Assembly: GCA_021811155.1 (NCBI GenBank)
Contig: JAJZPO010000025.1
Location: 1-34,937 of the forward strand
Length of the DNA stretch: 34,937 nt
Source of the DNA: Bacillota bacterium
GTDB lineage: Bacteria; Bacillota; Desulfitobacteriia; Desulfitobacteriales; JAJXUE01
Direction: 5' to 3'
Positions 1 through 34,937 of this stretch are shown one piece after another. Within the stretch, counting starts at the first letter, position 1, and every line of letters starts with the position of its first letter. The position numbers and the translations under genes were made by a program. The notes under the pieces were generated by a model, which did no database searches, was not told the DNA's origin, and saw only the letters and a program-made list of their open reading frames with translations.

Positions 1-43
1 AGAGGCGTTAAGAAGTTTTGCATGTTGAAGTTTGCCGCGGCAT

Positions 44-120
44 CAGATAACAAAGTATTCCCAACACTTGCCAAGATGAAAGCGGTTGGGACGCGTCGGG
101 AATACTTGATACGTTATCTG
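44..120. repeat. Hairpin repeat, copy 1 (attC-like)
   Basis: This is the first of three related long imperfect palindromes. The outer arms are CAGATAAC (44-51) and GTTATCTG (113-120). The inner arms are AGTATTCCC (54-62) and GGGAATACT (98-106). The loop shares segments around ACACTTG, GATG and GACGC with the other copies. The pairing may extend outward (GGCAT near 40, ATGCC after 120). The outer arms end in AAC and begin with GTT, as in integron attC sites, but the boxes do not match the attC consensus fully. It stands 97 bases before the CGGC gene. Confidence 0.8.
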
Positions 121-217
121 CAATGCCTAGGCCAATAATTTGTTTGTGCATGAAACATTTGTAGCGGGGGCTTCATTGGTGAGTATTTTAGGTTCTCAAA
201 AGGGAGAGTGAGGTATA

Positions 218-646
218 ATGAGAATTGGCATTTTGACTTGTTCTTCGGCAACCCAGGACTTAGGTTGTTCCTCGGTAAGTTGTTTACATGATTTAAGGAA
301 AAGAAAGGGTGCATTTGACAAATATCCTGCCGATGAGAAGATAGATCTTATTGGAATTATTAATTGCTCAGGTTGTCCAACTTTAGCAGGGCCGGAAAAG
401 TTATTGAGTCGGATTCGAGCATTAGTAGAATTTAGAATTGATGCCATTCACTTTTCATATTGTATAGATGCATTGTGTCCATATAAGGGTAAGTATAAGA
501 AATTGTTGGAGGAATATTTTCCCGGCATTGAAATTGTAATAGGTACTCATGAGGCTCATGTGACTCACGAACAGTTTCGAGAGGATGTCAAGGGACTATT
601 TTGCCAGTCAAAACGAACGATGGTAGACTTAATAAAGGGACAATAA
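218..646 (+). CDS. CGGC-type cysteine-rich protein
   Basis: This small soluble protein of 142 residues is predicted to bind a metal or act in redox chemistry; the function of the family is not established. Cysteines lie at residues 8, 17, 22, 50, 53, 82, 87 and 129. The pair at 50/53 sits in a CSGCPT motif, the counterpart of the CGGC signature. No signal peptide or membrane segment is visible. The start ATG has a purine-rich ribosome site (GGGAGAGTGAGG) just upstream. A second, GC-richer gene at 19750-20199 encodes a close paralog in which every one of these cysteines is conserved with a one-residue offset. This copy is flanked by hairpin repeats on both sides, which suggests it was moved as a unit. 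Family assignment rests on motif recognition. Confidence 0.85.
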   Translation: MRIGILTCSSATQDLGCSSVSCLHDLRKRKGAFDKYPADEKIDLIGIINCSGCPTLAGPEKLLSRIRALVEFRIDAIHFSYCIDALCPYKGKYKKLLEEYFPGIEIVIGTHEAHVTHEQFREDVKGLFCQSKRTMVDLIKGQ

Positions 647-712
647 TTTACCATTAAAATAATGGGTTTGCATCGGAACGGGAAAGTGTTTGGGCGGGAT
701 TTGCCGGCACAG

Positions 713-775
713 CAGATAACAAGGCATTCACGACACTTGTAAAGATGAATGCGGTTAGGACGCATCGTGAATGCC
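713..775. repeat. Hairpin repeat, copy 2 (attC-like)
   Basis: The left outer arm CAGATAAC (713-720) matches copies 1 and 3. The inner stem is a perfect 11-base inverted repeat (723-733 with 765-775). Its sequence differs from copy 1, but pairing is kept by paired changes. The right outer arm GTTATCTG is missing here. The repeat begins 66 bases after the CGGC gene. Between this copy and copy 3 (776-937) I see no convincing gene or RNA. Confidence 0.78.
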
Positions 776-937
776 TAAAAAGAGAGCATTTAACTGCTAT
801 AAGAGTTGTGGCTTTGTCATTACGAAGGAATTTCCAAAGAGACAATTTTCAGATGGCTCATATCAAGGTATATACGAGATGGCAGTAAACAGGAATCCCT
901 AAGTAATGAGATTGTTTATGCTAGCTCATCGCCACTT

Positions 938-1011
938 CAGATAACAGCGTATTCCCAACACTTGGCCATGATGGCTGCGATCAAGACGCGTCGTGAATAC
1001 GCGGAACGTTA
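938..1011. repeat. Hairpin repeat, copy 3, split by intron
   Basis: The left outer arm CAGATAAC (938-945) is intact. The inner stem is GCGTATTC (947-954) with GAATACGC (995-1002). The right outer arm reads only GTTA (1008-1011) before the sequence changes to the 5' end of a group II intron. By comparison with copy 1, the missing bases TCTG were displaced or lost by the insertion. Confidence 0.78.
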
Positions 1012-1400
1012 GTACGCCAAGATGCTTGGTTCTTCTTACAAGGTGAAAGTCCTTGTTGGGTAAGGCCTAACCAGCCACCCATATCGAGCGATGTGCCGAA
1101 ACTGGTAACAGTTAAGCAAAGTGTACACAGAGAACCATATAGGCCATAGGGGGGACCGTAACCCCCGAAGCAAATTCAGCCCCGTTAATTGGTGTTCGGA
1201 ACCGGACGAAGAGCAGGTGACCATGTGTTTAACGTCACAGAAGTCGATACAAAGGAATCACTAGAGGTGAGATTCCTGAGGACCTGTCGGGGTCAGAGAA
1301 CGTGGCATGTATGGAGAGAAGTATCAGGAACTTGGGAGACCCTGTAGGTTCCGGTAACTGCCGGTAAGCCTGACCAATCGAAGGGGAAATGGAGGTGGGT
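1012..1400 (+). mobile_element. Group II intron, 5' portion (truncated)
   Basis: The segment starts with GTACGCC, close to the usual intron start GTGYGCC. It continues with phrases typical of group II intron domain I, such as GGTGAAAGTCC, CCTAACCAGCC, GAAACTGGTAACAGT, CCGTAACCCCCGAAG and GGAACCGGACGAAGAGCAGG. The region is densely structured and has no plausible protein. No reverse transcriptase/maturase gene and no domain V/VI sequence follow within the next several kilobases. An unrelated gene (amj) begins where an intron-encoded protein would be expected. I read it as a 5' remnant. The class is not determined and the right boundary is approximate. Confidence 0.8.
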
Positions 1401-1402
1401 CC

Positions 1403-2197
1403 ATGGAAACCATCCTGTTAGAATTGCTGGTCTTAACGTTTGTCATCCACCTAATTGATACGCTTTCCTACTCGGTTAGGCTGAACTCAGTAAAAAGTGG
1501 ACAGTTTGCCTTGCCGTTTTCTCTGTTTAATCTATTCGTACTTGTTTCCCGGACAGCCAATACGTTCCAGGCTCCTTTAATTGGGGGGATAATTGGGGCC
1601 AGCATTTCCCGGGGAATTGACCCAATTGACGACCTGCGCAAGGTTATTTTTGCTGCCACGATTGGAACATTGTTTGGAATTCTTCTAATTCCCACGTTTC
1701 TCAAGGTATTTGAGATTGCAGTAAAACGTCTGGAAACCACTGGATCGGTTCCTTTCCTAGTTGTGGAAGCACTTCAGGTCAACAACATCAAGCGAATGGT
1801 GAAAAGCGCCACCAGACCCAGTAAGACGATGTTGCTGCGTCTTAGGTATCGGGAAATCCCAAAGAGATTGCTTATCATTAATGCATTGGTAACAGGGATC
1901 TATACAATAGGGGTTCTTGCTGCCAATTATTCTGCGCTACTGGTAACTGAACAGCACAGACTTGCGGCTGCCGGTTCATCGGGCCTGATCAATGGGCTTG
2001 CTACCATTTTGCTAACACTGTTCATAGATCCGAAGTCCGCAATAATTACAGATCAGGCGTTAAGGGGAAACAGACCGTACGGAGACGTCAAGGCCCTGGT
2101 GGTACTACTCATCACCACAAAACTACTTGGCACTCTGCTTGGACAGGTGTTGTTCTTACCGGCTGCAAAATTGATAGCCAGTTTTTACGGGTCGTGA
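1403..2197 (+). CDS. amj: Lipid II flippase Amj family protein
   Basis: This 264-residue polytopic membrane protein resembles Amj (YdaH, DUF2837) of Bacillus. That protein moves the peptidoglycan precursor lipid II across the membrane and can substitute for MurJ. Hydrophobic helices lie near residues 5-20, 35-65, 80-105, 155-180, 190-210 and 230-255. The N-terminal part has the family pattern of SYSVR near residue 23 followed by a LVSRTAN-like segment near 48. Length agrees with the family (about 260-270). The start has GGAGGTG five bases upstream. It lies directly behind the truncated group II intron, so its expression may now depend on sequence at the intron end. In Bacillus amj is stress-induced; no such regulation can be read here. 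Confidence 0.85.
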   Translation: METILLELLVLTFVIHLIDTLSYSVRLNSVKSGQFALPFSLFNLFVLVSRTANTFQAPLIGGIIGASISRGIDPIDDLRKVIFAATIGTLFGILLIPTFLKVFEIAVKRLETTGSVPFLVVEALQVNNIKRMVKSATRPSKTMLLRLRYREIPKRLLIINALVTGIYTIGVLAANYSALLVTEQHRLAAAGSSGLINGLATILLTLFIDPKSAIITDQALRGNRPYGDVKALVVLLITTKLLGTLLGQVLFLPAAKLIASFYGS

Positions 2198-2301
2198 CAT
2201 GGTGCATCTTATTGTTTTTGGGCTATCCAAGTGTCCGTTTTGTTCGTACAATAGAAGGCAACTATGCTCCGGATCGCTGGTTTAGAATTTAGGAGGTTTT
2301 T

Positions 2302-2931
2302 ATGCTAGGTACTGTCAACTTTGGTTTGTTCGTAATCTCAGGCATTCTTCTAAATATTACCCCGGGATCAGATACTATGTACATATTGGGTAAGAGTATC
2401 TCATTAGGAAGACGGGCCGGGATAGTTTCGGTACTGGGAATTTCTTCTGGTGCAGTAATCCACACAATTCTGGCAGCGCTTGGATTGTCAATTATTTTGG
2501 CCAAGTCGGCAATGGCCTTTAATATCGTCAAATATGCCGGAGCCATTTATCTAATTTACATGGGGGTTAGGGCCATAATATCCAAGCAGGGCCAAAACAA
2601 GTTGGATACCTCTGTGGAGGAGACCAGCCTGGCTAAAGTATATATACAGGGTCTGTTAACAAACCTTTTGAATCCGAAAGTCGCGCTATTCTTTCTTACG
2701 TTCTTGCCACAATTTGTTGATCCATACACTCAATACGGAGCCATATCATTCTTATTTCTAGGTGCCACATTTCTTACAACAGGGACTGTTTGGTGTTTGC
2801 TGCTTGCTATTTTTGCCTCCATGGCTACAGATACACATAGAAACAGCAATAAGGCATCGGCCTTGCTCAACAAATTCGCGGGTCTGATCTACATGCTCCT
2901 CGGATTAAACCTGATTCGTTCCAGGGCATGA
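2302..2931 (+). CDS. LysE/RhtB family exporter
   Basis: This 209-residue inner-membrane protein has about six hydrophobic segments and the pattern of the LysE/RhtB amino-acid exporters. The N-terminal NITPGSDTMYILGKSI motif (near residues 17-32) is the family signature. A second conserved part, TNLLNPKVALFFLTFLPQF, lies near residues 113-131. Family members export amino acids such as homoserine, threonine or lysine; the substrate here cannot be told. An AGGAGG site lies six bases before the ATG. The 104 bases between amj and this gene hold nothing recognised. No regulator gene (LysG-like) lies beside it. Confidence 0.9.
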   Translation: MLGTVNFGLFVISGILLNITPGSDTMYILGKSISLGRRAGIVSVLGISSGAVIHTILAALGLSIILAKSAMAFNIVKYAGAIYLIYMGVRAIISKQGQNKLDTSVEETSLAKVYIQGLLTNLLNPKVALFFLTFLPQFVDPYTQYGAISFLFLGATFLTTGTVWCLLLAIFASMATDTHRNSNKASALLNKFAGLIYMLLGLNLIRSRA

Positions 2932-3006
2932 AAATGCAAGGCGTTTCCTAACAACGTCATCCATGCAACCCGCCAAGATAAAAGTGCTGATTTGGGAGGT
3001 AATTTC

Positions 3007-3552
3007 ATGGGATCTGGGGTAATCGCATTTGGCGAGAGAATCGAATTGATTCTAGGCGACATAACTACAATTAAGGCAGATGCAATAGTTAATGCTGCCA
3101 ACAATAGCCTTCTAGGTGGCGGCGGCGTTGATGGGGCAATACACCGAGTGGGTGGAAAGGCGATTCTGGAAGAATGTATCCAAATCCGCAACAGGCAAGG
3201 GGGATGTGAAACCGGCGAAGCAGTAATCACGACTGCTGGAAATCTGCCTGCAAAGTATGTTATTCATACGGTAGGTCCGGTTTGGAACGGAGGGAAAAAC
3301 GGAGAGGAAGAGAGGCTACGCAACTGTTACAAGAATTCACTTCATCTGGCTAAAGAAAATGGCGCAAAAAACGTTGCCTTTCCGAATATCAGTACGGGGG
3401 TTTACAGATTTCCGAAAGACTTAGCTGCAAGAATTGCGATTGAAGAGGTAACGAACTTCTGCAAACAAAATGAGGACATCGAAAAGGTCGTATTTGCTTG
3501 TTTTAACCGGGAGAACTACGACATCTATCTCAGATTGCTAGAAAAACAGTAG
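3007..3552 (+). CDS. Macrodomain protein (ADP-ribose processing)
   Basis: This 181-residue single macrodomain resembles O-acetyl-ADP-ribose deacetylase YmdB. Family members bind ADP-ribose, and some remove it from proteins or nucleic acids. Visible motifs are [19 protein letters not shown] near residues 23-41, GEAVITTAG followed by YVIHTVGP near 70-90, and the [12 protein letters not shown] loop near 120-131. The fold fills the whole length with no extra domain. ATG 3007 is chosen because GGGAGG lies just upstream; an in-frame TTG 15 bases earlier overlaps that site. It stands alone between an exporter gene and a converging kinase gene, as would be expected of accessory or cassette-type cargo. 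Confidence 0.92.
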
Positions 3553-3620
3553 TTTGGGAAAAACTGTACAGAATTCCACACGTGATTCATACAATTTGTC
3601 AAGTTTGATGTGCAATTGGA

Positions 3621-3651
3621 TTAACTCGGTGGCAATTAGCCTAAGAGTTAA
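3621..3651. repeat. Short inverted repeat after macrodomain gene
   Basis: TTAACTC (3621-3627) pairs with GAGTTAA (3645-3651). An inner GGC/GCC pairing leaves a symmetric 3x3 internal loop. There is no T-tract on the plus side. It carries AAC and GTT at its arms like an attC site but is much shorter than known attC sites. It could equally be a weak terminator between converging genes. Confidence 0.4.
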
Positions 3652-3660
3652 AGCCAGTGT

Positions 3661-4134
3661 TTACGGGTTTCGACTAACCACCTCTTCGCTCACAGACAAA
3701 TCCTGCGTGTAGATTATAATCTTATCCATACCTTCCGCACTGGTAGGCGGCTGCAGGGATTTATGAAGTGCTTTTATCACCGGTACAGGGACTTTACGAT
3801 CTCTTCTGGCGTTATGATGAAGTGCGACCTCTACTGGACAATTTACCCAATGTACGGTGACCTTTGCTCCCAAGTTTTTGGCCAAACTGACATATTTCCT
3901 GCGCCTTTCAACTGTGAGGTTAGTAGCATCGAAAATCACATCACTTTTCGAGGCAAGCATATATTGTATAATGCTGTCGGCCACCTCGAAAACCAGTTTA
4001 TCGTGTCTAACTTCGGATTCATCATTCCACAAGAATTTTCGAATGGAGTCAGTAGAGACCACAAATCCCTGAAAACTTTGGGCTAGGGTGGATTTTCCGC
4101 TTCCGGGAATACCACATAGCATATGGAACTGCAT
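3661..4134 (-). CDS. P-loop kinase, polynucleotide-kinase-like
   Basis: This 157-residue protein is a compact P-loop phosphotransferase of the AAA_33 / T4 polynucleotide kinase type. The Walker A motif GIPGSGKST lies at residues 8-16. A STDSIR segment (near 27-32) and an FDATNL motif (near 68-73) match the substrate-binding and catalytic parts of this group. An arginine-rich lid (HHNARRDRKVPVPVI) lies near 106-120. No phosphatase or ligase domain is attached. Members phosphorylate RNA or DNA 5' ends or small molecules; the substrate here is unknown. It lies on the opposite strand from its neighbours, facing the macrodomain gene. A GGAGGG lies close before the ATG. Confidence 0.82.
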   Translation of the reverse strand: MQFHMLCGIPGSGKSTLAQSFQGFVVSTDSIRKFLWNDESEVRHDKLVFEVADSIIQYMLASKSDVIFDATNLTVERRRKYVSLAKNLGAKVTVHWVNCPVEVALHHNARRDRKVPVPVIKALHKSLQPPTSAEGMDKIIIYTQDLSVSEEVVSRNP

Positions 4135-4278
4135 AGGCCCTCCAAGCTAGGCTAACTTTTCAGCATTATGGTGTGTAAACAATGGATGGAGTAAACGTTT
4201 TGCCTGCAAAAAGCAGCGCAGTTCCAAATCGCCTCAACGGAACGGAAACAAATAACACAACGGAAGCGGGTATTTTTC

Positions 4279-4842
4279 GTGGATTATATTAGCCTCGAGA
4301 CGGAGAGATTAGCGCTCAAGGTTTTGGACGGTTCATTTGCGCCAATGTTATTGGATTTTTTCACACGTAATAAGGACTTCCTCACACCGTGGGAATCCAT
4401 TAAAGAAAACGGATTTTACTCCCTGGATTTTCAAAGGGAGCAGCTGACAAATGAATTGCAGAAGATGGGTGATGATCGGCTATTTAAGGTTTGGCTTTTC
4501 GAGAAGGCAGATACGGGTTTTGACAAGCCAATCGGTTCGGTTGCACTAAATGAGATTGTCCGAGGTTGTTTTCATTCCTGTTTTCTTGGTTACAGAATGG
4601 ACGAGTACAAAAGGAACCAAGGTTATATGACGGAAGCTGTCGGAGCGGTAATTGATTACGGGTTCAACAAATTGGCCTTACATCGGATTGAGGCAAATAT
4701 CATGCCTCACAATAAAGCGTCTCTCAGGGTTGTGGAGAAACTTGGCTTTAACAGCGAAGGGCTAGCCAAGAAATACTTGAAGATAAACGGACGGTGGGAA
4801 GATCACATTCACATGGTACTGCGGAATGAATTGATGGAATAA
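4279..4842 (+). CDS. GNAT acetyltransferase, RimJ-like
   Basis: This 187-residue GNAT-fold N-acetyltransferase is of the RimJ/RimL kind, which use acetyl-CoA to acetylate protein N-termini or small amines. The N-terminal ETERLALKVL segment, the GYRMDEYKRNQGYMTEAV acetyl-CoA loop region near residue 105, and the C-terminal NKASLRVVEKLGFNSEG segment near 147-163 are typical. The start codon is GTG with no strong ribosome site visible, so the start is uncertain. The 144 bases between it and the divergent kinase gene contain a short GTTCC/GGAAC hairpin and no identified promoter. Substrate unknown. Confidence 0.88.
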   Translation: MDYISLETERLALKVLDGSFAPMLLDFFTRNKDFLTPWESIKENGFYSLDFQREQLTNELQKMGDDRLFKVWLFEKADTGFDKPIGSVALNEIVRGCFHSCFLGYRMDEYKRNQGYMTEAVGAVIDYGFNKLALHRIEANIMPHNKASLRVVEKLGFNSEGLAKKYLKINGRWEDHIHMVLRNELME

Positions 4843-4847
4843 GGGAT

Positions 4848-5264
4848 TTATCTGAGGCGTTGCTCCACCATCGCTAGACTGATGCTTGCACTGTTATCCC
4901 GGTTTGTGGTTAAATCGGAGTTTTCGAACTGGTTTCCAACCACCGTGCCAACAGCAACTTTTCGAATATTTAGCTTCGAGGGACCTGAAACCTCTTCAAG
5001 TTCAAAACCTGCCGTTGTTTTGCTCCAGGTTACTTTATACAGGACAGATGAGATTTTGACAAAGTCGCTTTCAAAGACCTCTACACCGTTAACGTCTGCC
5101 AAACCGGTCCACTGAAGCAGTTCAAATTTTCCTATGGGTTCCCAGGATCGACGTGGCACGCTAACTGCAAACGGGGCCAGACTCTGTACATCAAAACTTA
5201 TCGCCTGCGGTTTTAACATTTGCTGTTTGACCTTATCCCAAACCCTAAATTTCAGCTCTTTCAA
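4848..5264 (-). CDS. YopX family phage protein
   Basis: This 138-residue protein begins with the pattern of the YopX family, small proteins of phages and prophages of low-GC Gram-positives. The N-terminal KFRVWDKVKQQM segment, the LLQWTGLADVNGVEVFESDFV segment in the middle, and the later VGTVVGNQFEN segment are the recognisable parts. The role of YopX proteins is unknown. The last 25 residues or so (serine- and asparagine-rich) are not typical and may be a changed tail. The start is a TTG with a weak ribosome site. It ends five bases from the converging GNAT gene. No other phage gene is seen, so this is an isolated remnant or cargo gene. Confidence 0.8.
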   Translation of the reverse strand: MKELKFRVWDKVKQQMLKPQAISFDVQSLAPFAVSVPRRSWEPIGKFELLQWTGLADVNGVEVFESDFVKISSVLYKVTWSKTTAGFELEEVSGPSKLNIRKVAVGTVVGNQFENSDLTTNRDNSASISLAMVEQRLR

Positions 5265-5286
5265 GACGAGGAAACCCCCTTTTAAA

Positions 5287-5317
5287 CTGCGTAAAGCTTT
5301 ATTAGAAAGTTACGCAG
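5287..5317. repeat. Inverted repeat at island edge
   Basis: CTGCGTAA (5287-5294) pairs with TTACGCAG (5310-5317), and CTTT/AAAG pairs inside with a five-base loop. No T-tract follows on either strand, so it is not a clear terminator. It lies upstream of the YopX gene and near the point where the DNA turns GC-richer. Confidence 0.5.
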
Positions 5318-5429
5318 GAAGGAGGGATATTGAGAGGGTCTGAACACTTGTATCTTTTTCCATTGGGAAAAATGACTGATGTATATTGTTGCGGTAAAGG
5401 TATAATCTCTAATTTCGGAGGAGTTGGCT

Positions 5430-5744
5430 ATGGTGGAAAAGTCGCAGGAACATGCCGGCCAGGTAGAAGTACGGGGTTTACTCTTTCTGAAAAAAATATT
5501 TGAGGAACGTAACTTGTCCTTCCCACATTACGTGACACTGGAGCAGCCATGCTCAGCCAGGGAGTTCGCTGAGTTTTTGGAACTGCCGCTGGACAAGATC
5601 GAAGCCGTTTTTGTCAACGGCAAGGCCCACTCGTTGGAGGATGGATGGGTCAACCCTGGCGACCGGGTGACCTTTCTTTCCCCAGGCACTCCTGGACCTC
5701 ACCGTTTTTTGTTGGGGATTGCCCGGATGCCGGACGAAAAATAG
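5430..5744 (+). CDS. MoaD/ThiS-fold (ubiquitin-like) protein
   Basis: This 104-residue protein shows the beta-grasp pattern of MoaD/ThiS sulfur carriers: VEVRGLLFLKKIF at the start, a helix SAREFAEFL, then EAVFVNGKAHSLEDGWVNPGDRVTFLSPG. True sulfur carriers end in Gly-Gly right after that last strand. This protein instead runs on for about 18 residues (to MPDEK) and has no terminal GG, so it cannot be activated as a standard carrier without processing. It may be a binding or regulatory relative. The ATG at 5430 is preferred over an in-frame TTG at 5424 because GGAGG at 5417-5421 is at the right distance. A possible -10 TATAAT lies at 5401-5406. Confidence 0.75.
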   Translation: MVEKSQEHAGQVEVRGLLFLKKIFEERNLSFPHYVTLEQPCSAREFAEFLELPLDKIEAVFVNGKAHSLEDGWVNPGDRVTFLSPGTPGPHRFLLGIARMPDEK

Positions 5745-5789
5745 GTGTTGCCGCGGAGAGGATTTGTATCAAAGAAAGGGGCTGCAGTT

Positions 5790-6383
5790 GTGGCAATTGA
5801 CGAAAAATTGAAAAAGCAATTGGAGTTTATCATAGAGATTGACAAGCTGAAACAGGTATTCAGGCAAAGCTTTCTTACGTGTGAACCGCGGCATGAGAAT
5901 GATGCTGAGCATTCCTGGCACCTGGCGGTAATGGCCATCTTGCTGGCCGAGCACGCAGAGGGGAATGTTGATGTGTCAAAAGTGATCAAAATGGTTTTGA
6001 TCCATGATATTATTGAGATCGATGCTGGAGACACTTACTGCTACGACGATGTTGCAGGTCTGGACAAAGCTGAGCGGGAACAAAAGGCTGCAGTCCGCTT
6101 ATTTCACATCTTGCCCTCAAGTCAGGCAGAGGAACTCAACAACCTCTGGCAGGAGTTTGAGGAACGGCAGACCCCTGAGGCGCGCTTTGCTGCTGCCCTG
6201 GACCGGCTGCAGCCCTTACTGCTCAATTACCTGACCGAAGGCAAGTCTTGGCAAGCTCACGGCATCAACAGTGAACAGGTGCTTAAACGCAATAGGCATA
6301 TTGGGGACAGTTCGCCGGCTTTGTGGGCATATGCCGAAGGAATTATCGAGGATGCGGTAGCTAAGGGTTACTTGGCAAGGTAA
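5790..6383 (+). CDS. HD domain phosphohydrolase (YfbR/HDDC2-like)
   Basis: This 198-residue metal-dependent phosphohydrolase is of the HD superfamily and closest in pattern to YfbR-type 5'-deoxynucleotidases. Metal ligands visible are H41 in NDAEHSWH, H72-D73 in IHDIIEIDAGD, and D in AALDRLQPL near residue 136. E76 and G80-D81 follow the family layout. The likely role is dephosphorylation of nucleoside monophosphates in the cytoplasm. The GTG start at 5790 has AGGGG eight bases upstream; an in-frame TTG at 5745 lacks a good site. It follows the MoaD-like gene by 45 bases, so the two may be co-transcribed. Confidence 0.87.
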   Translation: MAIDEKLKKQLEFIIEIDKLKQVFRQSFLTCEPRHENDAEHSWHLAVMAILLAEHAEGNVDVSKVIKMVLIHDIIEIDAGDTYCYDDVAGLDKAEREQKAAVRLFHILPSSQAEELNNLWQEFEERQTPEARFAAALDRLQPLLLNYLTEGKSWQAHGINSEQVLKRNRHIGDSSPALWAYAEGIIEDAVAKGYLAR

Positions 6384-6471
6384 GGCTCGGCCCCAGTCAA
6401 TTCCATGACGGGATGGGCAAAGAAGCCTCCTAGTCTCGCAAGCACTGTGTTCGTCCGCCCAGGGAACTGGT

Positions 6472-6501
6472 TTGACAAATTTCGCGAAGTTACCTTATTA
6501 T
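6472..6501 (+). promoter_or_regulatory. Sigma-A promoter
   Basis: TTGACA (6472-6477) and TATTAT (6496-6501) are separated by 18 bases, a near-consensus vegetative promoter. It precedes an AGGAGGGG ribosome site and a short gene remnant overlapping the Nudix gene. It is probably the main promoter for the Nudix gene. Confidence 0.75.
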
Positions 6502-6530
6502 GGAGATAGAAAGAGCAGGAGGGGATAAGA

Positions 6531-6662
6531 TTGGCGACTATTACCCCAGAGATGAAAGAGATGGTAGCAAATTTCCAATGCTTATCCTGCTGGAATACCC
6601 GCCAGGCTTTTTCCTTCCCGGTTAATTTTCAGAAAGGCAGAGGGTGGCTTAATGGAAAATAA
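6531..6662 (+). pseudogene. Remnant of PPOx-type flavin-binding gene
   Basis: A 43-codon frame starts at TTG 6531 behind an excellent ribosome site (AGGAGGGG at 6517-6524). Its first 17 residues, MATITPEMKEMVANFQC, match the usual beginning of small pyridoxamine 5'-phosphate oxidase family proteins of anaerobes. The rest does not follow the family and stops after 43 residues, overlapping the Nudix ATG. I read it as a gene that lost most of its body by deletion or frameshift. It may now serve as a leader that couples translation to the Nudix gene. The family call is from memory of the N-terminal pattern. Confidence 0.5.
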
Positions 6663-7224
6663 GTGGAAGGTTCTGGATACCAGGACAGAGTTTGAATCCC
6701 CCTTTATGAGCTTGATAGCTGACCATTGCACCCATCGGGAGAAGGACCTGGAGCATACGTTTTACCGCCTTAAGTTTAAGGACTGGGTAAATATTGTGCC
6801 AATAACCACTGACGGTCAGGTGGTTATGGTGCGCCAGCACCGCTGGGGCATAGGAGGAGAGACTCTGGAGATTCCCGGCGGCACCCTGGACTCCTTTGAT
6901 GAAGAGCCTTTGGCCGCGGTGCGAAGGGAGCTGGCGGAGGAAACAGGCTATGACAGCGAAGAGATAATCTACCTGGGCAAAGTAGAAGTAAATCCCGCCA
7001 TCCAGGATAACTTCTGCCATTTTTTTCTGGCCTTGGGAGCAACCAGACGAGGGGAACAGGAATTGGATTCTACTGAAGATATTAGCTTGCAGCTTGTTTC
7101 CCTTAAAGAAATAATCTCCATGATAAGCAGTGGCAAGATCCGTCATTCCCTGGCTATCCAAAGCCTCCTGTATGCGTTGCTGGGCCTGGGGGAGACTGGG
7201 AACTGGCCAAAACTGGAGCGTTAA
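6652..7224 (+). CDS. Nudix hydrolase, ADP-ribose pyrophosphatase type
   Basis: This 190-residue Nudix enzyme probably splits ADP-ribose or similar nucleoside diphosphate sugars into AMP and a sugar phosphate. The Nudix box spans about residues 76-100, with REL at 92-94, EE at 96-97 and G99. Compared with the standard spacing there is one extra residue between the first glycine and the first glutamate. The upstream part (IVPITTDGQVVMVRQHR near 48-63 and ETLEIPGG near 70-77) is typical of the ADP-ribose pyrophosphatase branch. It starts inside the remnant ORF and is served by the promoter at 6472. From 7225 to 7406 I see no convincing gene. Confidence 0.9.
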   Translation: MENKWKVLDTRTEFESPFMSLIADHCTHREKDLEHTFYRLKFKDWVNIVPITTDGQVVMVRQHRWGIGGETLEIPGGTLDSFDEEPLAAVRRELAEETGYDSEEIIYLGKVEVNPAIQDNFCHFFLALGATRRGEQELDSTEDISLQLVSLKEIISMISSGKIRHSLAIQSLLYALLGLGETGNWPKLER

Positions 7225-7406
7225 CCGGTGTACAGAAAAACTATTGCTAGGAATACAGCCCAATTCGCTGGAATGGGGCTGCCGGCTTTCCCGGGAGGTC
7301 CTTGCTAAGATGCCGGAAGCGCTGGAAATGGTGCTCCGCCAGTTGGGTGAGTGGGGCAAGCCAATCCCCCATCTCGAAGGAGCTGAAGCGAGTCCGCTGC
7401 CGGCAT

Positions 7407-7643
7407 TCAGTGTACCGCATTGGACATGGTGATTACCATGCTGATTTCGCCGGAGTTTTTTGCCTGTTCATAAAGTTGTTTGATACCTGCCCATACCTGC
7501 TCATCAGTGCCGTGGATGTGGGTGCTTAAAGAGCCCACCTTATACTCGATGTTTTGCCCGGTCAGGCTCTGGATAGCGTTGTTAATCACCTGGTTGGGGT
7601 TATTGGTCTTCTGTGGGTAGAGAGAAACTTCGGCACATAACAT
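7407..7643 (-). CDS. Thiamine-binding protein, MTH1187/YkoF type
   Basis: This small 78-residue protein is of the DUF77 / MTH1187 family, related to the YkoF thiamine-binding fold. It begins MLCAEVSLYPQKT and contains a GSLSTHIHGTDEQVW segment and a final strand ISMVITMSNAV, all fitting the family's ferredoxin-like fold. Members bind thiamine or a related hydroxymethylpyrimidine. ATG 7643 is chosen because AAAGGAGG lies about eight bases upstream; the frame is open for another 64 codons but without family likeness. It is a single gene, divergent from murI, and no thiamine genes or TPP riboswitch are seen nearby. Confidence 0.8.
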   Translation of the reverse strand: MLCAEVSLYPQKTNNPNQVINNAIQSLTGQNIEYKVGSLSTHIHGTDEQVWAGIKQLYEQAKNSGEISMVITMSNAVH

Positions 7644-7711
7644 CTGGGAAGCCTCCTTTGACAAATTGTTTGCATTAGTTAGGTTTCCCCCGGTTTCGGC
7701 GAAATTATTTG

Positions 7712-7737
7712 CTGCAATTTTTACCCGGAAATTGCAG
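7712..7737. promoter_or_regulatory. Perfect inverted repeat, possible operator
   Basis: CTGCAATTT (7712-7720) pairs perfectly with AAATTGCAG (7729-7737) across an eight-base spacer. It lies in the divergent region between the thiamine-binding-type gene and murI. No T-tract follows, so an operator or mRNA hairpin is more likely than a terminator. Confidence 0.45.
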
Positions 7738-7793
7738 TCCTGTTTTCGTGACCCGGCTCCAGGAGCAATAAAATATAGTGAGGGTTTGACCGC

Positions 7794-7822
7794 TTGACCC
7801 GTTAAAACATGTCTAGTACAAT
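7794..7822 (+). promoter_or_regulatory. Sigma-A promoter for murI
   Basis: TTGACC (7794-7799) and TACAAT (7817-7822) are separated by 17 bases. The murI start lies 40 bases downstream. Confidence 0.75.
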
Positions 7823-7861
7823 GAAGCGGTGGCAAGACTAAGGCTTAAGAGGTGACCCGAA

Positions 7862-8659
7862 ATGTCTAATCCCGGCCCCATTGGAGTTTTCGATTCCGGT
7901 GTGGGCGGTTTGTCCATTTTAAAAGAAGTTCGCAAACTGCTGCCCAATGAAGACTTGCTGTATTTTGCCGATTCGGCTTACTGCCCTTACGGAGGCAGGC
8001 CAACCGAATTCATCCGGGAGAGAAGTCTGGCTATCGGCAGGTTTTTGAAGGCTCAGGGAGCCAAGGCCCTGGTGGTGGCGTGCAACACAGCGTCTGCGGC
8101 AGGGCTGGATACCCTGAGGCAGGAACTCCAGCTGCCTGTAGTTGGGGTGGAGCCGGCGGTTAAGCCTGCAGCGGCTCTAAGTAAAAAAGGTAAAGTCGGG
8201 GTGTTGGCCACCGGCGTTACTTTGGCGAGCGAACGCTTTAACTCCTTGCTGGACCGGTTTTGCGATGGTGTGGAAGTGATTACTCAACCTTGTCCCGGAC
8301 TGGTAGAGGTAATTGAAGAGGGCCGTTTTGCCGATGCCCGGCCGCTGTTGGAACGCTACCTGACCCCGCTCTTGCGCCAGGGGTCCACCAGTGTGGTTTT
8401 GGGCTGCACCCATTACCCGTTTCTTAGGCCTCTGGTTGAGGAAATGGCAGGCCCAGGAGTATCTGTCATCGACTCTGGCGAGGCGGTTGCCCGCCAGGTG
8501 GCCAGGCTCCTGTCTCTCTCATCCCTGGAAAATCCCGGCAGGAACATGGGGACGGAGGTATTTTACACCAGCGGGGACGCGGAGGCTGTGGGCAAGGTCA
8601 TTGGCCTGCTGTGGGCAAGTCCGGCTGCCCCAGTGGCTGGTATCGACCTGCCCGCTTGA
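7862..8659 (+). CDS. murI: Glutamate racemase
   Basis: This 265-residue enzyme converts L-glutamate to the D-glutamate needed for peptidoglycan. The two-cysteine, cofactor-free mechanism is visible: IGVFDSGVGGLS at the start (D11 for substrate binding), C74 in VVACNTASA, and C182 with H184 in LGCTHYPFL. The YCPYGGRP motif lies near residues 40-47. Length is normal for the family. A ribosome site (GAGGTG) and a good sigma-A promoter precede it. It stands alone; the next gene is the initiator tRNA with its own promoter. Confidence 0.97.
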   Translation: MSNPGPIGVFDSGVGGLSILKEVRKLLPNEDLLYFADSAYCPYGGRPTEFIRERSLAIGRFLKAQGAKALVVACNTASAAGLDTLRQELQLPVVGVEPAVKPAAALSKKGKVGVLATGVTLASERFNSLLDRFCDGVEVITQPCPGLVEVIEEGRFADARPLLERYLTPLLRQGSTSVVLGCTHYPFLRPLVEEMAGPGVSVIDSGEAVARQVARLLSLSSLENPGRNMGTEVFYTSGDAEAVGKVIGLLWASPAAPVAGIDLPA

Positions 8660-8699
8660 AATCTTTTACTTCAGGCCGCTAATTTCTGGCTAATTCCCC

Positions 8700-8728
8700 T
8701 TGACAACGGGCTGTAAAAAGTATACAAT
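8700..8728 (+). promoter_or_regulatory. Sigma-A promoter for tRNA
   Basis: TTGACA (8700-8705) and TACAAT (8723-8728) are 17 bases apart. The tRNA begins 26 bases after the -10 box. Confidence 0.8.
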
Positions 8729-8753
8729 TAATTTCGCAATACGAATTATTTAT

Positions 8754-8828
<75 letters not shown>

Positions 8829-8840
8829 AGCAATCTCACT

Positions 8841-8871
8841 GAGGTTTGGGCCCCCCGAACCTCGTTTTTTT
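8841..8871 (+). terminator. Terminator after tRNA-fMet
   Basis: GAGGTT pairs with AACCTC, with an inner GGG/CCC pairing. Seven T residues follow after one G. Confidence 0.88.
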
Positions 8872-8876
8872 GTGCC

Positions 8877-8901
8877 GGGTCCTGATGGAGGACCCTTTTT
8901 T
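8877..8901 (+). terminator. Second tandem terminator
   Basis: GGGTCCT (8877-8883) pairs with AGGACCC (8889-8895), followed by six T residues. It gives a double stop between the tRNA and the nuclease operon. From 8902 to 9025 no clear promoter was found. Confidence 0.85.
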
Positions 8902-9025
8902 GTTTGGGTTTAATGCTCTTGTTTTTGTATTGGGCCGGCAGTTCCGGCTTCCTCTGGAACAGGAATTCTTCTCATGGGTGTTGAACTTATCCAAGGTACT
9001 ATCTTTGTCAACGGAGCTTGTGCGA

Positions 9026-11008
9026 ATGAAAGTGTTTGTGGGACCGGTGGGTTCAGGCAAGACCTCCAGGCTTCTGGATGTCTACCACAGCCTGATCCAT
9101 CATGGAGGAAAAACGGAAGAAATCCTCGTTCTGGCGGTCAATGCCGCCTCTGTTTCCGATTGGCGGAGGAGGATTGACCTGCCTGTCGGCGGCAACTTGA
9201 ACATCTTTACTTATTTTGGCCTGGCCCAACGGGAAGTAATCACACACTGGCCGAAGCTCGATGCCCTGCTGCAAGAGGGCGGCAAGTGTCCGGAGCCGGT
9301 CTTTATGACGACAGAAACCGCTCATTACCTCATGGGCTTGCTGGTGGACAGATACCGGTCCGAAGGGTACTTTCCTGCCGTCCGGGCCACATCGCAGCAG
9401 ATAGCCATCCAACTCATAGATAATTTGAACCAGGCCGCCATCAACGGGCTCAGCCTGCGGGAGACGGGCCTCAGGCTGGGTACGCTGGCTGGAGATGACC
9501 GCGACAAAGCCAGAGCTTTTCGCGATGCCCTGGAATTGATGCAGCTTTTTCGGCGCAACTGCCTGGTGTCCCGCTGCCTGGATTACTCTTTGACCATAGA
9601 GCTGTTCAATACCCGCTTGCTGCCTGACCCAGCCTATGTTGAGTCAATTGGCTTGAAGTGGAAATATTTGCTGGCAGACAACCTGGAAGAGACTGTTCCG
9701 GCAGCGCAGGATCTGACTTTGAGGCTGATGGACACGGTACAAAAAGCCTATTTGGCGTACTGCCCCCAAGGGGGGTATGCTAGCTTTTTTGGCGCAGACA
9801 CTGCCGGGGCGGCAGAGCGCATAGTTGCCCGCTGCCAGGTGGAAGAACTCACAAATTCTTTTTCCAGCACGCCTGAGATTTCAGCTTATGCCTTGGCCTT
9901 GGCGCAACGGATCAGGGGGAGGGAAGCGGCGGAAGCGGGTAAGACTAATCTCATAAATGGGCAGGTAGATACCCAACTGCGCGGTGAGATGTTGACTGAA
10001 ACCGGCAAGCGGATCCTGGAGTTGATAGCCCAGGGTGTGGCGCCGGGGGACATCGCCGTGCTGGCGCCTGCGGTAGACAAGGTGATGGAGTTTAGCCTCG
10101 GCCGCTGCCTGGCCCAGAAAGGGGTCCCCCTGGTGAACCTGACCAGGGGCAAGCGCCTGCTGGATCAGCCCTTTGCACAGGCATTGATCAACCTGGCTCT
10201 TCTGGTTTATCCCGGATGGCGGCTGGAAGTGAACTTTTCGGGCCTGGTTCAGACCTTGAGTCTTCTGCTCAAACTGGACCCGGTGCGCAGCTCCTTGCTG
10301 GCAGAAAGCATTTTCCGGCACAAGTTGGAGCTGCCGGACCCTTCAGGCCTGCGCACGCGCTTGGGCTTTTATAACACAGAGCAATACCAGCTGCTGAAAA
10401 ATTGGCTGGAACAGCGCCGGCAGGAAAAACCCGGGCTGGATGTCCTGTTTCAACTGGCGTTTGGCGAGCTTTTAGCTCCGCTTCTGCCGGGGGAGTATGA
10501 CCTTCTGGCCTGCCGCCAGGTGATTGATTCCGTAAGCAAGTTTTACAAAGTAATGGGGCGGTATCCTGTCAGTGGAGAGTATGACCTGGACAGGGGCTTT
10601 CTGCACATGGTCCTGCGTGGGACTTTGGCGGCTGAGACCCTGTTCCGCCCGCCGGACAATACGGGCAAAGTAATCCTGGCAACTCCCTACACGTTTTTAC
10701 TCTCACCTTACATAAAACCGGTGAAATACCAGTTCTGGCTGGATGTGGCCGGGGAGCAGTGGCTGAGGGGGAATGCCAAGGAACTGACCAATCCTCATGT
10801 CCTGTCCCGGCATTGGGACAGGACATGGGATGACCGGAAAGACCAGGAGATACGCCTAAACAGGCTTGCAGGCATGGTACAGGGACTGTTAGGCAAATGC
10901 GCTGCGGGGCTGTATACCGCCTCCAGTTTCCTGAGCAGCCGCGGTTACGAACAGGACGGTCAACTGGCCCAGTGGCTGGAGGAGCAAGGGGTGAGCCGGA
11001 ATGATTAG
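9026..11008 (+). CDS. AddB-like P-loop subunit of helicase-nuclease
   Basis: This 660-residue protein begins with a P-loop, GPVGSGKT at residues 6-13. Its overall pattern is that of the helicase-like half of AddB: one good Walker A and otherwise poorly kept helicase motifs. A YLLADNLEETVP segment takes the place of Walker B. The C-terminal nuclease domain and the four-cysteine iron-sulfur site of true AddB are absent; a separate downstream gene supplies both. It overlaps the helicase gene by eight bases, so translation is coupled. In AddAB, AddB helps recognise the Chi sequence and carries a nuclease; here it probably keeps only a structural or Chi-binding role. The ATG at 9026 is chosen for GGAG nine bases upstream; the frame is open to 8846. 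Confidence 0.72.
   Translation: MKVFVGPVGSGKTSRLLDVYHSLIHHGGKTEEILVLAVNAASVSDWRRRIDLPVGGNLNIFTYFGLAQREVITHWPKLDALLQEGGKCPEPVFMTTETAHYLMGLLVDRYRSEGYFPAVRATSQQIAIQLIDNLNQAAINGLSLRETGLRLGTLAGDDRDKARAFRDALELMQLFRRNCLVSRCLDYSLTIELFNTRLLPDPAYVESIGLKWKYLLADNLEETVPAAQDLTLRLMDTVQKAYLAYCPQGGYASFFGADTAGAAERIVARCQVEELTNSFSSTPEISAYALALAQRIRGREAAEAGKTNLINGQVDTQLRGEMLTETGKRILELIAQGVAPGDIAVLAPAVDKVMEFSLGRCLAQKGVPLVNLTRGKRLLDQPFAQALINLALLVYPGWRLEVNFSGLVQTLSLLLKLDPVRSSLLAESIFRHKLELPDPSGLRTRLGFYNTEQYQLLKNWLEQRRQEKPGLDVLFQLAFGELLAPLLPGEYDLLACRQVIDSVSKFYKVMGRYPVSGEYDLDRGFLHMVLRGTLAAETLFRPPDNTGKVILATPYTFLLSPYIKPVKYQFWLDVAGEQWLRGNAKELTNPHVLSRHWDRTWDDRKDQEIRLNRLAGMVQGLLGKCAAGLYTASSFLSSRGYEQDGQLAQWLEEQGVSRND
10796..10827. 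repeat. Perfect 13-bp hairpin inside CDS
   Basis: CATGTCCTGTCCC (10796-10808) and GGGACAGGACATG (10815-10827) are exact inverted copies with a six-base loop. It lies entirely inside the AddB-like coding sequence, about 175 bases before the helicase start. Confidence 0.6.
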
Positions 11009-13214
11009 CCTTAGGCCAGGCCAGGAGGAAGTGGCTGCATACAGGGGAGGCCTCTTGGCTGTACCGGCGGTTCCGGGGGCAGGGAAAACCACGGTCCTCG
11101 CTCACCTGGCCTCGGAACTTATTGCCGAAGAAAGAACAAAACCCGGAAAAATCCTGATCGTGACTGCGATGAATTCTGCGGTGGCAAATTTTCGCTCCCG
11201 CATTGCCGCCTGCCTGGAAGAAAGGGGAATGGCCCGCAACAAGGGCTATGAGGTCAAAACCCTGCACTCCCTGGCCATGGCCATTCTGAAAGAAAAGCCT
11301 GAGTTTCTGCTGATTAATGAAGGGTTCCAGGTTCTGGACGAGGCGGCCCAAACTGAAATCGTACGGGATGTGTCTGCGCGCTGGCTGAGTGCTGACCCTA
11401 AGCGCTGGCAGACCCCATTGAAACGGAACCGTGAAGGAAGCTGGCAGCAGCGGGCCCTGGGAAGCTGGCATGAGAGAGACCTGCCACAGTTCTTCAAGCA
11501 AGCCTTAAACTATATCAAGACCAGGGGCATAGACCCTGCCGGTGCAGGAGAACTCCTAAAACGCTTGGATGCTGGTTCTTACCTGGCATGGTCCCTGGAA
11601 ATCTATCTGGAATATGCCGCGGTGCTGCGGGCGCAGGGCTTGCTTGACTTTGATGACCTCATTGCCCAGGCGGTGCGCCTCTTGCAGGAGGACGAGGGGG
11701 TATTAGGTCGCCTGCAGCAGCGCTGGACCTATATTTTCGAGGACGAGGCCCAGGACTCCAACCCTCTGCAGGAGAAGATTTTGCACCTCCTGGCCAGCGG
11801 CAGGGGCAACATGGTGCGCGTAGGGGATTCAAACCAGGCCATATTGGGAACTTTCACCGCGGCCGAACCGGAGATTTTCCGCAGCTTTTGCGGCCGGGAA
11901 GATGTGCGGCTGCAGGAGATTCTCTGCTCCAGCCGCAGCACCCGCCAGGTCATCGACCTGGCAAATTACCTGGTGCAGTGGACCGGGAGGGACCACCCGG
12001 AGTTGAAGTGCCGCACGGCGCTGGAACAGCAGTATATCCACCCGGTGGCTGAGGGCGACCCTTACCCCAACCCGGAAGTTTCCGGTTATACCCTGGCTGT
12101 GAAAAGGTACCGCAGCAGGGACGAGGAGGTATCGGGTATAGCCCGGCTGGCCTGGCGTCAGGTCGAAAAAAACCCGGATTATACCCTGGCCATTTTGGTG
12201 CCCACCCGGATGATGCAGCAGGAAATCTCTGAAAAGCTGCGGAAATTGGGGGCGGCGTTTGAGGAAGTTGGGAAAGCCGGCGAAAACAGGACTGGCACAG
12301 TATTTGACATAAAAACTGTGCTGGACTACCTGGCCCAACCCCATAAAGTGGAGTACCTGATGCCGCTGTTCGAGCAGGTGCTCCTGGCAGGTGTGACGGA
12401 GGAAAGTACCAAGAGCCTGGCCCAACTTTTTGAACGCTATAAGCTGGAGGAAGTGCTTTATCCCGTAGGAGGAGTTTTTCCCTGGCTCGACCTGCCTGAT
12501 GAATTTTGGCAAGAGGATGTATACGCCAGCTTTGTCGCCGCCCTGGCCCGCCTCAGGGAATGGCTTCAGGCCAGCGTGAGCCTGCCGCCGGATGACCTGG
12601 TGCTTCTCCTGGCGGAGGATTTGGGCTTGGCAGAAGAGCAGATGGAAATTGCCAACAACCTTGCCCTGCTGATTCGGCAGCGGGTGGGGGAAAACCCGGC
12701 CTGGAAGCTGATTGACATTGCCCGCGACCTGCCGCGAATCGAAGACTCCCTGAAGCACTTTGCCCGGGTTGTTTATGATCAAAGGGGTTTTACGCCCCGG
12801 TCGGGCGTCATTACCCTGCTTACAGCCCATAAGGCGAAGGGCCTGGAATGGGATACGGTGTTCGTGCCCGGGGTTACGAGCGGAGAATACCCAGCCGGCA
12901 CGAATGATAAATTTCGCAGTGACCTGTGGTACTTGCAAGAGGATAAGCGGAATCCTCTGGCATTAATGAAGGCGGAATTGGACTTTGCGCTGGGCAGATC
13001 CCCTGCTGCAGACCCGGTTGAAACGGCTAAGCTGGCAGAGATTTCCGAACGGCTGCGGCTCTTGTATGTGGCTCTAACCAGGGCCAGAAAAAACCTCTTG
13101 CTGAGCTATCACGATCTGGATGCCTATGACAGGAAGCAGGGCCCGGCGCAGGCTCTGCTGGCCCTGCAAAACTTTATGGCAGGGGAGGCCTCTAAACATG
13201 GACAGCAGGCTTAA
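11001..13214 (+). CDS. UvrD/AddA-type superfamily 1 helicase
   Basis: This 737-residue DNA helicase has the full set of SF1A motifs: Walker A AVPGAGKTT (residues 23-31), Walker B DEAQD (248-252), motif III GDSNQ (275-279), motif V with TAHKAKGLEWDTVF near 605-620, and motif VI LLYVALTRARK near 687-697. There is no C-terminal nuclease domain, unlike AddA, so it is nearer to UvrD/PcrA in length. It overlaps the AddB-like gene by eight bases and the following PD-(D/E)XK gene by 17, which ties the three into one machine. The likely role is ATP-driven unwinding at double-strand breaks together with those partners. The start ATG lies in ATGATTAG, overlapping the previous stop. Confidence 0.9.
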   Translation: MISLRPGQEEVAAYRGGLLAVPAVPGAGKTTVLAHLASELIAEERTKPGKILIVTAMNSAVANFRSRIAACLEERGMARNKGYEVKTLHSLAMAILKEKPEFLLINEGFQVLDEAAQTEIVRDVSARWLSADPKRWQTPLKRNREGSWQQRALGSWHERDLPQFFKQALNYIKTRGIDPAGAGELLKRLDAGSYLAWSLEIYLEYAAVLRAQGLLDFDDLIAQAVRLLQEDEGVLGRLQQRWTYIFEDEAQDSNPLQEKILHLLASGRGNMVRVGDSNQAILGTFTAAEPEIFRSFCGREDVRLQEILCSSRSTRQVIDLANYLVQWTGRDHPELKCRTALEQQYIHPVAEGDPYPNPEVSGYTLAVKRYRSRDEEVSGIARLAWRQVEKNPDYTLAILVPTRMMQQEISEKLRKLGAAFEEVGKAGENRTGTVFDIKTVLDYLAQPHKVEYLMPLFEQVLLAGVTEESTKSLAQLFERYKLEEVLYPVGGVFPWLDLPDEFWQEDVYASFVAALARLREWLQASVSLPPDDLVLLLAEDLGLAEEQMEIANNLALLIRQRVGENPAWKLIDIARDLPRIEDSLKHFARVVYDQRGFTPRSGVITLLTAHKAKGLEWDTVFVPGVTSGEYPAGTNDKFRSDLWYLQEDKRNPLALMKAELDFALGRSPAADPVETAKLAEISERLRLLYVALTRARKNLLLSYHDLDAYDRKQGPAQALLALQNFMAGEASKHGQQA

Positions 13215-13998
13215 CGAACTGTTTTTCAGCCAGTCCGCGCTGGGAGCGTTCCTCAACTGCCAGCTTAAGTTCCGCCGCCGCTATCTGGACGGACTGTTCT
13301 GGCCCGGAAGCTGGGCTCTGGACGCCGCCGGCAGGGAGGCCCTGGAGCACGGACGCTTGTTCCACCTTCTGGCCCAGCGCTATTTCAGCAGCGGAGAGGA
13401 AAAAGATTATGGCCTGGTCCCGCTGCAGGACTGGTTCAGGCTTCTGAGGGAGTTCCGTTCCAATGACCCCTCCCTGGTTTTTCAGCCGGAGCAGGAGCTG
13501 CGGCTGAACAGCAGGGGGATGAAACTGATGGCCAAGTTTGACCTGCTGGCCTTTGCCCCTGACGGCAGAGTCCTGGTCTATGACTGGAAGACCAGCGATT
13601 CCGTGCCGAAACAAGAGTACTGCCGCAAGCATCTGCAGACTCTTGTCTACCGCTACGTGGTTTGCGCTGCAGGGGAAGCCTGTTCACCCTACGGCAAGGT
13701 TGAGCCGGAAGCGGTGAGCATGCTTTACTGGAACCCCCGGCACCCGGGGACACCGGTTGTGCTGCCTTATTCGCGCCGGCAATTCACCCAGGACGAAGAG
13801 TACCTGCGGAAGCTGGTTGGGGAAATTGTTACGCGTAATCCGGCTGAATTTTTCGCTACAACCGATGTCAAACGCTGCCGGCACTGTGAATATGCTGCGG
13901 TTTGCCTGGGTGAGCGGGCAGCCGAGGTGGACGTGGAAGAGGATGAAGACGATCTCAGCCTGGACTGGGACAGTATAGACGAAATCGCGCCGCTGTAA
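13198..13998 (+). CDS. PD-(D/E)XK nuclease with Fe-S site
   Basis: This 266-residue stand-alone nuclease of the RecB/AddB/Cas4 type keeps its catalytic residues: H56, D115 in KFDLLAF and D129-W-K131 in VYDWKTS. Four cysteines, C21 near the N-terminus and C227, C230 and C236 near the C-terminus, match the split four-cysteine layout that holds a 4Fe-4S cluster in AddB and Cas4. An acidic tail follows (EVDVEEDEDD). ATG 13198 has GGGGAGG upstream and lies 17 bases inside the helicase gene. No cas genes or CRISPR repeats are nearby, so a DNA end-processing role with the helicase is favoured over Cas4. Confidence 0.88.
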   Translation: MDSRLNELFFSQSALGAFLNCQLKFRRRYLDGLFWPGSWALDAAGREALEHGRLFHLLAQRYFSSGEEKDYGLVPLQDWFRLLREFRSNDPSLVFQPEQELRLNSRGMKLMAKFDLLAFAPDGRVLVYDWKTSDSVPKQEYCRKHLQTLVYRYVVCAAGEACSPYGKVEPEAVSMLYWNPRHPGTPVVLPYSRRQFTQDEEYLRKLVGEIVTRNPAEFFATTDVKRCRHCEYAAVCLGERAAEVDVEEDEDDLSLDWDSIDEIAPL

Positions 13999-14017
13999 CG
14001 GCGTTGGTCAATCCAGC

Positions 14018-14035
14018 GGCTTTGCAGGCAAAGCC
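14018..14035. repeat. Small hairpin before recJ
   Basis: GGCTTTG and CAAAGCC form a seven-base stem with a four-base loop, 10 bases before the first possible recJ start. There is no T-tract; it may be a leftover or a translation-modulating hairpin. Confidence 0.35.
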
Positions 14036-14044
14036 TTAGAGCGG

Positions 14045-16378
14045 ATGAAATATCTTTTCCAAGCAGGTTTTCCGTTAATCTGTGCACTGGTTGGCAGAGG
14101 TGATGTCATTTTGGATTTGGCGGTAAATGATTTGGCCAGGGAGATTCTGGCCAAGCGGGGAATCAGCGGGGAGGATGAGGTGCGGGCTTTTCTAGACCCG
14201 GCTTGTTATACGCCCACCCGCCCCTGGGAACTGCCCGGCATGAGGGAAACAGTTGAATTGGTGCTCGAGGCAGTTGGCAGAGGTGAGAAAATCTGCGTCT
14301 ATGGGGATTACGACGCTGATGGGGTTACCTCAACCGCCCTGCTGGTTTCCTTGCTGCGCCGCCTGGGGGCGGATGTGCAGTACCATGTGCCGGACCGGTT
14401 CCACGAGGGGTACGGAATGAACTCGGGAGTGGTACGGGAACTTGCTTCGAGCAGGGTAGGGCTGATCTTGACCTGTGACTGCGGCATTTCCAATCTGCAG
14501 GAAGTGGCCCTGGCCAAAGAATTGGGGTTGAAGGTCCTGATTACTGACCATCACCTCCTGCCGCCTGAGCTTCCCGCGGCGGATGCTATAGTCAATCCCC
14601 AGTTCCTGCCCCCGGGGCACCGGGCCAGACAGCTGTCCGGGGCAGGGGTGGCTTATATGCTGGCCAGTGCCGTGCTGGAACGGACGGGGCGGGCAGGGGA
14701 AGAGAGAGAATTCCTGGACCTGACCGCCCTGTCGATTGTGGCCGATGTTGTTCCACTACTGGGGGAAAACCGCTACCTGCTGCAATTGGGCTTGAAATCC
14801 CTGCGCAGGTGCTCCAGGCCAGGCCTCAAGGCTTTGTGCGCTGCGGCCGGGATTATCCCTGATGAGCTGAGCGAAGAAGACATAGCTTTCCAACTTGCGC
14901 CCAGACTGAATTCCGCCGGCAGGATTGCTTCCGCCGGCCTGGGCCTGGAACTCCTCCTGGCGGCGGACAGCAGTCAGGAGGGGGAACTGGCGGCGGAATT
15001 GGACAGGCTCAACCAGCAGCGTAAAGCCCTAGGGGATGACATGCTGCGCGAGGCCCAGGGGATGTTGAGCCAAACCTATGGCGCAAAACCTATTGTGCTT
15101 TACCAGCCTCACTGGCACCATGGGGTAATGGGGATTGTCGCCGGGCGGCTGGCCGAGCTGTACCAGGTACCTGCTTTGCTGATGAGTTTGAAGGAAGACG
15201 GTGTTACGGTTACGGGATCAGCCCGCTCAGCAGCTGGGGTACATGTTTTTAATGTGCTCAAGGGGTGCGGCCGGTATCTGGACAGGTTTGGCGGGCACGC
15301 CGGCGCCGCAGGTTTTTCCCTGGTGCGCGGGCAGCTGGAGCTCTTTGTCAAAGCCATAGAGCGAGAGCTGAGCCTGGCCCTCGAGAACCGGGTAGAAGCA
15401 GGGGAAGCAGAATACGATGTGGAAACAGGCCTGGCAGCAGTGGATCAGGCTACTTGGCGCGAGCTGCAGTGTTTGGCACCCTTCGGCGAGGGAAACCCGA
15501 AACCGCGCTTTCACACCCCTGACGTGGAAATCCTGTCACAACGCGCCATGGCGGAAGAAAAACATCTGCGCCTGGTGCTGCGGCAGGGAGAGGCAGTCCA
15601 CCAGGCAGTGTGGTGGTGGGCCGGGGGACGTCAGTTGGCGAGAACTTGCCATGTTACCTATAACCTAAACATGAACCGGTGGCAGGGGCGGGAAAACCTG
15701 CAGCTGGAAATTCTGCAGCTCGCTGAACCGGATGCGGTACTGGCTGAACAGCCTCTGGCCCTGGAACTGGCGGACCTGCGCAACTGGCAGGCCATGGGCA
15801 GGGAACTGCCTGAGTTTCACAGCGCTGCCTGGTACTGGGAAGGCGGCGCGGGCAGGCCCGCATTGCCAGGCAAGGACCGCTACACCCTGCCCAGGGCTGA
15901 GACCCTGGTAATGTTGTCCCTGCCGCCCGGGATCCGGGTATGGCAGGAAGCCCTGGCCCTCACGGGAGCAGGGAAGGTGGTCCTGGCATACGGGCAGAAA
16001 GAGGGCATGTCCCTGCGGGATTTTTTGCAGCAGCTGGCAGGCCTGATTAAGCATGCTGTTTCCAGACAGGGTGGGGTGGTTGACATCAAATACCTGGCAG
16101 TCGCGACCGGCCAGCTGGAAATAACCGCAGCAGCGGGACTATCCGCTTTGAGGGACCGGGGGTTGATAAATTTTGAGTATATGGACAGGGAGCGCATAGC
16201 TGTGAGCAAGGGAGAGGGAAAGCAAGGGCAGGATTCCGAGGCCGCAGAGCTCAGGCTAAAGAGCTTGCTGGCGGAAACCAGGGCTTTTCAGCGCTACCTG
16301 CTCACCGCCCCGTCGGAAGCCCTGGGCAGGCTCCTGCAAGACGCCACGCAGGCCTACGGACGGGTAGATGTGTTCTAG
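14045..16378 (+). CDS. recJ: Single-stranded-DNA exonuclease RecJ
   Basis: This 777-residue 5'-3' single-strand DNA exonuclease serves recombination and mismatch repair. DHH-phosphoesterase motifs are visible: DYDADG at 88-93, the TCDCG segment near 143-147 and DHH at 168-170. The DHHA1 domain shows GGHAGAAG near 416-423. After the OB-fold part there is a long C-terminal extension as in Firmicute RecJ proteins. The start is uncertain: ATG 14045 has a weak site, while TTG 14111 has AGAGGTG at the right distance and is closer to where family similarity begins. Its place behind a helicase-nuclease operon fits a shared role in DNA end repair. Confidence 0.95.
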   Translation: MKYLFQAGFPLICALVGRGDVILDLAVNDLAREILAKRGISGEDEVRAFLDPACYTPTRPWELPGMRETVELVLEAVGRGEKICVYGDYDADGVTSTALLVSLLRRLGADVQYHVPDRFHEGYGMNSGVVRELASSRVGLILTCDCGISNLQEVALAKELGLKVLITDHHLLPPELPAADAIVNPQFLPPGHRARQLSGAGVAYMLASAVLERTGRAGEEREFLDLTALSIVADVVPLLGENRYLLQLGLKSLRRCSRPGLKALCAAAGIIPDELSEEDIAFQLAPRLNSAGRIASAGLGLELLLAADSSQEGELAAELDRLNQQRKALGDDMLREAQGMLSQTYGAKPIVLYQPHWHHGVMGIVAGRLAELYQVPALLMSLKEDGVTVTGSARSAAGVHVFNVLKGCGRYLDRFGGHAGAAGFSLVRGQLELFVKAIERELSLALENRVEAGEAEYDVETGLAAVDQATWRELQCLAPFGEGNPKPRFHTPDVEILSQRAMAEEKHLRLVLRQGEAVHQAVWWWAGGRQLARTCHVTYNLNMNRWQGRENLQLEILQLAEPDAVLAEQPLALELADLRNWQAMGRELPEFHSAAWYWEGGAGRPALPGKDRYTLPRAETLVMLSLPPGIRVWQEALALTGAGKVVLAYGQKEGMSLRDFLQQLAGLIKHAVSRQGGVVDIKYLAVATGQLEITAAAGLSALRDRGLINFEYMDRERIAVSKGEGKQGQDSEAAELRLKSLLAETRAFQRYLLTAPSEALGRLLQDATQAYGRVDVF

Positions 16379-16490
16379 ACCCAAGAAATCCTGTGGTCAT
16401 AATCTTTGGCAATGGGCACGGGTGAAAACAGGCTTAACGTTATATACTAGGCATGTGCTGCCTTTGCGTCCAATTTTGGAGGTGTACGGT

Positions 16491-17309
16491 TTGAATACAG
16501 AACAGATTGCTGACATGGTGTTAAGAAAGGCCGGCTTGACGGATATGCCTGCGGATTCAGGCATATTGGTGCGGGGGGAAAACTTACGCAAGGTTTTCGC
16601 CGGTATCGACATGGCTACACCTGAACTTTTGCTGGCACGGGAGATGGGGGCTGACCTGGTGCTGAGCCACCATCCTCAGGCAGGTGCGCCCGAAGTGTTC
16701 TTTTATCAGGTCATGGAGCGCCAGATCGACAAGATGGTGGAGGCGGGCATCCCGGTCAACCGGGCGCAAAAAGCATTGCGGCAGCAGGCTGGCAAGGTGG
16801 AGAGGTCCAGCCACAGTGAAAACTATGACAGGGTCGCTTCTGCCGCCAGGGTAATGAACGTGCCTTACATGAACCTGCATGTGCCGGTTGACGTGATCGC
16901 CGAAGACTTCGTGCAGTCGAGGCTCGACCAGGCTTTGGCCGGCAAGCACCGGGCAACCTTGCTGGATGTGCTGGTTGTTCTGCAGGAGATTCCCGAGTAT
17001 CAAAGAGCTCTGGCCAAGCCGGTCATCAGGGTTGGCGGAGAAAAAGATTATGCCGGCCGGGTGCTGGTGCTCATGGCCGGAGGGACCAATGGAGGAGAGC
17101 AGGTATTTAGGGCTTATTTTGAAGCCGGGATAGGGACCATTGTCTGTATGCATTTGCCGGAGGAGGTAAGAAAAGCAGTTTTGGATCAGAACATTGGCAA
17201 TGTCATTGTAGCCGGCCACATGGCCAGTGATTCCATCGGCATGAACATTGTGTGCAGCGAACTGGAAGGACTGGGGTTGGAAGTTGTGCGGATGGGTGGA
17301 ATAATTTAG
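16491..17309 (+). CDS. Nif3-like dinuclear metal protein (DUF34)
   Basis: This 272-residue member of the Nif3 / DUF34 family is often misnamed GTP cyclohydrolase type 2. The family forms toroidal hexamers with a two-metal site; its true reaction is not settled. The metal-binding SHHP motif is at residues 59-62, and a C-terminal VAGHMASDSIGMN segment provides further ligands. The TTG at 16491 is preferred because GGAGGTG at 16478-16484 is six bases upstream; the frame is open back to 16368, overlapping recJ, but the extra 41 residues look non-coding. It is followed 11 bases later by a small gene, so the two are likely co-transcribed. Confidence 0.87.
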   Translation: MNTEQIADMVLRKAGLTDMPADSGILVRGENLRKVFAGIDMATPELLLAREMGADLVLSHHPQAGAPEVFFYQVMERQIDKMVEAGIPVNRAQKALRQQAGKVERSSHSENYDRVASAARVMNVPYMNLHVPVDVIAEDFVQSRLDQALAGKHRATLLDVLVVLQEIPEYQRALAKPVIRVGGEKDYAGRVLVLMAGGTNGGEQVFRAYFEAGIGTIVCMHLPEEVRKAVLDQNIGNVIVAGHMASDSIGMNIVCSELEGLGLEVVRMGGII

Positions 17310-17320
17310 GGGATAGAAAC

Positions 17321-17722
17321 ATGTGGTTGAACATTGTTCTGTTTTGGGGGTTTGCGCTTGGCATCATCGCCTTGTCCCGGCGCTTGGGCCGACCCTTGAG
17401 CGAGTATTACTGGGATCCCTTTATGGGCCTGGTGGGTCCTATGCCGGAGGTGCAGCGGCGGGTATTTTTTGCGCTGCGCCAGGCCGGCTACTGGCCTCTG
17501 GTGAATTACCGCCTTGACAGGTACAGACTTGATTTCTTGTTGGCAACTGAAAGCGAAACCTTGGGCATAGTCAGCGCAAACGCCAAGTTCGTACCCTGGA
17601 GGCTGCAAAGCCAGATGCAGGTAAAAGGCTGGCGGCTGATGTGGGTGGATTGGATGGAATCAGGCTTCGACCACGAGAACTGGATAATCCAACTGAGGCG
17701 AAACTTCCCGCCTCATAAGTGA
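17321..17722 (+). CDS. Hypothetical protein with N-terminal membrane helix
   Basis: I do not recognise this 133-residue protein. Residues 3-19 are hydrophobic and could form one membrane anchor; the rest is rich in Arg, Trp and Tyr (for example GYWPLVNYRLDRYRLDFLL and KGWRLMWVDWMESG) and looks like a small folded alpha/beta domain. An AGGGGAT site precedes the ATG. It closes the plus-strand run from the helicase-nuclease operon through recJ and the Nif3-like gene. No function is proposed. Confidence 0.75.
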   Translation: MWLNIVLFWGFALGIIALSRRLGRPLSEYYWDPFMGLVGPMPEVQRRVFFALRQAGYWPLVNYRLDRYRLDFLLATESETLGIVSANAKFVPWRLQSQMQVKGWRLMWVDWMESGFDHENWIIQLRRNFPPHK

Positions 17723-17744
17723 GCCTTCTCCCGCTCTGGATGGG

Positions 17745-17787
17745 GCAAAAAAAATAGGCTTAAAACCGGAGAACAGGTTTTAAGCCT
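17745..17787 (-). terminator. Terminator of the rhodanese operon
   Basis: AGGCTTAAAACC (17756-17767) and GGTTTTAAGCCT (17776-17787) form a 12-base perfect stem. Read on the minus strand it is followed by a run of eight T residues, so it ends minus-strand transcription. On the plus strand it may also act weakly behind the hypothetical gene. Confidence 0.88.
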
Positions 17788-17833
17788 GGGGTTCTGTTTC
17801 TATGTGCCTGATTAAGAGCGGAGTGTTTTGATT

Positions 17834-18220
17834 CTACTTGGTCACCGGGCCCTGCCAGGCTTCCATCCCGCCGGCCACGCTGGACACTTTCTTATAGCCC
17901 TTTTCCAACAGGAACTGGGCTGCCTGCTGGCTGGTGCTGCCCGAGTAGCAAACCAAAACGATTTTGTCATCCGGTTTTAGCTGCTGGTATTTCTCTTGAA
18001 AGCTGGAAAAAGGGAGATTGATTGCCCCGGCTATGTGGCCGCGCTGGTAGGTGTCTGCCTCCCTGATATCCACCAGGGTAAACTTTTCACTGGAATTGAG
18101 CATCTTCTGCAAGTCTGAAGCCTTAACGGTCTCAAAGCTGTAGCTGCTCATACAGCCGCTGAGTGCCAGTGCCAGGACCAGGAGCACAAAGAATAAAGAA
18201 ACTCGGCGTATGTTTTTCAT
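17834..18220 (-). CDS. Rhodanese-like lipoprotein
   Basis: This 128-residue protein is a single-domain rhodanese (sulfurtransferase) anchored outside the membrane. It has a lipoprotein signal: positive start KNIRR, hydrophobic stretch, and lipobox LSGC with C23. The rhodanese domain follows, with VDIREADTYQRGHIAGAINLPF near 50-71 and the active-site loop CYSGSTS with catalytic C91. Such proteins carry sulfane sulfur or related chalcogens. The ATG at 18220 has GGGAGGG upstream. It lies 11 bases behind the candidate selenoprotein and ends at a strong terminator, so the two form one operon. Together they suggest extracytoplasmic handling of sulfur, selenium or a thiophilic metal. Confidence 0.92.
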   Translation of the reverse strand: MKNIRRVSLFFVLLVLALALSGCMSSYSFETVKASDLQKMLNSSEKFTLVDIREADTYQRGHIAGAINLPFSSFQEKYQQLKPDDKIVLVCYSGSTSQQAAQFLLEKGYKKVSSVAGGMEAWQGPVTK

Positions 18221-18231
18221 AAGTCCCTCCC

Positions 18232-18606
18232 CTAGATGATAGCTCTGATTTTGAGAACATAAATAATTACCCCTATGTTCACCACGGTGGAAAACCAAAG
18301 CAGGACTTTTTGGAACTTGCTTACCCTATGAGCTTTGTACTGGGCGTAGTGGGCATAGCCGAGAACTAGAACACTGCCTGCCAGAATGTAGTACTGGTAT
18401 TTGGCGAAGAATGCCAGGGCTGAAATGGTCGAAGCCGCAGACAACCCGAGTCCGCTCAAACTGAGCGGCACCAACAGCAAAGGAGCTGTTCAACTGGCGC
18501 AGGCAAAGGTGGAGGCTAGCAACGACAGGACATTGGCAATTTTGTTCTTTTTGGCGCTGCGTTCTGACAGAACCTGTTTGGCGCTGAACTCCAAAGGTTG
18601 CTTCAT
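18232..18606 (-). CDS. Candidate selenoprotein, MerT-like membrane protein
   Basis: An ATG at 18606 with a GGGGGG site opens a frame interrupted by one TGA at 18490-18492 (codon 39) and otherwise open to 18232. Read through, it gives a 124-residue protein with three hydrophobic helices (about 23-55, 65-85 and 100-120). The TGA sits in FACAS-U-TAPLLLVPLSLSG. This resembles the first helix of mercuric transporter MerT, where a cysteine pair binds the metal; the second helix segment YYILAGSVLVLGYAHY also resembles MerT. A strong hairpin with a GUU loop starts 21 bases after the TGA, as in bacterial SECIS elements. Gene callers would report only the part after the TGA (about residues 43-124). A pseudogene or sequencing error is the alternative. 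Confidence 0.7.
18452..18492 (-). promoter_or_regulatory. Candidate bacterial SECIS after TGA codon
   Basis: On the minus strand the TGA (18492-18490) is followed by 21 bases and then CCGCTCA-GTT-TGAGCGG (18468-18452), a seven-base perfect stem. The apical loop begins with GU and lies 28 bases after the TGA, within the usual 16-37 base range. This is what SelB needs to insert selenocysteine. An additional weaker CAGC/GCTG pairing lies between the TGA and this stem. Confidence 0.6.
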
Positions 18607-18647
18607 GATATACCCCCCCTACGTACGTGGCAGATTTAACTAAATGT

Positions 18648-18676
18648 AGTTTACTATAAGGGTTTGTCCGCGTCAA
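18648..18676 (-). promoter_or_regulatory. Promoter of selenoprotein-rhodanese operon
   Basis: On the minus strand TTGACG (18676-18671) and TAAACT (18653-18648) are 17 bases apart. The -10 region overlaps an imperfect palindrome (roughly TAACTAA and TAGTTTA, 18638-18654), a possible operator. The 343 bases between the two divergent genes otherwise contain only the promoter on the other strand. Confidence 0.5.
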
Positions 18677-18788
18677 TTAATTCGCATAAAGTTCACATAA
18701 ATATCACGGGTTAATCACAAGCATGCTGTAACCTGATAAATGTCAACTGATGCCTCGTAAAATATCATCTGCTTAAGTTTTTGGTTGC

Positions 18789-18817
18789 TTGACTGCATCC
18801 CGGTTTACCGCTATTCT
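18789..18817 (+). promoter_or_regulatory. Sigma-A promoter for TPR gene
   Basis: TTGACT (18789-18794) and TATTCT (18812-18817) are separated by 17 bases. Just downstream, TAGTGAAA (18821-18828) and TTTCACTA (18855-18862) form an inverted repeat in the untranslated leader. Confidence 0.6.
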
Positions 18818-18949
18818 ATTTAGTGAAACTCCCTAAACCTTGAATAATTATTTTTTTCACTAGCGGACCAGGTTGGTGTGGTTTGCGGGAAATGTCCAGC
18901 AGGCAAAGCGAACGGATTTTTTCTATCGGTCAAGGGAGGTGATTATTTC

Positions 18950-19591
18950 ATGGCTAACAAATTTAAAAAGGTCACCAAACAGGGATCTGCCAGAAAGCGC
19001 CAGGACGACACAACCCTGCGCACAGTCCTCGGGTTGGCTGCAGTGGCAATTGTGGCGCTGATAGTATTTTTTGTTTATGACAGCGGCAGTTCCCAGCCGC
19101 CTTCCTCCCAGGCTCCAGCCCAGCAGTCCCAGGATGTGGCAGCAAGACAGCAGGCCGTTCAGAGTGCCGAGCAGGCCGCCCAGGCCAATCCTGGCGATTT
19201 TAACTCCCAGGTGACACTGGGTAATGCGTATTATGATTTGGCGGGTGCCTACCGGGATGCAAAGGATGACGCCAACACCTCAGCCAATTTCGCTAAAGCA
19301 GTTACGGCTTACCAGAAAGCGCTGGCCATTAAGTTTGATATCGGAGCGCAAACCGACATGGCTACCGCTGCCTTCTACAGCAACCAGCCGGATGTGGCCG
19401 ACGCCGGGTATAAAAAGGCCATCGCGCAGCAGCCTGATTACTGGAACGCCCGCCTCAACTATGGGATTTTCCTGGAAAATGCCAAGGGTGATAAGGCGGG
19501 AGCCAAAGAACAATTTCAATATGTAGTTAATAACTGCAAAGACTCAGCAACAGTCCAGAAAGCTCAGGGACTCTTGCAGAATGTACAATAA
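18950..19591 (+). CDS. Membrane-anchored TPR protein
   Basis: This 213-residue protein has a basic N-terminus, one membrane helix (about residues 25-43), a flexible Ser/Pro/Gln linker (about 46-65) and then tetratricopeptide-like helical repeats. Repeat-like segments are NPGDFNSQVTLGNAYYDLAGAY near 81-102, TAYQKALAIKFDIGAQTDMA near 120-139, and DYWNARLNYGIFLENA near 163-178. It probably acts as a protein-binding scaffold on the outer face of the membrane. ATG 18950 has GGGAGGTGAT seven bases upstream. It is a single gene with its own promoter and terminators. No partner can be named. Confidence 0.83.
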   Translation: MANKFKKVTKQGSARKRQDDTTLRTVLGLAAVAIVALIVFFVYDSGSSQPPSSQAPAQQSQDVAARQQAVQSAEQAAQANPGDFNSQVTLGNAYYDLAGAYRDAKDDANTSANFAKAVTAYQKALAIKFDIGAQTDMATAAFYSNQPDVADAGYKKAIAQQPDYWNARLNYGIFLENAKGDKAGAKEQFQYVVNNCKDSATVQKAQGLLQNVQ

Positions 19592-19597
19592 ATTTGA

Positions 19598-19626
19598 GAA
19601 TAACGCCCGTGACAAGGGCGTTATTC
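19598..19626 (+). terminator. Hairpin after TPR gene
   Basis: GAATAACGCCC (19598-19608) pairs perfectly with GGGCGTTATTC (19616-19626). Only a weak T-rich tail follows, but it lies six bases after the stop codon and pairs with a second terminator. Confidence 0.7.
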
Positions 19627-19633
19627 TTGTACC

Positions 19634-19659
19634 ATGCCGGGGTTATCACGGCATTTTTT
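19634..19659 (+). terminator. Second terminator after TPR gene
   Basis: ATGCCG (19634-19639) pairs with CGGCAT (19649-19654) and runs into six T residues. Confidence 0.75.
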
Positions 19660-19749
19660 CCGGAAGTTTTTACTCACCGGCAGGAGTATTGCTGCTTTGG
19701 GCGAATAATCCTAGCAAAATTCAATTGTCAAATGGGAGGACCATACGTT

Positions 19750-20199
19750 ATGGCCAGGATAGGTATTCTGACCTGTTGGAATGCGACGCAGGAATTGGAC
19801 TGTGCTTCCGCTTCCTGTCTGCGCGACTTGCGCAAAAGGCTGGGAGAGTTTAACCGTTACCCCAAAGATGAAAAACTGGAGTTGATCGGCATCATCAGCT
19901 GCGCGGGCTGCCCGACTGTCGCGGCGCCGGAGAAAATCCTGCGCAAGGTCAGGGCCCTGGCTGAAATCGGTCTTGATTCCATCCATTTGACTTTTTGCAT
20001 GGTAACACTCTGCCCCTTCCAGAAAAAGTACGTGGAAATCATTCAGGAGGCCTATCCCAATGTCAATGTGGTGTATGGAACGCACCAGGCCTATGTTTCC
20101 ACGGAAACCTACCAGGAGGAAGTTAAGGAACTCCTCTGCGCCCCCCATAAGGCCATGACCGACGTGATCCTGGAACGCCCGAGACCAAAGCGAAGCTAA
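19750..20199 (+). CDS. CGGC-type cysteine-rich protein, second copy
   Basis: This 149-residue protein is a close paralog of the one at 218-646. Cysteines 9, 18, 23, 51, 54, 83, 88 and 130 all align with those of the first copy. The signature here is CAGCPT at 51-56. Shared stretches include LRKR, DEK, LIGII and GTH. This copy has the higher GC of the surrounding genes and a longer charged tail (ERPRPKRS), so it looks like the resident gene. ATG 19750 with GGGAGG about ten bases upstream is chosen; the frame is open to 19594 through the terminators of the TPR gene, which cannot be coding. Function of the family is unknown; metal or redox chemistry is likely. Confidence 0.87.
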   Translation: MARIGILTCWNATQELDCASASCLRDLRKRLGEFNRYPKDEKLELIGIISCAGCPTVAAPEKILRKVRALAEIGLDSIHLTFCMVTLCPFQKKYVEIIQEAYPNVNVVYGTHQAYVSTETYQEEVKELLCAPHKAMTDVILERPRPKRS

Positions 20200-20267
20200 A
20201 TCTTTTGCCTGGGTTTGAAAAGTAGTCCAATCTGGTGTAGAATTAAGGCTGAAAAATTGAACACGCT

Positions 20268-20371
20268 AATCTCCGAGCCCTAAGGTCTAAACCATTGCGG
20301 CATGACCTTCCGGCCGGTCCGGGTACAGGAGGAAACGACTGTGCCTCCACGTAATTTTTGGAAAGGAGATT
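20268..20371 (+). ncRNA. Probable molybdenum cofactor riboswitch
   Basis: The closing stem is AATCTCC (20268-20274) with GGAGATT (20365-20371). Inside lie AAGGTC/GACCTT (20282-20287 with 20304-20309) and GGAGG/CCTCC (20328-20332 with 20344-20348). The TCTCCGAGCC start and the GGAAAGGAG end resemble the Moco RNA motif. It lies upstream of molybdopterin genes, as this riboswitch class does. A covariance-model search was not possible here. Confidence 0.65.
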
Positions 20372-20393
20372 GACAGCAGCGGGCAGTATCTGC

Positions 20394-20431
20394 GGCCTGC
20401 GCTTGTTTGCTTTTCCAAACACGCGCGGGCC
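20394..20431 (+). terminator. Hairpin 1 of Moco leader, terminator-like
   Basis: GGCC...TTGTTTG pairs with CAAACA...GGCC across a six-base loop, followed by ATTAATTTT. It could be the switching terminator of the riboswitch. Confidence 0.5.
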
Positions 20432-20453
20432 ATTAATTTTACCTCAGGAAAGT

Positions 20454-20482
20454 ATATACTCGGCAACTTTTGCCGAGTATAT
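20454..20482 (+). repeat. Hairpin 2 of Moco leader
   Basis: ATATACTCGGCAA (20454-20466) and TTGCCGAGTATAT (20470-20482) form a perfect 13-base stem with a three-base loop. No T-tract follows. Confidence 0.6.
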
Positions 20483-20496
20483 CGAACACGGGCACT

Positions 20497-20534
20497 GAAA
20501 TGCGCGCGCTGAGGAAAAACGAAGCGCGCATTTC
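20497..20534 (+). repeat. Hairpin 3 of Moco leader
   Basis: GAAATGCGCGC (20497-20507) and GCGCGCATTTC (20524-20534) form a perfect 11-base stem with a 16-base loop. It ends 28 bases before the start codon and could influence ribosome access. Confidence 0.6.
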
Positions 20535-20562
20535 TTGTTGCAAAGGGATTGGAGCAAACTGT

Positions 20563-21582
20563 ATGAAAAAAGTTCGCACTGAAGATGCGGTCGGTTCTGT
20601 TCTCTGCCATGACATTACCAGAATTGTTCCTGGCGAGTTTAAGGGGGTACTTTTCAAAAAAGGGCACATAGTGAGGCCGGAGGACGTGCCGGAACTGTTG
20701 AAAGTCGGCAAAGAGCACCTCTACGTCTGGGAACAAAGGGAAGGGCTCCTGCACGAAAACGATGCTGCGTATCGCCTGGCCCAGGCCGTAGCCGGCCCTA
20801 ACATCAAGTTCGGGGATGTGCATGAAGGGAGGATAAACCTCCAGGCCGCCGTGGGCGGGCTCCTGAAAGTGGACAGAAAACTTGTCAGCGAGATCAATTC
20901 CATTGAGCTGATTGTCTTGGCCACCCGGCATAATAACAGTTTGCTGCAGGAGGGAGATGTCCTGTCCGGGACCCGGGTGGTGCCGTTGGTGGTTGAAGAG
21001 GAGCGCGTCAGGGCTGTGGAAGAGATCTGCCGCGGCCGATCAGTGTTGGAGGTTAAACCGCTGCGCAAACTAAAAGTTGGGTTGGTCATCACCGGCAGTG
21101 AAGTGTTCCACGGACGGATAAAAGATGCCTTCGGACCTGTCTTGATTAACAAGTTTGAGACACTGGGTTCAGAAGTTGCCGGGAAGGTGTATGTGCCGGA
21201 CGACTTGGAGCAGATTGCCGCAGCGGTAAAGTCCTGGTTGGAGCAGGGAGTGGACATGATTGCAGTCAGCGGCGGCATGTCCGTTGATCCCGATGACCTG
21301 ACCCCTGGCGCAATCAAGGCTGCAGGTGCGGAAATCGTCGAGTATGGGGCCCCGGTGCTGCCCGGTTCCATGTTTTTGCTGGGATATTTTGGTCCGGTGC
21401 CGGTGGTGGGTTTGCCTGGTTGCGTGATGTACTCCAAAGCTACAGTTTTCGACTTGTTGCTTCCTCGCATCCTGGCAGGAGAACGCATCACCAGGGAGGA
21501 TTTTGTAGAGCTGGGTTACGGGGGACTTTGTCTTGGCTGCTCCGAGTGCAAGTACCCGGTTTGTCCTTTTGGCAAAGCGTAA
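20563..21582 (+). CDS. Molybdopterin-binding protein (MoeA/MogA-like)
   Basis: This 339-residue protein has a C-terminal half with the MoCF/MogA-type molybdopterin-binding fold: VGLVITGSEVFHGRIKDAF, then AVSGGMSVDPDDLTPGAI and VVGLPGCVMYSKATVFD. The N-terminal half is of the kind found in stand-alone molybdopterin-binding proteins of anaerobes and not a full MoeA. The last residues carry four cysteines, C323, C326, C329 and C334, in CLGCSECKYPVC, which could bind a metal or Fe-S cluster. ATG 20563 follows TTGGAG by about nine bases. The long leader with a probable Moco riboswitch suggests control by cofactor level. It is followed by moeA. Confidence 0.85.
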   Translation: MKKVRTEDAVGSVLCHDITRIVPGEFKGVLFKKGHIVRPEDVPELLKVGKEHLYVWEQREGLLHENDAAYRLAQAVAGPNIKFGDVHEGRINLQAAVGGLLKVDRKLVSEINSIELIVLATRHNNSLLQEGDVLSGTRVVPLVVEEERVRAVEEICRGRSVLEVKPLRKLKVGLVITGSEVFHGRIKDAFGPVLINKFETLGSEVAGKVYVPDDLEQIAAAVKSWLEQGVDMIAVSGGMSVDPDDLTPGAIKAAGAEIVEYGAPVLPGSMFLLGYFGPVPVVGLPGCVMYSKATVFDLLLPRILAGERITREDFVELGYGGLCLGCSECKYPVCPFGKA

Positions 21583-21609
21583 AGATGAAAGGTAGATAAG
21601 GTTTCATAT

Positions 21610-22824
21610 ATGCTCGAAATGATTGAACTTGAACAGGCGCAAGAACTTATCCTGGCCCTGACAGGCAGGACATCTCCGGAAGAAGTGGCCCTAGTGCAGA
21701 GCAGGGGCAGAGTACTGGCTGAGACAGTGTATAGCGTTCTGGATGTCCCTCCTTTTGACCGTTCACCCTTGGACGGTTATGCCGTGCGGGGTGAAGATAC
21801 CCTTACCGGCCTTCCCGCTGCCCTCAGGCTGGTGGGAGAAATCCCTGCCGGCAGCAGTTTTGCCGCAACCGTTGGACCCGGGACGGCAGTACGGATATTA
21901 ACCGGTTCACCCATACCGGCGGGGGCAAACGCAGTAATTAGACAGGAAGATACGCAGGAAGAAAACGGCGTGGTGCAAATTTTCCGGCCGGTCCGGCCCG
22001 GCGCCGATATCAGCCGGCGGGGCGAAGATTTGCGCCAGGGAGAAGAATTGTTTACGCCTGGCAGGGTCCTTACTCCCGCTGAAATTGGCATTCTGGCTTC
22101 CCAGGGCATCAGACGGATAAAAGTCTTCAGCCGGCCGCGCGTGGCCCTGGCCAGCACGGGAGATGAGCTGAAGGACGTTGGCCAGCCCCTGGCCCCGGGC
22201 CAGATTTATAACAGCAACTTCTACACCCTGGCAGCCATGATTGAGGCCTGGGGCGGACAAACCTTGCCTCTGGGACTGGTGCAAGACCGGGTGTCGGACC
22301 TGGCCGAAGTCATGCGTGAAGGACTGGCCTCTGCCGATTTGGTTGTCACAACCGGGGGGGCCTCGGTGGGCACCTACGATGTTACCGCCAGGGCTATGGA
22401 ACGGGCCGGGGTGGAGGTAAAATTCTGGCGCGCTGCCTTTAAGCCTGGCACCCCTGTGATCTGCGGGTACAAAGGGGATAAGCTGGTCCTTGGTTTGTCA
22501 GGCAATCCGGCTGCCGCCATGATCAGCGCTGCTCTTCTGCTGGGTCCGGGCGTACGCAAAATGGCGGGCTTCCAGGGTTTCCACCCGAAACGGGTCCTGG
22601 CGACAAGCAAGGATGAATTCGCCAAGTCCAGCGGGACCAGACGTTTCATTCGGGCCAAAGTGGTACGGGAAGAGTCGGGTTGGAGCGCCAGTTTCCCGTC
22701 TTCGCAACAACCAGGCATTCTGAAGTCCATGCTTGGCACCAATGCTTTGGTGGATCTGGCAGCGGGAAGCACCCTTAAAGCCGGACAGGCGTGCAATGTC
22801 TTTTTATTGGAGGAATGGATTTGA
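21610..22824 (+). CDS. moeA: Molybdopterin molybdotransferase MoeA
   Basis: This 404-residue enzyme inserts molybdate into adenylylated molybdopterin to form the active cofactor. Typical segments are VPPFDRSPLDGYAVRGED near residues 46-63, TGSPIPAGANAVIRQED near 98-114, ALASTGDEL near 179-187 and TTGGASVGTYDV near 248-259. The C-terminal domain IV ends with the usual beta-rich part. Length agrees with the family. The ATG has only a moderate ribosome site (AAGG). The stop codon overlaps the start of mobB, so the two are coupled. This is the second MoeA-related gene in the row. Confidence 0.95.
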   Translation: MLEMIELEQAQELILALTGRTSPEEVALVQSRGRVLAETVYSVLDVPPFDRSPLDGYAVRGEDTLTGLPAALRLVGEIPAGSSFAATVGPGTAVRILTGSPIPAGANAVIRQEDTQEENGVVQIFRPVRPGADISRRGEDLRQGEELFTPGRVLTPAEIGILASQGIRRIKVFSRPRVALASTGDELKDVGQPLAPGQIYNSNFYTLAAMIEAWGGQTLPLGLVQDRVSDLAEVMREGLASADLVVTTGGASVGTYDVTARAMERAGVEVKFWRAAFKPGTPVICGYKGDKLVLGLSGNPAAAMISAALLLGPGVRKMAGFQGFHPKRVLATSKDEFAKSSGTRRFIRAKVVREESGWSASFPSSQQPGILKSMLGTNALVDLAAGSTLKAGQACNVFLLEEWI

Positions 22825-23309
22825 CACCGGTTATTTCAGTTGTGGGTAAGTCTAACGTAGGGAAAACAACCCTGTTGGAAAAACTGCTGCGTGAACTCAA
22901 ATGGCGGGGCATTAAAGTTGCCACTGTTAAGCACGATGTGCACGGCTTCGATCTTGATGTGCCAGGGAAGGATACCTGGCGCCACGCCCAAGCCGGATCC
23001 GATGTGGTTGTCATCTCTTCGCCTGACAAGCTGGCCATGATCAGCCGGGTGGAGGAGGAACTCAGCCTTGATGAGATTTGTGCCCGCATCAGCGGTGTGG
23101 ATCTCATCATCACCGAAGGGTACAAGCGGGAGAACAAGCCCAAGATTGAAGTGTTCCGGCGCGGGGTTTACGAGGAGCTGCTCTCGTCGCCTGATGAACT
23201 GATCGCCATAGCCAGCGATGTCAAGTTTGACCTGAGGGTTCCCTGTTACGGTCTGGATGATGCAGCAGGGCTTGTTGACCGGATTGAGGAATTATTTTTA
23301 AGAGGCTAG
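22821..23309 (+). CDS. mobB: Molybdopterin-guanine dinucleotide biosynthesis MobB
   Basis: This 162-residue P-loop GTP-binding protein assists MobA in attaching GMP to molybdopterin. Walker A is GKSNVGKTT at residues 9-17. The KHDVHGFDLDVPGKDTWRHAQAG segment near 33-55 and DLIITEGYKRE near 93-103 are family marks. The TTG at 22821 is chosen because GGAGG at 22809-22813 lies seven bases before it; the ATG at 22815 is only one base away from that site. The start overlaps the moeA stop codon. Confidence 0.93.
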   Translation: MTPVISVVGKSNVGKTTLLEKLLRELKWRGIKVATVKHDVHGFDLDVPGKDTWRHAQAGSDVVVISSPDKLAMISRVEEELSLDEICARISGVDLIITEGYKRENKPKIEVFRRGVYEELLSSPDELIAIASDVKFDLRVPCYGLDDAAGLVDRIEELFLRG

Positions 23310-23321
23310 CGGGGGAGAGGC

Positions 23322-23915
23322 GTGGACGGAATTAGCGGGGTTATCCTGGCAGGCGGCCGCAGTTCCAGGATGGGGCAGAACAAAGCTTTGCTGGAGCTGG
23401 GGGAAAAAACCATCATTGAAGGCCAGATACTGGAGTTGGGCAAAGCCTTCGCGCCGCTGATTGTGGTCAGCAACCAGCCTGAACTTTACAGCGGCCTGGG
23501 GGCGCAGGTGGTCCAGGACCAGTACCCGGGCTACGGTCCCCTGGCCGGAATTCACGCCGGCCTGAAGTCTGCTCCAGGGGACGGAGCCTTCATCATTCCA
23601 TGTGACATGCCTTTTATTACTGCGGAACTGGGGCTTGAACTCCTGGCCCAGTTTGAGGGCTCAGACGGGGTGGTGCTGTCCAATCAGGGCAAGCTCGAGC
23701 CTCTTTGCGCCGTGTACCACAAAAGGTGCCTGCCGGTAATCGAAAAGTTTTTGCAGGAAAAGCATCTTAAAATCATTGATTTCTACCCGTTTGTGAACAT
23801 GCGGGTACTCAGCGTGGAAGAACTGTCTTTGCCGCGGTCTGCCGCTGAGCAGTTGCTTAACATCAACACGCCGGCTGAACTGCAGCAGGCAAGGAGGATT
23901 TTTGACGACTGCTGA
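23322..23915 (+). CDS. mobA: Molybdenum cofactor guanylyltransferase MobA
   Basis: This 197-residue nucleotidyltransferase transfers GMP from GTP to molybdopterin. The N-terminal signature LAGGRSSRMGQNKALL lies at residues 9-24. YPGYGPLAGIHAGL near 68-81 and IIPCDMPF near 91-98 provide the substrate and metal-binding parts. The start is GTG with GGGGGAGAGG before it, 12 bases after mobB. It is the last gene of this row: a good terminator lies 37 bases behind it. The MGD form of the cofactor implies that the organism makes DMSO-reductase-family enzymes such as formate dehydrogenase. Confidence 0.95.
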   Translation: MDGISGVILAGGRSSRMGQNKALLELGEKTIIEGQILELGKAFAPLIVVSNQPELYSGLGAQVVQDQYPGYGPLAGIHAGLKSAPGDGAFIIPCDMPFITAELGLELLAQFEGSDGVVLSNQGKLEPLCAVYHKRCLPVIEKFLQEKHLKIIDFYPFVNMRVLSVEELSLPRSAAEQLLNINTPAELQQARRIFDDC

Positions 23916-23951
23916 ATTCTGCATGCATCAAACGCAATACCGACTGCTTAT

Positions 23952-23975
23952 GGATGGGGAAACCCGTCCTTTTTT
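23952..23975 (+). terminator. Terminator after mobA
   Basis: GGATGGG (23952-23958) pairs with CCCGTCC (23963-23969) across a GAAA loop, followed by six T residues. Confidence 0.88.
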
Positions 23976-24058
23976 GTGTTATTGGGAGGAATATTGATTC
24001 AACGTGTCAAAATTTATCAAACAAAGTGGGTAAAGGAATCCGGAAGGAGAGAACGATT

Positions 24059-25192
24059 TTGCCGGTAAAAATAGTGCATGCTGCTGATTTCCACCTGGAA
24101 AGCTCCTTTTCAGGCTTGAGCGGCGCGATGGCGGAACTGAGGCGGGAGGAACTGAAGCGGACTTTTCTGCGGATTATGGACCTGGCAGAGAAGGAGGAGG
24201 CTCAAGTACTGCTCCTGGCGGGGGATTTGTTTGAGCACGGTCGTGCCGGCAGGGAACTGATGCACTTTTTCAACCAGGCATTCAGTAAAATGCAGGCGAA
24301 AGTTTTCATCGCTCCAGGGAACCACGATCCCGGCTTGACCAACTCGCCTTACTGGTCATACCAATGGTCTGAGAATGTCCATATCTTCAGAGAAAAGTTC
24401 GAGGCGGTGCACCTGCCGGACTTGGAGTGTGTGGTTTACGGACTCGGCTTCACCCATTTTGCGGTGAAGGACCCTCTCCTGGCCAATTTCCGGGTAGCAG
24501 ACAGAAAAATGCTTAACCTGGTGGTCCTGCACGGCGAGGATATCAGCACCCCTTTGGCGGCGCGCAGTTCAAACTACCTGCCGTTCAGCCTATCCGAACT
24601 GGCCCTGGCCGGGGCCGATTATTACGCTCTGGGGCACTACCACAGGCCCCGGGTAGTGTGGGAAGAGGGGGGCAGCATCAGGGCCTGCTATTCTGGCAGC
24701 CCGGAGCCGCTTGGCTATGACGAGGAAGGGGAACATGGGGTTTTTTGCGGCTTTGTAGGGAAGGAAGGCAACAAGGTCAGCTTTGTCAGGCTTAACAGCC
24801 GCTCCTACCGCACGGTACCCGTACCGTGCGGCGGGGAGGAGTTTTTAGAGCAGTTAGCGGACCTGGCTGTACAGCGTGTACCTGAGGCGGAGCGCAGGCA
24901 GGACTTTTTCCGCCTGATCTTCACCGGAGAGGTGGATCCTGCACTGGAATTTGACCGGGGTAAGCTTGAGGGAATCCTGGCCGCTCATTTTTTTTCCTGC
25001 CGGGTGGAAAATGCTGCAGCGCCCTGCCATGACTGGAGCAGTTATGATCAGAGAACTGCCCGGGGCATGTTCGCCGCCAAGCTGCAAGCTATGCTGGCGG
25101 AGGAGACTGACCCGGATGAGCAGGAGATTATCCGGCAAAGCCTGTATTACGGGCTTGACGCCTTGAACCTGGGGAAGGTGGTCGAACGATGA
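24059..25192 (+). CDS. DNA repair exonuclease, SbcD/YhaO type
   Basis: This 377-residue metallophosphoesterase matches YhaO of Bacillus and is a relative of SbcD/Mre11. The metal-binding motifs are D10-F-H12, GD at 55-56 and GNHD at 87-90, with later histidines in VVLHGED and YALGHYH. It should be the nuclease partner of the next gene, an SbcC-like ATPase, which it overlaps by four bases (ATGA). The TTG at 24059 with AAGGAGAG upstream is chosen; the frame is open back to 23954, but that part overlaps the mobA terminator. The complex would process DNA ends or hairpins. Confidence 0.9.
   Translation: MPVKIVHAADFHLESSFSGLSGAMAELRREELKRTFLRIMDLAEKEEAQVLLLAGDLFEHGRAGRELMHFFNQAFSKMQAKVFIAPGNHDPGLTNSPYWSYQWSENVHIFREKFEAVHLPDLECVVYGLGFTHFAVKDPLLANFRVADRKMLNLVVLHGEDISTPLAARSSNYLPFSLSELALAGADYYALGHYHRPRVVWEEGGSIRACYSGSPEPLGYDEEGEHGVFCGFVGKEGNKVSFVRLNSRSYRTVPVPCGGEEFLEQLADLAVQRVPEAERRQDFFRLIFTGEVDPALEFDRGKLEGILAAHFFSCRVENAAAPCHDWSSYDQRTARGMFAAKLQAMLAEETDPDEQEIIRQSLYYGLDALNLGKVVER
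24808..24831. repeat. 11-bp palindrome inside yhaO-type gene
   Basis: CCGCACGGTAC and GTACCGTGCGG are perfect inverted copies separated by CC, inside the coding sequence. No function is assigned. Confidence 0.5.
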
Positions 25193-27954
25193 AGCTGGAC
25201 CGCCTGGAGTTGACCGGGTTTGGCAAATTTGTTGATAAGGTGGTTGAACTGGGACCTGGCCTTAACCTGATTTACGGTCCCAACGAAAGCGGCAAGTCCA
25301 CCCTGCAGAACTTTGTGCGGGGAATGCTCTTCGGCTTCAAAAAGAGCGGGAACCGCCGCAGTTATGATGAGGCCCTGCAGCGTTTCCAGCCCTGGCTGGC
25401 GGACAAGTATCAGGGCGTAATGGAATACACGCTTGGGGACAGGACTTACCGGATCGAACGCAACTTCACGCCTGAGGGTGAACGGGTACGGGTCCTGGAC
25501 GGGGCCACCTGGCAGGATATAACAGCAGATTTCCCCATGGACAGGCGGAAAGAGGTCTTATTCGCGGAAGAGCACCTGGGCATGAATCAGGTTGTCTTCG
25601 ACAACACGGTTTGTGTGCGGCAGCTGCAGTCCAGAAGCTCTGACCAACTGGCAGGGGAAATCCGGGCCAAGCTGGTGAACCTGGTTTCCGCGGGGGAGGA
25701 AGACATTTCCTTGCAGCAGGCCCTCAAGGTCCTGGATGAGGAACTGAGAAAGTTGGGCCAGAGCGAGCGCGCAGGCAAAACTGCCCTGGGGCTGGCTGCA
25801 GCAAAAGTAGAAGAATTGGAGCGGGCCCGTCAGGCTGCGTTGGAAGTCTACGGTGAAATCCGCGCGGCGGAGGAGAACTGCCGGGTATTGCAGGATGATT
25901 TGCTGGAACTGGAGCAAGTGCGTCAACACCTGCTGCGGCAGGATGCGGCGGCTGAGGCCGGGGAGATCAAGGGGACACTGGCCCGGGTTGGGGCCTATGA
26001 CCGGAAAATTGCCGCAGCCGTTTCAGCCCTGAAAGACGGGTACAGGGAGGTTCCCCTGGCGGAAAAGGATAACCTGCTTCTGGCCCTGGAACGGCAGAGT
26101 ATGGCTGGAGCACGGGAACAGGAACTGGCGGAGAAGGCCGGGATCCTGGCTAATAAGCTGGAACATGAGAGGCAGATACTGGCGAACTTCGAGCTGTTTG
26201 CTGCTTTTGACCAGGAGAGCGTAGTGGCGGTGGAAAACAGCTTTACCAGACTGGATGAAGCCGCTCAGCAGGCGGAGATGCTGGAACAAAAGAGGGCGGA
26301 ACTGGTTAATCTACGGCGGGTGGGCGATGAGCAGTTTGCTGCTCTGGCCGGCTGCGACCGGCTTGGCCAGGCTGGGGAAGCCGAGGTGGACCGCCTGGAA
26401 GAGGAAATCAATACTCTCACCCTGCAGAGATGGCCCTACGAGAGCGAACGCTTGAAACTCAATGCGGCAAACCTGGCTGAGCGGCTCAAGCTGAAAACCG
26501 TCTATGCAGTCCTGAGCCTGGCCCTGGGAACCCTTCTGGGTATAGTCTTGGGAATAACTGTCCACTGGAGCCTGGGATTTCTCTCCCTGGCTGGGGTTCT
26601 TTTCGCCCTGGCGCTTTGGCCCGGAATCGGGCAGGATAAGCGTAAGCTTAAGGACGTGCGCCGCAGACTGGAAGAGGCGGGCAGAGGGGAAGAGGCCAGC
26701 GGGCAGGAGTTGAAAGAGAAGAAGGAACGTCTCCAGGCCCTGTTGGCTGAAGCGGGCGTGGCAAGCGCCCGCGAATTAAAAGAAAAAATGCGCCAGCTCG
26801 CTTTGGCGAAACACAGCCGCCAAACCGTGCTCCTGGAGCTGGTAGAGGTGGAAAACAACCTGGACAAGCTGCGCCAAAGGGTGCAGCACGAGGCCAGGGA
26901 ACTGGCAGGCCGTTTCCTGGCGCCGGCGGGAATTGTCACCCCCGGGCAAAGGGTCAGCCGGGAAGACATTGAACATTTCCGGGGCGGTGTAAACACGTAT
27001 CTTGAGCTAAAGGCCAGGCAACGTGACTTGTGGCGGCAGGAAGAGAGCTTGGCCGGGGAAAGGGAAAAGGTTAAGGCCGAGCTGGAGACTGTCAGTTCCA
27101 CGGTCCAGCGGATTTTGGGCGCTGCAGGCGTAACTGCTCCTGCTGAGTTCCTGGCTGCTTATGAGTCCAATCTGCACCTGGCCGAGCTGGAAAAATCCCT
27201 GGCAGGACTAAAACTGGCCCGGGCTGAGGTCTTGGGGTCTCAAAGTGTTGCGCTCTTGGAGGACAAACTTGCCAGGCTTGAGATGGCACTGGGACAGGAA
27301 GCTGAACCCGAGGTGAGAAAGCGTGAGGAAATCAAAGAGGAATTGCGCTCGATAGAAGAGAAAATACAGGAGACCAAAGAATTAATTGCCAACTTGCAGG
27401 GCATAATCGAAACCAGACTGCAAGGTGTGAACAACCTGGCGAATATCGAAGCAGAACTCCTGGAGGCCTGGGGCCTCAAAGAACAGGTGATCAGACGGAA
27501 AAAAGCGCTGGAACTGGCGCATAGGACCATTCTCCAGGTTTCGCAGGAAGTGCAGCGGGAGTTTGCTCCGCTGGTTAACAGCCATATTGCCAACACTATC
27601 AGCCTGGTGACTGGAGGCCGTTATGTGTCAGGCAGGGTGGACCATGATCTCAACCTGAAGGTTGTGGTACCTGAGACCGGTGAGGTGAAGGATGTTGGCC
27701 AGCTCAGCATGGGTACAGTGGACCAGTTTTACTTTGCCTTGCGCCTGGCCCTGATGGAACTAATCGGCGCCAAATTTCCCATGATCTTGGACGAACCCTT
27801 TGCCCAATACGACGACAGGCGGCTTGAGACCGCGCTCCGGGTAGTGCTGGAACTGGCCTCAAAGCACCAGGCGCTCTTATTCAGCTGCCACCGGCGGGAA
27901 TTGGAGACCTTAGCCCGGATTGCCCCGGACCAATACACAGTAATAAATCTTTAG
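25189..27954 (+). CDS. AAA ATPase, SbcC/YhaN type
   Basis: This 921-residue SMC/Rad50-like ATPase of the YhaN group partners the preceding nuclease. The N-terminal Walker A is GPNESGKST at residues 30-38. Two long coiled-coil parts (about 175-430 and 490-800) flank two hydrophobic segments (about 437-482), a feature of YhaN proteins that is absent from SbcC and suggests membrane contact. The C-terminal ABC signature LSMGTVDQ lies near 842 and Walker B MILDEPF near 864. A zinc-hook CxxC was not found. The ATG overlaps the stop of the nuclease gene. The pair is inserted between mobA and moaC. Confidence 0.92.
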   Translation: MKLDRLELTGFGKFVDKVVELGPGLNLIYGPNESGKSTLQNFVRGMLFGFKKSGNRRSYDEALQRFQPWLADKYQGVMEYTLGDRTYRIERNFTPEGERVRVLDGATWQDITADFPMDRRKEVLFAEEHLGMNQVVFDNTVCVRQLQSRSSDQLAGEIRAKLVNLVSAGEEDISLQQALKVLDEELRKLGQSERAGKTALGLAAAKVEELERARQAALEVYGEIRAAEENCRVLQDDLLELEQVRQHLLRQDAAAEAGEIKGTLARVGAYDRKIAAAVSALKDGYREVPLAEKDNLLLALERQSMAGAREQELAEKAGILANKLEHERQILANFELFAAFDQESVVAVENSFTRLDEAAQQAEMLEQKRAELVNLRRVGDEQFAALAGCDRLGQAGEAEVDRLEEEINTLTLQRWPYESERLKLNAANLAERLKLKTVYAVLSLALGTLLGIVLGITVHWSLGFLSLAGVLFALALWPGIGQDKRKLKDVRRRLEEAGRGEEASGQELKEKKERLQALLAEAGVASARELKEKMRQLALAKHSRQTVLLELVEVENNLDKLRQRVQHEARELAGRFLAPAGIVTPGQRVSREDIEHFRGGVNTYLELKARQRDLWRQEESLAGEREKVKAELETVSSTVQRILGAAGVTAPAEFLAAYESNLHLAELEKSLAGLKLARAEVLGSQSVALLEDKLARLEMALGQEAEPEVRKREEIKEELRSIEEKIQETKELIANLQGIIETRLQGVNNLANIEAELLEAWGLKEQVIRRKKALELAHRTILQVSQEVQREFAPLVNSHIANTISLVTGGRYVSGRVDHDLNLKVVVPETGEVKDVGQLSMGTVDQFYFALRLALMELIGAKFPMILDEPFAQYDDRRLETALRVVLELASKHQALLFSCHRRELETLARIAPDQYTVINL

Positions 27955-27979
27955 GCGCACACATTCAGGAGGTTGAAGC

Positions 27980-28462
27980 ATGGAATTTACCCATTTTGAT
28001 GAAACAGGCCGGGCCAAAATGGTTGACGTGACAGAAAAGAGCGAAACCGTGCGGGTGGCAGTGGCCAGGGGTTATGTCGAGATGAGGCCGGAGACTTTAG
28101 AGCTGATAGCCCTGGGCAAACTTGCCAAAGGAGACGTCCTGGCTGTAGCCCAGGTGGCCGGGATTATGGGCGCCAAACAGACACCCGCCCTAATCCCTAT
28201 GTGCCATCCCCTGCTCCTGACTGGGGTAAAAATGGATTTAAGCCTGAATAAGGACGAGTCCAGGGTGGAAATTGAAGCCAGGGTGAAAACCACCGGGAAG
28301 ACCGGTGTAGAGATGGAAGCCTTGACAGCTGTGGCCGTTGCCGGCTTGACCGTGTATGACATGTGCAAAGCCGTGGACAAAGATATGGTAATTGGCGAGA
28401 TCCGTTTGATGGAAAAGCTGGGCGGCAAGAGCGGACACTACATACGGGAACATGGATTCTAA
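27980..28462 (+). CDS. moaC: Cyclic pyranopterin monophosphate synthase MoaC
   Basis: This 160-residue enzyme, acting with MoaA, makes cyclic pyranopterin monophosphate, the first intermediate of molybdenum cofactor. Typical parts are [10 protein letters not shown] at residues 11-20, [19 protein letters not shown] near 60-79, the [19 protein letters not shown] segment near 108-126 and [20 protein letters not shown] near 133-152. Length is normal. GGAGG lies nine bases before the ATG. moaA is not in the window. Confidence 0.97.
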
Positions 28463-28493
28463 GGGTTAGGAAAATTGAACGAGGGGTGGAAGG

Positions 28494-29336
28494 ATGAAAA
28501 AGATATTGGGTTTGGTTGCTTCGCAGCGCAAACTGGCTAACGGAGAGATCTTGATCAAAGAGGCCGCAGCAGCCTGCGGCGAGGAATATGAATTGGAATT
28601 GGTCCGGCTGGCTGACTTGAACCTGCAGCCTTGCCGCGGCTGTTACACCTGTCTGGCCCCGGGCAAACTATGCCCCGTGGGTGATGACCTCTATTTCATC
28701 GCGGACAGGATGAAGGAAGCAGATGCAGTGATTCTGGCCGCGCCCTGTTACGCCCTGGGGCCTGCGGCGCTGACCAAAATGCTGGGAGACAGGATCATTG
28801 CTCTGGCCCAGCGTCTTGATGACTTTTGGGGTAAACCCGCTTTGGTAATAGCCACCGCAGGTATCAAAGGCTGGGAAGGCTATACCCTGACAGCCATGAC
28901 CACCGTGATGCGGTTTATGGGTTTTCAGGTCAAAGACAGCCGCATGTTCATCGGAGCCCTGCCAGGAGAAGCGGTACTGGGAGAGGGCTATGCGGACAGG
29001 GCCAGACAAATGGGGCAGGCGTTGTTCGGCAAAGCCCGCCAGGCTTCTGCGGGCGAGTGTCCTACTTGCTGGTCCGAGATCTGGAAATTTCCTGAGCCGG
29101 ACAAGGCGGTCTGCCCCATGTGCGGCCAGCAGGCATCCCTGGTGACAGGGGAAAGGGGCGTGGAATGGGTTTTTGCTGCTCCGGGCGTCCAGTTCAGCAA
29201 AGAGCACCTGGTTGACCATTTCCAGGGCTGGCTCAGGGGAAAAGTGCAGGAATTCATCGCCCGCCGCCGCGAACTGGGGGAGGTTAGAAACCGGTATAAG
29301 GGTGAGGATACATGGGTCCTGCCGGACAGGGATTGA
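28494..29336 (+). CDS. Flavodoxin-fold reductase with C-terminal Cys-rich part
   Basis: This 280-residue protein has an N-terminal NADPH-dependent FMN reductase / iron-sulfur-flavoprotein type domain (about 1-185). A cysteine cluster, PCRGCYTC plus CP near residues 46-60, could bind a 4Fe-4S cluster. Behind it lies CPTCW near 189 and CPMCG near 206, a CxxC pair that looks like a zinc ribbon or rubredoxin-like site, and a helical tail. The likely role is electron transfer between ferredoxin or NAD(P)H and an unknown partner. The ATG follows GGGGTGG-AAGG. It lies 31 bases after moaC and ends at a strong terminator, so it may belong to the same transcript. Confidence 0.82.
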   Translation: MKKILGLVASQRKLANGEILIKEAAAACGEEYELELVRLADLNLQPCRGCYTCLAPGKLCPVGDDLYFIADRMKEADAVILAAPCYALGPAALTKMLGDRIIALAQRLDDFWGKPALVIATAGIKGWEGYTLTAMTTVMRFMGFQVKDSRMFIGALPGEAVLGEGYADRARQMGQALFGKARQASAGECPTCWSEIWKFPEPDKAVCPMCGQQASLVTGERGVEWVFAAPGVQFSKEHLVDHFQGWLRGKVQEFIARRRELGEVRNRYKGEDTWVLPDRD

Positions 29337-29348
29337 TGAGTTAAGAAT

Positions 29349-29381
29349 AAAGCCTCTGGTCAACTTGGACCAGAGGCTTTT
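29349..29381 (+). terminator. Terminator after flavoprotein gene
   Basis: AGCCTCTGGTC (29351-29361) pairs perfectly with GACCAGAGGCT (29368-29378), followed by a short T run. From 29382 to 29560 I see no gene or clear promoter. Confidence 0.88.
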
Positions 29382-29560
29382 GCTTGTACCGCAGGAACAA
29401 CCATGGCCTTGTGGGTAAGAAAGTTTTGGTTTTAATTTACAGTGACCGATTCGTTTGGGTTGAATACAAATGTAACTGGACCAATAGAGTGTTATCAGAG
29501 TTGCGCGTTTTCCATTATAACTAAAAAGGGGGCAGTCCAATGAGCTAGCCAAGGGGCGGG

Positions 29561-30748
29561 ATGGACCATCAGGCGAAAAGACGCATGAAAGGCGGGAAAG
29601 ACTTGAGCAAAGAGATGATCATGAAGGTTTTCCCGGGGGCTAATACTTCCCGGGGCTTCTATTCCCTGTACAATTACATAATCCCCCAGGATGCTACGCG
29701 TATTTTTGTTATCAAAGGCGGTCCAGGGGTGGGCAAATCTACATTCATGAAAAAGATTTGTGAAAATATGGTGAGCCGGGGCTTTAGGGCCGAGTGGCAC
29801 TGCTGCTCATCAGACAACGGTTCCATCGACGGAGTGGTCTTTCCGGATTTGGGCATAGCCCTGATCGATGGCACAGCTCCTCACATTGTTGACCCGAAAA
29901 ACCCGGGGGCGGTAGATGAAATAATCCACCTGGGGGACTTCTGGCATGAATCCCGGCTGCGGCAGTCAAAACAGGAGATCCTGGCCATAAACAGGCGGGT
30001 GGGCCGGCTTTTCAGCATCGCCTATTTTGCGCTGCAGGAAGCCATGGTGGCTATGAACGAATGGAAGTCATATACCACCGAGGCTCAAAACTGGCCGCGC
30101 GTGAACTCGCTGTTTGCCGACACCTGGGAAGAATTGATGGGGCAGGTCGAGCCGCGGCATGACCGAAGCCCGGTAGACCGCCACCTCTTTGCCTGGGCCA
30201 TTTCACCCCAGGGCAAGGTCAATTTCATCGACAGCCTGCTGCAGGGCGTAAAGGCGCTGTACCTGGTGGAAGGCAGGCCCGGCAGCGGCAAATCCAGCTT
30301 CATTGCCAATTTTGGCGCCAGAGCCATGGAGCAGGGAGCAGATGTTGAATTCTACCACAACACTCTAAATCCGGACGATATTGACGGAGTTATCCTGCGC
30401 GGTCAAGGTATTGCCCTGTTTACAGCCGACGATCCGTTTGCCTGGACCCCTGACGGTTATCAGGGGTTTCTTAAGAGAATTGACCTGTCCGCAGAACTGG
30501 ATTCCGATGTATTGAATTTGTATGCTCAGGAGATTAATGACGCTGAGGCAAGGTTCAACCAGCACATGGCAAGGGCAATTTCCCATATAGCCCAGGCCAA
30601 GGAAGCTCACGACCGGATGGAGACCTATTATGTCCCGGCCATGGACTTTACGGCCATTGAGCAAAAACGGCTGGAAATTGAACAGCGCATACTGGGTTAT
30701 GCCGATGAGCTGGCGCAAGCCGCTTCTGCCTGGGGAGCCAGGGTATAG
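29561..30748 (+). CDS. Double P-loop ATPase, PRK06851 type
   Basis: This 395-residue protein is built of two similar halves, each starting with a P-loop: GGPGVGKST at residues 53-61 and GRPGSGKSS at 238-246. After each loop the same order of segments appears (a CSSDNGSIDGVVFPDLGIALIDG-like part in the first half; NTLNPDDIDGVILRGQGIALFT in the second), which shows an internal duplication. It fits a family of unknown function common in Firmicutes. It is cytoplasmic, with no membrane helix. Several in-frame ATGs (29561, 29585, 29618) make the start uncertain. It converges on asnB with only 22 bases between the stop codons. Confidence 0.8.
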   Translation: MDHQAKRRMKGGKDLSKEMIMKVFPGANTSRGFYSLYNYIIPQDATRIFVIKGGPGVGKSTFMKKICENMVSRGFRAEWHCCSSDNGSIDGVVFPDLGIALIDGTAPHIVDPKNPGAVDEIIHLGDFWHESRLRQSKQEILAINRRVGRLFSIAYFALQEAMVAMNEWKSYTTEAQNWPRVNSLFADTWEELMGQVEPRHDRSPVDRHLFAWAISPQGKVNFIDSLLQGVKALYLVEGRPGSGKSSFIANFGARAMEQGADVEFYHNTLNPDDIDGVILRGQGIALFTADDPFAWTPDGYQGFLKRIDLSAELDSDVLNLYAQEINDAEARFNQHMARAISHIAQAKEAHDRMETYYVPAMDFTAIEQKRLEIEQRILGYADELAQAASAWGARV

Positions 30749-30770
30749 TTTGGTTGCAAGCAGCGAGCAT

Positions 30771-32615
30771 TCACTTGATGCTCACTTTATACTCCCTCAG
30801 CCAGATATCCAACTGGATCAGATAGGCGAAAAGCTGAGGGCCGGTCATCAACTGGCCAAACCAAGGCCGGTCAAACACTTTGCCGCCTGCATCGGTCATG
30901 GCCAAGAGCGCCTTATGATTGATCAGGGGGCGAAGCGGAGAAGCGGGGTCGTGCAGGATTTCCCTTAGCCGGGTGCTGACGGCGGCGGTGTAGGCAGGGT
31001 TATGGGTTTTGGGGTAGGGGCTTTTCCGGCGGGCCAGGACAGTATCAGGCAGGATTCCCTTTAAGGCCCGGCGCAGGAGCCCTTTTTCCCGCTGGTCGCA
31101 GAACTTCATTGACCAGGGAATATTCCAGACGTACTCCACCAGGCGGTGGTCACAGAATGGCACCCGCACTTCCAGTCCGTCAGCCATGCTCATGCGGTCT
31201 TTGCGGTCTAATAAGGTTGTCATGAACCAGATCAGGTTCAGGTAAAACATCTGGCGCATTGATTTTTCCCGCGGCAAATCATCGGGGCACTCGGGTACTT
31301 CGTCCAGTGTTTCGCGGTAGCGCTGATCCAGGTACTCCCTGGGCCTGATAGCCTCGAGAACGTCCGGCGAGAATACGCCGGTCCTTTCCTCCAGCTGCCT
31401 TGACCAGGGAAAGGTGCCGGAGTTCAGGGCCTCTTCACTGCGGAACCAGGGGTAGCCGCCAAATATTTCATCGGCGCATTCCCCGGACAGGGCTACGGTG
31501 GCCTGCTGTTTGATTTCGCGGCAGAAGAGAAGAAGGGATGAATCTACGTCGGCCATACCAGGCAGGTCCCGCGCAATTACGGCATCTCCCAAGGCCTCCA
31601 CCAACTGGGGGGTGTCGATGATAACTGTGTTATGCTCAGTACCGCAGGCCTCACTCATGAGCTTGGCCCAGGGGGCATCACTGTTGGGTTGGAATTCGCT
31701 GGCCTGAAAGTGTCGATCGTTGTCCTTGTAGTCGATGGAAAAGGTGCGCAGCGGGCCCAATCCCGCTTCGCTGTAGCTTTGGGCAGCCACTGCGGTGATG
31801 GCGCTTGAGTCCAGGCCGCCGGAGAGAAAGGTGCAGACCGGCACGTCAGATACGAGCTGGCGGGATACAGTGTCCAGGAACAGCTTCCTTACCTTGGACA
31901 CTGTGGCATCCAAATCATCCTGATGGAGCCGGCTTTCCAGGTGCCAGTAGCGCTCCAGGCGAAGGTTTTCTTTGGTGAAGGTCAGGTAATACCCAGGGCG
32001 AACTTCCCTTATACCGCGAAACACACCGTGTCCGGGGGTGCGGGCGGGGCCCATAACCATGACTTCAGCCAAGCCGGTTACGTCAATTTCCGGTTTCACC
32101 AAGGGGTGGGCCAGGATGGCCTTCAACTCTGATGCAAACAGGAGAGCGCTTCCCTGCTGGGTATAGAAGAGGGGCTTAACCCCCATGCGGTCCCGGGCCA
32201 GGAACAGGCTTTGCTCAAACTCATCCCAGACAGCGAAGGCAAAGATGCCGTTAAACCTGTTCACACAGGCCCTGCCCCATGCCATATAGGCGGTCAGAAG
32301 TACTTCCGTGTCGGAGCGGCCCTGAAAAGCATAGCCTAAGTCCGCCAGCTCAGCGCGCAGCTCCGCCGTATTGTACAATTCTCCGTTGTAAACCAGAACA
32401 TATGTATGCTCACCCTGCCTGCGGACCATGGGCTGACCTCCTCCAGCCGGGTCAACCACTATCAGCCGCCTGTGGCCCAGGGCCGCGTGGGTGGAGAGCC
32501 AACTTCCTGAAGCGTCCGGACCCCGGGGCGCCAGAGTCTGGGTCATCTCTTCCAACACCGGACCAGCTTGGAGCAGGTCTCGTTCCCAGTCGATCCAACC
32601 GGTTATGCCGCACAT
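30771..32615 (-). CDS. asnB: Asparagine synthase (glutamine-hydrolysing)
   Basis: This 614-residue enzyme makes asparagine from aspartate with ATP, using ammonia split from glutamine. The N-terminal glutaminase begins MCGITGW with catalytic C2; HAALGHRRL and VLVYNGELYN lie near 44-80. The synthetase half has the PPi-loop FLSGGLDSSAI near residues 263-273 and a GECADEIFGGYPWF segment near 377-390. Length is typical of AsnB. A GGAGG site lies close before the ATG on the minus strand. Two dyad elements lie 25 to 81 bases upstream and may control it. No T-box leader is seen. Confidence 0.95.
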   Translation of the reverse strand: MCGITGWIDWERDLLQAGPVLEEMTQTLAPRGPDASGSWLSTHAALGHRRLIVVDPAGGGQPMVRRQGEHTYVLVYNGELYNTAELRAELADLGYAFQGRSDTEVLLTAYMAWGRACVNRFNGIFAFAVWDEFEQSLFLARDRMGVKPLFYTQQGSALLFASELKAILAHPLVKPEIDVTGLAEVMVMGPARTPGHGVFRGIREVRPGYYLTFTKENLRLERYWHLESRLHQDDLDATVSKVRKLFLDTVSRQLVSDVPVCTFLSGGLDSSAITAVAAQSYSEAGLGPLRTFSIDYKDNDRHFQASEFQPNSDAPWAKLMSEACGTEHNTVIIDTPQLVEALGDAVIARDLPGMADVDSSLLLFCREIKQQATVALSGECADEIFGGYPWFRSEEALNSGTFPWSRQLEERTGVFSPDVLEAIRPREYLDQRYRETLDEVPECPDDLPREKSMRQMFYLNLIWFMTTLLDRKDRMSMADGLEVRVPFCDHRLVEYVWNIPWSMKFCDQREKGLLRRALKGILPDTVLARRKSPYPKTHNPAYTAAVSTRLREILHDPASPLRPLINHKALLAMTDAGGKVFDRPWFGQLMTGPQLFAYLIQLDIWLREYKVSIK

Positions 32616-32639
32616 GGTTTTAGCTCCTCCTCAAACAAA

Positions 32640-32662
32640 TTTATTTCTGGTTACGAAATAAA
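32640..32662. promoter_or_regulatory. Dyad operator candidate 1
   Basis: TTTATTTC (32640-32647) and GAAATAAA (32655-32662) are perfect inverted copies with a seven-base spacer. The core TATTTC-N7-GAAATA recurs 36 bases further on. Confidence 0.5.
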
Positions 32663-32677
32663 TTATGTGACGCAAGA

Positions 32678-32696
32678 TATTTCTGTTCCTGAAATA
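32678..32696. promoter_or_regulatory. Dyad operator candidate 2
   Basis: TATTTC (32678-32683), seven bases and GAAATA (32691-32696) repeat the core of the first dyad. An additional GAAATGTTTC lies just after. Both dyads sit between the divergent asnB and por genes. A longer pairing of GTTCCTGAAA with TTTCAGGGAC (32685-32717) overlaps this element. Confidence 0.5.
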
Positions 32697-32830
32697 AACA
32701 AGAAATGTTTCAGGGACTTTGTCAACCACCAGGCTGACGAGTATTGGACCAACAGAAATTTGTCGACAATACAGGAATCCGGGCTATCATGGCGAACTTA
32801 ATTGTTTTAGGGTAAGAGGAGAAAATATCT

Positions 32831-32850
32831 GGCTGTTATATAATACAGCC
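32831..32850. promoter_or_regulatory. Inverted repeat containing a -10-like TATAAT
   Basis: GGCTGT (32831-32836) and ACAGCC (32845-32850) flank TATAAT (32839-32844), 56 bases before the porG start. No good -35 box lies at the right distance, so this may be a regulated promoter or a chance match. Confidence 0.4.
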
Positions 32851-32905
32851 CATGACTCTTATCGATGAACTGAAGCTGGCACAACATGTATGAGGAGGGT
32901 TTTAT

Positions 32906-33475
32906 TTGCACCAAATCAGGTGGCACGGAAGGGGAGGGCAAGGAGCTGTGACCGCTGCCAAGGTCTTCGGTTTGGCAGTGTCTCTATACGGTAACAACTA
33001 TGCCCAGTCATTCCCGGCTTTTGGGGTGGAGCGCCGCGGAGCGCCGGTTCTGGCTTTCACCAAAATCGATACAGTTCCCATTCTGGACAGAAGCCAAGTC
33101 TATGAACCCAGTTTTGTAGTTGTACTTGACGCCGGTCTTTTGCAAAGCGTTGATGTGACAGCAGGCCTGCGGCCCGGCGGCAAACTGGTGATCAACAGCA
33201 GCGAAGCGCCGGCAGAATTACTGGCCCGGGAAGGCATCAAGGTTATCCCGGTCAACGCTACGCGAATCGCATTGGACATTTTGGGCAGGCCCATAACCAA
33301 TACGGCCATGGTTGGGGCCCTTTGCGCCGCTGCCGGCCTGGCCGGGTTCAGCTCCATTGAAAAGGCGATTGCCGAGGTATTTCCTGCCAAAATCGCAGCC
33401 AAAAACATTGACGCTGCCAGGCGGGCTTATGATGAAGTGACAGCGCTGGAAAGAGGGGAGGGGTTGCTGCTGTGA
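32906..33475 (+). CDS. porG: 2-oxoacid:ferredoxin oxidoreductase, gamma subunit
   Basis: This 189-residue gamma subunit belongs to a four-subunit pyruvate/2-oxoisovalerate:ferredoxin oxidoreductase. It begins with the family's IRWHGRGGQGAVTAAKVF (residues 3-20) and has QSFPAFGVERRGAPV near 34-48. In the complex this subunit helps form the coenzyme A side. The start is TTG behind GAGGAGGG. The stop overlaps the GTG of porD. The choice between pyruvate and branched-chain oxoacids as substrate cannot be made from this subunit. Confidence 0.92.
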   Translation: MHQIRWHGRGGQGAVTAAKVFGLAVSLYGNNYAQSFPAFGVERRGAPVLAFTKIDTVPILDRSQVYEPSFVVVLDAGLLQSVDVTAGLRPGGKLVINSSEAPAELLAREGIKVIPVNATRIALDILGRPITNTAMVGALCAAAGLAGFSSIEKAIAEVFPAKIAAKNIDAARRAYDEVTALERGEGLLL

Positions 33476-33744
33476 ACGAAAGATTTGAGGCTCCTGTTGC
33501 GCCCCATGTCAAGTCACCGCACCGCCAGGCTGCAACCGGGTCATGGCGAACCTTCCGGCCGGTGTTTGAAGGAGACAAATGCAACCTGTGCCTCCTGTGC
33601 TGGGTTTATTGCCCTGACGGTGTCATAAAACGGGGGGTAGACGGGCTCTGGGTGGATCTGGATTACTGCAAAGGGTGCGGCATTTGCGCCAAGGAGTGCA
33701 AGAGAGGCGCAATTACCATGGTAGAGGAGAGTCAGAATGGCTGA
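33472..33744 (+). CDS. porD: 2-oxoacid:ferredoxin oxidoreductase, delta subunit
   Basis: This 90-residue ferredoxin-like subunit carries two 4Fe-4S clusters. The cysteines are C37, C40, C43 and C47 in CNLCLLCWVYC and C66, C69, C72 and C76 in CKGCGICAKEC; the fourth of each set would ligate the opposite cluster. It takes electrons from the thiamine-diphosphate centre to outside ferredoxin. The GTG start overlaps the porG stop, and its end overlaps porA by eight bases. Confidence 0.94.
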   Translation: MNERFEAPVAPHVKSPHRQAATGSWRTFRPVFEGDKCNLCLLCWVYCPDGVIKRGVDGLWVDLDYCKGCGICAKECKRGAITMVEESQNG

Positions 33745-34921
33745 ACGCAAATTCTTAAACGGAAACTACGCTCTGGCAGCGGCGGTCAAGCTGGCAGCGC
33801 CGGAGGTAATTGCCGCTTATCCGATTACGCCCCAGTCCTCCATTGTGGAAAAACTGGCGGAATTCGTCTCTAACGGTGAACTTGAGGCCGACTTCATTAA
33901 GGTGGAATCGGAACACTCGGCTTTGGCCGCTTGTTACGGCGCTGCCAGCACCGGCTGCCGTGTGTTTACGGCCACTTCCTCCCAGGGATTGGCCTACATG
34001 GCTGAAATGCTCCCCTATGTAAGCGGCAACAGGTTTCCGGTGGTAATGGCTGTAGCCAACCGTGGATTGGCGGCGCCCTGGACCATCTGGGGGGATCACC
34101 AGGACGCTGTTTCCATGCGGGACCATGGCTGGATTCAGCTCCACGTCGAAAACGCCCAGGAGGCGCTGGATACTTGCCTGCAGGCATATAAACTGGCGGA
34201 ACACCCGGGGGTGCTGACCCCGGTAATGGTGTGCCTGGACGGTTTTGTCCTCTCCCACACCGAGGAACTGGTGGAAGTGCCCACGGCAGAAGAGGTGAAG
34301 GGCTTTTTGCCTCCCTATGAGCCCATGCACGCCGTTGATATGAATAATCCAACCACTTTTTGTATCGGGGCGGGTCCGGATGTGTTTACCGAATACAAAT
34401 ACAGTCAGCAGTTGGGCATGGAAGCGGCGCTGGAGCTAATACCGGAAATAGCGGCGGAATTTGCCGAGAAGTTTGGCCGCAACCATGGTGGCCTGATAGA
34501 ATCCTACAGTTGTGAAGACGCGGAATATATACTGGTCAGTATGGGTTCTGTCACCGGCACTGCCCGGGTTGTCGCGGACCAGCTAAGGTCGGAAGGCGTC
34601 AAGGCAGGGATACTTAAACTGCGTGCTTTTAGACCCTTTCCGATTCAGGCCGTAAGCCAAGTCATTAAGCGTGCTAAGGGTATAGGCGTTCTGGACCGGG
34701 ATTATTCCTATGGCAACGAGGGGGCTCTGGCCACCGAGGTCAAGGCGGCACTCTACGGGAGCGATGTCAGGCCCAGTGTGACAAACTTTATTGCCGGACT
34801 GGGCGGCAGGGACATTCTGCCCTCGGACATCAGGGAAATGTTTGCAGTCCTGGAGCGGTCCGTCTCTCAGCCTGGGTCAGTCAAACCGGTCAATTTCGTA
34901 GGGTTGAGGTGGCAGAGATGA
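33737..34921 (+). CDS. porA: 2-oxoacid:ferredoxin oxidoreductase, alpha subunit
   Basis: This 394-residue alpha subunit begins LNGNYALAAAVKLAAPEVIAAYPITPQS, as in pyruvate- and 2-oxoisovalerate-ferredoxin oxidoreductases. ESEHSALAACYGAASTGCRVFTATSSQGL near 56-84 and RDHGWIQLHVENAQEALD near 127-144 are further family parts. Together with the beta subunit it forms the thiamine-diphosphate site that joins a 2-oxoacid and coenzyme A to acyl-CoA, CO2 and reduced ferredoxin. The substrate is most often pyruvate in such operons, but 2-oxoisovalerate is possible. It overlaps porB by four bases. Confidence 0.95.
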   Translation: MAERKFLNGNYALAAAVKLAAPEVIAAYPITPQSSIVEKLAEFVSNGELEADFIKVESEHSALAACYGAASTGCRVFTATSSQGLAYMAEMLPYVSGNRFPVVMAVANRGLAAPWTIWGDHQDAVSMRDHGWIQLHVENAQEALDTCLQAYKLAEHPGVLTPVMVCLDGFVLSHTEELVEVPTAEEVKGFLPPYEPMHAVDMNNPTTFCIGAGPDVFTEYKYSQQLGMEAALELIPEIAAEFAEKFGRNHGGLIESYSCEDAEYILVSMGSVTGTARVVADQLRSEGVKAGILKLRAFRPFPIQAVSQVIKRAKGIGVLDRDYSYGNEGALATEVKAALYGSDVRPSVTNFIAGLGGRDILPSDIREMFAVLERSVSQPGSVKPVNFVGLRWQR

Positions 34922-34937
34922 TCAATATCAGATCGGA
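34918..34937 (+). CDS. porB: Start of beta subunit, cut by window end
   Basis: ATG at 34918 overlaps the porA stop in ATGA and opens a frame MINIRS that runs off the window. By operon order (gamma, delta, alpha, beta) this should be the thiamine-diphosphate-binding beta subunit. Only the first codons are visible, so the call rests on context. Confidence 0.6.

Follow-up and report, generated by a model that had tools for sequence, protein, structure and literature searches.

Three hairpins at the start of the window

The DNA analysed here, called the window throughout, is a whole stretch of 34,937 nucleotides (G000:C43:1-34937), and its position 1 is also the first base of the contig. Three copies of an attC-like hairpin lie on its plus strand: copy 1 (44..120), which is complete, copy 2 (713..790), in which the 3' outer arm with the GTT box has decayed, and copy 3 (938..1011), which is interrupted by a group II intron. 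We built a covariance model, R2, from these three copies, and it returned them with E values of 3.9e-26, 3.7e-24 and 1.7e-22, respectively; copy 1 is also supported by DNA folding and covariation. In the 3.2 Mb of the genome to which the window belongs, R2 detected exactly three hairpins at E <= 1e-20 (E 4e-26 to 2e-22), and a fourth, weak row was copy 1 itself on the opposite strand. A plain DNA search of the same genome with copy 1 returned copies 1 and 3 together with one chance-like row. The starts of the copies are 669 and 225-226 bp apart, which meets the criterion of a cluster with two or more sites separated by less than 4 kb.

Read directly from the sequence, the arms of copy 1 are CAGATAAC at 44-51 and GTTATCTG at 113-120, and the point of exchange is inferred to lie between G113 and T114. 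Copy 2 carries AAGAGAGC at the place where GTTATCTG is expected. Copy 3 has the arm CAGATAAC at 938-945 and the core CGTTA at 1007-1011; its 3' arm ends at GTTA (1008-1011), after which the 5' end of the intron follows. An earlier interpretation made without database searches (the sequence-only reading) had described outer arms and loop segments shared by the three copies. This holds for the 5' arm CAGATAAC and for an apical segment of about 30 nt, both common to all copies, but not for the outer 3' arm, which is intact in copy 1 only. The inner stems are AAGTATTCCC/GGGAATACTT in copy 1, AGGCATTCACGA/TCGTGAATGCCT in copy 2 and GCGTATTC/GAATACGC in copy 3, and, as had been stated, they vary in sequence yet remain paired; the stem of copy 2, previously given as 11 bases, has 12. 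The DNA folding z values were -3.8 for the top and -5.7 for the bottom strand of copy 1, and -5.0 and -5.6 for copy 2; copy 3 reached merely -0.8 (top) and -1.4 (bottom). Owing to G.T pairs, copies 1 and 3 are better paired on the bottom strand. With regard to recombination of a folded bottom strand, which is itself an inference, the better folding is only suggestive.

Copies 1 and 2 bracket a single gene, as the sequence-only reading had recognised. This cassette gene, at 218..646 on the plus strand, encodes a CGGC-domain protein of 142 aa (PF08821, E 1.4e-22). The gene cassette itself is placed at 114..780 (+), beginning at the GTT core of copy 1 and finishing at the degenerate end of copy 2, by inference from the unit boundaries in related genomes. 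Copies 2 and 3 are separated by a short stretch, 791..937 (+), that has no recognised gene (the ORF at 806-1012 matched 0 Pfam families) and is inferred to be, probably, the remnant of a cassette. Directly 3' of the CGTTA of copy 3 starts the 5' fragment of a group II intron (GTACGCC...) at 1012..1382 (+), which is recognised by RF02005 at 1046-1302 with 107 bits and has lost its reverse-transcriptase part. The genes 3' of the intron fragment, namely amj, a LysE-type exporter gene and a macro-domain gene, look like ordinary chromosome. Elsewhere in the window, a molybdenum cofactor riboswitch at 20259-20384 (+; RF01055, 64 bits) lies directly 5' of a gene of the molybdopterin-synthesis type at 20470-21582.

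Arrays of the hairpin site in related genomes

We scanned 198 genomes with R2, scoring the best candidates of each genome, up to 23, and obtained matches (E <= 0.01) in 55 of them. The positive genomes comprised 51 of the 73 that belong to the order of the window's genome, that genome included, versus 4 of the 125 outside this order. From 20 array stretches, 339,496 bases in total, we collected 200 R2 rows, of which 8 (opposite-strand doubles, partial or weak rows) were left out and 192 were used. The sites form arrays on one strand, with up to 50 copies spaced by about 0.9 kb and usually one co-oriented gene between neighbouring copies; the largest is that of G011 with 50 sites, and those of G014, G039 and G005a have 27 each. 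The median spacing was 0.79-0.95 kb in nine of eleven stretches and 1.5 and 2.1 kb in the two others, which are small. The longest ORF lay on the top strand of the hairpin in 147 of the 167 units between sites, and in the units with a single ORF (n=122) the gene started a median of 75.5 bp after one site and stopped a median of 59.5 bp before the next. The cassette products are diverse: all 10 that were scanned, out of 147, had a Pfam family, and these families include RibD_C, HicB, HNH, SpoU methylase, beta-lactamase-family hydrolase, GNAT and HD. A scan of seven array stretches for RNA families found only a tRNA.

The anatomy of the site was examined in an alignment of the best 150 of the 200 R2 rows, which is fitted to the model and hence biased towards the structure. 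In this alignment, 93.0% of the cells were paired, and the cells in which both sides had changed numbered 572, whereas shuffles gave 181 on average and slid controls 40-62. Compensatory changes were seen in 19 of 23 pairs, and the whole structure stood above all shuffles and all slid controls; the inner stem of 15 pairs covaries, with double changes in 14 of them. The sequence-only reading had called the hairpins covarying, a claim that was thin with three copies and is strong with 150 sites. It had further held that folding rather than sequence is selected, which is true of the covarying stems but not of the AAC and GTT boxes and the apical segment, all of which are conserved in sequence.

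On the bottom strand, the consensus of the site reads TAAC-GTYY-(stem)-...-T-GTTA. The bases of the AAC box were conserved in 150/150 (A), 149/150 (A) and 148/150 (C) sites, the two T of GTT in 150/150, and a G followed the AAC of the bottom R' box in 145 of 149. The central spacer is unpaired and asymmetric, with about 5 nt on one side and 1 nt on the other, and thus meets the criterion of a strand difference, whereas the consensus inner stem, with 15 pairs and no bulge, does not meet the attC criterion of extrahelical bases. Compared with what the available part of a description of attC gives (PMC2727003), the site agrees in the cut position within the bottom R' box, in the G that comes next and in the asymmetric spacer, and the extrahelical bases are missing from the consensus stem here. 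Canonical boxes were rare: among 143 sites (7 of the 150 rows had no readable box and were left out), RYYYAAC occurred in 17, GTTRRRY in 15 and both in only 4, the box here being mostly GTTATNY, in contrast to the GTTRRRY of attC. The conserved apical segment of the hairpins is a further difference from the attC of chromosomal integrons.

Relatives of the group II intron were found in 15 other genomes, which makes 16 of 61 with the window's own. In 11 of 11 loci, that of the window and L215-L224, the intron begins right past the CGTTA or TGTTA of a hairpin site and in the orientation of the cassettes, and we therefore conclude that a group II intron lineage targets the hairpin site. Two of these loci have decayed-looking hairpins, and several intron loci have a reverse-transcriptase-like ORF downstream, as judged by eye. 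The group IIC-attC introns are likewise a group II lineage that inserts beside attC hairpins. However, the introns described here lie on the top strand in cassette orientation, whereas the IIC-attC introns lie opposite to the cassettes, according to the accessible sections of PMC7923331; the IIC-attC criterion, insertion into the attC bottom strand opposite to the cassettes, is thus unmet. The same sections also mention integrons with group IIB introns, and one of these introns is co-oriented (PMC7923331).

The recombinase beside the arrays and the attI-like entry site

The genome of the window encodes a tyrosine recombinase of 418 aa at C129:205-1461 (minus), adjoining the end of that contig. 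The gene is followed by AATAGACGTTATATGA, with an attI-like CGTTAT, and then by the start MKLALIADVHGN of an ORF at the contig end; the stretch after the recombinase and before this ORF start is also quoted as AATAGACGTTATATGACATTGC. Close relatives of this recombinase adjoin arrays in related genomes. The integron criterion of a recombinase adjacent to the array is met in these relatives, and the window's own recombinase is on the separate contig C129. We infer that C129, with the recombinase, attI and the first cassette, and C43, with the window, are the two ends of one array that was broken by the assembly. The two contigs are unjoined in the assembly, and the genome itself shows the three hairpins only.

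The best 26 recombinase rows in the 198 genomes (E <= 3.4e-115) included 16 with downstream sites in the expected orientation and 7 within 0.7 kb of the array-side contig end; for the remaining 3 (G091, G175 and G065) no site was found. The downstream sites were mostly based on R2, those of G131, G085 and G127 on a loose motif scan alone, and those of G145 mainly on that scan. Recombinases at a contig end were those of G000 (C129), G018 (C318), G023 (C56), G036 (C58), G038 (C5), G060 (C212) and G181 (C137). It is as if the arrays broke short-read assemblies; the window too begins within an array. In the eight listed cases in which both share a contig, the recombinase gene and the nearest R2 hairpin are co-oriented (8/8), and the gene points into the array, at a distance of 364-982 bp from the hairpin in seven cases; in G039, which has a further unit inserted there, the distance is 5.6 kb. 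The recombinase gene of G011 is split into pieces. A protein search for relatives on plasmids or phages returned none above 60% identity.

The hairpins could in principle be a MITE-like repeat, or mere targets of the group II intron and of transposons, since they do mark where introns and transposon-like units end. We hold this to be very improbable, because the arrayed sites share one strand and are followed by mostly different genes, because positive genomes follow the order (51/73 versus 4/125), and because one kind of recombinase stands at the head of the arrays.

Two genomes contain a duplicated unit at the recombinase. In G014, a unit of 664 bp occurs twice with 100% identity, and in G031 a unit of 982 bp occurs twice with 99.6% identity. 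In each genome, one of the two copies is located within the array, where it starts at a hairpin's CGTT core. The other is the first unit past the recombinase; it lacks a preceding hairpin and has just ...CGTTAT in front of it. Sites of the attI and attC kind are arranged in this way, and in these two genomes the attI lies beside the recombinase and shares only the core. CGTTA was present 76-114 bp past the recombinase stop codon in 8 of the 16 genomes examined and was not found in the other 8, two of which (G038 and G023) have less than 120 bp left. Among 56 duplicated pairs, 36 of 224 edges fell within 12 bp of a core, versus 1.7% for random places; nested, transposon-like repeats make up much of this list.

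These boundaries also bear on the possibility that the hairpin is an RNA element, such as a terminator or a 3' UTR structure, that was spread by duplication. A covarying stem on one strand at gene ends, about 60 bp (median) past the stop codons, is what such an element would look like. However, the units move with CGTT edges, attI has the core and no hairpin, the AAC and GTT are nearly invariant, the strand that folds better is the one opposite to the genes, and no Rfam family matches the hairpin, so that we give an RNA element hardly any credence.

The arrays, the adjacent recombinase, the attI-like entry site and the duplicated cassettes that start at the core mean that the sequence-only reading, which had proposed an integron-type array in a Firmicute, was right in kind; the co-orientation and the GTT-core boundaries of units likewise support it. 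Its limits are that the recombinase is not IntI (see below) and that 139 of 143 sites fail the canonical attC consensus. When the covariance model from the three copies, which it had suggested building, was run on the window's own genome and on relatives, copies appeared only at the window in the former and as arrays in the latter. Copies at random places and the absence of an integrase, which would have refuted the proposal, were not what we found.

Recombinase class and relation to integrons

The array recombinases are not IntI, because they lack the IntI-specific insert. Box I and HxLRH are separated by 92 residues in array recombinases of full length, versus 132-134 in five IntI-type rows, one of which is the Vibrio sp. 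HDW18 protein annotated as integron integrase. TIGR02249 matched the array recombinases in two pieces and below its cut-off, and no IntI exceeded that cut-off in any of the 61 genomes, the window's own included. In a tree of 72 rows, from which G119 was left out because no ORF passed the filter, the IntI rows formed one clade (100/100). Outside it, with moderate support (83/97), the Firmicutes and Bacteroidota array recombinases grouped with the short class and some others. By profile, the best solved relatives were Vibrio IntI4 (185.6 bits) and an archaeal Xer (179.0); by fold, with the predicted model of L083 (pLDDT 82), they were archaeal Xer (Z 23.2), XerA (21.1) and IntI4 (19.9). The aligner covered mainly residues 97-360 of the whole L083 model and is uninformative on the N-terminal domain. 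NF040815 scored 215.7, 240.1 and 232.7 bits in three array recombinases, with a cut-off of 220. The catalytic family is thus common to XerA/NF040815 and the array recombinases, and the latter differ in their N-terminal HARP-like domain and in the linked cassette arrays.

An ordinary integron, whose IntI and attC have diverged without anything separate having arisen, would place Vibrio IntI4 above the archaeal Xer, as the profile scores do, but it would not leave the array recombinases outside a 100/100 IntI clade, with 92 residues in place of 132-134 and with TIGR02249 below cut-off in 61/61 genomes. At the sites, the G after AAC in 145/149 is like that of most attC in the part of PMC2727003 that was available, whereas canonical boxes in 4/143 and a consensus stem without a bulged base are not. 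The name that NCBIfam gives to the nearest family, 'site-specific tyrosine recombinase/integron integrase', and the incomplete conservation of the insert in the integron-like subgroup of a tyrosine recombinase survey, as far as its accessible text goes (PMC8138268), speak for an ordinary integron as well. On balance, we consider it improbable, without dismissing it. Another possibility is a CALIN, in which a canonical IntI encoded elsewhere moves the cassettes in trans and the neighbouring recombinase is incidental. No recombinase was identified among the ORFs of the window, and that of the genome lies on C129, which would fit; but no IntI passes the cut-off in 61 genomes, including this one, and the neighbouring recombinase keeps its place and orientation (8/8), also in Flavobacterium, and we regard a CALIN as very unlikely.

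Beyond the Firmicutes, R2 was run on 48 of 80 named loci and matched only one (L086, E 8e-4), which indicates that this model hardly reaches Bacteroidota. A simple, loose motif scan of the 80 loci found 15 sites in the orientation of the recombinase and 1 in the opposite orientation, with no site in most Bacteroidota relatives; an earlier, stricter hairpin scan had found few sites. In Flavobacterium enshiense (L086), the recombinase is followed by six co-oriented repeats of the type TAACAGCGGTTT...GGACGTTA, of which the motif scan takes five, and a Chryseobacterium plasmid carries a recombinase of the same type followed by three motif sites. A full-length recombinase of this class is also encoded at L084 6040-7122, in a MAG labelled Undinarchaeales archaeon, a placement that could be due to mis-binning.

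Most array recombinases have about 80 extra residues at the N-terminus. The Firmicutes set and the set from the named loci, mostly Bacteroidota, represent one domain (hhalign probability 98.9%, E 2.4e-17). The best Pfam family was HARP (PF07443), which was found in 3 of 12 rows from the named loci (best E 5.6e-7) and in 5 of 10 Firmicutes rows (best 3e-4), one score being 14.3 bits versus a cut-off of 25. In a profile search of the PDB, the rows from the named loci matched the HARP domain of SMARCAL1 (4o66) with E 1.6e-5; with the Firmicutes rows alone, HARP was not found among the solved structures. A fold search with the N-terminal domain returned nothing under E 0.2 and only weakly recovered SMARCAL1 HARP, at ranks 3 and 4 (E 1.1-1.3, TM 0.43-0.49). 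The HARP domain binds forked DNA. In SMARCAL1 it sits on a helicase, whereas the HARP-like domain here sits on a recombinase; a role of this domain in reading the hairpin is our inference. In G039 and G160, the recombinases are beside arrays, but their match to the profile starts only at positions 80 and 93; these two seem to be without the domain, which is thus not universal.

We conclude that the window very probably represents the distal end of a sedentary cassette array of the integron type, which belongs to a lineage other than that of IntI integrons and has its own recombinase and sites. The system works like an integron, and it is not a canonical member. Alongside the observed features (sites that covary, arrays, co-orientation, an adjacent recombinase, CGTT boundaries and an attI without a hairpin), recombination by the neighbouring recombinase on a folded single-strand substrate remains inferred, no recombination having been observed. 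In the proposed mechanism, a tyrosine recombinase related to XerA and IntI, mostly fused to the HARP-like domain and encoded upstream so that it points into the array, would join the GTT core of the folded hairpin to the CGTTA of an attI about 76-114 bp past its own gene. The substrate would most likely be the bottom strand, as in integrons, and new cassettes would enter first in line, displacing older ones further away.

The recombinase gene with attI beside it and the long one-strand arrays of single-gene cassettes are like those of sedentary chromosomal integrons, as are the AAC/GTT hairpin site, its asymmetric unpaired spacer and the unit boundary at the GTT core. Unlike in chromosomal integrons, the IntI-specific insert is absent, the recombinases form part of a separate clade, and the recombinase gene points into the array. 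The integrons of Archaea similarly extended integrons to new taxa, but the archaeal IntIs retain the IntI-specific domain in the portion of that report at hand (PMC9668308), unlike the array recombinases here. The definition of an integron, as given in the accessible portions of PMC9668308 and PMC2426708, requires an integrase with this additional domain. For complete RefSeq genomes of Firmicutes, the IntegronFinder 2.0 paper reports, in the part available, one complete integron (in Limnochorda) and few CALIN, and calls the near-absence of integrons from this group intriguing (PMC9024848); a survey of 2008, likewise available in part, reports no integron in 103 Firmicutes genomes (PMC2426708). 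The few CALIN may include the arrays described here. We found no description of these arrays in the open-licence literature, a scope that excludes most subscription papers, preprints and supplements.

Going further, we lean towards the view that these arrays belong to a second class of integrons, in Bacillota and Bacteroidota, which evolved apart from IntI within Xer-like recombinases, in which a HARP-like domain that reads hairpins replaces the IntI insert, and which built arrays of dozens of cassettes. If so, present tools miss such arrays because they require the IntI domain. Integrons are the textbook system of gene capture, and the arrays described here, with up to 50 sites, occur in many Firmicutes of a single order. 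Confirmation would mean that integron-style gene collecting either has two origins or predates IntI and extends beyond it, and that the IntI-specific domain, held to be essential, is replaceable. It would also point to a new structure-reading recombinase and to a large unread pool of cassette genes.

In 80 of 179 cassettes, a short G+C-rich hairpin, for example GGCCGCCGCGTCCTGCGGCGGA, lies soon past the core; its stems vary between copies, and it is possibly a leader or insulating element. Units of about 1.7 kb that end at the hairpin core were seen in G039:C1 (L057, L058) and G005:C1 (L053, L054), in G039 as several copies with more than 99% identity. The protein that neighbours them may be IS91-like, and some of these units adjoin a tyrosine recombinase that, at 278-289 aa, is shorter and lacks the N-terminal domain. 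In L092, the recombinase seems to have two tandem copies of that domain.

Follow-up and report, generated by a model that had tools for sequence, protein, structure and literature searches.

A predicted selenoprotein distantly related to MerT is encoded next to a rhodanese-domain lipoprotein in a Bacillota genome

The window analyzed here, a stretch of 34,937 nucleotides from a Bacillota draft genome, carries on its minus strand a gene for a distant homologue of the membrane protein MerT, in which the UGA at codon 39 is almost certainly decoded as selenocysteine, as judged from comparative sequence analysis. A gene for a rhodanese-domain lipoprotein lies directly downstream. In our reading, to which we assign a probability of roughly 0.6, the product would be a rhodanese-coupled membrane selenoprotein for the uptake or relay of a soft metal or a chalcogen.

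The selenoprotein gene runs from position 18606 to 18232 as a single frame of 124 codons, the sole interruption being the TGA at codon 39. Translated with TGA as U, the product begins with MKQPLEF, contains ACASUTAP and ends with LKIRAII. A sequence-only reading of this DNA had described an ATG-to-stop frame with one TGA and had given no strand; the frame is present on the minus strand, and a plus-strand reading of 18232-18606 was rejected because that strand has no open frame. The good ribosome site claimed for the gene corresponds to the purine-rich AGGGGGGG that precedes the ATG. Likewise, the expectation that gene callers would miss the N-terminus agrees with the standard ORF list, which contains only 18232-18480, a TTG-started frame of 82 amino acids that covers the C-terminal two thirds; with its genes truncated in this manner, a MerT-like selenoprotein family is easily overlooked. 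Comparison with the closest relative yielded dN/dS values of 0.19/0.91 upstream and 0.03/0.38 downstream of the TGA, which indicates that both sides are evolving as coding sequence. The features of the gene are as follows.

18235..18606, minus strand: coding sequence of the predicted MerT-like selenoprotein, 124 aa, Sec39 in the motif C36-A-S-U39-T-A-P (translation with TGA as U and 30-member alignment)
18232-18234, minus strand: stop codon TAG of the selenoprotein gene
18490..18492, minus strand: in-frame TGA read as selenocysteine (Sec39, CASUTAP; shared by 31 of the 34 homologues of the phylum, with the Cys homologues carrying their Cys in this column)
18452..18468, minus strand: SECIS-like hairpin, stem 18468-18462 / 18458-18452, loop GUU 18461-18459 (covariation in 30 distinct sequences; within the limits of the published model)

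To assess the conservation of the TGA, 398 genomes of the phylum were searched with a family profile. This search yielded 34 homologues, 31 of which contain one in-frame TGA; the others have Cys in the same column. The Pfam MerT model gave 26 matches in the phylum (24 with one TGA), and nearly all detectable MerT relatives of the phylum thus carry the codon. Matches in genomes G015 and G050 were discarded as apparently unrelated (a larger membrane protein and a broken frame). Sec occupies one and the same column in each of 30 aligned family members, the column that in MerT holds the second cysteine of its CC pair, which bears out the earlier proposal that the TGA occupies the site of an expected cysteine. 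A genome of the same genus (G001, locus L009) encodes a protein that is 85% identical and has the TGA in place, and two genomes of the same order encode proteins of 33-36% identity in which the TGA is kept within the motif CLAU. Cysteine forms are found in the phylum as HICCWGP (G286-C49), HLCCIAS (G138) and SFCCLGP (G441), and in the same order as ASICCVG (G040). The plasmid-borne MerT proteins of mer operons from Exiguobacterium and Cytobacillus read CCLGP, their second Cys falling in the Sec column. Plasmid records searched with the window protein produced no match, a more typical relative used as query retrieved seven Bacilli records, and the viral contigs searched contained no relatives. 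Genome G286 harbours two Sec-type genes and one Cys-Cys gene of the MerT-like type (L030, L054 and L117) and so offers a natural Sec/Cys comparison.

The hairpin downstream of the TGA that the sequence-only reading had described is CCGCTCA-GTT-TGAGCGG, with a stem of 7 bp and a loop that starts with GU and lies 28 nt from the TGA (21 nt to the stem). The isolated hairpin has a folding energy of -9.8 kcal/mol, and its GUU loop, 7 bp, 28 nt and -9.8 kcal/mol fall within the bacterial SECIS limits as excerpted from PMC13188914. The 63-nt region taken alone has only a slight folding advantage over shuffled versions (z = -1.78; 6 of 200 shuffles as good); this one sequence is insufficient to prove a SECIS element, and it is the comparison of homologues that provides the proof at the level of sequence. 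Over the 57 nt 3' of the TGA the 30 distinct sequences can be aligned gap-free, and the register of the hairpin is constant throughout. The 7-bp stem is paired in 91% of cells, compared with 33-52% after a shift of the partner strand by 1-3 columns; none of 500 shuffles equalled the covariation score and the count of cells changed on both sides. The strongest covarying pair, columns 30-36, is represented by CG 12, AU 6, GC 4 and UA 3 times. Because these columns are, in most sequences, the synonymous third positions of two Leu codons, the covariation is not attributable to the protein. The loop opens with G in 30/30 sequences and, with flanks included, 28 of the 30 family members reach -7.5 kcal/mol. 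An Rfam scan of the window listed no SECIS family among its matches; the SECIS_1 model (RF00031) gave no hit and was equally silent in 14/14 control genomes, so that its silence is uninformative.

The genome from which the window derives (3.2 Mb, 149 contigs, 99.5% complete) possesses all of selA, selB, selC and selD, the genes to which the sequence-only reading had pointed. The tRNA-Sec gene (selC) adjoins the gene for a SelB of 632 aa, SelA scores 596 bits, and selD (L026, G000:C22:17879-18808, minus strand) codes for a selenoprotein in its own right, its TGA lying in SKAGUGCK. SelB was found above its cut-off in all 27 TGA-bearing genomes among the 37 genomes checked; the three genomes in which it was not are G441, whose homologue is of the Cys form, and G087 and G088, neither of which gave a match in the family search.

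The relationship to MerT was evaluated with curated family models. The NCBIfam model MerT RC607 (NF033560) matches 30/30 family members, the window protein with an E-value of 7e-12 and a score of 45.6 (cut-off 130). PF02411 is matched at E<=0.01 by 28/30 members, several of them above its cut-off; the window protein scores 13.5 bits against a cut-off of 32.9 bits and gives no significant single-sequence match. Since it falls below the curated cut-offs while its relatives match, the window protein is, on its sequence, best described as a distant homologue of MerT and not as a certified MerT. The vicinal Cys pair in helix 1 of MerT is missing: in C-A-S-U, the second Cys is replaced by Sec and the first by Ser. 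An AlphaFold model built with 30 sequences consists of helices at low confidence (pLDDT 66) and at that confidence had no structural match in the PDB; a sequence search of the PDB returned only a weak match to MerF (E=0.027). The data support the initial reading of the gene as one for a MerT-like selenoprotein, with a hairpin of the bacterial SECIS type. The accompanying remark that Sec in such a transporter would be unusual holds to a lesser degree. As excerpted, PMC13188914 lists a 'Putative mercuric transport protein, PF02411, C/SxxU, ABB16073.1', credited to Zhang and Gladyshev 2007, and PMC9312934 lists the same putative mercuric transport selenoprotein family; a 'putative mercuric transport protein' was also counted in an ocean survey (PMC2398784). 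The CASU of the window protein conforms to C/SxxU, an assignment made by motif and family description. The window gene is therefore not a new kind of selenoprotein; it is a divergent member of a listed family.

The surroundings of the gene contain the following additional features.

17834..18220, minus strand: gene for a rhodanese-domain lipoprotein, lipobox LSGC, active-site loop CYSGSTS (PF00581, E=5e-24)
18648..18676, minus strand: promoter-like site TTGACG-17-TAAACT upstream of the selenoprotein gene (pattern match only)
17756..17787, minus strand: intrinsic-terminator-like hairpin, a 12 bp stem followed by ATTTTTTTTG (pattern match)

The promoter-like site, the selenoprotein gene, the rhodanese gene and the strong terminator-like hairpin probably constitute a two-gene unit. 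The window locus is no mer operon, as MerP, MerR and MerA are not adjacent, and the best MerA-like protein of the genome remains below the cut-off (357.8 versus 454.45 bits). Elsewhere in the window, on the plus strand, lie a group II intron domain (1046-1302; RF02005, 107 bits) and a molybdenum/tungsten cofactor riboswitch (20259-20384; RF01055, 64 bits).

Two motif types can be distinguished in the family. The CxxU type, with Cys three residues before Sec, comprises 16 distinct genes including that of the window; the CU type, with Cys immediately before Sec and thus the direct equivalent of the MerT CC, comprises 14. A rhodanese-domain gene is found directly downstream on the same strand in 16/16 CxxU genes versus 0/14 CU genes. 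The rhodaneses that accompany CxxU genes have a hydrophobic N-terminus and, in most cases, a lipobox. Four genomes (G131, G160, G169 and G203) hold both types, and in these the rhodanese is beside the CxxU copy only. On the tree the motif label requires two changes; the CU pair L041/L044, nested in a CxxU group, is likewise without rhodanese. The Fisher value of 7e-9 for the rhodanese link overstates the evidence because the agreement comes from only two independent pairs, a number that does not permit a significance test; with just two independent evolutionary changes, shared ancestry could partly explain the link. At the few CU loci that were read by eye, the genes nearby include ones for ArsR-like or MerR-like regulators and for CopZ-like proteins. 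At one CU locus, L047, the MerT gene is followed by a lipoprotein-like, HMA-like (MerP-like) frame with an in-frame TGA (SYTUQSNCA), such that MerT-like and MerP-like selenoproteins may be encoded in tandem. Literature on MerT, rhodanese and mercury, covered at the level of titles and abstracts, with the 2007 description and the Haft papers lying outside that scope, contained no such pair. The CxxU/CU split, with a rhodanese always directly behind the CxxU branch, thus looks new, and its strictness provides a testable lead on the role of the membrane selenoprotein.

In the mechanism that we favour, Sec insertion at UGA39, which the comparative evidence shows, is directed by the hairpin 21 nt past the codon and by the SelA, SelB, SelC and SelD of the genome. 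Sec39, standing in for the second cysteine of MerT's CC motif, and C36, three residues earlier in the first transmembrane helix, would form a soft-ligand or redox centre through which a thiophilic cargo would cross the membrane. MerT chemistry involves soft, thiol-loving cargo, and by analogy transport or relay of such cargo via Sec39/C36 is suggested. The likely cargo would be either a soft metal ion, for example Hg(II), or a sulfane-sulfur/selenium species that the exported rhodanese lipoprotein of the same operon would present, with a hypothetical order of transfer in which the rhodanese persulfide hands over to C36/U39 and these to an acceptor in the cytoplasm. The adjacency of the rhodanese hints at sulfur, selenium or soft-metal handling. 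Mercury or another metal as substrate is putative and not established, the partner being a rhodanese lipoprotein and not MerP or MerA. Tentatively, and with less than even odds, the CxxU branch might be half of a two-component chalcogen system and not a mercury transporter; in that version the rhodanese lipoprotein would give sulfane sulfur or selenium to the membrane selenol, followed by import or reduction.

Several alternatives were considered. It is rather unlikely, albeit worth serious consideration, that the protein is an Hg(II) uptake protein with a selenol in place of a thiol, the rhodanese being an accessory whose sulfide or persulfide would serve to precipitate or sequester the mercury. 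The descent from MerT is clear and includes the MerT of Bacilli plasmid mer operons, and the review PMC13188914, as excerpted, ties Sec-containing transporters to resistance against mercury and arsenic; however, the CxxU genes adjoin a rhodanese instead of mer genes, and both the absence of MerP, MerR and MerA beside the gene and the sub-threshold MerA-like protein argue against it. We consider it unlikely that the CxxU protein is no transporter and works in the membrane as a selenol-thiol redox relay, reducing the rhodanese persulfide or another extramembrane substrate. The family is MerT-like, DsbD/CcdA families are not among the matches, and no thioredoxin gene adjoins the pair within the window, although CxxU is frequent in thiol-oxidoreductase selenoproteins and TsoB fuses a rhodanese to a DsbD-like membrane part, both according to the list excerpted from PMC13188914. 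That the TGA is a true stop, leaving a pseudogene or a short N-terminal peptide followed by a separately started C-terminal protein, is highly improbable: the TTG-started 82-aa ORF would fit such an arrangement, but the TGA resides in one conserved column with Cys in relatives, purifying selection acts on both sides of it, and the hairpin covaries. A sequencing error, or a genome-wide recoding of TGA as some other amino acid, for which nothing speaks except the draft state of the 149-contig assembly, is extremely improbable because the same TGA recurs in independently assembled genomes, the single-contig G129 and G136 included, and because the genome has tRNA-Sec and Sec genes.

The rhodanese-coupled membrane selenoprotein that we favour can be compared with four known systems. 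With the listed 'putative mercuric transport protein' it has in common the MerT family, a single Sec and the CxxU motif; the window protein is more divergent, and the rhodanese pairing is not mentioned in the excerpted entries. With the MerT of mer operons (NF033560; plasmids NZ_CP075898 and NZ_CP107028) it shares length, layout, the position of C/U-x-x-P-L and descent, whereas mer-operon MerT has Cys-Cys and the neighbours MerR, MerP and MerA, and the window protein has Cys-x-x-Sec. The MerT/CopZ fusion-like heavy metal transport selenoprotein (NF045683) contains a MerT-like part, and 19/30 family members match its model at E<=1e-4; it is, however, a longer fusion, against which the window protein scores 15.6 (cut-off 375). 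TsoB (NF045694), the rhodanese/DsbD fusion-like selenoprotein, likewise couples a rhodanese to a membrane selenoprotein, but does so by fusion to a different membrane domain, whereas in the window the two are encoded by separate genes and the rhodanese carries Cys and not Sec.
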